Source: Ruminococcus sp. (GTDB lineage: Bacteria > Bacillota > Clostridia > Oscillospirales > Ruminococcaceae). Taken from it: DNA of 42,603 nucleotides. The translations under genes and the position numbers were made by a program. The notes beneath the pieces are model-generated. The model was not told the DNA's origin and did no database searches. It saw only the letters and a list, made by a program, of their open reading frames with translations. The DNA lies in NCBI GenBank assembly GCA_017484095.1, contig JAFUTU010000046.1:1-42603 (forward strand). The letters run 5' to 3'. Positions 1 to 42,603 of the stretch are shown piece by piece; within the stretch, counting starts at the first letter, position 1; every line of letters starts with the position of its first letter.

Positions 1-32
1 CAAAACACCAAAACATACAGGAGGTAATCATT

Positions 33-260
33 ATGACAGTTGAACAGATTATTGAAAACAACAAGAAAACGGTTGAGGCTATCAAGAGCTACCACCAGAC
101 AAAGTACCCGTACACATTTGCAATTTGCAGAGCGATGGGTGACGATAACGATAATTGCAGCACGGTTTGTCCTTTATGCGCACTTTGCAAGGTGGGCGAT
201 GATGAGGACATGGAAAATGAGGCAAGAAAACTCGTCCTCAGTGGTTCAATAACAGTTTAA
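33..260 (+). CDS. Small cysteine-containing protein, unknown function
   Basis: A 75-residue protein whose ATG lies behind a strong AGGAGG ribosome binding site at about 20-25. Its second half holds five cysteines, including a CxxCxxC stretch near residues 46-52 after an isolated Cys about residue 42, so a small metal site is conceivable. The C-terminus is acidic and then polar, and there is no signal peptide or membrane segment. I do not recognise the family. It is the first of four short genes with strong ribosome binding sites and no known domains, a pattern typical of integrated-element cargo, but no integrase or recombinase is in view to prove that. The coding call rests on the ribosome binding site and the colinear neighbours. 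Confidence 0.6.
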   Translation: MTVEQIIENNKKTVEAIKSYHQTKYPYTFAICRAMGDDNDNCSTVCPLCALCKVGDDEDMENEARKLVLSGSITV

Positions 261-315
261 TCACAAGAAACCGAGCTGAGGCGGTACGGTCCTCAGCATA
301 AGGGAGGTAATCACT

Positions 316-807
316 ATGACGATCAATACTTACATTGAAACTATCGTTGAAAATAATCCTAATCAGATTATTACAGTTTATGATAAAAAGCACAACATAG
401 CATATCATGGTAAAGCTGATTTCGCTCCGCTTTCACTTTGGGATGAATACCAGAACAGTTATGTTAAGGAGTGCATAGATATTCACGGAAACCCTGTTAC
501 TAACCTTGTCATTAACGATGTAGTCGATAGGTCCAGAGAGGACACCACTAAGGAGGTAGACACAGTGAAAGAGTACACTAACAAAGGGCTGAAAAAACTC
601 GCAAAAGCGGCTTTACTGATACATTACGGCTTTGCACCAGCTCTTAGTAATATAGTGCTTATGGAGGCAAACACTAACGGTGAGTACATCGGCATTGATG
701 TAGATGGACATGGTTATCAAATATACGGTAAAATTTGGTATCTGTCAGACGGTCACAGCATGGGGTATGACCCATCTACCATAAGCATAAACAAAATAAA
801 GTGGTGA
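316..807 (+). CDS. Hypothetical protein with a possible internal start
   Basis: A 163-residue soluble protein of unknown family, with an ATG behind a GGGAGG site at about 302-307. The first 80 residues are mixed alpha/beta and the second half looks like a separate small domain. At 550-556 lies an in-frame AAGGAGG followed eight bases later by GTG at 565, so the same frame could also yield an 80-residue C-terminal product. Two ribosome binding sites in one frame suggest either dual translation or an ancestral fusion of two small genes. It lies 55 bases after the preceding small gene and 22 bases before the next, suggesting one transcript. No function is proposed. Confidence 0.6.
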   Translation: MTINTYIETIVENNPNQIITVYDKKHNIAYHGKADFAPLSLWDEYQNSYVKECIDIHGNPVTNLVINDVVDRSREDTTKEVDTVKEYTNKGLKKLAKAALLIHYGFAPALSNIVLMEANTNGEYIGIDVDGHGYQIYGKIWYLSDGHSMGYDPSTISINKIKW

Positions 808-829
808 AACAGCATAAGGAGTTGATAAA

Positions 830-1141
830 ATGGTACTTTTTACAAAATCAATCATCAAGCAGCTTGAGAAAAAGCCCCTCTATTCAACAGAGGGGCAGGG
901 CATGAAAGCTAAGGTCATTGTAAAGATATTCAATCCATTTGGCGCGGGTACATGGTTGATAACCGAGGGTGAAAAACAGGAAAATGGAGATTGGCTGCTA
1001 TTCGGTTATTTTCACCTGCATGAGTGGGAATGGGGTTACGTTCTTATGAGTGATCTTGTTAATACCCGAATAGGCTGCTACAGACTAAGGCTTGAGCGTG
1101 AAATGTATCAAAAAGGCACAGTCGAGGACTTTTGCAGATAA
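830..1141 (+). CDS. Hypothetical 103-residue protein
   Basis: A short soluble protein rich in aromatic residues, starting at an ATG behind AAGGAG at about 817-822. The middle (residues 25-75) is mostly predicted beta strand with several Trp and Gly residues, as in small SH3-like barrels, and the C-terminus is charged. Domain organisation resembles small single-domain accessory proteins of mobile elements that carry a W-x-L-F-G-Y-F core, but this is resemblance only. It is the third gene of the 33-1141 set, and its stop lies just before a separate promoter. I do not recognise a family. Confidence 0.55.
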   Translation: MVLFTKSIIKQLEKKPLYSTEGQGMKAKVIVKIFNPFGAGTWLITEGEKQENGDWLLFGYFHLHEWEWGYVLMSDLVNTRIGCYRLRLEREMYQKGTVEDFCR

Positions 1142-1144
1142 GAC

Positions 1145-1173
1145 TTGACAGCTATCTGAAAATCGGCTATAAT
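1145..1173 (+). promoter_or_regulatory. Consensus sigma-A promoter
   Basis: A perfect TTGACA at 1145-1150 and perfect TATAAT at 1168-1173, separated by 17 bases. It lies directly after the preceding gene and 24 bases before the ATG of the 51-residue ORF, giving that small gene its own strong transcription. Confidence 0.85.
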
Positions 1174-1196
1174 ATCAGTAAAGGAGGCTGAGTGCT

Positions 1197-1352
1197 ATGG
1201 ATATAAATGAAAAACTCGCTAATCTGACCGCAGAACAGAGCAGGGCATTAGCAGCGGCTATGAATGCTGGATATAACAAGCAGCCCGATACTGATGATGC
1301 CGAGCCGGAGGATGATGAGCAGCAGGCTACACAGGATAAGAATAGCGGCTGA
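1197..1352 (+). CDS. 51-residue acidic small protein
   Basis: A short ORF behind AAGGAGG (1180-1186) and a perfect promoter, with its own terminator 22 bases downstream, so it is a complete monocistronic transcription unit. The N-terminal half (Asn-Leu-Thr-Ala-Glu-Gln then an Ala run) is predicted helical. The C-terminal half is highly acidic (Asp/Glu/Gln) and probably disordered. No Cys, no membrane segment, no known family. Strong promoter, strong ribosome binding site and dedicated terminator argue that it is truly expressed. An antitoxin-like or small regulatory protein is possible but unsupported. Confidence 0.65.
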   Translation: MDINEKLANLTAEQSRALAAAMNAGYNKQPDTDDAEPEDDEQQATQDKNSG

Positions 1353-1373
1353 CGTCTGCGGACTAAGCCTAAG

Positions 1374-1401
1374 AGAGTCGGATGTGTCCGGCTCTTTTTT
1401 T
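1374..1401 (+). terminator. Intrinsic terminator
   Basis: Nine-base stem (1374-1382 with 1387-1395, one G-T pair), loop TGTG, then a T run to 1401. It ends the 51-residue ORF transcript. Confidence 0.85.
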
Positions 1402-1408
1402 GTCCGGG

Positions 1409-1434
1409 CGTGTCCAGTTTTCGTGTCCAGTTTT
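1409..1434. repeat. 13-bp tandem direct repeat
   Basis: CGTGTCCAGTTTT occurs twice head to tail (1409-1421 and 1422-1434), between two terminators and near the tRNA gene. Function unknown; it could be a recombination scar. Confidence 0.6.
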
Positions 1435-1495
1435 TGTGAAAAATACACATTAAGTGTTTGCTAATTGCACAAATAGTGAGGGTATAAAACATAAG

Positions 1496-1538
1496 AAAAA
1501 GCCCGATATTACGCAAAATACGCAATATCGGGCTTTTT
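1496..1538. terminator. Bidirectional terminator beside tRNA-Ser
   Basis: A 15-base perfect inverted repeat (1496-1510 with 1524-1538) with an A run at one end and a T run at the other, so it can work in both directions. It lies five bases beyond the 3' end of the minus-strand tRNA gene and is its likely terminator. Confidence 0.85.
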
Positions 1539-1542
1539 CCAT

Positions 1543-1635
1543 TGGCGGAGAAGGAGGGATTCGAACCCTCGATGAGCTATCAACCCATACACGAGTTCCA
1601 GTCGTGCGCCATAAACCGGGCTAGGCGACTTCTCC
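1543..1635 (-). tRNA. tRNA-Ser (anticodon GGA)
   Basis: On the minus strand the sequence folds as a class II tRNA: acceptor GGAGAAG pairs with CTTCTCC, there is a D arm, an anticodon stem with loop CTGGAAC giving anticodon GGA (reads UCC/UCU), a long variable arm, and a GGGTTCGAATCCC T arm. Discriminator G is followed by an encoded CCA (1543-1545). tRNA-Ser genes are common integration sites, and the odd small genes lie on the 3' side, but no duplicated 3' end of the tRNA is visible in the window. Confidence 0.95.
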
Positions 1636-1721
1636 GTACCGACTTGTCTATTATATCACATTGCTCATTTTTTGTCAAGACCAAATTGAGCTTTATCTTT
1701 CAAAAAAATTATAAAAAGCTA

Positions 1722-1750
1722 TTGCAATTAGTAAAAATATATTGTATAAT
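1722..1750 (+). promoter_or_regulatory. glyA promoter
   Basis: TTGCAA (1722-1727), 17 bases, then TATAAT (1745-1750), 47 bases upstream of the glyA start. Confidence 0.75.
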
Positions 1751-1797
1751 TATTAGAGACTGTTAGTATGTCTAATAAATGAATAGGAGAGTTTCAA

Positions 1798-3045
1798 ATG
1801 AAGATGCTTGATACTATTGGATTTGTAGAAGAATTTGATAAGGATGTCGGAGAAGCTATGGCTAAGGAACTGGCTAGGCAGAGAAGAAATCTTGAGCTTA
1901 TTGCCAGCGAGAATATCGTTTCGCCTGCTGTTATGGCTGCTATGGGCTCTGTACTTACAAACAAATATGCTGAGGGTTACCCCGGAAAAAGATATTACGG
2001 CGGATGTGAAGATGTAGACATAGTTGAGCAGATAGCTATTGACAGAGCTTGCCAGCTTTTTGGCGCTAAGTATGCTAATGTTCAGCCTCATTCAGGTGCT
2101 CAGGCTAATACGGCAGTTTATTTTGCACTGCTGCAGCCCGGCGATACAGTTATGGGTATGAGCCTTGACAATGGCGGACACCTTACTCATGGTTCTCCTG
2201 TTAATATTTCTGGTAAGTATTTTAACTTCGTTCCTTACGGCGTTGATGATAACGGCTATATTGATTATGATGCTATGGAGAAGCAGGCAAAGGAGATCAA
2301 GCCAAAGCTTATCGTTGCCGGTGCTTCTGCTTATCCGAGAGTTATCGACTTTGAGCGCATTTCAAAGATCTGTAAAGAGGTCGGCGCTTACTTTATGGTA
2401 GACATGGCACATATCGCAGGTCTTGTAGCTTCAGGTCAGCATCCTTCTCCTGTACCGTTTGCAGATGTTACTACAACAACTACTCATAAGACTCTCAGAG
2501 GACCCAGAGGCGGTCTTATTCTCACAAATGATGAGGCGCTGGCTAAGAAGTTCAACAGTGCTATCTTCCCGGGGACTCAGGGCGGACCGCTTATGCACGT
2601 TATTGCAGGTAAAGCAGTTTGCTTTGGTGAGGCTCTCAAGCCTGAGTTCAAGGCTTACGGCGAGCAGATCGTAAAGAATGCTCAGACTCTTGCAACCGGA
2701 CTTCTGAACAAAGGCTTTGATCTTGTATCGGGCGGAACGGACAATCACCTTATGCTTGCTGATCTCAGACCGTTTAATATCACAGGTAAGAAGCTACAGA
2801 ATGACCTTGACGAGGTTTACATCACAGTTAATAAAAATGCTATCCCTAATGACCCTGAGAAGCCTTTTGTTACAAGTGGTGTTCGTATTGGAACTCCTGC
2901 TGTTACAACAAGGGGTCTTGTTGAAGAGGATATGGAAGTGATCGCTGAGTGCATTTATCTTACCGCTGCTGATTTTGAGGCTAACGCTGATAAGGTAAGA
3001 GAAATGGTAACCAGCATCTGCAAGAAATATCCGCTTTATGAATGA
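1798..3045 (+). CDS. glyA: Serine hydroxymethyltransferase
   Basis: Cytoplasmic PLP enzyme that interconverts serine plus tetrahydrofolate with glycine plus 5,10-methylene-THF, the main source of one-carbon units. At 415 residues it matches the bacterial family length. Visible signatures include the N-terminal LIASENIVS motif, [15 protein letters not shown] near residues 53-67, the DMAHIAGL segment, and the PLP-lysine motif [15 protein letters not shown] around residue 225. The start follows an AGGAG site at 1784-1788. It has its own promoter and terminator and so appears monocistronic. It is intact, with no anomalies. Confidence 0.97.
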
Positions 3046-3066
3046 TTTAGTTATCTAATAAAATCA

Positions 3067-3099
3067 GATACTCTCGATCTTTTCGGGAGTATCTTTTTT
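3067..3099 (+). terminator. glyA terminator
   Basis: GATACTC (3067-3073) pairs with GAGTATC (3087-3093), followed by six T. Confidence 0.85.
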
Positions 3100-3100
3100 G

Positions 3101-3129
3101 TTGACAAAGATAGTCTCATATTGTATAAT
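3101..3129 (+). promoter_or_regulatory. Consensus promoter for flavoprotein pair
   Basis: Perfect TTGACA (3101-3106), 17 bases, perfect TATAAT (3124-3129), 30 bases before the next start codon and immediately after the glyA terminator. Confidence 0.85.
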
Positions 3130-3159
3130 ATTCAGTGAGTACTATTTGAGGTGAAGTGA

Positions 3160-3852
3160 ATGAGAACAGTTATTATACATGGCCAAAGTCATAAGGGTTC
3201 CACATATCATATAGCCGAACAGCTTGCTAAAAAGCTTGGCGGCGAAATAACTGAGTTCTTTCTGCCAAGAGATTTTGGCGAGTTTTGTATTGGTTGTACA
3301 CGGTGCTTTTTAGAGGGTGAGGATAAGTGTCCGCATTACGAAAAGATAAAGCCTCTGACAGATGCGATTAATGATGCAGATGTTATTATTCTTGCAAGCC
3401 CTGTTTATGTATATCACGCAACAGGCGCAATGAAAGCTTTTCTTGACCATTACGGCTATAGGTGGATGGTGCATCGCCCTGAAGAGAAGATGTTTAAAAA
3501 GCAGGGCGTTTGTATATGTACCGCCGCAGGAGCAGGCTGCAGATCAACAAACAAGGATATGGGTGACAGCCTTTTCTTCTGGGGAGTTGCAAGGACCTAT
3601 AAGCTTGGAATGGGTGTAGCAGCTACTGACTGGGATAGTATTTCTGAGAAAAAGAAATCTAAAATTGAAGCGAAAACATCAGCAATTGCCAATAAAATTC
3701 TGTGCAGGAGCAATAATATAAAACCTGCTTTAAAAACAAAAGGATTTTTCTTAATAATGCGCCTAATGCAGAAAAACGGGTTTAATCCTGCTGATGTAGA
3801 ATATTGGAAGGATAAGGGCTGGACTGAAAAGAAACGTCCGTGGAAAAACTGA
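3160..3852 (+). CDS. Flavodoxin-fold NAD(P)H-dependent FMN reductase / iron-sulfur flavoprotein-like
   Basis: A 230-residue cytoplasmic protein of the NADPH-dependent FMN reductase family. The N-terminal strand is followed by an FMN-phosphate loop (HGQSHKGSTYHIA, residues 7-19). A cysteine group (FCIGCTRCFLEGEDKC, residues 42-57) resembles the Cys motif of iron-sulfur flavoproteins, and ASPVYVYHATGAMKAFLDH (about 85-103) is the conserved flavin/dimer segment. It probably transfers electrons from NAD(P)H to a quinone, a protein or a small oxidant; the true substrate cannot be read. It starts at an ATG behind GAGGTGA and is followed after 13 bases by another flavodoxin-like gene, so the two form an operon. 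Confidence 0.85.
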   Translation: MRTVIIHGQSHKGSTYHIAEQLAKKLGGEITEFFLPRDFGEFCIGCTRCFLEGEDKCPHYEKIKPLTDAINDADVIILASPVYVYHATGAMKAFLDHYGYRWMVHRPEEKMFKKQGVCICTAAGAGCRSTNKDMGDSLFFWGVARTYKLGMGVAATDWDSISEKKKSKIEAKTSAIANKILCRSNNIKPALKTKGFFLIMRLMQKNGFNPADVEYWKDKGWTEKKRPWKN

Positions 3853-3865
3853 AAAGAGGTAAGCT

Positions 3866-4669
3866 ATGTCTGAGAAAGTCGGAAAAGAAAATGTTAAGAA
3901 GTCTCATAAAAAGCTGATAATTATTCTGATCATATTTGCAGTACTTGCGCTGGTATTCGTTATATTCGGGATACCTTATATAAAGAGACACTTTATCGAA
4001 AAGGAAGTTGACCTGTCAAAGGCTCTGAACATTAAATCAGTTGACCTTAACAGCATAAAAGATGATAACAAGATACTGATAGTTGAGTTCACATACGCGG
4101 AAAATGCAGGACTGCTTGAAAATGTTGATGCTGTTTCGGGAGCATCACTTATGGTCAACCATAATGACGAGCTGCAGGGTGACCGGATAATAGGCAACTG
4201 TGAGCTGCTTGCTGATATGATATCCGTATCGGTCGGTGACTGCGACAGGCTTGCTATACTGACTGAGAAGAAATACCCCGATACTTATTCGGGTACAATC
4301 GCTGAGGCAAAAAAAGAGCTTGACAATGATGAGAAGGTAAAGCTTATCTCTAAAATGCCTGACCTGACACAGTATGATACTGTTTTCATTGTATACCCGC
4401 TATGGTGGGGAACTATACCAAAAGCTGTTGAGAGCTTTGTTGAGGACGCCGAGTTCAGACACAGTAAGAGTGACCCACAGTATGTGTTTGCAGTTGTTTC
4501 TCACGGCGGCAGCGGAAAGGCAGGCAGTATTGCCGATCTCGAAAAATCGGCAGGAATAAAAATATCAGGCCCTGTGCTTGAAATTTTTGATGATGACACT
4601 ACCGAAGCTAAAGACGCTGTTTATGAATGGCTGAAAGATATAAGAGAGTCCGAGCATACGCCGTCATAA
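3866..4669 (+). CDS. Membrane-anchored flavodoxin-like protein
   Basis: 267 residues: a lysine-rich N-terminus, one membrane helix (about residues 17-40) and an extracytoplasmic or surface flavodoxin domain. The domain matches the flavodoxin_4 type: a first strand with LIVEFTYAENAG, a YP-x-Y-x-G motif (about 136-142), YDTVFIVYPLWWGTIPKAVESF (about 171-192) and SHGGSGKAG (about 212-220). The usual FMN-phosphate loop (S-x-T-G-N-T) is altered and followed by VSGAS, so phosphate binding may differ. It is probably a redox partner of the preceding flavoprotein. The start has an AAGAGG ribosome binding site. Confidence 0.8.
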   Translation: MSEKVGKENVKKSHKKLIIILIIFAVLALVFVIFGIPYIKRHFIEKEVDLSKALNIKSVDLNSIKDDNKILIVEFTYAENAGLLENVDAVSGASLMVNHNDELQGDRIIGNCELLADMISVSVGDCDRLAILTEKKYPDTYSGTIAEAKKELDNDEKVKLISKMPDLTQYDTVFIVYPLWWGTIPKAVESFVEDAEFRHSKSDPQYVFAVVSHGGSGKAGSIADLEKSAGIKISGPVLEIFDDDTTEAKDAVYEWLKDIRESEHTPS

Positions 4670-4699
4670 ACCTATACTATGTATAAAAGGAGTGATCTT

Positions 4700-5968
4700 A
4701 TGGGCACACCGTTAGCCGAAAAGATCAGACCCAAAACGCTTGACGATATAGTCGGTCAAAAAGAACTGCTTGGTGAGGGAAGACCTCTCAGAAGAATTAT
4801 CGAAAGCGGAAATATCCCTAATATGATCTTCTACGGACCTTCGGGAGTTGGTAAAACGACCGTTGCCAGACTTATAGCAGAGAATGCAAATATGACTATG
4901 CACAAGCTCAACGGCACCTCTGCATCCGTAAATGATATCAAGCAGATCATTGCCGAGACTCAAACATTCAGCGGTCTGAACGGGATATTACTGTATCTTG
5001 ATGAGATACAGTATCTTAATAAAAAGCAGCAGCAGTCTTTGCTTGAATATATTGAAGACGGAAGTATCACTCTGATATCGTCCACAACAGAAAATCCATA
5101 TTTTTATGTGTATAACGCAATTATCAGCCGTTCTACGGTGTTTGAATTCAAGCCCGTCACACCTTATGAGATAAAACCGGCAATAAGCAGAGCTTTTCAG
5201 ATAAGAGCTAATGAGCTTGGTCTGAAGCTTCGACTTGAAAACGGAGTAATAGATCACATTGCATACGGCTGCGGAGGGGATGTAAGAAAGTCTGTTAATA
5301 CAGTCGAGTTGTGTATACTTGCGGCTGATAATGACGGTGATAAGCTTAGTGTTTCACTTGAAAGTGTAAAGCTTTTGACGCAGCGCAGCAATATGCGATA
5401 TGACAGAGATGGTGATTCTCATTATGATATACTGTCAGCTTTGCAGAAGTCTATCAGAGGATCTGATGAAAACGCTGCGATACACTATGCAGCAAGGCTC
5501 ATAGAGGCAGGTGATATTATTTCACTTAGCCGCAGACTTCTTGTCATAGCCAGTGAGGATATCGGTCTTGCTTATCCGCAGGCTGTTACGATCGTTAAAG
5601 CGTGTGTTGACAGTGCTATGCAGCTCGGTCTTCCGGAAGCGAGGATACCTTTAGGAGAAGCTGTGATATTTTTAGCTACCGCGCCGAAATCTAACAGTGC
5701 ATATATTGCGGTGGATGCTGCGCTCAGCGATGTAAAAAATGGAAATATAGGTGATTTCCCGAGAAATCTTCAAAACAAGCATTTTGACGGTGATGAGGCA
5801 GTACAGAAGGGTCAGCATTATATCTATCCGCATGATTATCCCGATCACTGGGTCGAGCAGCAGTATTTGCCCGACGCTCTTCTGGGAAAGAAGTATTATG
5901 AATATGGTAATAATAAGAATGAGCAGGCAGCAAAGGTATACTGGGATAAAATAAAGAACAGAAAATAA
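4700..5968 (+). CDS. rarA: Replication-associated recombination ATPase RarA/MgsA
   Basis: A 422-residue AAA+ ATPase of the clamp-loader superfamily that acts at stalled replication forks. The Walker A motif GPSGVGKTT lies at residues 46-54, the Walker B DEIQ near 99, and sensor I SSTTENP near 120. The C-terminal half carries family markers RLLVIASEDIGLAYPQA, ATAPKSNSAY and the HYIYPHDYP element near residue 380. The start at 4700 is chosen because AAAGGAG lies 9 bases upstream; an in-frame ATG at 4679 lacks such a site. It lies 30 bases after the flavodoxin-like gene and may be co-transcribed, although function suggests no link. Confidence 0.95.
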   Translation: MGTPLAEKIRPKTLDDIVGQKELLGEGRPLRRIIESGNIPNMIFYGPSGVGKTTVARLIAENANMTMHKLNGTSASVNDIKQIIAETQTFSGLNGILLYLDEIQYLNKKQQQSLLEYIEDGSITLISSTTENPYFYVYNAIISRSTVFEFKPVTPYEIKPAISRAFQIRANELGLKLRLENGVIDHIAYGCGGDVRKSVNTVELCILAADNDGDKLSVSLESVKLLTQRSNMRYDRDGDSHYDILSALQKSIRGSDENAAIHYAARLIEAGDIISLSRRLLVIASEDIGLAYPQAVTIVKACVDSAMQLGLPEARIPLGEAVIFLATAPKSNSAYIAVDAALSDVKNGNIGDFPRNLQNKHFDGDEAVQKGQHYIYPHDYPDHWVEQQYLPDALLGKKYYEYGNNKNEQAAKVYWDKIKNRK

Positions 5969-5994
5969 AGCAGGGAATAAGCTCCCTGCTTTTT
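5969..5994 (+). terminator. rarA terminator
   Basis: AGCAGGGA (5969-5976) pairs with TCCCTGCT (5983-5990), then TTTT. It lies between convergent genes and ends at the stop of the minus-strand S1 gene. Confidence 0.85.
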
Positions 5995-5997
5995 GTT

Positions 5998-6915
5998 TTA
6001 AAATACCGATTCTATATTTTTTTCACAGCTGTCAGTCGAATATACCCAGTGTTCAAGTCTTCCGCTTGTGATAAAGTAATTTATCTTCCCCGGGAAGCCG
6101 GAACTGTCAAATACGTCTACCAGTATCAGCTTAACTTTCATTTTGTCGGGTATCACAGCTTTTATGTATACGCTCGCAGCCTGACCAGGATACACTCCCT
6201 CTCTTGGCTCTGCCAGCCCTGCGAGATTTGGCGCCAGCTCAACAAATATACCATATGGTTCGACCGAGCGTACAACACCGCTTACTGTTTCACCCGGGGA
6301 GAACATCAATGCGTTTTCAAGCCAGCTGCCTAGAAGTTCTTTGTGAGTAAGAGTTATGCGACCGTTTTCTCTGCCTTTTATTACTGCATATATATCCTGA
6401 CCGTTAAAGAATCTGTCAGACGGGTGAGAAATTCGAGATACTGATATTGCATCAATTGGTATAAGTGAAACTATACCGCAGCCAATATCTACAAATGAAC
6501 CAAACTGTTCTAGGTGTGTCACCTTTGCAGGTATGACATCACCGTTTACAAGTTTATCAGTGTACTGCATCATACATTCTATCTGTGCGTCTTTTCTGGA
6601 AAGAGTATAGAACGGTTTGCCGTCTCTTTCAGATATATCCTTTACCTTGAAGCATACTGTTTTGTTTACCCGTGACAAAAGAGCAATATCTTTTGTGGTG
6701 CCTTCAGCTATACCTATTGCGCCTTCATTGCGAGGTATAACACCAACACCTTGCGGCAGCTCCACATACAGATCATGTGCATTGTCGCACATTGATGCTC
6801 TGGCCTCAAGAATAAGTTCCTTGTTCATAGCCTCTCTCATACCGTCTTCTGAGCTTATGTAGGCTTTGTTTTCATCACTGTTAAAGATCTTTCCTTCTGG
6901 CAGATATTTTTTCAT
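5998..6915 (-). CDS. S1-domain RNA-binding protein (RpsA-like)
   Basis: A 305-residue cytoplasmic protein built from OB-fold S1 repeats. The clearest copies are DVIPAKVTHLEQFGSFVDIGCGIVSLIP at about residues 125-152 and ETVSGVVRSVEPYGIFVELAPNLAGLAEP at about 208-236, preceded by a degenerate copy near 40-110. Such short S1-like proteins in Clostridia are annotated as 30S protein S1 homologues and may help mRNA recruitment or act in RNA turnover. In-frame TAA just upstream makes ATG 6915 the earliest start. It has no adjacent ribosome binding site; instead a GAAGGGAGG site sits on the far side of a hairpin (see 6924-6957). It is divergent from the Fn3/SleB-like gene. Confidence 0.85.
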   Translation of the reverse strand: MKKYLPEGKIFNSDENKAYISSEDGMREAMNKELILEARASMCDNAHDLYVELPQGVGVIPRNEGAIGIAEGTTKDIALLSRVNKTVCFKVKDISERDGKPFYTLSRKDAQIECMMQYTDKLVNGDVIPAKVTHLEQFGSFVDIGCGIVSLIPIDAISVSRISHPSDRFFNGQDIYAVIKGRENGRITLTHKELLGSWLENALMFSPGETVSGVVRSVEPYGIFVELAPNLAGLAEPREGVYPGQAASVYIKAVIPDKMKVKLILVDVFDSSGFPGKINYFITSGRLEHWVYSTDSCEKNIESVF

Positions 6916-6923
6916 TCTTTACT

Positions 6924-6957
6924 GCGTGTGTCCTCTGCGGAAACACGCCCTCCCTTC
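6924..6957 (-). promoter_or_regulatory. Shine-Dalgarno separated from the start by a hairpin
   Basis: Reading the minus strand: GAAGGGAGG (6957-6949), immediately a hairpin with 9 of 10 paired positions (6948-6939 with 6933-6924, loop of five), then eight bases to the ATG at 6915. If the hairpin folds, the ribosome binding site would be placed at normal distance from the start; unfolded, it is over 30 bases away. Confidence 0.55.
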
Positions 6958-7350
6958 ATATTTTAGTCATAATTTGCAGTTTTTATGAGTTTTTTTAAGC
7001 TGAAATCAATGACCGTTTCTGCTTAATTATATGCTTATTTTTAGCTGAAAATGCTTAGAAAAATCAAAAACAAAGTTCGACAGATATTAATTTATGAAAT
7101 AATATTATCATCAAATTTGTTACAATTGTTGTAACTTTACAACAAAAATACAAAAAAACAGACCGCTATTTGTAGCATATGTTAGTTTTTTTACCCCAAA
7201 CTCTTGACAAGTAAAGAAAAATGTGTTAATATGTGATAGTGATTTGTAACCGCTTTGTAATTTTTAAGCCCGATATGTTACAAAATGGTTATGAATGAAC
7301 TATTAAATGTTATAAGAATTTTATGATTTTATTGATTCCTATAATTAAGA
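6958..7350. other. AT-rich divergent intergenic region
   Basis: About 390 bases with no credible ORF between two divergent genes. It is very AT-rich, with several homopolymer A/T runs. Apart from the promoter at 7204-7232 I see no clear RNA structure or known riboswitch. The plus-strand leader from that promoter to the start is about 160 bases long. Confidence 0.6.
7204..7232 (+). promoter_or_regulatory. Promoter for Fn3/SleB-like gene
   Basis: TTGACA (7204-7209), 17 bases, TAATAT (7227-7232). It implies a long untranslated leader. Confidence 0.65.
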
Positions 7351-7400
7351 AAGGGAGTGAATGACTTCCGGAAGCACAAGCCGGGACAGTCAATTTTCTA
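7351..7400 (+). promoter_or_regulatory. Shine-Dalgarno, hairpin and start codon arrangement
   Basis: AAGGGAG (7351-7357) is followed by a hairpin: TGAC plus TTCCGG (7362-7371) pairs with CCGGGA plus GTCA (7381-7392, CA bulge). Eight bases then lead to ATG 7401. No ribosome binding site lies between hairpin and ATG, and no other in-frame start exists after the stop at 7362-7364. It mirrors the arrangement of the divergent S1 gene. Confidence 0.55.
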
Positions 7401-7417
7401 ATGAATTATTCAGCTAA
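7361..7417 (+). CDS. Possible 18-residue leader peptide overlapping the next start
   Basis: ATG 7361 lies four bases after AAGGGAG and opens an 18-codon frame that ends with TAA at 7415-7417, spanning the ATG at 7401 in another frame. It could couple translation to the downstream secreted protein or control hairpin folding. The alternative is that the hairpin alone positions the ribosome and this frame is not used. Confidence 0.3.
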   Translation: MTSGSTSRDSQFSNELFS

Positions 7418-8279
7418 TTTCAGAAATACCAATGCGAGCAAGACAAAGAGGATAGCCGTAATGATAATGGCGATGCTGCTGTTTGTAGTCTGTCTTTCAG
7501 ACGGTTTGGCAGCAAGAGCTGCATCGGCTCCTTCAGCACCTGTTTTAATAGCTGAGGCTAAGTATGACAGTCAGCTGACTCATCCATATAATAATCAGAC
7601 TACACAGCTCATAGTACGCTGGAAGCCTGTAAGCGGCGCTACTGCTTACCATGTTTATATCAGGGGCGGTAAGTATTCAAAGTATACCAGGATCGGCGCA
7701 ACAAAGACTACAGCTTATAAGCTGAGAAATCTTGACAGAGCTACGAGCTACAGAATCGTAGTAAGAGCACAGAATAGTGCGGGCCTTTCGCCGTGTTCAG
7801 AGTCACAAGTTCTTAAAACTGCTAGAATGAATTACGATCAGGCAGGTTGGCAGGCGCTTTGTCGTATCACTTATCATGAGGTCGGTACGATCAACACCTC
7901 TGCTTGGGATAGACCGATAGTTTATGTTGCAGACTGCTGTGTAAACAGATATGTTTCTGCAAAATATGCCAAGAGCTCTAGCTGGAAGACATATTATGCA
8001 AGATATAACAGCATTCAGGACGTTATTTACAAGAGCGGAGGATTTATGTCATCTGCCGGTCTTACCAAAGACGGAGCGACCTATGCAAGAGTAACAAACA
8101 GAGTTAAGACTGCGGTTTACGGCGCTCTTTATGCAAAGACAGAGCTTAACAACATCGCAAATGACTTCAATATATACTTCTGGTGTAATAGAAGCTATAA
8201 GCAGACCAGCAATAAGATCGCTTACAGCTTCAAGATCCCATGGGGATACTTCTACATTTACAGAAGCTATTGGGGCTAA
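7401..8279 (+). CDS. Secreted protein: fibronectin type III domain plus SleB-like cell-wall hydrolase domain
   Basis: 292 residues. An N-terminal signal peptide (basic start, hydrophobic core MIMAMLLFVVCLSDGLA, likely cleavage after ARA about residue 41) is followed by a fibronectin type III domain (about 45-140, with the typical W-x-P-x-x-G-A-x-x-Y and Y-x-I-x-V-x-A-x-N patterns). The C-terminal domain (145-292) begins LCRITYHEVG and continues with NRY and a later Y-F-W-C segment. The E in YHEVG and the N-R pair resemble the catalytic region of SleB/CwlJ cell-wall hydrolases, though similarity is distant. Likely role: exported peptidoglycan or surface-associated hydrolase. It has its own promoter and terminator. 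Confidence 0.65.
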   Translation: MNYSANFRNTNASKTKRIAVMIMAMLLFVVCLSDGLAARAASAPSAPVLIAEAKYDSQLTHPYNNQTTQLIVRWKPVSGATAYHVYIRGGKYSKYTRIGATKTTAYKLRNLDRATSYRIVVRAQNSAGLSPCSESQVLKTARMNYDQAGWQALCRITYHEVGTINTSAWDRPIVYVADCCVNRYVSAKYAKSSSWKTYYARYNSIQDVIYKSGGFMSSAGLTKDGATYARVTNRVKTAVYGALYAKTELNNIANDFNIYFWCNRSYKQTSNKIAYSFKIPWGYFYIYRSYWG

Positions 8280-8288
8280 TATTGACAA

Positions 8289-8318
8289 AAAGCTGTCGAT
8301 CATCGGCAGCTTTATTTT
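8289..8318 (+). terminator. Terminator after Fn3/SleB-like gene
   Basis: AAAGCTGTCG (8289-8298) pairs with CGGCAGCTTT (8304-8313, one G-T pair), followed by ATTTT. Confidence 0.7.
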
Positions 8319-8432
8319 GTAATAAATTATTAATCTTCGGCTATTGCTTTTTTTATCAAATGGTGATATAATACTAAATTGGAGTGAAATAGTCGATAAT
8401 TCTGCAATTCAAAAAAGAAAGAAGTGTTTTTA

Positions 8433-9572
8433 ATGACAAAAATAACTATTTTTTCTGGCTTTCTCGGAGCAGGAAAAACAACTCTTATCAAAAAGCTGAT
8501 CGGAGAAGCATATACGGGTGAAAAGCTCGTTCTTATTGAGAATGAGTTTGGTCAGATAGGTATCGACAGCGGCTTTTTACAGGATGCAGGCATACAGATA
8601 ACTGAAATGAATCAAGGTTGCATTTGCTGCAGTCTTGTCGGTGATTTTGGAAAAGCGCTTGTTCAGGTACTCGAACAGTATAAGCCGGACAGGATACTTA
8701 TTGAGCCGTCAGGTGTTGGTAAGCTCAGTGATGTTATAAGAGCGGTTGAAAATATTGATGCGCATGACGTTGAGCTTGACGGATTTACTACCGTTGTAGA
8801 TGCTAAGAAGTGCAAGATGTATCAGAAGAATTTCGGAGAATTTTTCGATAATCAGATAACATATGCTAGCTGTCTTATACTCAGTCATACACAGGGTCTT
8901 TCACAGGATAAACTTGATGAGTGTGTTGAGTTGTTAAGAAAGCTCAATGATAAGGCTCCGATAGTTACTACTGAGTGGGATCAACTGACGGGCGCTCAGC
9001 TGATCGAAGCGATGACGCAGAAAAATACACTTGATGATGAACTGAAGGCTCTTCTAGAAGAAGCTAAGAAGCATGATCATGAGCATCATCACCACCATCA
9101 CCACGATCATGATGAAGAGCACGAGCACCATCACCATGAACATGATGAGCATGAGCACCACCATGATCATGACGAGGAGCACGATCATCACCATCATGAC
9201 CATGAGGAGCATGACGAGAACTGCACTTGCGGCTGCCATGATCATGAGCATCATCACCACGATCACGACCACGAGCATCACCATCATCACGCCGATGAAG
9301 TGTTTACCAGCTGGGGCAAAGAGACTGCTGATCCTTATTCTGGAGAAGAGATCAAAGCTGCTCTTGAGGCATTGCAGGATGAAGAAAAGTACGGTCTTAT
9401 CCTCAGAGCTAAGGGTATCGTTGCAGGAAAAAACGGTGAGTGGATACATTTTGATTATGTACCGGGTGTTCCCGATGTACGTAACGGAAGTGCCGGTACT
9501 ACAGGTAGACTTTGCGTTATAGGCGCTCAGATAAATGAAGCTGCTATCGAGGAGCTTTTTAAGACTAAATAA
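8433..9572 (+). CDS. CobW/COG0523-family GTPase with a large His-rich insertion
   Basis: A 379-residue cytoplasmic G3E GTPase of the COG0523 metallochaperone family. G1 loop GFLGAGKTT lies at about residues 9-17, ENEFG at about 37-41, and the family metal-binding motif CxCC (GCICCSL) near residue 66. Residues about 212-288 are an extraordinary His/Asp/Glu-rich segment with a CTCGC motif inside it, a high-capacity site for Zn, Ni or Co. The C-terminal CobW domain (about 290-379) follows. Start 8433 is chosen over a GTG at 8424 because it is an ATG and gives the usual N-terminus; the ribosome binding site is weak. The next gene, 17 bases on, is a related GTPase, so the two probably work together in metal delivery. 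Confidence 0.9.
   Translation: MTKITIFSGFLGAGKTTLIKKLIGEAYTGEKLVLIENEFGQIGIDSGFLQDAGIQITEMNQGCICCSLVGDFGKALVQVLEQYKPDRILIEPSGVGKLSDVIRAVENIDAHDVELDGFTTVVDAKKCKMYQKNFGEFFDNQITYASCLILSHTQGLSQDKLDECVELLRKLNDKAPIVTTEWDQLTGAQLIEAMTQKNTLDDELKALLEEAKKHDHEHHHHHHHDHDEEHEHHHHEHDEHEHHHDHDEEHDHHHHDHEEHDENCTCGCHDHEHHHHDHDHEHHHHHADEVFTSWGKETADPYSGEEIKAALEALQDEEKYGLILRAKGIVAGKNGEWIHFDYVPGVPDVRNGSAGTTGRLCVIGAQINEAAIEELFKTK
9067..9294. repeat. Low-complexity His/Asp/Glu-encoding tract
   Basis: A run of CAT/CAC, GAT/GAC and GAG codons inside the CobW GTPase. Mixed His codons (both CAT and CAC) indicate selection on the protein rather than recent slippage of one DNA repeat. Confidence 0.8.
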
Positions 9573-9589
9573 TTAAAGGGGGCAGTTTT

Positions 9590-10546
9590 ATGCCGCAGCA
9601 GGAGAATATACCTGTTTATATGTTTGTGGGTTTTCTTGAAGGCGGTAAGACACACTTTATCAAGGAGACCTTGGAGGACGGCAGATTTATAAACGGCGAT
9701 AAAACTCTTCTTCTTGTTTGTGAAGAGGGCGTAGAGGAATATGATACTACAAACTTTGCCGAACATAATGTGTTTATGCACGTTCTGGAGGACAAGTCTG
9801 AGCTTAACGAAGAAAATCTGGCTGCTATTTTGAAAAAATATGACTGTGTGCGTGCTGTAGTAGAGTATAACGGTATGTGGAATGTTACTGATTTTTTCAA
9901 CGCTATGCCTGAGGACTGGGCTGTTTATCAGATAATGTTTTTTGCTGATGCCTCTACTTTTTTACAGTATGATCAGAATATGAGAAGTCTGGTAGTTGAC
10001 AAGTTAAACGTATGCGAGCTTGTTGTGTTTAACAGGTTCGATCCTTCATATGACAAGATGAAGTTTCATCAGATCGTCAGGGGAGTAAGCAGGAGGACCG
10101 ATATTGCTTATGAGTTCACTGACGGTACTGTCGCATATGATGATATTGAGGATCCGCTTCCGTTTGACGTTGAAGCAAAAGAGATCACTGTCAAGGATAG
10201 AGACTTTGCTTTGTGGTACAGAGATGCTATGGAAGAACCGAAGAAATATGACGGTAAGATAATGTCTTTCCGTGTAATGGCAGCTTGCGGACCAAATTTC
10301 CCGAAGAATACTTTTGCTGTTGGAAGAAAGATAATGACCTGCTGTGTAGAGGATATCCAGTATTGCTGGCTTGTGGCTGACGCTCCAAAGGGAAGACCTG
10401 AATTATCCTCTCCAAAATGGTTCAATGTAAAGGGCAAGATAAAGGTACAGAAGAATAAGATGTACAGGGGTGCAGGACCTGTGCTGACTGTTACCGATAT
10501 CTCTCCTGCTGATCCTCCCGAGCAAGAGGTAGCAACGTTTTATTGA
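9590..10546 (+). CDS. CobW-like GTPase fused to a YcgQ/DUF1980-like domain
   Basis: 318 residues. The N-terminal half has a CobW-like fold with a modified P-loop GFLEGGKTH (residues 13-21; the usual loop is GFLGAGKTT) and lacks the CxCC motif. The C-terminal ~100 residues (YDGKIMSFRVMA, a CCVEDIQYCW segment and WFNVKGKI) resemble the extracytoplasmic domain of YcgQ/TIGR03943 proteins, partners of the YcgR-type permease in metal-linked operons. Here the two are in one soluble polypeptide. It probably works with the preceding His-rich GTPase in zinc or another metal homeostasis. The ribosome binding site is AAGGGGG. The fusion call is from motif recognition only. Confidence 0.7.
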   Translation: MPQQENIPVYMFVGFLEGGKTHFIKETLEDGRFINGDKTLLLVCEEGVEEYDTTNFAEHNVFMHVLEDKSELNEENLAAILKKYDCVRAVVEYNGMWNVTDFFNAMPEDWAVYQIMFFADASTFLQYDQNMRSLVVDKLNVCELVVFNRFDPSYDKMKFHQIVRGVSRRTDIAYEFTDGTVAYDDIEDPLPFDVEAKEITVKDRDFALWYRDAMEEPKKYDGKIMSFRVMAACGPNFPKNTFAVGRKIMTCCVEDIQYCWLVADAPKGRPELSSPKWFNVKGKIKVQKNKMYRGAGPVLTVTDISPADPPEQEVATFY

Positions 10547-10564
10547 TATGTCCGAATAGTATTG

Positions 10565-10590
10565 AAAGCTGTCCGATAGGGCAGCTTTTG
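10565..10590 (+). terminator. Terminator after GTPase pair
   Basis: AAAGCTGTCC (10565-10574) pairs with GGGCAGCTTT (10579-10588, one G-T pair) around a GATA loop; short T run. Confidence 0.75.
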
Positions 10591-10625
10591 TTGTTTAATA
10601 TTATTATAAAATGTAAAATAATAGA

Positions 10626-10654
10626 TTGACAAAATCTTCGATATGAATTAGAAT
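10626..10654 (+). promoter_or_regulatory. Promoter for GH5 gene
   Basis: TTGACA (10626-10631), 17 bases, TAGAAT (10649-10654). Confidence 0.7.
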
Positions 10655-10688
10655 AATACTTGATATATGATAAATGGAGGTCGTATTT

Positions 10689-11885
10689 ATGAAAAAAAGG
10701 TTACTTGCAGGTGTTTTATGTGCTCTTATGATCAGTTCCACAGCTTGTGCTGATGATTCGTCGTCTTCCTCTGCTGATTCTGCTAAGAGCGCGCCAAAGG
10801 CGGCTACTAAGCCAATGTCTGCAGCTGAGGTCGCTGATAATATGAATCTGGGTCTAAACTTGGGCAATACTATGGAAGCTTACGATGCAACTGATTGTGC
10901 GACAGTAGAGTATGAGTGGATACCTATCGTTAAGAGCAATGCTCCGACTGACTATGAGATGTGCTGGGGTGCTGTTGAAACGACCCAGGAAGTAATAGAC
11001 GGCATCAAGGAGGCAGGCTTTGACACAATAAGGATACCTGTTTTCTGGGGCAATATGATGGAGAATGACGGCACATGGACTATTAATAAAGATTACATTG
11101 CCAGAGTTAGAGAGATAGTTGACTACGCACAGAATGCAGGTCTTTATACGGTTATCAATTGTCATCACTTTGATGAGTTTATTATCAGAAGAAATGATCT
11201 TGACAGCTGCAAAACGATATTCAACACTTTATGGACACAGATAGCTGACTACTTCAAGGACTATCCTTATACTGTAGTATTTGAAGGCTTCAACGAATAT
11301 CTTGGAGGAGATCAGTTCGACGAGAACGGTGAACTGAAGCCCCAAAACAGCAGAGATGCATTTAAAATGACAAATTCTTTGAATCAGACTTTTGTTGATG
11401 CTGTAAGAGCTACAGGCGGAAATAACGCGGACAGAGTACTGATAGTTTCCGGTTACTGGACAAATATCGATAAGACGACATCGAAGAATTTTGTAATGCC
11501 GACTGATTCCGCAACCGATAAGCTTATGGTATCTGTTCACTATGTTGATAATGAAAAGTACTGGACAAATCAGATAGGTTCGCGAGAATGGCTTGATTAC
11601 ATCGACTCACAGTGCGATGAGCTCATAAGCGCATTTAAGGATAAGAATATCCCTGTTTTCCTTGGAGAGACAACGGCCATATATCCTGATTCAAACTTTG
11701 ACAGCAATGCGATATATACAGATTCATCTGAGTGCTTGGAAATAGTTCTAAATAAGCTTACTGATCTGGGCTTTGTTCCGGTTATTTGGGATGTAAACGA
11801 TAATTTCTACTCCAGAACTGAATTTAAAGTCAAAAACGATTCTGATGCGGAAGTTATCAAAAAGGTAGCTGATATGATCAAATAA
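10689..11885 (+). CDS. GH5 family endoglucanase-like lipoprotein
   Basis: A 398-residue exported glycoside hydrolase family 5 enzyme. The signal sequence ends in a lipobox-like STAC (Cys20), followed by a Ser-rich linker (24-45), suggesting cell-surface anchoring. The catalytic domain (about 45-398) shows the family features: GLNLGNTMEA (55-64), IRIPVFW (114-120), NCHH (157-160), acid/base Glu203 in FNEYL and nucleophile Glu327 in FLGETTA. It probably cleaves beta-1,4-glucan or a related beta-glucan or mannan outside the cell; no carbohydrate-binding or dockerin module is attached. Start chosen at the ATG eight bases after GGAGG. Confidence 0.92.
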   Translation: MKKRLLAGVLCALMISSTACADDSSSSSADSAKSAPKAATKPMSAAEVADNMNLGLNLGNTMEAYDATDCATVEYEWIPIVKSNAPTDYEMCWGAVETTQEVIDGIKEAGFDTIRIPVFWGNMMENDGTWTINKDYIARVREIVDYAQNAGLYTVINCHHFDEFIIRRNDLDSCKTIFNTLWTQIADYFKDYPYTVVFEGFNEYLGGDQFDENGELKPQNSRDAFKMTNSLNQTFVDAVRATGGNNADRVLIVSGYWTNIDKTTSKNFVMPTDSATDKLMVSVHYVDNEKYWTNQIGSREWLDYIDSQCDELISAFKDKNIPVFLGETTAIYPDSNFDSNAIYTDSSECLEIVLNKLTDLGFVPVIWDVNDNFYSRTEFKVKNDSDAEVIKKVADMIK

Positions 11886-11893
11886 GTATACAA

Positions 11894-11930
11894 AATACCC
11901 TGCTTTTTTGATACAGCAGGGTATTTTTTG
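11894..11930 (+). terminator. Terminator after GH5 gene
   Basis: An 11-base perfect stem (11894-11904 with 11915-11925) followed by T residues. Confidence 0.85.
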
Positions 11931-12037
11931 TGTGTTAAATTAAATGTCGACCAGTGTACAGCCGATGTTATATAGCGTATCAGATCAAATGGTAAGCATA
12001 GCTGCTAGCGAAGCGAAAAGAAAGAGTGTGATTACAC

Positions 12038-12067
12038 TTGACAACAGACAACTTGTTATGCTATAAT
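12038..12067 (+). promoter_or_regulatory. Promoter for AbrB-like/amidohydrolase operon
   Basis: TTGACA (12038-12043) and TATAAT (12062-12067), spacing 18. Confidence 0.7.
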
Positions 12068-12117
12068 AAGTATGTTAAGTATGATTTGTATGCTTTCAAA
12101 GAAAGGAGTTTATATTT

Positions 12118-12336
12118 ATGGAAAAACCAGAGGGCAAATACGCATGGACAGTCACAGTCGGAACAAAGGGGCAGATCGTTATCCCGAAAGAAGCAAGGGA
12201 GGTTTTCGGCATTGAGCCGGGCGACAGACTTCTGATACTCGCTGATGTAAATCAGGGGATGGCTATACCGCCGAAGAATACCTTTAACGACTATTTCCAG
12301 AAGATATTTGGAAATAAACAGAACAAGGAGGACTAA
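12118..12336 (+). CDS. AbrB/SpoVT-type swapped-hairpin DNA-binding protein
   Basis: 72 residues. The N-terminal two thirds match the AbrB/MazE/SpoVT fold: GTKGQIVIPKEAREVFGIEPGDRLLIL at about 16-42, followed by a short basic tail. It probably dimerises and binds DNA as a transition-state or autogenous regulator. It lacks the C-terminal domain of full AbrB or SpoVT, so it resembles the short stand-alone form often encoded just before the gene it controls. It is separated by one base from the amidohydrolase gene and is likely its operon regulator. The start follows AAAGGAG. Confidence 0.88.
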   Translation: MEKPEGKYAWTVTVGTKGQIVIPKEAREVFGIEPGDRLLILADVNQGMAIPPKNTFNDYFQKIFGNKQNKED

Positions 12337-12337
12337 T

Positions 12338-14281
12338 ATGCCAAAAATTTTAGGAATCCCGCTTGTAGGATTTATACAAATGATGATAGGTGCAGTTATT
12401 GTGCTGTTTATCCTTATCAAGTATCTTTTAAGACCAAAAAGAAAGAAAACAAATGAGTATCTGATACAAGATGTTCATATCATCGTTGGTGACGGTACAG
12501 AGCTGACAAATCAGAATGTGTATGTGAAAGACGGAGTTATCAAGGAAATATCATCAGGCATAATTGAGACGAAGTCTGCACAAAGGATCGACGGCACAGG
12601 AAAAACGCTTATGCCGGGGCTTATCGACAGCCACGTGCATATTCAGGGACTTAATAACCGTAGCGATGATGACAGCGATGCTTTTCTTTACGGCACGATC
12701 CCTGATATATTCAAGGATAAGGTGCTGCCATATGGTATAACGACTGTGAAAGACCTTTGCGCGCCAAGACATTTTATTTACAAGCTTCGTGATGAGATTA
12801 GAAAGGGAACAATAGTAGGTCCGGAACTTCTTGTGGTAGGTCCGAATTTCACTGCCCCTGACGGACACCCAGCAAACACCCTCGGAGGGAAGAATCCGTG
12901 GATACGCAAAGAAATGGCAATAGAGGTAAGCTCTCCTGAGCAGGTCAGCGCGGGCATTGCCGAATTAAAGCAGGCTGGAGTTGATTTTCTCAAATTTACA
13001 TATCAAGGCGGAGATTACTGGTACTTTGACGAGAAGCTGCAAATCAATAAAATTGATAGATCACTAATGCAGCAGATAATTCGCGAAGGCAAAGAGAATG
13101 GATTGTTGACAACTGCTCATGTCTGCAAAAAGGAAGATGTTCGTGAGCTGTTGGAGGCAGGGATATACGGCATAGAACACGGTATACTTGATGAGGCTCT
13201 TTCTCCTGATGATGATATTATCAGACTTTGGAAAGAAAGCGGCGCGCACTATGTCCCAACAACACAAGCCATGACCTATGAAAAAGATCCCGACTGCCTG
13301 AGAAATAATATGCATAATCTCAAGGTGCTGTATGATGCGGGCGTTTTTATCGCTATGGGTACGGACAATATGTTTGAAATGATGAGCGGAGATGTTGAAC
13401 ACAGAGAGCTTGCATACTATGTTGAGGCAGGGCTTACGCCTATGCAGGCGATAGTGCTTGCAACAAAAAACAGTGCTGGACATTTGGGGTTAGCTGATCG
13501 CAAAGGTGTTGTAAAAGCAGAAATGGAAGCCGATCTTATACTGCTAGAAAAGGATCCTGCAGAGGATATTTCCAATATTCAGTTTATTGATAAGGTGTTT
13601 CTGAAAGGCAAGATAGTCTATTCTCAGAACGTGATACAGTCCTATGATATTCCGGCGTACGAATATCCCGATGGTGTTAAATCAATGAGGTACGAAAAGA
13701 CAGACGGCAAGGAAAAGCGAGAGGTCATCGTGTCTGACTATGACGAAAAGAATGAGATAGTGAATATTGTGTACAGGGACAATACTGAGTGGTCAAGAGA
13801 GGTCTATACAGTTGATTCAAGCCTTTCAGCGGTGATATGGCATTACAGCAGACCCTCCGACAACACCGAACTTACAGCGCAAAAGACTGATGGTTATATC
13901 CGCATGACAGGCACATTCAAGGGAAAAGCACAGGACAAGACCTTCAAAATCGGTGATGGATTGTGGTATCAGATGATGGACATGGCCATGCCGGCGTTTA
14001 TAGCTTCCTGCGAGGACGAGATAGTTTTCTATTCCATAGGCACGGGAGATAACAGGGGATCAATGGGGCTTGGCGAATTTGCTGCGAAGAAAGAGGGAGA
14101 GGAAAGCGTTACAGTGAACGGTATCTCATATGATTGTGTGAAGATCAGCTTTGTACTTACTATGTTTTCATGGGCATGGAAAGGATTTTACTGGTATGAC
14201 AAGAAGAGCGGACAGCTTATAAAAAGCAGTGAAAAGGGAAAGAATGCTGATAAGACCAATTATCAGGTGGTTGAAAGTTAA
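12338..14281 (+). CDS. Membrane-anchored amidohydrolase (imidazolonepropionase-like)
   Basis: 647 residues. A single N-terminal membrane helix (about 12-31) leads into a metal-dependent amidohydrolase domain of the prolidase/imidazolonepropionase-like type. Metal ligands visible: HVH (His99, His101), a Lys in FLKFTY, then His in TAHV, His in IEHG and Asp in MGTDN. The family hydrolyses cyclic amides or X-Pro dipeptides; the substrate here is unknown. A C-terminal ~210-residue extension (from about 435) beyond the barrel is rich in beta strand, shows no family motif I know and may be a lipid- or ligand-binding module. The start at 12338 follows AAGGAGG. Confidence 0.8.
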   Translation: MPKILGIPLVGFIQMMIGAVIVLFILIKYLLRPKRKKTNEYLIQDVHIIVGDGTELTNQNVYVKDGVIKEISSGIIETKSAQRIDGTGKTLMPGLIDSHVHIQGLNNRSDDDSDAFLYGTIPDIFKDKVLPYGITTVKDLCAPRHFIYKLRDEIRKGTIVGPELLVVGPNFTAPDGHPANTLGGKNPWIRKEMAIEVSSPEQVSAGIAELKQAGVDFLKFTYQGGDYWYFDEKLQINKIDRSLMQQIIREGKENGLLTTAHVCKKEDVRELLEAGIYGIEHGILDEALSPDDDIIRLWKESGAHYVPTTQAMTYEKDPDCLRNNMHNLKVLYDAGVFIAMGTDNMFEMMSGDVEHRELAYYVEAGLTPMQAIVLATKNSAGHLGLADRKGVVKAEMEADLILLEKDPAEDISNIQFIDKVFLKGKIVYSQNVIQSYDIPAYEYPDGVKSMRYEKTDGKEKREVIVSDYDEKNEIVNIVYRDNTEWSREVYTVDSSLSAVIWHYSRPSDNTELTAQKTDGYIRMTGTFKGKAQDKTFKIGDGLWYQMMDMAMPAFIASCEDEIVFYSIGTGDNRGSMGLGEFAAKKEGEESVTVNGISYDCVKISFVLTMFSWAWKGFYWYDKKSGQLIKSSEKGKNADKTNYQVVES

Positions 14282-14294
14282 GGAGATAATTGTA

Positions 14295-14322
14295 GTGCCG
14301 AAAATTTGGTAATTTTCGGCAC
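14295..14322. terminator. 12-bp perfect inverted repeat after amidohydrolase gene
   Basis: GTGCCGAAAATT (14295-14306) pairs with AATTTTCGGCAC (14311-14322), loop TGGT, no T run. It is possibly a weak or factor-assisted terminator or an mRNA-stabilising 3' hairpin. The rest of the 14,323-14,460 gap shows nothing else recognisable. Confidence 0.6.
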
Positions 14323-14460
14323 AGATCATCTGTTTGTTGGTAGAGTATGCTATTCTTCTTTCTTGGCTTGTGGTTGACTTGTTGGAGGCGACGATATATA
14401 TTTGCAAATAATGGTAGACACTCGACTTTATTTTGAAAATTGAATTTAGAGGTGTGACAA

Positions 14461-14772
14461 ATGAAAAATAGTAAAGCGATTACGGTAATAGATATTTTGT
14501 CGTATCTGATTAATGATCTGCTAGGCTGGTTTATCATTATATGGTTTGACTTGACCGGAAATGATAATAAGTTTCAGAATTTGAAGCTGCACTGGGCAAT
14601 TCTTGTAGCTGGTCTTATCCATATAATTATTAGTTTAATTTGTAATGTGTTCTTCTTCAAAAAGAAGAGAACAAAACATCACATTCAAATAGGAAATAAG
14701 TTGTTTATCTATAACATAATAATGACAATATTTCCATATTTGTATTTAGGATTAACATTGTTAATTACATAA
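14461..14772 (+). CDS. Small integral membrane protein, unknown function
   Basis: 103 residues with three predicted membrane helices (about 14-30, 44-65 and 80-102) and a basic cytoplasmic loop KKKRTKHH between helices two and three. No known family is recognised. Codon use is more AT-rich than that of the flanking genes, hinting at later acquisition. The start is preceded by AGAGGTG. It stands alone between the amidohydrolase and the hydrogenase-maturation-like operon. Confidence 0.6.
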   Translation: MKNSKAITVIDILSYLINDLLGWFIIIWFDLTGNDNKFQNLKLHWAILVAGLIHIIISLICNVFFFKKKRTKHHIQIGNKLFIYNIIMTIFPYLYLGLTLLIT

Positions 14773-14879
14773 CTTGTTTATATGGGTGTTTTACTCCGTC
14801 TTTTGGTTTTTGTAAGCAGGTAAAAAGAAAACTATAAATAAGATATTTTGTATAATTGCATAAAATTCATAATTTGTTC

Positions 14880-14908
14880 TTGAAATTCGTGCTTAAATAT
14901 GCTATAAT
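14880..14908 (+). promoter_or_regulatory. Promoter of the hyd/nif-like/hyp operon
   Basis: TTGAAA (14880-14885), 17 bases, TATAAT (14903-14908), about 70 bases before the first gene of the operon. Confidence 0.75.
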
Positions 14909-14978
14909 TAAGTGGATTACTATAGAGATTTATTGTTTTCTTCTTTTAGAAAAAATATCATCAAAAGGAGTGTTGTTT

Positions 14979-15224
14979 TTGGAAACAAGAGTAGCTATAA
15001 TTGCAATAATAGTTCAGGATCCTGAATCCGCTGAGAGCGTTAACGCTTTACTGCACGAGTATAAAGATGCCATTATTGGCAGAATGGGTATACCATACAG
15101 AGCAAAAGGTATTAACATAATCAGCATTGCTGTCGATGCTACTCAGGATGATATTAATTCTCTTGCAGGAAAGATCGGCAGGCTTGAGGGTGTTTCTGCA
15201 AAGACTGTTTACTCTGCTAATTGA
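14979..15224 (+). CDS. TM1266-family regulator (iron-only hydrogenase system regulator)
   Basis: An 81-residue ACT-like / ferredoxin-fold small protein. The pattern ETRVAIIAIIVQD at the N-terminus, then VNALLHEYKDAIIGRMGIPY, then INIISIAVDATQDDINSLAGKIGRL and VSAKTVYSAN matches the TM1266 family, which is normally found beside [FeFe]-hydrogenase maturation genes (HydEFG) and is thought to regulate them. TTG at 14979 is taken as the start because AAAGGAG ends eight bases upstream; other in-frame NTG codons are too close to it. It is the first gene of the operon and probably controls it. The ligand is unknown. Confidence 0.85.
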   Translation: METRVAIIAIIVQDPESAESVNALLHEYKDAIIGRMGIPYRAKGINIISIAVDATQDDINSLAGKIGRLEGVSAKTVYSAN

Positions 15225-15295
15225 TAGACCAAAAACATATACATAATATATACGGAAAAATTGTTTTTTCTGACGCTGAAATATTTCTTGAAGCG

Positions 15296-15357
15296 AAAGT
15301 AAGATTATTGTTCCTGAACACAAGGTCGGATTCTTACTTTTTGGATCCGACTTTTTT
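15296..15357 (+). promoter_or_regulatory. Attenuator-like competing hairpins
   Basis: Two mutually exclusive stems. The terminator: GTCGGAT (15325-15331) with ATCCGAC (15345-15351) followed by six T (15352-15357). The alternative: AAAGTAAGA (15296-15304) with TCTTACTTT (15332-15340), whose 3' arm occupies the terminator loop. It lies between the regulator and hydF and could set read-through into the 13-kb maturation operon. No known riboswitch class is recognised in the rest of 15,225-15,382. Confidence 0.6.
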
Positions 15358-15382
15358 ATTCTGAAAGCAGTGGGTGATAATT

Positions 15383-16582
15383 ATGAGTCTCAATTCAACA
15401 CCGTCGTCCGAAAGGATACATATTGGTTTCTTCGGAGTTAGGAACGCAGGTAAATCAAGTCTTGTAAATGCTGTTACAAATCAGGAGCTTGCTGTCGTTT
15501 CCGATACACCCGGAACGACTACTGATCCTGTTACAAAGGCTATGGAGCTTTTACCGCTTGGACCTGTTGTGATAATAGATACTCCCGGATTTGATGATGA
15601 GGGCGCACTTGGCGAGCTGAGAGTTAAAAAGACTTCGCAGGTGCTTAACAGAGTTGATATTGCAGTTCTGGTGACGGATATCACAAAGCCTCTTTGTGAA
15701 TGTGAGAACGAGCTTATCGACCTGTTTAAGAGTAAGAATATACCTTATCTTATAGTCGGCAATAAGTACGATCTATCACCGACTGCACCTGACGGTGACC
15801 GCTTTGCAGTAAGTGCAGCACAGAAAAGCAATATACTTGAGCTGCGTGAAAAAATAGCTTCGCTTGTTGTGACTAAAGACCAGACGCACCGAATCGTCGG
15901 AGATATTATTGGTGAAAATGATCTGGCTGTACTTGTTGTGCCTATCGATAAAGCTGCGCCTAAAGGCAGACTGATATTGCCGCAGCAGATGGTCATAAGG
16001 GATATACTGGAATCAGGTGGCTGTGCTTCGGTGATTCGTGAAACTGAGCTTGCGTACACACTTAAAAACCTAGTAAGCAAGCCCAAAATAGTAATAACTG
16101 ACAGTCAGGTGTTTGCAAAGGTAAATAAAGATACTCCTGATGATATAATGCTAACGTCTTTTTCTATCCTCATGGCAAGATATAAAGGCTTTTTGGAAAC
16201 TGCGGTGAGAGGTGCTGCTGCAATATCGAAGCTTAAAGACGGTGACAGGATACTTATATCCGAAGGCTGTACACACCATAGGCAGTGCGGAGATATCGGA
16301 AGTGTCAAGCTGCCTGCGCTGCTCAGAAAAACTACAGGAAAACAGATCGAGATCGAGCTTAGCTCCGGTAAAGAATTTCCAGAGGAGCTTGACCGCTTTT
16401 CTATGGTCATACACTGCGGCGGCTGTATGCTCAATGAGAGAGAGATGGTATATCGTATGAGAACTGCTGTTGATAACGGTGTGCCGTTTACCAACTATGG
16501 TGTAGCTATTGCATATATGAACGGGATACTTGCTCGGAGTCTTGAAGTGTTCCCACAGATAAAAAGGCTCCTGGATAACTGA
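15383..16582 (+). CDS. hydF: [FeFe]-hydrogenase maturation GTPase HydF
   Basis: A 399-residue scaffold and carrier protein that receives the [2Fe] subcluster precursor of the H-cluster and delivers it to HydA. G1 loop GVRNAGKSS lies at 18-26, DTPG of the G3 motif at 66-69 and NKYD at 127-130. The C-terminal iron-sulfur site is intact: C296-T-H-H and HCGGC (Cys345, Cys348). All signatures of true HydF, rather than an Era-type GTPase, are present. ATG 15383 is preferred over a GTG nine bases earlier; the only ribosome binding site candidate is GGGTG. It is the first of the co-directional genes after the attenuator. Confidence 0.95.
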   Translation: MSLNSTPSSERIHIGFFGVRNAGKSSLVNAVTNQELAVVSDTPGTTTDPVTKAMELLPLGPVVIIDTPGFDDEGALGELRVKKTSQVLNRVDIAVLVTDITKPLCECENELIDLFKSKNIPYLIVGNKYDLSPTAPDGDRFAVSAAQKSNILELREKIASLVVTKDQTHRIVGDIIGENDLAVLVVPIDKAAPKGRLILPQQMVIRDILESGGCASVIRETELAYTLKNLVSKPKIVITDSQVFAKVNKDTPDDIMLTSFSILMARYKGFLETAVRGAAAISKLKDGDRILISEGCTHHRQCGDIGSVKLPALLRKTTGKQIEIELSSGKEFPEELDRFSMVIHCGGCMLNEREMVYRMRTAVDNGVPFTNYGVAIAYMNGILARSLEVFPQIKRLLDN

Positions 16583-16597
16583 GCGGAAGGTGTACTA

Positions 16598-17668
16598 ATG
16601 AGTGGAACAGCAAAAAAATTAATAGATGAGCTCAATATAAACAAACATCTTGACAGGGACAAATGGATAACTCTGTTAAGTGACTGGGACGACCGCGACA
16701 GAGAGTATGCTGCAAAGATCGCAAGAGAAATAAGTGAGAGAATCTATGGCAAGAATATCTATATTAGAGGAATTGTCGAGTTTTCAAATGTCTGTAAGAA
16801 TGACTGTCTCTACTGCGGCATTAGAAGATCAAACAAAAATGCACAGAGATATAGACTTACTGATGATGAGATACTTATGTGCTGTGATGAAGGTTACGAG
16901 GAAGGCTTTCGTACCTTTGTGCTGCAATGCGGTGAGGATTCGGCATATTCTGCTGAGAGAATGGCAAATATAATCAGACGAATAAAGGAAAAATATCCTG
17001 ATTGTGCTGTAACGCTGTCTCTGGGTGAAATGGAATATGATGAATATAAGCTTATGCGTGAAGCGGGTGCTGACAGATATCTGCTTAGACACGAAACTGC
17101 AAACGAAGAGCACTATAAAAAGCTTCATCCTGCTGAGATGTCATTCAGCCATAGAATGAAGTGTCTGGAGGATCTTAAAAGTCTTGGCTATCAGACAGGT
17201 GCAGGCATAATGGTGGGTTCTCCGTATCAGACTGTAGAATGTCTGGCAGACGATATGTTGTTTTTTGAACGCTTCAAGCCTGAAATGATCGGCATAGGTC
17301 CGTTTCTGCCGCATAAGAATACACCATTCTGTAATGAAGCTAAAGGCTCTTATGAGCTTACTCTGTTTCTTCTCAGCCTTTGCAGGATAATGCTTCCTAA
17401 CGTGCTGCTCCCTGCAACTACGGCGCTCGGTACTATCAGACCTGACGGAAGGGAACAGGGTGTGCTGTCAGGCGCTAATGTTATTATGCCTAATCTTTCA
17501 CCGACTGCTGTAAGGAAAAAGTATATGCTCTATGACGGAAAGATATGCACAGAGGACTCTGCTGATCAGTGTAAAATGTGCATTCACGCCAGAATGAAAC
17601 GTATAGGATATGTGGTGAAGGTTTCGAGAGGGGATTATTCTTATGATAAAGATAGCGATCTACGGTAA
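16598..17668 (+). CDS. hydE: [FeFe]-hydrogenase radical SAM maturase HydE
   Basis: A 356-residue radical SAM enzyme. The [4Fe-4S]-SAM motif Cys66-x3-Cys70-x2-Cys73 (CKNDCLYC) follows the HydE-specific GIVEFSN. The C-terminal accessory cluster motif C-x7-C-x2-C is also present (KICTEDSADQCKMC), as in Thermotoga HydE. Known HydE acts on the Fe(CO)2(CN)(cysteinate) product of HydG on the way to the H-cluster dithiomethylamine. Length and motifs fit the family well. It starts 15 bases after hydF and overlaps the next gene by 26 bases. A BioB or PylB relative is less likely given the C-terminal motif. Confidence 0.93.
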   Translation: MSGTAKKLIDELNINKHLDRDKWITLLSDWDDRDREYAAKIAREISERIYGKNIYIRGIVEFSNVCKNDCLYCGIRRSNKNAQRYRLTDDEILMCCDEGYEEGFRTFVLQCGEDSAYSAERMANIIRRIKEKYPDCAVTLSLGEMEYDEYKLMREAGADRYLLRHETANEEHYKKLHPAEMSFSHRMKCLEDLKSLGYQTGAGIMVGSPYQTVECLADDMLFFERFKPEMIGIGPFLPHKNTPFCNEAKGSYELTLFLLSLCRIMLPNVLLPATTALGTIRPDGREQGVLSGANVIMPNLSPTAVRKKYMLYDGKICTEDSADQCKMCIHARMKRIGYVVKVSRGDYSYDKDSDLR

Positions 17669-18404
17669 GGGTGGTATCGGCAAATCGACGATTTCCTGTA
17701 ATATTTCTGCTGCACTTGCCGGAAAGGGCCTTACCGTTATGCAGATAGGCTGCGATCCGAAAGCTGATTCAACCTCTCTTCTGCACGGCGGCGACAGGAT
17801 AGACACTGTGCTTGAGCTGAGCCGCAAAAAAGGAAAAACTCTTACTATTGATGATATAGTTCATGAGGGCGCTTTTGGTATAAAGTGTGTTGAAGCAGGC
17901 GGCCCTGTACCTGGGCTTGGCTGTGCCGGAAGAGGTATAATCATTGCTTTGGAAACGCTTGAAAAGCTTGGTGCTTATGAGCTTTATAAGCCTGATGTCG
18001 TTATCTACGATGTACTTGGTGACGTTGTCTGCGGCGGATTTTCTATGCCTATGAGAAAGGGCTATGCCGATAAAGTCTTTGTAGTGACGTCAGGGGAAAA
18101 GATGTCTGTTTATGCTGCTGCTAACATATGTATGGCAGTTGATAACTTCAAGGGCAGAGGATATGCATCGCTTGGCGGTATCATTCTTAACAGACGAGGT
18201 GTCGAAGGTGAAGATGAAGCTGTTAAAGTGCTTGCAGATGATTTTTCAAGCAGTATCATCGGCTGCATAGACCGTAGTGAAGATGTATCATTAGCTGAGA
18301 AAAAGGGCAAAACAGTTTCAGAAGTCTGTCCTGATTCAGTAGTGTGTGCTCAGCTTGATGGTGTTGCTGATGAGATACTAAAAGGCTTCGGAGGTGCAAC
18401 TTGA
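17643..18404 (+). CDS. NifH-like nitrogenase-type iron protein, copy 1
   Basis: A 253-residue ATPase of the NifH/BchL/CfbC family, shorter than NifH (about 290) and lacking its C-terminal tail. The P-loop GKGGIGKST (8-16), switch I DPKADST (38-44), and both [4Fe-4S] ligand cysteines, Cys94 (GLGCAGRG) and Cys130 (DVVCGGF), are intact, so a dimer bridging one [4Fe-4S] cluster and coupling ATP hydrolysis to electron transfer is expected. It should donate electrons to the D/K-like pair that follows. It overlaps HydE by 26 bases and the next gene by four, indicating tight translational coupling. Its target reaction is unknown. Confidence 0.92.
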   Translation: MIKIAIYGKGGIGKSTISCNISAALAGKGLTVMQIGCDPKADSTSLLHGGDRIDTVLELSRKKGKTLTIDDIVHEGAFGIKCVEAGGPVPGLGCAGRGIIIALETLEKLGAYELYKPDVVIYDVLGDVVCGGFSMPMRKGYADKVFVVTSGEKMSVYAAANICMAVDNFKGRGYASLGGIILNRRGVEGEDEAVKVLADDFSSSIIGCIDRSEDVSLAEKKGKTVSEVCPDSVVCAQLDGVADEILKGFGGAT

Positions 18405-19717
18405 ACCGTGCTAATGGGCTTGACAAGCCCTGCTGTGTTAAAATAGCGGACGCTGACAGAAATGAGCTTTTTGCCTCAGGTCTTGAGTACAATCCTCCTG
18501 CGCGAGGAATGTGGAACATAGTTCATTCGGGTATGCTGCTGCCGGGGGCACATGAGATATTTGCTTGCGCTCAGGGTTGTCTCAGAGGTGTTATCCTCAC
18601 TGCTGCCGAGATGCTAGAGCTTGATCGGCTAAGCTGGATATCTGTGAGTCAAAGTGATATGTTTGACGGCACGCTTGAATGTGATATCATTGACGGCGTC
18701 TGTGAGATAATTGGTAAGCTTGACAGAAGACCGCCTGTAATACTGCTTTATCTTAGCTGTATACATCTGTTTGCGGGTGTTGATTTTGAAGTGATAATCG
18801 ATGAGTTGACACAAAGGCATCCTGATATAACTTTCGTTGACTGTTATATGACTCCGACAATGAGACAGACAGTTTCTCCTGTTTCAAAGATGAGCTCCCA
18901 GCTATATGCTGCACTCAAGCCCTTGCCATTCAATAATAGGGCTGTAGGTATAGTCGGCAATGACAGAGCTACAGATGAAGATTCTGAGCTTGTAAGGATA
19001 ATAAAGAATTCAGGCTGTGAAGTTAGAGATATTACTTTATGCAAAAGTTATGAAGAGTATTTGCTGCTTGCTGAGTGTGCTCTAAATATAAGCTATATAC
19101 CGACAGGATATCTGGCTGGCGACGATCTTGAGCGCAGGCTTGGTGCAAAGCATCTGCATCTTCCTGCCAGATACAGCTATGATGATTTGATAGATAACTA
19201 TAAAGTTTTGTGCAGTGAGCTGAATATAGAGGTCCCTGACTTCTCAGCTGATATTAATTTGGCTGAAAAAGCACTTAAAGCCGCTAAAGAGGTTATTGGT
19301 GATACCCCTATAGCTATTGATTACACAGTTGTTACAAGACCGTTTGAGCTTGCATGGCTGCTGTATGATCATGGCTTTAATGTAAAGCATATAATAGCTG
19401 ACTCTGCTGCGGGAGAGGAAGACTCTTTTGATAAGCTTTGTGAAAAATGTCCTGATTTGATGATATGGTCTGCTGCTAATGTGAATATGCTGTATGAGCC
19501 TGAGCAGCACCACGAACATATGCTTGCATTGGGTCAGAAGGCAGCTTATTATTTTACAACTGATAACTTTGTCAATATCGTTGTAAACGGTGGATATTAT
19601 GGCTTTTCAGGCATAGCAAAGATAGCTGAGCTTATGATCGATGCGTATAATTTGCCTAAAGACAGGCGTGAGGTGCTCAAACTTAAAGGTATGGGCTGCG
19701 CGAGTTGTCTTGTCTGA
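18401..19717 (+). CDS. NifD-like nitrogenase component 1 subunit, copy 1
   Basis: A 438-residue protein of the nitrogenase component 1 superfamily (NifD/NifE/BchN/CfbD). It has Cys56 and Cys60 in ACAQGC and Cys120 in LYLSCIHLFAGVD, at positions expected for bridging-cluster ligands. I do not see the FeMo-cofactor Cys/His pair of NifD. The C-terminus ends in a conspicuous CASC pair (GMGCASCLV). The start is TTG 18401, overlapping the stop of the NifH-like gene by TTGA and preceded by GGAGGTG. It pairs with the K-like gene after it. It is likely a reductase subunit or cofactor scaffold for this operon's pathway. Confidence 0.85.
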   Translation: MNRANGLDKPCCVKIADADRNELFASGLEYNPPARGMWNIVHSGMLLPGAHEIFACAQGCLRGVILTAAEMLELDRLSWISVSQSDMFDGTLECDIIDGVCEIIGKLDRRPPVILLYLSCIHLFAGVDFEVIIDELTQRHPDITFVDCYMTPTMRQTVSPVSKMSSQLYAALKPLPFNNRAVGIVGNDRATDEDSELVRIIKNSGCEVRDITLCKSYEEYLLLAECALNISYIPTGYLAGDDLERRLGAKHLHLPARYSYDDLIDNYKVLCSELNIEVPDFSADINLAEKALKAAKEVIGDTPIAIDYTVVTRPFELAWLLYDHGFNVKHIIADSAAGEEDSFDKLCEKCPDLMIWSAANVNMLYEPEQHHEHMLALGQKAAYYFTTDNFVNIVVNGGYYGFSGIAKIAELMIDAYNLPKDRREVLKLKGMGCASCLV

Positions 19718-19731
19718 GGGGGTGCAGGGAT

Positions 19732-20877
19732 TTGAAAAATGTATCAAAGATAATTCCGTGCTATGCTGCTGATACCTCCGGTGTCTGTTCGGCGTTATAT
19801 GAGCTTGGCGGTCTGACAGTTGTACATGACGCTTCGGGTTGCAATTCGACCTACTCTACTCATGATGAGCCCAGATGGTATGATATGAGATCAAAGATAT
19901 ATATTTCAGCGCTTACAGAGCTTGATTCTGTAATGGGGAACGATGAGAAGATCATTTCAGATGTAGTATCTGCCGCTCATGACCAGGAGCCTGAGTTCAT
20001 AGCTTTGTGCGGATCGCCTATGCCGATGATGACAGGCTTTGATTATGACGCTGTAGCCGATGAGATCGAGCAGCGCAGCGGAGTGAAAACTATACCTCTG
20101 CATACAAATGGTATGAATTCGTATATTGACGGCGCATCAGAAGCCTTTTGTTCGATAGTGAAAGCCTATGCAGAAAAGAAAGAGAAGATCATAAACGGTG
20201 TGAATATACTCGGTTTGACGCCGCTGGATTTTCCGCTTGGTGCAGAAAAAGATATCAGGAACTGGCTTAGTTACTATAATTTTGAGTGCATTTGCACTCT
20301 TGCAATGGGTGCATCACTTGATGATGTAAGAAATATGGGAGCAGCTTCGCTTGATCTTGTCATATCGCAGTCGGGGCTTGCGGCTGCTGAGTATATGAAA
20401 GCACAGTTCGGGATACCATATGTGTGTGCTGTACCATACGGCAAGCAGTTTTCAAAGAAGCTTGCAGCACACATGGCAAATGTAATAAAAGATGAAGACA
20501 GCTTTTCGCCTTTTGTTCTGCCCTGTAACGGTTTCCCGAATGCTGATACAGTAGTTATAGGTGAGGGCGTTTCTGCAGGTTCTCTCACTGCGGCTTTGTG
20601 GGCTGATATGAAACTTGAAGCCAGACTGCTTTGTACACTGCCTTCACCTTCATTTTTCACAGCTAATAGTGGCGGTGTTATATCAGCAGAAGAGGATATA
20701 GAAGCATATCTGAAAGAGACTTCTCCGAAAACTGTAATAGCAGATCCCTTATATAAGTATATCGTTCCTCATGATACAAGGTTTATTGAACTGCCTCATT
20801 TCGCTTTTTCGGGAAGATGTTTTCAGAAGGATATGAGAAGCCTTATCAATAAGAACATAAAGGAGTATTTTAAATGA
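19732..20877 (+). CDS. NifK-like nitrogenase component 1 subunit, copy 1
   Basis: A 381-residue component 1 subunit of the NifK/NifN type. Candidate cluster ligands occur at Cys19 ([12 protein letters not shown]), Cys37 (HDASGCN, like the HGxxGC of NifK/NifE) and Cys93 (ALCGSPMP), in the canonical order of three. The C-terminus ends in an [10 protein letters not shown] segment shared with the second copy. TTG 19732 is the preferred start (AGGGGG nine bases upstream); an extension to 19705 would add a Cys-containing stretch overlapping the previous gene. It overlaps the second NifH-like gene by four bases. Confidence 0.85.
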
Positions 20878-21638
20878 TAAAAATAGCTCTTTACGGCAAA
20901 GGCGGTATAGGAAAATCGACCTGTACCTCAAATCTGTCGGCTGCTTTTTCAAAATTAGGTTTAAAAGTTATACAGATCGGCTGTGATCCGAAAGCAGATT
21001 CTACTATCAACCTTCTACATGGTGATCCGGTTACGCCCGTAATGGATTATATGAGAATACATGATGAAGAACCTGACAAGATCGAACAGATATCTAAGGT
21101 CGGTTACGGAGGAGTAGTGTGTATTGAGACAGGAGGCCCCACACCAGGGCTTGGCTGTGCCGGAAGAGGTATAATAACAACATTCAGCTTGCTTGAAGAG
21201 CTGGAGCTTTTTGATATAGTTAAGCCTGATGTTGTTCTTTATGACGTTTTGGGCGATGTTGTCTGCGGTGGCTTTGCAGCGCCGATCAGAGAAGGCTATG
21301 CGGAAAAAGTGTTGATTGTCAGCTCAGGCGAGAAGATGGCGCTCTATGCAGCAAATAACATCAACAGTGCCGTTAAGAACTTTGAGGACAGAAGCTACGC
21401 CAAGGTCAGAGGAATAATTATGAACAGGCGCAGTGTTGAAAACGAAGAAGAAAAGGTCAAAGCATTTGCTGATAAAGCAGGTCTTAAGATCGTTGCTGAT
21501 ATTCCTCGCTCAGCAGATATTATCAAGTATGAGGATATTGGTATGACCTGCGTTGAGGGTGATCCTGATTGCGAGACCTCGAAGCGTTTTATTGAACTTG
21601 CCGGACTTCTTATGAACGAGGACGAACAATATGACTGA
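20874..21638 (+). CDS. NifH-like nitrogenase-type iron protein, copy 2
   Basis: A 254-residue paralogue of the 17,643 gene, with the same motifs: P-loop GKGGIGKST (8-16), DPKADST (38-44), Cys95 and Cys131 as cluster ligands. The two share long conserved blocks ([29 protein letters not shown]) but differ clearly elsewhere, so the duplication is old and both are probably functional. It opens the second H-D-K module with an ATG overlapping the previous stop. It may serve only its own D/K partner or both. Confidence 0.92.
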
Positions 21639-22929
21639 AGCTTACTATATAACCGCATCTGAGCTGGCAAAGCGTAGCTATGATGATCTGCCTGATGAAC
21701 TAAATTCAGCAAAGCATATGATCTATAGCTCGCCTGCAACTCTTGATTTCAATTCACCGGGAGCTAAGGGCTTCGGTGTTAAGAGGGCGGGTCTCGCGAT
21801 CCCCGGGTCTGTAATGCTGCTTATTGCGCCCGGCTGCTGCGGAAGAAATACTGCATTGCTCAATGAGCTCGGCTACAGTGAAAGGTTCTTCTACTTGATG
21901 CTTGATGATACTGATATAGTTACAGGAAGATATATAAGTAAAATACCGCAGGCTTGCGCTGAACTGCTGGAAGAGCTTGAAACTGAACCATCTGTCGTGA
22001 TGCTTTGTGTGACCTGTGTTGATGCTCTTCTTGGCACTGATATGGAAAGGGTCTGTCGCGCTTGTGAAGACCTTACAGGAGTTAAGACTGCACCTGCGTA
22101 TATGTATGCACTTACAAGAGAAAAGCGTCTGCCGCCAATGGGTCTTATCAGAAAGTCGGTTTATTCTCTGCTTGAGCCTCAAAAAAGGCGCTCAAATGAG
22201 TGCAGCATAATGGGATTTTTCTCTGCTCTGGAAGATGACTGCGAATTATATGCTCTTCTTCGTTCGATAGGCATAAAAAATATACACGAACTTGGCAGAT
22301 GCAAAACATTTAATGACTATCAGATGATATCCCGATCTAATTTCAGCCTTGTACTCAACTCAGAGGCAAGGGCTGCCGCTCAGGATATGCAGTCTCGTCT
22401 GGGTATTCCGTTTATTGAGCTTACCAGAATGTTCAGGATATCTAAGATACACAATCAATATGCGCTATTAGGACAGGCGCTTGGTTCACAGCTTGATGAT
22501 ACTGAGTATATGAATAACGCTAAAAACATAGTTGACAGCTTCAGGAATAAATACCCTGGTGAAGTTTTTGCAATTGGCGAGAGCTTGAATGCGGACTGCT
22601 TTGAACTGGCGCTTGCACTGACGGAATACGGATTCAGAGTTGCCGAGATATACGGCACTGTCGGTGAAAGAAATTTTGTGTTTGTAAAAAAGCTTGCAGA
22701 GCTTTCTCCTGACACCAGGATATATTCAAATTTGTCGCCGACAATGATGAATTACGAACCATTAAAAGATGTTACTGTTGCTATTGGTGCTGACGCTATG
22801 TATTATCACAGTGATATTGCAGGCACGCCTTTTAATGAAGAAGAACAGCCGTTTGGCTATCGTGCAGTTGAGCTATTGTTTAATAAGCTTGACAAGGTGC
22901 TCAGCGAAAGTAGGGGAGGTGCAAGATGA
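21631..22929 (+). CDS. NifD-like nitrogenase component 1 subunit, copy 2
   Basis: A 432-residue component 1 subunit, paralogous in position to the 18,401 gene. It carries adjacent cysteines Cys69-Cys70 (APGCCGRN) and a second pair, Cys126 and Cys129 ([13 protein letters not shown]), where copy 1 has Cys56/Cys60 and Cys120. The overall sequence is strongly diverged from copy 1, suggesting a different cluster or substrate. It overlaps the NifH-like gene by eight bases and the K-like gene by four. Its role as catalytic subunit or NifEN-like scaffold is undecided. Confidence 0.82.
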
Positions 22930-23966
22930 AAAAACTTCTGAAACACCTTTCTCCTCTTGCTCCTGATGATTCCGGTGCCTGTTCTGTGCTTTATGAAATG
23001 GGTGCTGTAACTGTTATCTGCGATGCCGGAGGCTGTGCGGGTAATGTCTGTGGATTTGACGAGCCAAGGTGGTTTACTAAAAGATCTGCGCTGTTTTCTG
23101 CGGGACTGCGAGACATGGATGCTATACTTGGCAGAGATGAGCTTCTTGTCAAAAAACTCTCGTTGATATGTGAGCAGGTCGATGCTCGCTTCACAGCGAT
23201 AGTCGGAACGCCTGTACCTGCCGTGATAGCTACTGACATGCGTGCTATTGAAAGAATGGCTGAAAAAAGAACAGGGCTCCCTTGTATAGCATTGAATACT
23301 GACGGCACCAATCTTTATGACTATGGTGAAGAGATGGTATACAAGCGTCTTTTTGAACAGTTTGTATCTGATGAATACAGCACGGTCAAGGGGCGAGTCG
23401 GAGTGTTGGGAGCAACTCCTCTCAATACAGGAGAGCTTACTTCTGACAGGATAAAAGGAGAACTGAGATCAGAATACGGTACGGACGTCGTCTGCTTCGG
23501 TCTTGACAGCGGCATTGACGATATCATAAGAGCTTGTGAGTGTGAAAAAATAGTTGTCATCGCGCCTTCAGGTCTTGCGATTGCTAGGTTCTTGAATAAG
23601 AAATACGGTATTCCGTATGATGTCAGCGGCTGCTGCATTGATAAGAATGTGCTTGAAGCAGCAAAAGCGCTTGATAATAAAAAAGTTCTTATAATCCACC
23701 AGCAGTTTACTGCTGATTATCTCAGAGAACAGCTCAGCGGCTGTGACGTAACCTGCGCAAGCTGGTTCAAAATGGTTGCTTCATATAAGCAAGAAAATGA
23801 TGTTCATATAAAAGGCGAGGATCAGTTCATTGAGCTGGTGGAAAACGGCGACTTTGATGTTATTATTGCCGACAGCTTTTTCAAAAGAGCTCTTAATACC
23901 TTTAAAGGAGAATGGATAGATCTGCCGCATTTTGCGGTCAGCGGAAGACTGAATAAGGATATTTGA
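22926..23966 (+). CDS. NifK-like nitrogenase component 1 subunit, copy 2, altered ligand set
   Basis: A 346-residue paralogue of the 19,732 gene: SGACSVLYEMGA aligns with [18 protein letters not shown] with SGCNST, DEPRWF with DEPRWY, and DLPHFAVSGR with [10 protein letters not shown]. Cys19 and Cys37 are kept, but the third ligand Cys93 of copy 1 is Val93 here (AIVGTPVP). Extra cysteines at 32 and 42 could compensate. It is also shorter than copy 1 by about 35 residues. ATG 22926 overlaps the previous stop; hypF begins one base after its stop. Confidence 0.85.
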   Translation: MKKLLKHLSPLAPDDSGACSVLYEMGAVTVICDAGGCAGNVCGFDEPRWFTKRSALFSAGLRDMDAILGRDELLVKKLSLICEQVDARFTAIVGTPVPAVIATDMRAIERMAEKRTGLPCIALNTDGTNLYDYGEEMVYKRLFEQFVSDEYSTVKGRVGVLGATPLNTGELTSDRIKGELRSEYGTDVVCFGLDSGIDDIIRACECEKIVVIAPSGLAIARFLNKKYGIPYDVSGCCIDKNVLEAAKALDNKKVLIIHQQFTADYLREQLSGCDVTCASWFKMVASYKQENDVHIKGEDQFIELVENGDFDVIIADSFFKRALNTFKGEWIDLPHFAVSGRLNKDI

Positions 23967-23967
23967 T

Positions 23968-26274
23968 ATGACTACAGTTAATATTCATGTCTATGGAATA
24001 GTGCAGGGCGTCGGCTTCAGACCGTTTACGGCAGTTGCTGCGGCAAAGCACAACATAGTTGGTACTGTTGCAAATAAGGGCTCATACGTTGAGATAATTG
24101 CTCAGGGCGAGTTGAAAGATATTAACGTCTTTATTGATGAGGTAAAATACCGACCTCCTGAACGTGCAGTGATACTTGGAGTTGATGAGCTGCCTTATAC
24201 ACAAAATGAGTCTTTTGACAGTTTTGAGATAATAGAAAGCGAAAAAGAATACGGCGATATCTTCATATCGCCCGATATTGCGACCTGTGACAAATGTAAA
24301 AAAGAGCTTTTTGACAAAAACGACAGGAGATACCTTCACCCATTTATAAACTGTACGCAGTGTGGTCCGAGGCTTACTATCCTCGATTCTATGCCTTATG
24401 ACCGAGTGCGCACCAGTATGGGTGAGTTCCCGATGTGTGATAAGTGTTCATCGGAATATTATGACCCTGCGACAAGGCGCTATGATGCTCAGCCTGTTTG
24501 CTGCAACGACTGCGGTCCAGAGGTTTATATTCTCGGCACTGATATCAAGGGTGCAGATGCCATAACCGCTGTAAGACGAAGCATTTGCGAAGGAAAGATA
24601 GCTGCGATCAAAGGTATCGGAGGATTTCATCTTTGCTGTGATGCCAAGAATACAGAAGCTGTGGAGAGGCTTCGTAAGCTGAAAAGACGTCCGATGAAGC
24701 CTTTTGCAGTTATGATGAGAGATATAGAGACTGTCAGAAGAGAATGTTTGATCGAAGATGGACAGGAAGAATATCTTACAGGCTGGCAAAAGCCAATAAT
24801 GCTTCTTGAAAAGCGTGAAAAGCAGTTCCTTTCTGATAGAATCGCTCCCGATAATCTGACGATCGGTGTTATGCTCCCTTATGCGCCGGTTCAAATGCTT
24901 TTGTTTGACTATCCCGACGGGATACAGATCAGTGATTGTCTTGTTATGACCAGTGCTAATGCCAGAGGTGCTCCGATATGCAGATGCGACGAAGATGCAT
25001 TGACTGAGATCGCGGGCTTTTGTGATATTATACTTTCTCATAACAGAAAAATACGTATCAGAGCTGATGATACGGTTACAGACTGGCTTTATGACAAGCC
25101 GTATATGATAAGAAGATCCAGAGGATTTGCACCGCTGCCGATAATGCTGGCCTGCGATAACTCAAAACAGGCTATAGCGATCGGAGGAGAGCTGAAAAAC
25201 AGCTTCTGCGTTGCAAGAAACGGAATGCTTTATTTATCGCCGTATATCGGTGATATGGCTGATATCAGAACTGTAAAGGCTTTGAAGGAATCATCACGAA
25301 GAATGTGTGAGATGCTTGAAGCTGAGCCTGATGAAGTAGTCAGCGATAAGCACCCGATGTATAACACAGTGACATTTGCCGAAGAGTACGCAAAATCCCA
25401 CGATATACCCTTAGTACAGATACAGCATCATTACGCTCATATCCTTTCCTGTATGGCTGAAAACGGATATGACGGAAAGGTCATCGGGCTTAGCCTTGAC
25501 GGTACAGGCTACGGTGATGACGGTACTGTATGGGGCGGAGAGATACTTGTTTCCGATTATAGCGGATTTGAACGGCTTGGAAGCATCAGCTCGTTTTATC
25601 AGGTCGGCGGTGATATTTCGGCTAAAGAGGGCTGGCGTATAGCTGCTGCAATACTGAACAGTGTTTTCGGCGATAATGGCAAAGATATCTGCACAAGACT
25701 TGACATTTGTTCCGAAAAGGAATATAGTTTAATAAATATGATGTCTCAGAACAAGATCAACAGCGTTATGTCAACAAGCTGCGGAAGGCTGTTCGATGCA
25801 GTATCGGCTGTTCTTGGAATAAGACGCGCATCTACATTTGAAGGTGAAGCTTCAACAGCTCTTATGTATCATGCACAGATTTATGAGCGCAAGGGCAGCA
25901 GCTTTGTCAGTGGATACAAAGAAGAGCTTATCAGAACAGACAATGAAAATGTTACATTGGAGACAAATTCTCTTGTGAAGTATATCGCGGAGCAGAGGAT
26001 CAGTGATATAACTGCTGATATTGATATGCTTGCGTATGAGTTTCATTATGTTCTGTCAAAAATGCTGATAAGTGCTTGCGAGCATATCAGAAAGAACAGA
26101 TGTCTTGATACTGTCGCGCTGAGTGGCGGTGTGTTTCAGAATAAACTGCTTGTAAGGCTTACAAATGAGGGCTTGATCGAAAAGGGGTTTAAAGTTCTGC
26201 TGCACAGTGTTGTGCCGCCTAATGACGGAGGTATCGCTTTAGGGCAGGCAGCATATGCCGTAAAAAACATGTGA
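23968..26274 (+). CDS. hypF: Carbamoyltransferase HypF
   Basis: A 768-residue cytoplasmic enzyme that converts carbamoyl phosphate into the carbamoyl group transferred to the C-terminal cysteine of HypE, the source of CN ligands for iron. Domains in order: acylphosphatase (VYGIVQGVGFRPF at about 4-16), two CxxC-x18-CxxC zinc fingers (about 108-185), a YrdC-like carbamoyl-AMP domain (about 200-390), and a Kae1-like domain with QHHYAH near 488 and LSGGVFQN near 716. Length and all modules are complete. It directly follows the nitrogenase-like genes, linking CN synthesis with them. Confidence 0.97.
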   Translation: MTTVNIHVYGIVQGVGFRPFTAVAAAKHNIVGTVANKGSYVEIIAQGELKDINVFIDEVKYRPPERAVILGVDELPYTQNESFDSFEIIESEKEYGDIFISPDIATCDKCKKELFDKNDRRYLHPFINCTQCGPRLTILDSMPYDRVRTSMGEFPMCDKCSSEYYDPATRRYDAQPVCCNDCGPEVYILGTDIKGADAITAVRRSICEGKIAAIKGIGGFHLCCDAKNTEAVERLRKLKRRPMKPFAVMMRDIETVRRECLIEDGQEEYLTGWQKPIMLLEKREKQFLSDRIAPDNLTIGVMLPYAPVQMLLFDYPDGIQISDCLVMTSANARGAPICRCDEDALTEIAGFCDIILSHNRKIRIRADDTVTDWLYDKPYMIRRSRGFAPLPIMLACDNSKQAIAIGGELKNSFCVARNGMLYLSPYIGDMADIRTVKALKESSRRMCEMLEAEPDEVVSDKHPMYNTVTFAEEYAKSHDIPLVQIQHHYAHILSCMAENGYDGKVIGLSLDGTGYGDDGTVWGGEILVSDYSGFERLGSISSFYQVGGDISAKEGWRIAAAILNSVFGDNGKDICTRLDICSEKEYSLINMMSQNKINSVMSTSCGRLFDAVSAVLGIRRASTFEGEASTALMYHAQIYERKGSSFVSGYKEELIRTDNENVTLETNSLVKYIAEQRISDITADIDMLAYEFHYVLSKMLISACEHIRKNRCLDTVALSGGVFQNKLLVRLTNEGLIEKGFKVLLHSVVPPNDGGIALGQAAYAVKNM

Positions 26275-26315
26275 ATATCTGACGATATTGAATAAATTTT
26301 GAAAGGAAGATATAT

Positions 26316-26525
26316 ATGTGTGTTGGATTATCTGCAAGAGTTGTAAGTATTAAGGATCAGACTGCTGTGATAGAGGCAGGCGGCGCTCAGCGTGCTGTAA
26401 GTGCAGGTGTGCTTGATGAGCTTGAACCAGGCGATTATGTTATGGTGCACGCAGGCGTTGCAATTGCTAAGATCACAGAGAGCGATGAAGAGCAGACCGA
26501 TGAGGTAATGGAGAGCTTATTATGA
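26316..26525 (+). CDS. hypC: Hydrogenase maturation chaperone HypC
   Basis: A 69-residue HypC/HybG-family protein. The essential Cys2 (MCVGL), which ligates the Fe(CN)2CO moiety, is present, followed by the family core ARVV and a conserved GDYVMVHAGVAIAKI segment in the C-terminal half. It works in complex with HypD. The ribosome binding site AAAGGAAG lies before the ATG, and its last four bases overlap hypD. Confidence 0.95.
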   Translation: MCVGLSARVVSIKDQTAVIEAGGAQRAVSAGVLDELEPGDYVMVHAGVAIAKITESDEEQTDEVMESLL

Positions 26526-27574
26526 ACGAACAGATCAAAGCTGCCAGAGAGATCATAACAGGCTATCAGGGAAGACCTCTCAGAATTATGGAGGTTTGCG
26601 GAACTCATACGCATGAGATATTCAGGCTGGGCATCAGAAAGCTTCTGCCCGAAAGTATTGATGTCATTTCCGGCCCTGGATGTCCTGTATGTGTCACAGC
26701 TGTCGGCTTTATTGATGAAGCTTGCTGGCTGGCACTTGAAAAGGGCTGCATTATCTGCACATTCGGTGATCTTATAAAGGTACCCGGTACAGAAATGAGC
26801 CTTGCACAGGCAAGGGCTAAAGGTGCACAAGTAAGGCCCGTGTATTCGCCGCTTGATGCTGTAGAGCTGGCAAAAGAAAACCCTGACAAGCAGGTCGTGT
26901 TCCTGGCGGTCGGCTTTGAAACTACGACTCCGTCTGCCTGTCTTGCTGCGAAGCAGGCAAAGGCAGAGGGGCTCAATAACTTCTCTTTGCTGACAGCAAA
27001 CAAAACCATGCCTAATGCTTATAATGCTTTGGTCGGAAGTGCTGATGCTTTCATATATCCGGGTCACGTTAATGCAATAACAGGAAACGGCGCTTGTATC
27101 AGGCTTTGCGAAGAAAAAGGTGTTAGCGGTGTCGTAGCCGGTTTTACCGCAAATGAGCTCCTGATCGCGCTGGCTGTAGCTATAAAGCTGCTTCAGAAAG
27201 GCGAGCCTTTCTTTCGCAATTGCTATCCGCGTGTCGTAAAAGACGAAGGGAACCTTGCTGCGATAAAGCTTATGGACGAAGTTATGGAGTCTTGTGACAG
27301 TGAATGGCGCGGACTGGGAATGATACCGATGTCAGGTATGAAGCTCAGAGAAGAGTATGCAGAGTATGACTCTCGGATAAAATATTCGATGCCTGAGATA
27401 AAGGGCAGACCTAATCCTGCTTGCCGCTGTGGAGATGTTTTGCAGGGTAAGTGCAAACCGTCTGACTGCAAAGTGTTCGGTAAGGTATGTACACCGCTTC
27501 AACCTATAGGTGCCTGCATGGTTTCTGATGAAGGCGCGTGCTCGGCATACTATCAGTATTCTGGAATTATTTAA
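26522..27574 (+). CDS. hypD: Hydrogenase maturation protein HypD
   Basis: A 350-residue iron-sulfur scaffold on which Fe(CN)2CO is assembled with HypC. Signatures: MEVCGTHTH (about 23-31, containing the Fe-binding Cys), GPGCPVCVT (about 51-59), FETTTPS (about 135-141), and the C-terminal [4Fe-4S] region with CRCGD, C-x4-C and a late GACMV segment (about 294-340). Complete. It overlaps hypC, and hypE follows after 16 bases. Confidence 0.97.
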   Translation: MNEQIKAAREIITGYQGRPLRIMEVCGTHTHEIFRLGIRKLLPESIDVISGPGCPVCVTAVGFIDEACWLALEKGCIICTFGDLIKVPGTEMSLAQARAKGAQVRPVYSPLDAVELAKENPDKQVVFLAVGFETTTPSACLAAKQAKAEGLNNFSLLTANKTMPNAYNALVGSADAFIYPGHVNAITGNGACIRLCEEKGVSGVVAGFTANELLIALAVAIKLLQKGEPFFRNCYPRVVKDEGNLAAIKLMDEVMESCDSEWRGLGMIPMSGMKLREEYAEYDSRIKYSMPEIKGRPNPACRCGDVLQGKCKPSDCKVFGKVCTPLQPIGACMVSDEGACSAYYQYSGII

Positions 27575-27590
27575 TACGGAGGATAGAATT

Positions 27591-28598
27591 ATGAGTGAAA
27601 ATAAGGTTACTTTAGCACATGGTGCCGGAGGAAAACAGACCAGTGAGCTTATCAGCAGAGTGTTCAAGGCACATTTTTCAAACCCCTTATTTACTGCTGA
27701 TGATGCAGCTGTGCTGCCACAGATAGATTCTAAGCTTGCATTTACTACTGATGGCTTTATCGTATCCCCTTGGAAGTTCAACGGCGGTAATATCGGTAAG
27801 CTCTCGATCTGCGGAACGGTTAACGATCTTTCATGTATGGGTGCCAAGCCGATGTACTTGACATGTGGATTTGTTATAGAAGAGGGATTTGATCTTGATG
27901 ATCTTGAAGAGATCGCCGTTGCTATGGAGAAAACAGCTGCGGAAGCAGGAGTGAAGATAGTTGCAGGTGATACCAAGGTAACAGGAAAAGGTCAGGTCGA
28001 TGGCATTTTCATAACAACAACAGGTATCGGTGCCGTTCAGGAGGGTGCAAATACATCAGGTAAGTTTTCTAAACCCGGAGATGCAATAATAGTTACAGGT
28101 GATGTCGGAAGGCACGGTTGTACAATACTTCTTGCTAGAGATCAGTTCGGTATAGAATCAGATATTGACAGCGACTGCGCACCTCTCTGGGATACTGTAA
28201 GCTCTGTACTGGAGGTTTCTAAGGACGTTCACGTTATTAGAGATGCCACTAGAGGCGGCGTTGGTACAGTTTTGTATGAAATAGCTGAACAGAGCGATGT
28301 CGGGATAGTTCTTGATCAGACTGCTATACCTGTTGATGACAGAGTTAAAGGCGTTTGCGGTATGCTCGGTCTTGAGCCGCTTTATCTCGCCTGCGAGGGA
28401 AGACTGGTTATCTTTGCACCTGCTGAAGATGCTGATAAGATCGTAGAAAAGCTTCGCGAAGGTAAATATTCAAAAAACGCTGCCATTATAGGCAGCGTTG
28501 CTAAAGAAAATAAAGGTAAGGTTATTGTTGAGACCGAGATCGGTACACAAACTATACTTCCTCAGCCAAAGGGAGAACTTCTTCCCAGAATTTGTTAA
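27591..28598 (+). CDS. hypE: Carbamoyl dehydratase HypE
   Basis: A 335-residue PurM-like ATPase that dehydrates the HypF-added carbamoyl group on its terminal cysteine to thiocyanate and passes CN to the HypCD iron. The N-terminal LAHGAGGKQTSELI, DDAAVLP and the conserved C-terminal tail PRIC, with the essential terminal Cys, are all present. ATG 27591 is chosen because GGAGGA lies ten bases upstream; a longer frame back to 27510 would overlap hypD. It is the last gene of the operon. Confidence 0.97.
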   Translation: MSENKVTLAHGAGGKQTSELISRVFKAHFSNPLFTADDAAVLPQIDSKLAFTTDGFIVSPWKFNGGNIGKLSICGTVNDLSCMGAKPMYLTCGFVIEEGFDLDDLEEIAVAMEKTAAEAGVKIVAGDTKVTGKGQVDGIFITTTGIGAVQEGANTSGKFSKPGDAIIVTGDVGRHGCTILLARDQFGIESDIDSDCAPLWDTVSSVLEVSKDVHVIRDATRGGVGTVLYEIAEQSDVGIVLDQTAIPVDDRVKGVCGMLGLEPLYLACEGRLVIFAPAEDADKIVEKLREGKYSKNAAIIGSVAKENKGKVIVETEIGTQTILPQPKGELLPRIC

Positions 28599-28620
28599 TG
28601 CACAATATCATACTTCTTAT

Positions 28621-28653
28621 GCACCTGTATGAACTATCATATGGGTGCTTTTA
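28621..28653 (+). terminator. Terminator of the hyd/nif-like/hyp operon
   Basis: A 12-base imperfect stem (28621-28632 with 28637-28648) followed by TTTTAT. It lies between convergent hypE and the ECF gene. Confidence 0.75.
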
Positions 28654-28657
28654 TATG

Positions 28658-29173
28658 CTACTTTGTGTTTTTTATACTTTTAAACTGCTTAAATCTTTCT
28701 AACGAGAGACCGATTACTACATATACTATTGCCGATGATAAAGTTTGAACCGTATTTGCAGCTGCATCTGCAAAGCCTGCTCCCAACGAATGATAGATTA
28801 CAAGTCCGCTGTATAGACCGTATCCTCCAACGCAAACGATCAGAGACGGTATTATTGCGATAAGATTATGTGCGCATATTATGTTCTTGTTCTTTGATGT
28901 GAAGAACATGGCAGTCACAGCCTTAATTATAAGAGTACCCGGCACCCATATCAGATAGCCTGACAGCGCATCTGCAAGTGCTCCGCCAACGGCACCAACG
29001 AATATCGCATATGGTGTCGGAAGTACTGAGCCTGCAAGAAATATAACCGCATCACCAATGTGTACATATCCTTTTATTGTTGGTACGTGTAAAAAGGCTG
29101 TAAGAACGTATGTCAGCGCAGTCAGTATTCCTGTTAGTGCTATAAGCTTTGTTTTTTCACGATTTTCATTCAT
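28658..29173 (-). CDS. ECF transporter S component
   Basis: A 171-residue membrane protein with about five to six helices. The layout (basic N-terminus, ALTYVLTAFL helix, VHIGDAVIFLAGSVLPTPYA, a VGAVGGALADALSGY motif, and a C-terminal helix pair) matches substrate-binding S components of energy-coupling-factor vitamin transporters, similar to the TIGR04002/DUF1393 group. The substrate is probably a vitamin or related compound and cannot be named. The ribosome binding site AAGGAGC lies ten bases before the ATG on the minus strand. No EcfA or EcfT gene is nearby, as usual for group II systems. The 29,174-29,360 gap shows nothing else recognisable. Confidence 0.85.
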   Translation of the reverse strand: MNENREKTKLIALTGILTALTYVLTAFLHVPTIKGYVHIGDAVIFLAGSVLPTPYAIFVGAVGGALADALSGYLIWVPGTLIIKAVTAMFFTSKNKNIICAHNLIAIIPSLIVCVGGYGLYSGLVIYHSLGAGFADAAANTVQTLSSAIVYVVIGLSLERFKQFKSIKNTK

Positions 29174-29361
29174 AAAGATCAGCTCCTTTGAAGTTATTGT
29201 GCTTATTTTATCACGATTTTAAATATTAATCAAATCGGAGTAGTATGATTTGTGTACTATGGCCTCTTGTTAAAAACGTTCAATTCTAAGTAGTGAGATC
29301 GACTTCACTTTTGTTAGTTTTGACATAGATTTTTCTGACTTTTAGAACCTATTAAAACTAA

Positions 29362-29407
29362 AAGATCACACTCACCAAACAGCAGCGCTGAATTTGAGTG
29401 TGATCTT
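29362..29407 (-). terminator. Terminator after asparagine synthetase-like gene
   Basis: A 13-base perfect stem (29362-29374 with 29395-29407); on the minus strand it is followed by TTTAGTTTT. Confidence 0.8.
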
Positions 29408-29422
29408 GTGCATTTAGTAGAA

Positions 29423-30955
29423 TTATCTTTTTACGAAATACTCATCATACCATACAAGGAAGGTATATATCGTCCAAATCTTTCTCCAAAGATCAGAGTT
29501 TCCGCCGATGTATTCATTCCATATTGAATCGACTTCTTCTTTATTGAAGAATTTTTCGCATATATCACTGCTGAGCATCTCTTTGACGGGAGCATTATAA
29601 TTATCATCCGCCATCCAGTATCTTATCGGAACAACAAATCCAAGCTTTTTTCTGAATGCGATCTCATCGGGCAGTACCTTTGCGGCTGCCGTTCTGAATG
29701 CGACTTTGTTTTGCTCTTCATTAACTTTATACTTTGAAGGCAGCCTTGACGCTATGTCAAACACTCTTCTGTCAGTTAAAGGCATTCTGATCTCGAGCCC
29801 TGCTGCCTCACTCATCTTATCTACATTCAGATAAATATCTCCTTCAAGCCATATCTGTATATCAACATCAGACATCTTAGTGAGCGGATCGAGCCCTTCT
29901 GTTTCATCATAGATATACTTTACCAGATCGATTGGCAGATAATCATCATAATAGTTTTTAAGAAGCTTCTTCTTTTCTTCTTCCTTCATTATGTTCGTAT
30001 TTCCAACGTAGAAGGTTTTAAGATTATCACCATATCTTTCTGCGTTTCTATACATATTGTAGCCGCCAAAGAACTCATCTGCGCCCTCACCTGAATAGCA
30101 AAGCTTAGTGTGCTTTGCGGTCTCACGGCACCCGATGGCAAAAACTATTGCAGAGGCATCACCGAGGGGCTGCTCCATATTGTACATAACATAAGGCACT
30201 GCATCGAAATACATTTCAGGTGTGATCCTTGCTCTTGAGAACTCTCTTCCGAGAAGCTCAGCAGTTTTTGCTGCAAGAGGGGATTCATCAAATCTTTCGT
30301 CGTCGTATCCGCATGAATCACATCTTTTAGCGTCAGACATTGCCAGCACATATGAAGAATCCACTCCTCCCGAAAGGAATGATTCAGCAGTTTCATCTTC
30401 TGTTTTAACTTCAGGCATTACCTCTTTGATGGTTTCATGTATCTCATCAGCCCATTGTTGAAGGGTCTTGTCATTATCAGGTCTGAATGTGGGTGTCCAG
30501 TAGCGAGTGAGCTCGAGTTTGCCGTTTTCAAACACAAGATAATGTCCCGGCATAAGCTTTTTTACACCCTTAAAAAAGGTGTCCTCACCTGCTACATATG
30601 TAAGTGTCATATATATCTGTAGCATTTTGTCGTTAAGCACTTTTTTAAAGCCGTTTTTTGACATGATCTTGCTGATATTTGTGCCGTAAAGCAGCATGTT
30701 ATCATCGGTAACATAATAATAGAAAGGCTTTGTTCCGAAATGATCTCTCACACAGAATGTCTTATTATCATCTTCTATAGCAAATGCGAACATTCCGTAT
30801 AGGTGGTCAGCTAGATCGTACCCCCATTTTTCGTATGCTTTTATTATTATCTGTTTTTCTCTTTCCGTGCTTTCCAGAGAATTATCAACACCAAGCTCAG
30901 CACAGAGCTCTTTCCAGTTTCTGATATGTCCTCTGTAATCGGTAAGTTGTGCCAT
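29423..30955 (-). CDS. Asparagine synthetase-like protein lacking the N-terminal Cys nucleophile
   Basis: 510 residues, about 40-110 shorter than typical AsnB proteins. The C-terminal synthetase domain is intact, with SFLSGGVDSSYV at about 192-203, SGEGADEFFGGYNMY around 290, and EIRMPLTDRRVFD around 384. The N-terminal region resembles the end of the glutaminase domain (YGMFAFAIEDD, RDHFGTKPFYYY), but the first ~60-70 residues, including the MCGI start that carries the Gln-hydrolysing Cys, are absent. A good AGAGGTGA ribosome binding site and promoter show this is the true start, not a truncation. It probably uses ammonia rather than glutamine, or acts on another aspartate-like substrate. 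Confidence 0.88.
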   Translation of the reverse strand: MAQLTDYRGHIRNWKELCAELGVDNSLESTEREKQIIIKAYEKWGYDLADHLYGMFAFAIEDDNKTFCVRDHFGTKPFYYYVTDDNMLLYGTNISKIMSKNGFKKVLNDKMLQIYMTLTYVAGEDTFFKGVKKLMPGHYLVFENGKLELTRYWTPTFRPDNDKTLQQWADEIHETIKEVMPEVKTEDETAESFLSGGVDSSYVLAMSDAKRCDSCGYDDERFDESPLAAKTAELLGREFSRARITPEMYFDAVPYVMYNMEQPLGDASAIVFAIGCRETAKHTKLCYSGEGADEFFGGYNMYRNAERYGDNLKTFYVGNTNIMKEEEKKKLLKNYYDDYLPIDLVKYIYDETEGLDPLTKMSDVDIQIWLEGDIYLNVDKMSEAAGLEIRMPLTDRRVFDIASRLPSKYKVNEEQNKVAFRTAAAKVLPDEIAFRKKLGFVVPIRYWMADDNYNAPVKEMLSSDICEKFFNKEEVDSIWNEYIGGNSDLWRKIWTIYTFLVWYDEYFVKR

Positions 30956-30986
30956 AATATCACCTCTAAAATAATCTTACGGAATA

Positions 30987-31015
30987 ATTATATCAAATAT
31001 GGTTGTTTATGTCAA
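30987..31015 (-). promoter_or_regulatory. Consensus promoter for asparagine synthetase-like gene
   Basis: On the minus strand: perfect TTGACA (31015-31010), 17 bases, perfect TATAAT (30992-30987). Confidence 0.85.
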
Positions 31016-31030
31016 TCAGAATTTGTCAGC

Positions 31031-32185
31031 TCAAAGCATTTCGATGCTGCTTTTTAATCTCTCCAAGCCGTCCTTGACCAAAGATCTCGGGCAAGCAATA
31101 TTCATTCTCAGAAAACCATTTTCATTGCCGTAAATGTCACCGCTAGAAAGAAACAGACCTGAGCTTTTTCTTATGTGCTTGGCTAGCTCTTTTGACGGCA
31201 TTTTTAAAGATGTGCAATCAAGCCAGAGCAGATAAGTTGCGTTTGAAGGCACGAGCTTTATCTGAGTTAGATTTTCAGATATATAGCTTGATACCAGCTG
31301 CTTATTATCAAATACATATTGTCTTAGCTCATCAAGCCATTGAGCGCCATGTTCAAATGCTGCCACTGCCGCTTGGACAGCGAATGCGTTTGGTTCTGCA
31401 ACTTCATCAGTATTGAGAGCACGCCATACCTTATGACGAAGCCGTGCATTAGGCACTACAGCTGCTGCGGTCTGGAGACCTGCCAGATTGAACGCTTTAG
31501 TCGGAGATATGCACACAACACAGTTATCACGGCATTTTTCAGACACTGATGCAAACGGAACGTAGCTCTGACCCGGATCAGTAAGATCACAATGGATCTC
31601 ATCTGATATCACTGTAACGCCATTGTCGTAGGCAAGCTCTCCTAACCTTGCGAGAGTTTGTTTGTCCCATATTTTGCCGATCGGATTGTGTGGGTTACAA
31701 AGCAGCAGAAGGGAAGTTTGAGGATCGGAAATAGCAGTCTCTAACTTGTCAAAATCAATACTGTATTCATTTTTATTGCAGTCAAGTGGGAACTTCTGAA
31801 TGTTTCTGCCGTTGTTTTTTACACAGTTGAAAAAGACGTTATAGACAGGCGTCATTATAAGAACATTTTCACCTACCGATGTTAACTTGCGTATGCAGCT
31901 AGAAATTATCGGTATAACACCTGTGCTGAATATCAGCTGTTGTTTTTTGTATTCTATGCCGTGGTGGTCTTTCCACCAGTTGATATATGCCTGATACCAT
32001 TCATCAGGTATAGTTGAATAGCCGAAAACGCCATGTTCTGCACGTTTGATGATAGATTCTGTTATCTCCGGTGCAGTGCGAAAATCCATATCTGCCACCC
32101 ACATCGGAAGCTCACCATCCGCTATATCCCATTTGAAGGAGTTGGTATTTTTTCTGACAATTATCTCGTCAAAATCATATTTCAT
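31031..32185 (-). CDS. patB: PatB/MalY-type cystathionine beta-lyase
   Basis: A 384-residue PLP enzyme of aminotransferase class I/II, MalY/PatB subgroup. Clear markers: N-terminal NTNSFKWD and WVADMDF (about 29-35), CNPHNPIGK near 163, SDEIHCDL near 194 and the PLP-lysine segment SPTKAFNLAGLQ near 228. It probably cleaves cystathionine, cysteine or related C-S bonds to give homocysteine or sulfide, pyruvate and ammonia; a side role in other aminotransfer is possible. It has a separate promoter from the gene downstream. The start is marked by a GACGGTGAA upstream sequence, a weak ribosome binding site. Confidence 0.9.
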   Translation of the reverse strand: MKYDFDEIIVRKNTNSFKWDIADGELPMWVADMDFRTAPEITESIIKRAEHGVFGYSTIPDEWYQAYINWWKDHHGIEYKKQQLIFSTGVIPIISSCIRKLTSVGENVLIMTPVYNVFFNCVKNNGRNIQKFPLDCNKNEYSIDFDKLETAISDPQTSLLLLCNPHNPIGKIWDKQTLARLGELAYDNGVTVISDEIHCDLTDPGQSYVPFASVSEKCRDNCVVCISPTKAFNLAGLQTAAAVVPNARLRHKVWRALNTDEVAEPNAFAVQAAVAAFEHGAQWLDELRQYVFDNKQLVSSYISENLTQIKLVPSNATYLLWLDCTSLKMPSKELAKHIRKSSGLFLSSGDIYGNENGFLRMNIACPRSLVKDGLERLKSSIEML

Positions 32186-32238
32186 AAATTCACCGTCCCT
32201 GAATTATTGTGCCGGATTGTCAAACAAACAGCATATAA

Positions 32239-32267
32239 AGTATAGCATAAAGCGCACAAAAAGTAAA
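32239..32267 (-). promoter_or_regulatory. Promoter for patB-like gene
   Basis: Minus strand TTTACT (32267-32262), 17 bases, TATACT (32244-32239), about 50 bases upstream of the start. Confidence 0.6.
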
Positions 32268-32573
32268 GCCCTAAAGATATACCTGTGCTGGTTCACACGG
32301 CCGAGCATTGCGTACGGATCTGAAAATGCAAATTTTTTCGTTTATCTGTCTTTACTTTTTTCTTATAATGTGTTATTAAAAACGCCCACATCAATCAAGT
32401 TAAACTAAATTGCTATATAATCCCTAAACCCCTTGAAAATACGCACATTTAAGCAGACACGCAACTAAGCATATTTATTCAGCTTTATGCAACTTTTCAT
32501 AACAAAGTTGACCATAAGTTGTCCAAGAAATACTAAGACAGTAGAATATATCGTAAAGAGATAACTTGAAAAC
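32268..32573. other. Non-coding region between patB-like and tetR genes
   Basis: About 300 bases without a convincing ORF. It holds a weak plus-strand TTGACC (32508-32513) with TACTAA 17 bases later, just before a strong plus-strand terminator, so a short non-coding transcript is conceivable. Nothing else is recognised. Confidence 0.4.
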
Positions 32574-32618
32574 AGCCACCCACATATTGCCGGATGAGCA
32601 ATATATAGGCGGCTTTTT
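32574..32618. terminator. Terminator, probably bidirectional
   Basis: An imperfect stem closes AGCC (32574-32577) with GGCT (32611-32614) and includes an internal ATATTGC/GCAATAT arm; strong T run on the plus strand. It lies just past the stop of the minus-strand tetR gene. Confidence 0.7.
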
Positions 32619-32643
32619 CTTTTTATTTCATAGTCACATCATT

Positions 32644-33186
32644 TTAAACCAACGTGTTGAATGTTTCAGCCATATGCTGCATTGAACACAGTATTTCGTC
32701 AGCAGCCTTTCGAGGATCGGGATACCCCGACGCTGCATAAAACAAAATGGCATTATAGATGAGACCATTCCATAGGATATTGCTGTTTGCAAGCGAGCAA
32801 TCCGGTGGTGTGGTTTCATTCATTTTTTCAAGGATCTTACCGGTCAGATTTGACTCGCGGAGCATATCAAATTCTTCCCTGTTCTTTTTTGCCTGCTGAA
32901 AGATGATCTCCCAATTCTGCGACAGAGACGGACTGATATTATCCGAGATCTCATCTACGCTCTTTTGCACAAGGTCCATCAATATCTCGTCTTTTGTTCC
33001 GTAGTTTCGGTAAAAAGCAGAACGGGAAACGCCCGATCTCTGAATGATGTCAGTGATCGTAAATCCGTTGTTTCCGTGCTGCTTATACAGCAAAAGAAAA
33101 GCATCTCTGATATTTTGTCTTGTGTTTTCTCTGGCGATTTCATTGTTTCTTTTAAGTGTTTCCGTTTGTTTTTCCGTAAGACGCAT
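32644..33186 (-). CDS. TetR-family transcriptional regulator
   Basis: A 180-residue TetR/AcrR regulator. The N-terminal DNA-binding domain has RQNIRDAFLLLYKQHGNNGFTITDIIQRSGVSRSAFYRNYGTKDEILMDLV (about 19-70; helix-turn-helix IIQRSGVSRSAFYRNYG). The C-terminal ligand domain is helical and unassigned. It is divergent from the MATE transporter gene, with a palindromic operator between them, the standard layout of a drug-efflux repressor. It probably represses the efflux operon and itself. Confidence 0.9.
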   Translation of the reverse strand: MRLTEKQTETLKRNNEIARENTRQNIRDAFLLLYKQHGNNGFTITDIIQRSGVSRSAFYRNYGTKDEILMDLVQKSVDEISDNISPSLSQNWEIIFQQAKKNREEFDMLRESNLTGKILEKMNETTPPDCSLANSNILWNGLIYNAILFYAASGYPDPRKAADEILCSMQHMAETFNTLV

Positions 33187-33228
33187 AGAACAAATTTCCC
33201 CTTTCTGTTCACTCCGATAGCCGATGTA

Positions 33229-33257
33229 TTGTCTTTTTCGGATATTTGTGGTAAAAT
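33229..33257 (+). promoter_or_regulatory. Promoter for MATE/esterase/nitroreductase operon
   Basis: TTGTCT (33229-33234), 17 bases, TAAAAT (33252-33257). The -10 overlaps the palindrome at 33254. Confidence 0.65.
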
Positions 33258-33285
33258 AGGATAGGATAAATATTCTATCCTATTT
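33254..33285. promoter_or_regulatory. Palindromic operator for the TetR regulator
   Basis: AAATAGGATAG (33254-33264) and CTATCCTATTT (33275-33285) are exact inverted 11-base arms with a ten-base centre. It covers the -10 and start region of the efflux promoter, consistent with repression by the divergent TetR protein. Confidence 0.75.
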
Positions 33286-33331
33286 CTATTTTAGCACATA
33301 AAATGACCATTGTAAAGGAATGATTTTGAAT

Positions 33332-34714
33332 ATGGCGGAAAAAACAGATTCTTTGGCAAAAGACAGCATACCTTTCCTGCTTCGCAAGATGGCAATTCCG
33401 GGCGTATTGTCCCAGCTTCTGCTGCTTTTATATAATATGGTAGACCGTATCTATCTGGGGCGGCTTAATGATGGCGGCATGGCGCTTTTGGCGGTAGGGA
33501 TTTGTCTGCCGATCACTTATTTTTTTAATGCCGTTGCGTTTCTGTTCGGTCAGGGCGGAGCTGCGCGAGCTATGATAAAGCTGGGCTCGGGCGATCGTGA
33601 GGAATCGGAAAAGATAATGGGTAACAGTGTGATCTCCATAATAGTGAGCGGACTTATTATTACTGTCGTTTTCTGTATGAATGCGAAACCGATCATGTAT
33701 CTTCTCGGGGCAAGTGATGTCTCCATTGGTGCGGCAGTCACCTATATGCGCATCTATTCGCTCGGAGCTGTTGCAATAATGGGCTACATGGGCTTTTTGC
33801 AGTTTGTCATCACGCAGGGTGCAACAAAGCAGGCAATGTTTTATGTGATAAGCGGTGCGGTATGTAATGTTGTTCTCGATCCGATACTGATCTTTGCGTG
33901 CGATATGGGTGTTGCAGGAGCTGCGATCGCAACTGTGCTATCTCAGCTTCTGATCGCAGTATTAAGCATACGTTTTCTGGCAAGCGAAAAGAGCAGAATC
34001 AGGCTGAGGCCGAGCTTTATGATACCAAAGGGCACATTGCTGATAACGATAGTATCACTCGGCTTTTCGCCGTTTCTCATGCAGATAACTGAGGCGATAC
34101 TTACCGTTGTTACCGATGCCTCCGCACAGAAATACGGCGGTGATATTTCAGCCCTCGGAATGACGCTTGCGGTCAGCCTTTCAATGGCGATATGGATGCC
34201 CAGCAACGGCATCAATCAGGGAGCGCAGGCGCTTTTAAGCTATAATTTCGGCAGCGGAGATTACGGCAGGGTCAGGCAGACTGTAAATACGCTGATGAAG
34301 TATCAGCTTATATTCTTAGGAATAATGACTGCGCTGCTTGAACTGTTCCCGACTGTATTTATCCGTATCTTTACTTCTGATGCAGACGTTATCCGTGAGG
34401 CGACCTGGATGGTCAGAGTAAATACGGCAGGCTTCTTTATCCTGCCGATACAGACGGTTTTTCAACAGATATACCTGTCTACAGGTCAGGAAAAAGCCAG
34501 CCTAGCTATGGTGATAATACGAAAGCTGGTGCTTCATATACCACTGCTGTTTATTTTACCTCTCATTATGGAGAATAAGGTGCTTGCCGTGGTGCTAGCC
34601 GAGACCGTATCGGACATCGTGTCGGTGGTTGTGACGTCGATATACTTTGTGCCGGGATTTTACAGAATGCTTAAAAAGAAAGAAATATCAACTCGGGAAA
34701 GCGTTTCAATATAA
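33332..34714 (+). CDS. MATE-family multidrug efflux transporter
   Basis: A 460-residue polytopic membrane protein with about 12 helices, of the DinF/NorM-like MATE superfamily. The N-terminal half has the family pattern PFLLRKMAIPGVLSQLLLLLYNMVDRIYLG and the repeated GVAGAAIATVLSQ and GINQGAQALLSYNFGSGD motifs. It exports drugs or metabolites using a Na+ or H+ gradient; the substrate is unknown. ATG 33332 is preferred to ATG 33320, which directly abuts the AAAGGA ribosome binding site. It is controlled by the divergent TetR regulator and is followed by an esterase and an oxidoreductase in the same direction. Confidence 0.92.
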   Translation: MAEKTDSLAKDSIPFLLRKMAIPGVLSQLLLLLYNMVDRIYLGRLNDGGMALLAVGICLPITYFFNAVAFLFGQGGAARAMIKLGSGDREESEKIMGNSVISIIVSGLIITVVFCMNAKPIMYLLGASDVSIGAAVTYMRIYSLGAVAIMGYMGFLQFVITQGATKQAMFYVISGAVCNVVLDPILIFACDMGVAGAAIATVLSQLLIAVLSIRFLASEKSRIRLRPSFMIPKGTLLITIVSLGFSPFLMQITEAILTVVTDASAQKYGGDISALGMTLAVSLSMAIWMPSNGINQGAQALLSYNFGSGDYGRVRQTVNTLMKYQLIFLGIMTALLELFPTVFIRIFTSDADVIREATWMVRVNTAGFFILPIQTVFQQIYLSTGQEKASLAMVIIRKLVLHIPLLFILPLIMENKVLAVVLAETVSDIVSVVVTSIYFVPGFYRMLKKKEISTRESVSI

Positions 34715-34736
34715 AACAGATCGGGAGGTCAGTAAT

Positions 34737-35732
34737 ATGGATAAGACAAAAAAGAAAAAATCAGGAAAAACGCTTAGGGTCGTGTGTATCATTCTGGCTG
34801 TTCTTGTAGTTCTGGTCGGCGGCTTTACTATAGTATCTCATGCGGTGTATCACCGTTCGGATATGGCAACGCTGGTGGAGATATATTTCCGTATATCAGG
34901 TACAAAAAATAAATTTGCTGATGAAAAGGAATGCGCCGAGTATATCGAAATGCGTAGAAACGCAGCAGAGTATGTGCTTGATGTAAAGCTTTCATCGAAT
35001 GTAAGCGAAAGCGAAGTAAACGGAAATAAGGTATATCGGCTTTCCGCAGAGGATCCTCCTTCGGTAACGATCCTGTATCTGCATGGAGGCGCTTACATCA
35101 ATGATGCGACTTCCTATCACTGGAAGCTTTGCGATAAGCTGGTGCAGAAGACAAACGCAGAGGTTCTGTTTCCTATCTATCCGCTGACGCCCGAACATAC
35201 CTGGGAGGAAACCTTCGCTATGCTGACCGCACTGTATGAAGATATTACGGACAATAATGCCGGTCAGCTGGTAATTATGGGAGACTCTGCCGGAGGCGGT
35301 CTGGCAGTTGCTTTCTGTGAATATCTACGTGAAGCAGGACTCGGTCAGCCGGACAAGATGATACTTCTTTCACCGTGGCTGGATATCTCCATGTCAAATC
35401 CTGATGCCGGCGATTATGAAGCTGCTGACCCGATGCTTTCAGCTTACGGACTGACCGAGATGGGCAAATGCTGGGCAGGAGACCTGGACATTAAGGATTA
35501 TAAAGTCAGCCCTATATACGGAGATATTTCTTGCTTGCAGAATGTGTATATGTTTGTGGGAACAAGAGAGATCTTCTATCCTGATGTAACGAAATTTTAT
35601 TCCATGCTTCAGGATAACAATGTAACATCTGAGCTGATCGTCGGAGAGGGCATGAATCATGTGTACCCTACCTATCCTATTCCCGAGGCGAATGAGGCGA
35701 TCGATAAGATCAGTAATATAATAAAGGAGTGA
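34737..35732 (+). CDS. Membrane-anchored alpha/beta hydrolase (HSL-type esterase)
   Basis: 331 residues. A lysine-rich start and one membrane helix (about 14-33) precede an alpha/beta-hydrolase domain of the hormone-sensitive lipase group: oxyanion HGGAY (about 115-119), nucleophile GDSAGGG (about 182-188), and a catalytic His in GMNHVYPTYP near residue 305. It is likely a surface-bound carboxylesterase or lipase, perhaps acting on compounds handled by the adjacent MATE pump. The start at 34737 follows GGGAGG. It lies 22 bases after the MATE stop. Confidence 0.88.
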   Translation: MDKTKKKKSGKTLRVVCIILAVLVVLVGGFTIVSHAVYHRSDMATLVEIYFRISGTKNKFADEKECAEYIEMRRNAAEYVLDVKLSSNVSESEVNGNKVYRLSAEDPPSVTILYLHGGAYINDATSYHWKLCDKLVQKTNAEVLFPIYPLTPEHTWEETFAMLTALYEDITDNNAGQLVIMGDSAGGGLAVAFCEYLREAGLGQPDKMILLSPWLDISMSNPDAGDYEAADPMLSAYGLTEMGKCWAGDLDIKDYKVSPIYGDISCLQNVYMFVGTREIFYPDVTKFYSMLQDNNVTSELIVGEGMNHVYPTYPIPEANEAIDKISNIIKE

Positions 35733-35737
35733 ACGAT

Positions 35738-36508
35738 ATGTCAAAGCCTATCCTTATAGATGAGAAAAAATGCATCGGCTGTTCTCTGTGCGTTAAGGAC
35801 TGCCCGAATTCGTATCTGTATCTGGAGAATAAGAAAGCGCATACGCATGAGACTGGCTGTATAGAGTGCGGTCACTGCTATGCGGTCTGTCCGCAGGGCG
35901 CTGTTAGTATGGCAAATTACGATAATAAGGAAGAGCCTGTAGTATCTATGACAGAGCTTGACAGCGATACGCTGCTTCAGGCGATGCGGAGCAGGCGGAC
36001 GATACGCCATTTCACAAAACAGCCTGTTGAGAAGGAAAAGCTGCGGAAGATACTCGAAGCCGGACGTTATGCGCCGACGGGCGGCAATGCTCAGAATGTT
36101 TCCTATACTGTTCTTGGCAGCAGACAAAAGCAGGCGGAGAAGATATGCGTGAGCTTGTTCCGGAAGGGTCAGGAGCTGGGCTCTCCTTTTATAGACTTTC
36201 TCAAAAGGGTGAAGATCACCGATGATTTCTTTTTCAAGGGCGCTCCGCTCGTGATCGTAGTATCGGGAAAAAACAAGGTCAATGCGTCTTTGGCTGCCGC
36301 CTATATGGAGATCATGGCTGAGAGCCTGGGGCTGGGAGTTCTGTACAGTGGCTTCTTTACAGTCTGTGCAAAGCTCAGCAGAAGACTTAGAAGGCTGATA
36401 AAGCTGCCCAAGGGAGAAGAGGTCGTAACCTGTCTCATTATCGGTTATCCTGCGGTTAAATATCAGAGGATAGTGCCCCGAAAGGCTTTGAAGGTGAAAA
36501 AAATATAG
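35738..36508 (+). CDS. Ferredoxin-nitroreductase fusion protein
   Basis: 256 residues. Residues about 7-60 form an 8Fe ferredoxin-type module with two CxxCxxCxxxCP-like motifs (CIGCSLCVKDCP and CIECGHCYAVCP). Residues 75-256 form an FMN-dependent nitroreductase-fold domain (MRSRRTIRHFTKQPV, APTGGNAQN, and a C-terminal GEEVVTCLIIGYP). The fusion suggests ferredoxin electrons are passed to FMN internally to reduce nitro, quinone or enone compounds. It starts at the ATG behind AAAGGAG, five bases after the esterase stop. With TetR, MATE and the esterase it forms a likely xenobiotic-response unit. Confidence 0.93.
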   Translation: MSKPILIDEKKCIGCSLCVKDCPNSYLYLENKKAHTHETGCIECGHCYAVCPQGAVSMANYDNKEEPVVSMTELDSDTLLQAMRSRRTIRHFTKQPVEKEKLRKILEAGRYAPTGGNAQNVSYTVLGSRQKQAEKICVSLFRKGQELGSPFIDFLKRVKITDDFFFKGAPLVIVVSGKNKVNASLAAAYMEIMAESLGLGVLYSGFFTVCAKLSRRLRRLIKLPKGEEVVTCLIIGYPAVKYQRIVPRKALKVKKI

Positions 36509-36531
36509 TACAAATGCAGGAGGTAAGGGCG

Positions 36532-36705
36532 GTGACTGCCGCATACAAAGAATATTCAGGTTATTTTCATGACTTCGTTATTATCTGCGCAAAAACAAAG
36601 GTGGGAAAAGATGCACGGAAATTTCTTGGGGAACGCTTTGAGAGGCGTGTAAGAAAAGATTTGATGACAATGATTGAAAAGAAGAAAAGGATTAGGATTT
36701 CATAG
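36532..36705 (+). CDS. Small basic protein of unknown function
   Basis: 57 residues from a GTG start at 36532, chosen because GGAGG lies eight bases upstream; an ATG at 36514 would overlap that site. It is strongly basic toward the C-terminus (many Lys and Arg). No family is recognised; it could be a C-terminal fragment of a larger protein. It ends the efflux operon, 23 bases after the nitroreductase fusion. Confidence 0.45.
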   Translation: MTAAYKEYSGYFHDFVIICAKTKVGKDARKFLGERFERRVRKDLMTMIEKKKRIRIS

Positions 36706-36740
36706 TTAACACAAAGAAGATGTCCACCTAAATGACTTAA

Positions 36741-36775
36741 AGAGCGGTATTTACCAATTACGGAAATACCGCTCT
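36741..36775. terminator. Terminator between convergent genes
   Basis: AGAGCGGTATTT (36741-36752) pairs with AAATACCGCTCT (36764-36775), with A/T runs on both sides. The rest of 36,776-36,981 is AT-rich with nothing else recognisable. Confidence 0.8.
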
Positions 36776-36981
36776 AATTTATTATTATTATCAGTATTGG
36801 TTCTTAATTTATTAATTAAAATATGCTCATAACTATTTACTTTTACTTACCAAACCAAACACTGCGTATTTCACACAGCCTCACTCCTTTTTTTCTGTAA
36901 ATTACTGCCCCGATAACTGAGGCAAGCAGTATCTGCCGATCGTACAATATGACATATACTCGTCTTATGATGATTTTATTT

Positions 36982-38340
36982 TTATTGTCTTTCTGTCAGG
37001 GGTAAATATTGCTGCTCTGATTTAACGCTGATATACGCAGGGCGTATTATCTTGCCTGCGTTCTGTATTTCTTCAATGTGGTGTGCGCTCCAGCCTGCTA
37101 TCCTTGAAATGGCGAATATAGGGGTGTAAAGCTCACAGGGGATATCCAGCATACGGTAGATGAGACCCGAGTAAAAATCAACATTTGCGCTTACGCCCTT
37201 GTACATTTTCCTTTTTTCGGCGATAAGCTCGGGGGCAGTCTCTGCAACATAGGCGTAAAGCTCCATTTCCTCGTCAAAGCCCTTTTCGGCAGAAAGCTTT
37301 TCGGCGCAGGTCTTTAGTATATCCGCCCTCGGGTCTGACTTGGAATAAATGGCGTGACCCATTCCGTATATCAGCCCTGCATTGTCGAAGGCTTCCTTAT
37401 CCAGCAGCCTTGCAAGGTGATCCTTTACTGCATCTTTATCCTTGATATCGATCGTGTTTTTCATATCCTCAAACATCTGCACGACCTTGATATTAGCCCC
37501 TCCGTGGCGAGGCCCTTTAAGCGAACCCAGCGCTGCAGCGATTGTCGAATATGTGTCCGTACCAGATGAGGTAACTACATGGGTCGTGAATGCCGAGTTG
37601 TTTCCTCCGCCGTGCTCGGCGTGAAGAACAAGCGCCAGATCCAGTACCCTTGCCTCAGTCTCGGTGTATTCACCACTGCTCCTGAGCATTCTCAGTATAT
37701 TCTCGGCAGTTGATAAATTCGGGTCAGGATTGCGTATCAGCAGGCTCTGCCCAAGGTGATAATGCTTGTATGACTGATAACCGTAGATAGCCAGCATCGG
37801 GAAAACAGATATAAGGTGCAGACACTGCCTGAGCACATTCGCAGTTGAGGTATTATCGGGGGTTTCATCATATACATAAAGCCCGAGGACAGTTCTTGCA
37901 AGTATATTCATCATATCCTTGCCCGGAGCCTTTAATATCATATCCCTTGTGAACGAATCGGGCAGCGAGCGCATCTGTGCAAGCTCTCTTTTAAATTCTT
38001 CAAGCTCCTCAACTGTCGGCAGCTTTGAGAACAGTAGCAGATACACCGTCTCCTCATAACCGAAGCGCTTATCTTTAATAATGCCATTCACCAGCTCCCT
38101 GATATTTATCCCACGGAAATACAGCTGTCCCTCGCAGGGAATATCGCTGCCGTTTTTGTCCTTTTCCTTCGCCTTTATTTTAGATATTTCAGTAAGCCCC
38201 GTGACAACTCCGTTACCGTTCATATCACGAAGCCCCCGGAACACCTTGTTTTCACTGTACATATCACCGGTTATGCCGTTTTTCTCATCAGAGGTCTGAG
38301 CCATTTTCTGAATGTAGGGCGTTATCTCTGAATAATTCAT
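36982..38340 (-). CDS. gltA: Citrate synthase
   Basis: A 452-residue citrate synthase, condensing oxaloacetate and acetyl-CoA. It carries LVLHAEHGGGNNSAFTTHVV (about 237-256), GPRHGGANIK (about 276-285), and the catalytic Asp segment GMGHAIYSKSDPRADIL (about 328-344). The N-terminal extension (about 1-60) before LYFRGI is typical of many Clostridium-class forms. It feeds 2-oxoglutarate and glutamate synthesis by an incomplete citrate cycle in anaerobes. The ribosome binding site AAGGAGG lies nine bases before the start. A 41-bp motif found twice in this region lies upstream. Confidence 0.97.
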   Translation of the reverse strand: MNYSEITPYIQKMAQTSDEKNGITGDMYSENKVFRGLRDMNGNGVVTGLTEISKIKAKEKDKNGSDIPCEGQLYFRGINIRELVNGIIKDKRFGYEETVYLLLFSKLPTVEELEEFKRELAQMRSLPDSFTRDMILKAPGKDMMNILARTVLGLYVYDETPDNTSTANVLRQCLHLISVFPMLAIYGYQSYKHYHLGQSLLIRNPDPNLSTAENILRMLRSSGEYTETEARVLDLALVLHAEHGGGNNSAFTTHVVTSSGTDTYSTIAAALGSLKGPRHGGANIKVVQMFEDMKNTIDIKDKDAVKDHLARLLDKEAFDNAGLIYGMGHAIYSKSDPRADILKTCAEKLSAEKGFDEEMELYAYVAETAPELIAEKRKMYKGVSANVDFYSGLIYRMLDIPCELYTPIFAISRIAGWSAHHIEEIQNAGKIIRPAYISVKSEQQYLPLTERQ

Positions 38341-38390
38341 TACAGATCTTTCCTCCTTGTTTTTGTATATGCTGTTAGTATATCACCTGT

Positions 38391-38431
38391 TTCTCAACTA
38401 AAGGTCAATTTTACCTCAATTATTGTGAGAT
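38391..38431 (-). promoter_or_regulatory. Shared 41-42 bp motif, copy A
   Basis: TTCTCAAC...ACCTCAATTATTG...TGAGAT, closely matching 39,010-39,051. It lies 51 bases upstream of citrate synthase and contains TTGACC as a possible -35 on the minus strand. Probably an operator or promoter element. Confidence 0.55.
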
Positions 38432-38446
38432 AAATTTCTTATTCAA

Positions 38447-38863
38447 TTATGATCTCTTTTTATATTGCCTGCCGCATATAGGGCAGGTCACTGTTACTTT
38501 TCCCTTTCCTTTAGGTATGCGAAGTATTTTGTCGCAGCTTCCGCAAAGTACGTATTTGTATTCCTTACGTTCAGTTATTTTCAGCTTTACAAGCTTTACT
38601 CTTATCAAAACATACCTTTTAACATCAAGATAAGATCTTAGTTCATCTCTGCGTCTGTCGAATTTCCTTGACAGACACCGAAATATTGCCCATACCTCAA
38701 GCAGTATTCCGGTAAAAAACATATATCTCAGATAACCTCCGCCTGAGATCACAGCAAGTACCGCACCTGCTGCAGTCAGGAAATACGAAAAGGAGTCTAT
38801 TCCGTAACGTCCCTGCATAAAAATAGTCAGCCTGTATCTTAGCTTATCCAAAAGATTTTTCAA
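38447..38863 (-). CDS. Zinc-ribbon membrane protein, unknown function
   Basis: 138 residues from TTG 38863, chosen because GGAG ends eight bases upstream; a GTG at 38872 overlaps that site. Two membrane helices (about 25-65) follow an amphipathic N-terminus; a basic linker leads to a C-terminal zinc ribbon, CGSCDKILRIP then CPICGRQY (about 108-135). Such proteins (N-terminal KNLLDKLRYRL-x-FMQGRYG) are widespread in Clostridia as hypothetical proteins. They may tie a membrane sensor to a cytoplasmic partner. A terminated leader of about 100 bases precedes it. Confidence 0.75.
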   Translation of the reverse strand: MKNLLDKLRYRLTIFMQGRYGIDSFSYFLTAAGAVLAVISGGGYLRYMFFTGILLEVWAIFRCLSRKFDRRRDELRSYLDVKRYVLIRVKLVKLKITERKEYKYVLCGSCDKILRIPKGKGKVTVTCPICGRQYKKRS

Positions 38864-38888
38864 TATTATCACTCCACTTTTGTCCTGT

Positions 38889-38984
38889 AAAAAAAACTTT
38901 TGGTCGGAGCGTATTATGGTGGGAAGGTCACACCCCGACCAAAAGCAATCATGAAGAAGCTGGTTTTCTCAGCTTTTATCACTG
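38889..38984 (-). ncRNA. Terminated leader RNA or small RNA upstream of the zinc-ribbon gene
   Basis: On the minus strand a TATAAT (38996-38991) is followed about 40 bases later by a strong intrinsic terminator: CTTTTGGTCGG (38897-38907) pairs with CCGACCAAAAG (38935-38945), then eight U (38896-38889). A smaller hairpin AAGCTG/CAGCTT lies before it (about 38974-38956). Either a stand-alone small RNA of about 96 bases or an attenuator for the gene beginning at 38863. No known riboswitch class is recognised. Confidence 0.6.
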
Positions 38985-38990
38985 AGATCA

Positions 38991-39051
38991 ATTATACACC
39001 CCTTATCTTATCTCAACTCAACGTCAAATTCACCTCAATTATTGTTGAGAT
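38991..39051 (-). promoter_or_regulatory. Promoter with shared 42-bp motif, copy B
   Basis: TATAAT lies at 38996-38991. The 42-bp element (39010-39051) begins ATCTCAAC and ends GTTGAGAT, an eight-base outer inverted repeat with an inner CTCAAT...TTGAG. It resembles copy A at 38,391-38,431 at most positions. Confidence 0.6.
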
Positions 39052-39162
39052 TAAGTTGAAGCTGTAAACACTATCGACAATGTTTCACACGAATTTGAAA
39101 TACCCACTGCCTGATATAATATTTACAGGCCGCCGCCATAACAGCAGCAGCCCGTATGTCGC

Positions 39163-39786
39163 TTACTTGCCCAATTTTGCCTTTATCCCATCGAACCTTG
39201 CCCTGATCTCCTCACGCTTTGCGGCGATCTTAGCCTTCTGCTCGTCGGTCTTTTCTTTGCGGAGCTGTTTCCTTGCGTCCTTCTCCATCTGCTTCTGTAG
39301 CTTGGCAGCTTCCTCGATCTCGTTCTCCACCTCGGCAGCGTCGTACTTTTCGGTAACGGTATCAAACTTAGCAAGTCTCTCGACCAGCGCACCGCTGTGT
39401 TCCTCCGAAGCCATTATCAGCAGCGCAGTCTGTCCCTCGCCGATGCTCTGTGAGACCTTTTCAAGAATAGAAGCGTTCTCGGCAAAGTCCTTCGCATCAA
39501 CAGTGCTTCCGATCAGTGCACCAAGACTGCCGTAGAACAGCATACCGATAGGTCCGCCCAGCACACCCGTCAGCGAACCGATGATACCGCCGATCACCCT
39601 GTCATCGTGAGTTTCCGTACCGAAGTCGAAGCTGTCCTTTACGCTGATAACTCCGCCCTCTCTCTTGACGATAGCCGCCTGTGAAAGCACATAGCCTGCG
39701 GTAACGGGAGCTTTTTTCAGCTCTGTAAGAGCCTGATATGCCTCGCTCTCCACAGCAAAATTTATGGAAAATACATGGTCTAACAT
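39163..39786 (-). CDS. DUF1269-like glycine-zipper protein
   Basis: 207 residues. A Gly-rich helical segment GGIIGSLTGVLGGPIGMLFYGSLGALIGSTVDA (about 66-98) is the glycine-zipper of DUF1269-type membrane-associated proteins. The second half is a charged, helical, Lys/Glu-rich tail, likely a coiled coil. ATG 39786 is chosen because AGAGGT lies six bases upstream; in-frame ATGs at 39792 and 39819 are possible. Role unknown; probably cytoplasmic membrane-associated stress or sensor function. It ends an operon with the two preceding unknown genes. Confidence 0.7.
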   Translation of the reverse strand: MLDHVFSINFAVESEAYQALTELKKAPVTAGYVLSQAAIVKREGGVISVKDSFDFGTETHDDRVIGGIIGSLTGVLGGPIGMLFYGSLGALIGSTVDAKDFAENASILEKVSQSIGEGQTALLIMASEEHSGALVERLAKFDTVTEKYDAAEVENEIEEAAKLQKQMEKDARKQLRKEKTDEQKAKIAAKREEIRARFDGIKAKLGK

Positions 39787-39805
39787 TTTCATACCTCTTT
39801 TCTGC

Positions 39806-40207
39806 TTATTTGTTTTCATCTTGCATCAAAGCCGCCCTGAGCGCCGCCGCCATTGCCTGCCTTACCGAGTAAACAGCGGAATCTATAAGATATTCCGCAC
39901 ACAGGGCAGTCTTTTCCGCATTGTCCATTTCATAATTATCTGCATCTTCTTCGGCGATCTCGCCGAATTTTTCATAGTAATCAAGCTGTACCTTTGAAAG
40001 CATTGAAACAAGAGGAAGCCTTGAATACCCCGAATATCTTTTCAGACTACGCAGCTCCTCGTCAAGCTCACCCCGGACTGTATCAAACCTTTTTGCAAGC
40101 TTACTCCGATCCTTTCCGGAAAGGGCTTCCACGCAGCTGAGCAAAGTATCATATGCCTTTTGCAGCTCATACAGCTTGACAGCAAAAAGTTCGTTTTTCA
40201 GTTCCAT
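39806..40207 (-). CDS. Helical protein, unknown function
   Basis: 133 residues, mostly predicted alpha helix, charged, with leucine heptads near 8-30 and a DYYEKFGEIAEEDADNYE segment (about 76-93). No known domain. It lies between the calcium-repeat gene and the glycine-zipper gene in the same direction with short gaps, so it is likely one of three co-transcribed members of an unknown function unit. Confidence 0.6.
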   Translation of the reverse strand: MELKNELFAVKLYELQKAYDTLLSCVEALSGKDRSKLAKRFDTVRGELDEELRSLKRYSGYSRLPLVSMLSKVQLDYYEKFGEIAEEDADNYEMDNAEKTALCAEYLIDSAVYSVRQAMAAALRAALMQDENK

Positions 40208-40236
40208 TATGCTCTCCGCCCTGTTTCACTGTCAGA

Positions 40237-40683
40237 TCACTTGCCGAGCAGATAATCACGCTTTGCTTTTCTGATCTCCTTGTCAAGCTCCCTAAGACCT
40301 GCTTCTATCTCGCTTGCAACGTAATCAGCCACCGTGATCGCAGCATAAAGACGCTTGGCAGCCTCAATAAAGTGAGCCTCTGTCTCCTCTCTATTGCCCG
40401 AAAGTACCTGTGCAGTGTCGCTTTCCTCATCGTCATAAAGCACTGTGTCGGGTACTCCGTTTCCGTCGGTATCTCTGATGTAGAGATTGAACTCTCCGTC
40501 GCCTGTCAGGTCGAACGCAACGGTATCTATATCACCGTTGCCCGTAACGTCGATGATCGCGATGTCGGCTTCCTTGTCACCGTCAATGTCGATGAGTATC
40601 TCGTTCTTACTGCCTCTTACCAGCAGCTTCCTCAGATCGTGGTCGAGCTTCATAGCAGCCTTGAGTTTTCTCAGTGTTCCCAT
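40237..40683 (-). CDS. Cytoplasmic 13-residue calcium-loop repeat protein
   Basis: 148 residues without a signal peptide. Residues 32-79 contain four Asp/Gly loops spaced exactly 13 residues apart: DIDGDKEAD (32), DVTGNGDID (45), DLTGDGEFN (58), DTDGNGVPD (71). This D-x-[DT]-G-[DN]-x-x-x-[DN] loop resembles EF-hand/dockerin-type calcium loops but lacks the second helix of an EF-hand, and suggests a beta-stacked repeat. The last 60 residues are helical and charged. It starts the operon directly behind the two TTTACA operators. Function unknown; calcium binding is inferred. Confidence 0.75.
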   Translation of the reverse strand: MGTLRKLKAAMKLDHDLRKLLVRGSKNEILIDIDGDKEADIAIIDVTGNGDIDTVAFDLTGDGEFNLYIRDTDGNGVPDTVLYDDEESDTAQVLSGNREETEAHFIEAAKRLYAAITVADYVASEIEAGLRELDKEIRKAKRDYLLGK

Positions 40684-40732
40684 AGTTGTACCTCCGTTTA
40701 ATAGTTTTGGTTTCGGGTTTTCCTATGATTTA

Positions 40733-40761
40733 ATAATACCACATTTTTTAGGGATTGTACA
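40733..40761 (-). promoter_or_regulatory. Promoter of the three-gene unknown operon
   Basis: Minus strand TGTACA (40761-40756), 17 bases, TATTAT (40738-40733). An operator abuts the -35 on its upstream side. Confidence 0.55.
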
Positions 40762-40785
40762 TTTACAATTTGGCGAATGTGTAAA
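40762..40785. promoter_or_regulatory. Operator copy 1: TTTACA-N12-TGTAAA
   Basis: TTTACA (40762-40767) and TGTAAA (40780-40785) form an inverted repeat with a 12-base centre. It abuts the -35 of the promoter for the calcium-repeat operon. Confidence 0.7.
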
Positions 40786-40803
40786 GATAAAGAGATCATT
40801 TGC

Positions 40804-40827
40804 TTTACAATTTTGATGATATGTAAA
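40804..40827. promoter_or_regulatory. Operator copy 2: TTTACA-N12-TGTAAA
   Basis: TTTACA (40804-40809) and TGTAAA (40822-40827), same 12-base centre, placed exactly 42 bp (about four helical turns) from copy 1. Probably bound by the adjacent TetR regulator. Confidence 0.7.
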
Positions 40828-40836
40828 GATAGTCCC

Positions 40837-40867
40837 AAAAAAAGACTCAGATATCAGTCCGAGTCTT
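40837..40867 (-). terminator. Terminator of the TetR operon
   Basis: AAGACTC (40842-40848) pairs with GAGTCTT (40861-40867); U run on the minus strand (40843-40837). The stem overlaps the stop codon of the tetR gene. Confidence 0.75.
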
Positions 40868-41396
40868 GAAAATTTATTCTTGATATTACAAGCCTATACA
40901 TCTCTCTGCTGAATGTTTCAGTATCTGTAGGCTTTGATGACATACATTTTTCCGCAAAGAACGCCGTCATTCCGCAGGAGAAAAAATCTACCATAAAATC
41001 CTTTTCCTCTTTACTGATAACATAATCCGAAAATTTTGATTCAATGATAAGATTACAGAAATGTCTCGCCGAGCGCAATAGTATCATTTCTGTTTCTGCA
41101 CGAAGCTTTGAATTAAGCAGCCTTCTCATTTCCGGATAGTGTTCTGTTATTTCATCAGCGAATGATTTTATTGAGCTTTGCTTGTCCTCTATTTCGGCGC
41201 AGTTTTTGGCTATTCGCTTGACATTCTTCTCAAAAGTCCATTCAATAACGTCAAGGATATCCTTGAAATGATAATAAAATGCCTGACGTGATATACCGCT
41301 TTGCTCCACAAGCTCCTTTACAGTGATCTTATCTATGCTCTTTTTGTGCATAAGCTCGACCATAGTATCAGAAACATTTTGCTTTACCTCGTTCAT
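40854..41396 (-). CDS. TetR-family transcriptional regulator
   Basis: 180 residues. The helix-turn-helix KITVKELVEQSGISRQAFYYHFKDILDVIEW lies at about 23-53, in the FYYHF form typical of the TetR family. The C-terminal domain resembles the TetR_C group of Firmicutes dihydroxyacetone-kinase-type regulators, helical with a mid-chain HFCNLIIES. It is preceded by a GGGGAG ribosome binding site and lies 18 bases after the 184-residue gene. The paired TTTACA operators just past its terminator are its likely sites. Confidence 0.88.
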   Translation of the reverse strand: MNEVKQNVSDTMVELMHKKSIDKITVKELVEQSGISRQAFYYHFKDILDVIEWTFEKNVKRIAKNCAEIEDKQSSIKSFADEITEHYPEMRRLLNSKLRAETEMILLRSARHFCNLIIESKFSDYVISKEEKDFMVDFFSCGMTAFFAEKCMSSKPTDTETFSREMYRLVISRINFQDSD

Positions 41397-41414
41397 CTGT
41401 CATTCTCCCCGATG

Positions 41415-41969
41415 TCAGTTTTCCGAAAATTCAATAGTCTGATTTTTGAACTGCATTATGCTCTCATATTCTCGCTTTAGATCAGGGCGTTCAAGCAAAA
41501 ACGAGCCTGCCGCCTCCCATAAAGAAAACGAACCAAGCACAGAGAACAACTCGGTCATAAGCTGTTTGTCCGATGCTACCGAAAGATAGAAATATATCAG
41601 AAGCATAGCAATGCCGAACACCGCCATTACTATCAGCTTTTTGGTGTTTGCCGCCTTGTCCCATGTTTTGTCTATCGCTTCGACGGCATAATGACGCTCT
41701 ATCGTCCTGCGTATCTGCTGCTGCTCTTCTTCGGAAAAGCTGCGCCCGTGAAAGCGTATTTTCAGCGGTATGCTTGCCGGGATAAGGTTCGCCTGACGTT
41801 CAATATAGTCGTATATCTCGCTGTTCAGCTTGTTACCAAAACCGACCGACAGCGGGTCGTATATCTCGTAATCATCAGGCAGATTTACGTCTATCGTGAC
41901 CCTGCCGTCGCTGTCCTTTTTACTGTTCAGATATTCGCCTGCCTGCTTTATTCTGCTTATTCTTGACAT
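41415..41969 (-). CDS. Membrane protein with a cytoplasmic N-terminal domain, unknown family
   Basis: 184 residues. Residues 1-105 are soluble (basic start, VTIDVNLPDDYEIYDPLS, a charged helix near 80-100). A membrane helix at about 110-128 and a second hydrophobic stretch near 140-158 follow, with a charged C-terminal tail. I do not recognise the family. It lies upstream of tetR in one operon, so it may be a sensor or partner for that regulator. Its start overlaps the end of an open, probably degenerate, frame from the upstream region. Confidence 0.65.
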   Translation of the reverse strand: MSRISRIKQAGEYLNSKKDSDGRVTIDVNLPDDYEIYDPLSVGFGNKLNSEIYDYIERQANLIPASIPLKIRFHGRSFSEEEQQQIRRTIERHYAVEAIDKTWDKAANTKKLIVMAVFGIAMLLIYFYLSVASDKQLMTELFSVLGSFSLWEAAGSFLLERPDLKREYESIMQFKNQTIEFSEN

Positions 41970-42250
41970 ATGTTATATTTTCCCTTCATTTTCTGATTGA
42001 TCATCCTGTATCTTCGCGTGAACGCCAAGGAGATCACTTCAAGACCGAGTATACGCACAGGGGTAGTAAAATGCTCAAAGGGGTTTAGCGTAAGCATTGC
42101 CGCCGGTACGACCGAGAACAAAATCCTACTGCATAATTTCTCTATATTGCAAAGTTATCAACTGCGCCGTGTCCTCTTGTTGATACGCTTGATCTCAGAA
42201 AGCTCTAAAAACGGTTCGGCAAGTATATGCTTTGCGGTTCTTCTTGCCAT
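41957..42250 (-). pseudogene. Remnant gene in two frames
   Basis: Minus strand: a 30-residue frame starts at ATG 42250 behind a promoter and resembles the very start of a TetR-type protein (RRTAKHILAEPFLELSEI), ending with TGA at 42158. A second frame is open from 42154 to a TAA at 41957 and contains a hydrophobic, clearly protein-like segment (PAAMLTLNPFEHF... and VRILGLEVISLAF), overlapping the start of the next gene by 13 bases. One or two former genes damaged by frameshift and stop codons are likely. The plus-strand ORF over this span is a shadow. Confidence 0.4.
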
Positions 42251-42283
42251 CACTATTACCCATAGTGTCTAAGATACTTTTAT

Positions 42284-42312
42284 ATTTTAACACAAACCGT
42301 ACAAACAGTCAA
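42284..42312 (-). promoter_or_regulatory. Promoter of the remnant/membrane protein/tetR operon
   Basis: Minus strand TTGACT (42312-42307), 17 bases, TAAAAT (42289-42284). Confidence 0.7.
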
Positions 42313-42362
42313 TAACTCCATAGCGGAAAAAGATAATCAACTTGACAAATGAAATAATAATC

Positions 42363-42404
42363 AAAAGGGCTATGCCTTCCTTGATCGGAGGGCATAGCCC
42401 TTTT
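42363..42404. terminator. Strong bidirectional terminator
   Basis: AAAAGGGCTATGCCTTCC pairs with the matching arm (42387-42404) with one G-T pair, and A and T runs flank it. Confidence 0.85.
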
Positions 42405-42463
42405 TGCTTCCACCTATTACTTTCTTTATCAATCTTATCCCATTAGATTTGCAGCCTGCGTGA

Positions 42464-42507
42464 ACCGATGTTCACAAAATAAATCTAAATATTTTGTGAA
42501 CATCGGT
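42464..42507. repeat. 18-bp perfect inverted repeat
   Basis: 42464-42481 and 42490-42507 are exact inverted copies separated by eight bases. No T run follows, so a simple terminator is unlikely. It could be an insertion-sequence end hairpin, a protein-binding palindrome or an RNA stem. Confidence 0.75.
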
Positions 42508-42603
42508 GATTTAGCCTTAACTTTTCAAGGCAAACCCTATGTATATATGAGAGCAACTGATTTCAGCAAAGAAAAATTTTTTCTTGGTGCCTATTGTCAA
42601 GTC
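42496..42603 (+). CDS. Possible partial ORF running off the window
   Basis: A plus-strand frame is open from the hairpin to the last base, including GTG 42496 and ATG 42547, and encodes a protein-like stretch (DLALTFQGKPYVYM, then SKEKFFLGAYCQV). No ribosome binding site is obvious. It may be a transposase or phage-type gene start, but the window ends too soon to tell. Confidence 0.2.
   Translation, partial: MNIGDLALTFQGKPYVYMRATDFSKEKFFLGAYCQV

Follow-up and report, generated by a model that had tools for sequence, protein, structure and literature searches.

Which product is made by an operon that combines the H-cluster maturation proteins HydE and HydF with two nitrogenase-like modules and HypCDEF? 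Such an operon is located on a 42,603-nt contig of Ruminococcus sp. (genome G000), which is referred to as the window. Searches of an open-access library found no description of such a system.

Layout and conservation of the gene cluster

Thirteen genes, all on the plus strand, are arranged in the order TM1266-HydF-HydE-NifHDK1-NifHDK2-HypFCDE. The first gene encodes a TM1266-family regulator (14979..15224; TIGR03959 with 115.5 bits and a cut-off of 60.8; PF21699), for which a TTG start is assumed. A gap of 155 bases separates it from the HydF gene. This gap contains a hairpin on the plus strand (15322..15354) that is terminator- or attenuator-like in the predicted minimum-energy fold, with a 12-pair stem followed by a U-run (z of -2.33 for the folded 161-nt stretch). 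HydF, the H-cluster scaffold GTPase (15383..16582; TIGR03918, 550 bits, cut-off 325.55), has an alternative GTG start at 15374 and is followed by the radical SAM maturase HydE (16598..17668; TIGR03956, 552.8 bits, cut-off 254.6).

Module 1 consists of the Fe-protein-like ATPase NifH1 (17643..18404; PF00142 (Fer4_NifH), 285 bits), NifD1 with a C-terminal KGxxCxxC tail (18401..19717) and NifK1 (19705..20877). Module 2 is built in the same way from the Fe-protein-like ATPase NifH2 (20874..21638; PF00142, 288 bits), NifD2 (21631..22929) and NifK2 (22926..23966). The four D and K proteins belong to the Oxidored_nitro family (PF00148) with E-values from 1e-11 to 2e-30, the latter for NifK1. The remaining genes encode the carbamoyltransferase HypF (23968..26274; TIGR00143, 741.7 bits, cut-off 466.1), the chaperone HypC (26316..26525; TIGR00074, 58.6 bits, cut-off 48), the scaffold HypD (26522..27574; TIGR00075, 416 bits, cut-off 192.8) and HypE with a C-terminal PRIC (27591..28598; TIGR02124, 427 bits, cut-off 251.6). 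Profile searches recovered every family that the original prediction had assigned to the thirteen same-strand genes. From HydF to HypE the genes are spaced by +15, -26, -4, -13, -4, -8, -4, +1, +41, -4 and +16 bases; the overlaps of 4 (four times) and 8 bases that had been noted are present, together with those of 13 and 26 bases.

The identical 13-gene order is found in 18 of 100 NifD1 loci and the order H1-D1-K1-H2-D2-K2 in 61. Module 2 is present in 78 of these loci, and 93 of the 100 close NifD1 loci also encode TM1266, HydE or HydF. Carriers include Ruminococcus, Lachnospiraceae and Lentisphaeria. A chance or strain-specific neighbourhood, one of the two findings that would have refuted the original prediction, is ruled out by the order kept across the 100 loci.

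Two forms of the cluster are distinguished. Form A corresponds to the window. In form B (10/100 loci: L096, L163, L164, L167-L171, L265 and L266) an ABC importer stands in the place of NifHDK2 and HypFCDE. Module 1 is common to both forms. HypD is present in 21/21 form-A genomes tested and missing in 7/9 form-B genomes tested. In all 68 testable loci NifK2 lies at most 3.5 kb from HypF.

Absence of HydG, and presence of HydA-type genes, in the carriers

HydG is described in the pertinent passage of PMC9431212 as the normal source of CO and CN in the H-cluster, and according to the title of PMC3105041 all five of these ligands come from tyrosine. In the 73 genomes with a close NifD1 (three samples together), no HydG over the curated cut-off was found. 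This comprises 0/50 whole genomes behind the NifD1 loci (50 of 80 loci covered), 0/11 carriers of the order sample and 0/12 further carriers of the class sample. Conversely, a close NifD1 is absent from all 118 genomes of the order sample that encode HydG. The order counts 125 further HydF-positive genomes, and HydG is present in 117 of them (Fisher p 1.6e-11, kinship ignored) as well as in 39 of 63 class non-carriers tested.

In the window genome the HydG model matched only at 5.7e-19, the level that HydE itself reaches. A hidden HydG is rejected: in some carriers the HydG profile matches presumably ThiH-like proteins with 222 bits at most, none exceeds 312 bits and G000 has none. Loss through an assembly gap is unlikely because HydG is missing over 73 genomes, including the single-contig G462 and G330 with R. 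bicirculans chromosome I.

The counts refer to close NifD1 proteins. Weak matches were left out of the order sample (G150, 4e-44; G184, 1e-42; G084, 6e-7; G267, 5e-6); HydG is present in G184 and G084 and absent from G150 and G267. Divergent matches were also left out of the class sample (G415, G488, G518, G482 and G603), where HydG is present in all genomes except G482. NifD relatives of the class sample that have no Cys tail kept HydG in 4/5 genomes. The two genomes G482 and G150, whose NifD relatives are tail-less, are devoid of HydF as well as HydG.

HydF exceeds its cut-off in 71/73 carriers. The exceptions, G303 and G316, count against an H-cluster made without HydG. Furthermore, eight HydF-positive genomes have neither HydG nor a close NifD1. 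Thus, HydG can be missing without this cluster, which also speaks against the reading favoured below. Three of these genomes are 60-76% complete (G033, G052 and G244) and G051 is assembled in 390 contigs. G122, at a locus with synteny to G050, has no TM1266-HydE-HydG block. Besides HydF, G267 and G271 have an NMT1-type transport gene and encode a radical SAM protein resembling HydE (148-173 bits, cut-off 254.6); G104 has HydF, HydE and TM1266. The one paper retrieved on a lack of HydG, PMC9431212, concerns acetogenic Clostridium, where in several species HydE and HydF were found and HydG was not found by motif. The authors point to HydG-like candidates with atypical motifs; in the section concerned no replacement pathway is named.

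HydE of the window is near-canonical. Its closest PDB chains are HydE structures (best E-value 2.2e-93). In an alignment of 18 HydG-linked and 52 form-A sequences, 111 columns are identical at a level of at least 90%, and only four columns that are well conserved in the HydG-linked set differ in the form-A set. The HydE proteins of L165 and L166 are located within the HydG-linked clade (support 0.98).

A HydA-type gene (PF02906) is present in 24/24 carriers tested, in G148 as a short fragment only. The motifs TSC[CS]P and M-x-C-P-x-G-C are found in 22 of them, G039 and G148 being the remaining two. HydA of the window genome (C56) shows the H-cluster motifs TSCCPGW, VIPCTAKKFE and EVMACPGGC. 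Directly upstream of the cluster, HydA is encoded in 2/100 loci that belong to distant groups, on a Victivallales contig (L086) and in another Clostridia family (L276); weak HydA-like matches at seven further loci (49-66 bits) were left out of this count. PF02906 was detected in 280/295 genomes of the order and HydF over its cut-off in only 136, and the four HydF-less HydA proteins examined retain the motifs as well. Thus, a HydA gene alone is no proof of an H-cluster.

The cluster resembles the HydE-HydF-HydG maturation system in that HydE and HydF score over their equivalog cut-offs, TM1266 adjoins and the genome encodes HydA with H-cluster motifs. It differs in having no HydG as source of CO and cyanide, and in the presence of HypCDEF and two nitrogenase-like modules in the operon. 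Because HydG is absent (0/73), a HydA gene is present, HydE is near-canonical and HydA adjoins the cluster in 2/100 loci, the product is most likely an ordinary H-cluster, as judged from gene content.

Hyp proteins and nitrogenase-like modules

HypCDEF make Fe(CN)2CO for [NiFe] enzymes, and [NiFe]-hydrogenase is their usual customer. The four proteins of the window exceed the cut-offs of the respective models and their Cys and His residues are conserved: C2 and H45 of HypC (53 sequences), C26, C54 and C57 of HypD (52 sequences) and the terminal Cys of HypE (95% of 42 sequences). In contrast to [NiFe]-hydrogenase maturation, NifHDK2 adjoins and neither hypA nor hypB is encoded within the operon. 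The [NiFe] large subunit (PF00374) is absent from G000 and from 47/52 form-A genomes. Seven PF00374 matches were found in 67 genomes, all of them short (profile positions 1-70) and in frames of 358-403 aa; they belong to form A (G321, G335-G338) and form B (G218, G292). A role of HypCDEF in serving a [NiFe]-hydrogenase is ruled out for the window genome by the absence of PF00374. HypCDEF without a [NiFe]-hydrogenase points to Fe-CN/CO chemistry. The original prediction had proposed a dedicated pathway of HydE, HydF, HypCDEF and nitrogenase-like proteins leading to a novel cyano-carbonyl iron cofactor. The conserved pathway and its chemistry hold up, supported by gene order and by the missing [NiFe]-hydrogenase, whereas the novel cofactor is unnecessary and less likely in view of the absent HydG, the present HydA and the near-canonical HydE.

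Both NifH proteins retain a conserved pair of cysteines (C94/C130 of NifH1, which also has a P-loop, in 88 sequences; C95/C131 of NifH2 in 70). Two cysteines of the NifD1 tail (C433 and C436) are each found in 99% of 91 sequences, and C28, C46 and C102 of NifK1 in 99, 92 and 87% of 83 sequences, respectively. C70, C126, C129 and C142 of NifD2 (67 sequences) and C37 and C42 of NifK2 (65 sequences) are conserved. The models of NifD1 (AlphaFold, pLDDT 88.3) and NifD2 (pLDDT 83.6) have a nitrogenase fold.

No equivalog cut-off of a characterised group is reached. The NifH model for Mo, V or Fe nitrogenase gives 299.9 bits for NifH1 and 298.6 bits for NifH2 (cut-off 394.35), and no NifD or NifK equivalog model reaches its cut-off. 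The corresponding scores are 303.5 and 291.6 bits for CfbC (cut-off 402) and 175 and 204 bits for BchL (cut-off 345), with 54 bits for NifK1 against BchB (cut-off 490). Unlike the systems of DPOR (BchLNB), CfbCD (coenzyme F430) and methylthio-alkane reductase, whose cut-offs are likewise not attained, the operon is devoid of tetrapyrrole and methylthio genes. Structure comparison picks out no nitrogenase branch and its top matches tie. A search with NifD2 returned 2456 homologues; names among the 120 listed are 'oxidoreductase' or 'nitrogenase component 1'. NifE, of the FeMo-cofactor scaffold pair NifEN, ranks first among the PDB profile matches for NifD1 and for both K proteins, and second for NifD2, although these profile matches are very remote (E-values of 1e-9 to 1e-22), fold matches to NifE/NifN chains have about 12-16% identity and scores are far below the NifE cut-off. 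An assembly role as in NifEN, rather than nitrogen fixation, would fit. The other finding that would have refuted the original prediction, a grouping of the D/K-like proteins with a characterised enzyme, was examined by profile and fold similarity, which gave remote matches only.

A putative HydG-independent route to the H-cluster

The gene content suggests, with a probability of roughly 60%, that the cluster provides the [2Fe] part of the H-cluster independently of HydG, whose place as source of the iron-CO-cyanide unit processed by HydE and HydF is likely taken by NifHDK1, NifHDK2 and HypCDEF. Carbamoyl phosphate would be turned into cyanide by HypF and HypE, which would attach it to the iron held by HypC and HypD, as in [NiFe]-hydrogenase maturation. 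NifH2 with NifD2K2 would use ATP to supply low-potential electrons for CO formation at, or on behalf of, the HypCD iron, with CO2 as a conceivable precursor. NifH1 with NifD1K1 would reductively convert the iron-CO-CN unit to the usual substrate of HydE, an Fe(CO)2(CN)-type complex, and the KGxxCxxC tail of NifD1 may hold or pass on iron. HydE, HydF and HydA would then proceed as usual. In form B, NifHDK1 may receive an iron compound taken up by the importer. The full version of this scheme, in which NifHDK2 reduces CO2 on HypCD to give the CO of the hydrogenase active site, NifHDK1 finishes the synthon for HydE and form B imports this compound, like a vitamin, from its neighbours through its ABC transporter, is tentative and rather doubtful. 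Further points count against the HydG-independent route. HypCD yields Fe(CN)2CO, whereas HydG gives rise to an Fe(CO)2CN synthon, as a passage of PMC9431212 has it. Moreover, form B has no NifHDK2 and HypD is mostly missing there; therefore, Hyp is not the general ligand source.

Alternatively, the modules may do something separate, for instance using an imported iron chelate, or some other metabolite, in a reduction, while HydE and HydF give weak maturation of HydA from stray CO and cyanide. In L271-L273, which come from genomes with HydG, distant NifHDK sets adjoin FecCD importers and HydE is not beside them, and HydF made with HydE alone, without HydG, gives about 1% activation according to part of PMC9431212. 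This explanation is nevertheless unlikely: HydG is absent from every tested carrier genome, TM1266, HydE or HydF accompanies close NifD1 in 93/100 loci, and the importer ATPase of the form-B locus L169 itself bears a TM1266 domain. Activation of 1% would hardly sustain a fermenter that forms hydrogen, for example R. albus.

A new metallocofactor, built by HydE, HydF and HypCDEF, seated in a D/K pair and serving a reduction unrelated to hydrogenase, would agree with two complete H-D-K sets, with a pathway conserved as one block and with a PDB profile search in which neither D protein is near a solved enzyme. It is improbable, as it accounts neither for the absence of HydG in all 73 carriers nor for the near-canonical HydE or the HydA genes next to the cluster in L086 and L276.

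NifD1 and NifD2 appear by eye to have no Cys at what we take to be the FeMo-cofactor ligand position, which makes a bound cofactor doubtful. That only HypCDEF (form A) or the importer (form B) replaces HydG, with the modules merely serving HydE or HydF as a source of electrons or reduced iron, would agree with this apparent lack but is unlikely, since HydE works without module 1 in HydG-bearing genomes (close NifD1 in 0/118) and module 1, not Hyp, is constant in the HydG-free carriers.

The carriers concerned here include relatives of Ruminococcus albus, the model hydrogen producers of the rumen. If the HydG-independent route is correct, the H-cluster, an organometallic cofactor, can be built from other precursors, and the nitrogenase superfamily gains a role in organometallic assembly. 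HypCD would also have, next to it, a candidate reductase that forms CO at the expense of ATP. A passage of PMC12134894 calls it unresolved where the CO for HypCD comes from under anoxic conditions; CO2 reduction by NifHDK2 on HypCD would, if true, answer this question.

Organization of the operon

The window corresponds to contig C47 in a genome of 2.31 Mb and 99.4% completeness. Thirteen genes on the forward strand (14979–28598) follow each other in the order TM1266, HydF, HydE, NifH1, NifD1, NifK1, NifH2, NifD2, NifK2, HypF, HypC, HypD and HypE. All junctions from HydE to HypF are overlapping or one base apart. A hairpin with a U-run sets TM1266 apart from the remaining cluster and, therefore, the twelve following genes may be regulated separately. 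An ECF transporter S component (unassigned TIGR04002 family) lies directly downstream on the opposite strand (28658–29173).

In profile searches with the window proteins, TM1266, HydF and HydE exceed the NCBI equivalog cut-offs, and HypF, HypC, HypD and HypE all score above their own. NifH1 and NifH2 reach about 300 bits, under the cut-offs of the NifH, CfbC, BchL and BchX models; a far stronger NifH match (433 bits to PF00142) is located elsewhere in the genome (L001, G000:C40:35778–36587). The D and K proteins match PF00148. With the exception of NifD1, for which no match to these models was found, they also match NifE, BchB and related models far below cut-off. The AlphaFold models of NifD1 (pLDDT 88) and NifD2 (pLDDT 84) both have the nitrogenase component-1 fold, and structure comparison singled out no nearest nitrogenase branch. 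The P-loop and both cluster cysteines are retained in NifH1 and NifH2, as are C2 and H45 of HypC and the cysteine set of HypD. The terminal cysteine of HypE is present in 95% of 42 sequences.

Absence of HydG and distribution of the cluster

No gene for HydG, the maturase supplying CO and cyanide in the usual HydEFG route, is present within the operon. A search of the whole genome with the HydG model gave a single match (5.7e-19), a level reached by HydE itself. The genome encodes a HydA of 594 residues (L279:7763–9544) with the motifs TSCCPGW, VIPCTAKKFE and EVMACPGGC, whereas a [NiFe] large subunit was not found in it. Thus, the cluster belongs neither to the HydEFG system, whose defining HydG is absent, nor to [NiFe]-hydrogenase maturation, whose target is absent. 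In two distant loci, L276 and the Victivallales contig L086, the gene immediately upstream of the cluster encodes a HydA with H-cluster motifs. The second motif reads VIPC in the window genome and in the Victivallales HydA (L086:1591–3372), and MPC in six HydAs from HydG-bearing genomes.

Among 295 evenly drawn genomes of the order, 15 have NifD1 matches, 11 of them close (E below 1e-80). HydG exceeds its cut-off in 118 and HydF in 136. HydG accompanies HydF in 117 of these 136 genomes, and the 19 without it include all 11 close carriers (Fisher p 1.6e-11, kinship not removed). HydG was also not found over cut-off in the 50 whole genomes behind loci of a species-wide scan (50 of 80 loci covered), including R. 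albus AR67, KH2T6 and 8 and R. bicirculans. Sampling 391 genomes across the class gave 21 NifD1 matches: four already counted, twelve further close (E below 1e-137) and five divergent. HydG is absent from all twelve further close carriers and present in 4/5 genomes with divergent NifD1 and 39/63 tested non-carriers. When all samples are pooled, none of the 73 close carriers, which may include near-duplicate genomes, has HydG over cut-off, and 71 have HydF.

The close carriers belong to four families of the order (f1, f14, f18, f24) and five elsewhere in the class (f27, f36, f65, f67, f73). Seven of these (f1, f14, f18, f24, f27, f36, f65) also hold HydG-bearing genomes; the exchange between HydG and the cluster therefore probably took place on several occasions.

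Two forms of the locus

The gene cluster of the original prediction is real and conserved: 78 of 100 close NifD1 loci contain the second nitrogenase-like module, NifHDK2 (form A). In ten, an ABC importer takes its place (form B), no locus has both, and the remaining twelve are short, truncated or dispersed. TM1266, HydE or HydF lies within 93 of the 100 loci. In form A, NifK2 is found within 3.5 kb of HypF in all 68 testable loci. Two clusters (L036:16515–18564 and L059:13671–14961) contain frames that by eye resemble methyltransferases, each inserted at a different point.

The usual order of form B is TM1266, FecCD permease, ATPase, HydE, NifHDK1 and periplasmic binding protein, and some loci also include HydF. 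One importer ATPase (L169) has a TM1266-like domain at its C-terminus (E 1.9e-19), which links the importer with the hydrogenase system; the ATPase of L163 has no such domain. HypD was not found in 7/9 form-B genomes tested. In the other two, G218 and G292, HypD shares a contig with a short PF00374 match. Form B shows that Hyp is not required in every case, a point against the proposed route. The gene content of both forms suggests a constant core of NifHDK1, HydE and HydF that apparently draws on either NifHDK2-HypFCDE or the importer as its supply.

The C-terminus of NifD1 carries the motif KGxxCxxC or a close variant. Of 91 sequences drawn from the two forms, 99% have C433 and 99% have C436. 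In ten tails read from class carriers, the first cysteine is always present and the second is displaced or lost in some. The NifD relatives that occur beside ABC genes in five HydG-bearing genomes (G415, G488, G518, G603, G184) have no such tail, and neither do those of G482 and G150, two genomes lacking both HydG and HydF. A sister NifHDK set with a FecCD importer (L271, L272, L273), likewise tail-less and with no HydE nearby, is found in HydG-bearing genomes and may represent the ancestor of module 1.

Product and proposed supply route

Several observations weigh against the H-cluster as the product. PF02906 is found in 280 of the 295 order genomes, compared with 136 for HydF over cut-off, and many of these HydAs seem to be without a maturase. 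HydAs from four HydF-less genomes (L108, L109, L111, L118) all keep the H-cluster motifs; the presence of a HydA gene thus says little about whether an H-cluster is made. There are also eight genomes with HydF that have neither HydG nor close NifD1. In two HydG-free genomes, G271 (L155:449–3730) and G267 (L156:2593–7262), HydF is adjacent to a HydE-like radical SAM protein that scores under the HydE cut-off and to a transport gene of the NMT1 type, possibly a third HydG-free arrangement. G122 (L277) lacks the TM1266-HydE-HydG block of the syntenic locus in its congener G050 (L278:4594–7228) and keeps HydF and HydA.

HydE was compared between 18 sequences from HydG-bearing genomes and 52 from form A. 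The same residue occupies 111 columns at ≥90% in both sets. At four other columns, good conservation in the HydG-linked set gives way to changed residues in form A. Two form A HydEs (L165, L166) are placed inside the HydG-linked clade (support 0.98). Since HydE is nearly unchanged, it most likely retains its usual substrate, which the new genes would have to supply.

Reduction of CO2 to CO is possible by nitrogenase Fe proteins. NifHDK2, whose genes neighbour hypF in every testable locus, is a good candidate for the source of ATP-driven electrons in this reaction. HypF and HypE would produce cyanide from carbamoyl phosphate, with iron held on HypC-HypD, as passages of PMC6886295 and PMC12134894 describe for [NiFe] enzymes. 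The same passages call the oxygen-free CO source of the Hyp pathway unresolved and consider the HypD cluster (-260 mV) too positive for the -530 mV step of CO2 reduction without ATP coupling. NifHDK1 would convert the iron unit into a form usable by HydE; the difficulty is that an Fe(CN)2CO unit does not match the Fe(CO)2(CN) substrate.

The original prediction is broadly right in proposing a dedicated Hyp-Hyd-Nif pathway. The novel outcome that it proposed, a new cyanide/carbonyl-iron cofactor or a reduction needing one, is less likely; the known H-cluster is the more likely product. PMC6776011 describes two [FeFe]-hydrogenases as the means by which R. albus 7 reoxidises ferredoxin and NADH; the strains examined here are AR67, KH2T6 and 8. 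In the carriers, the cluster would act like H-cluster maturation with a different supply route.
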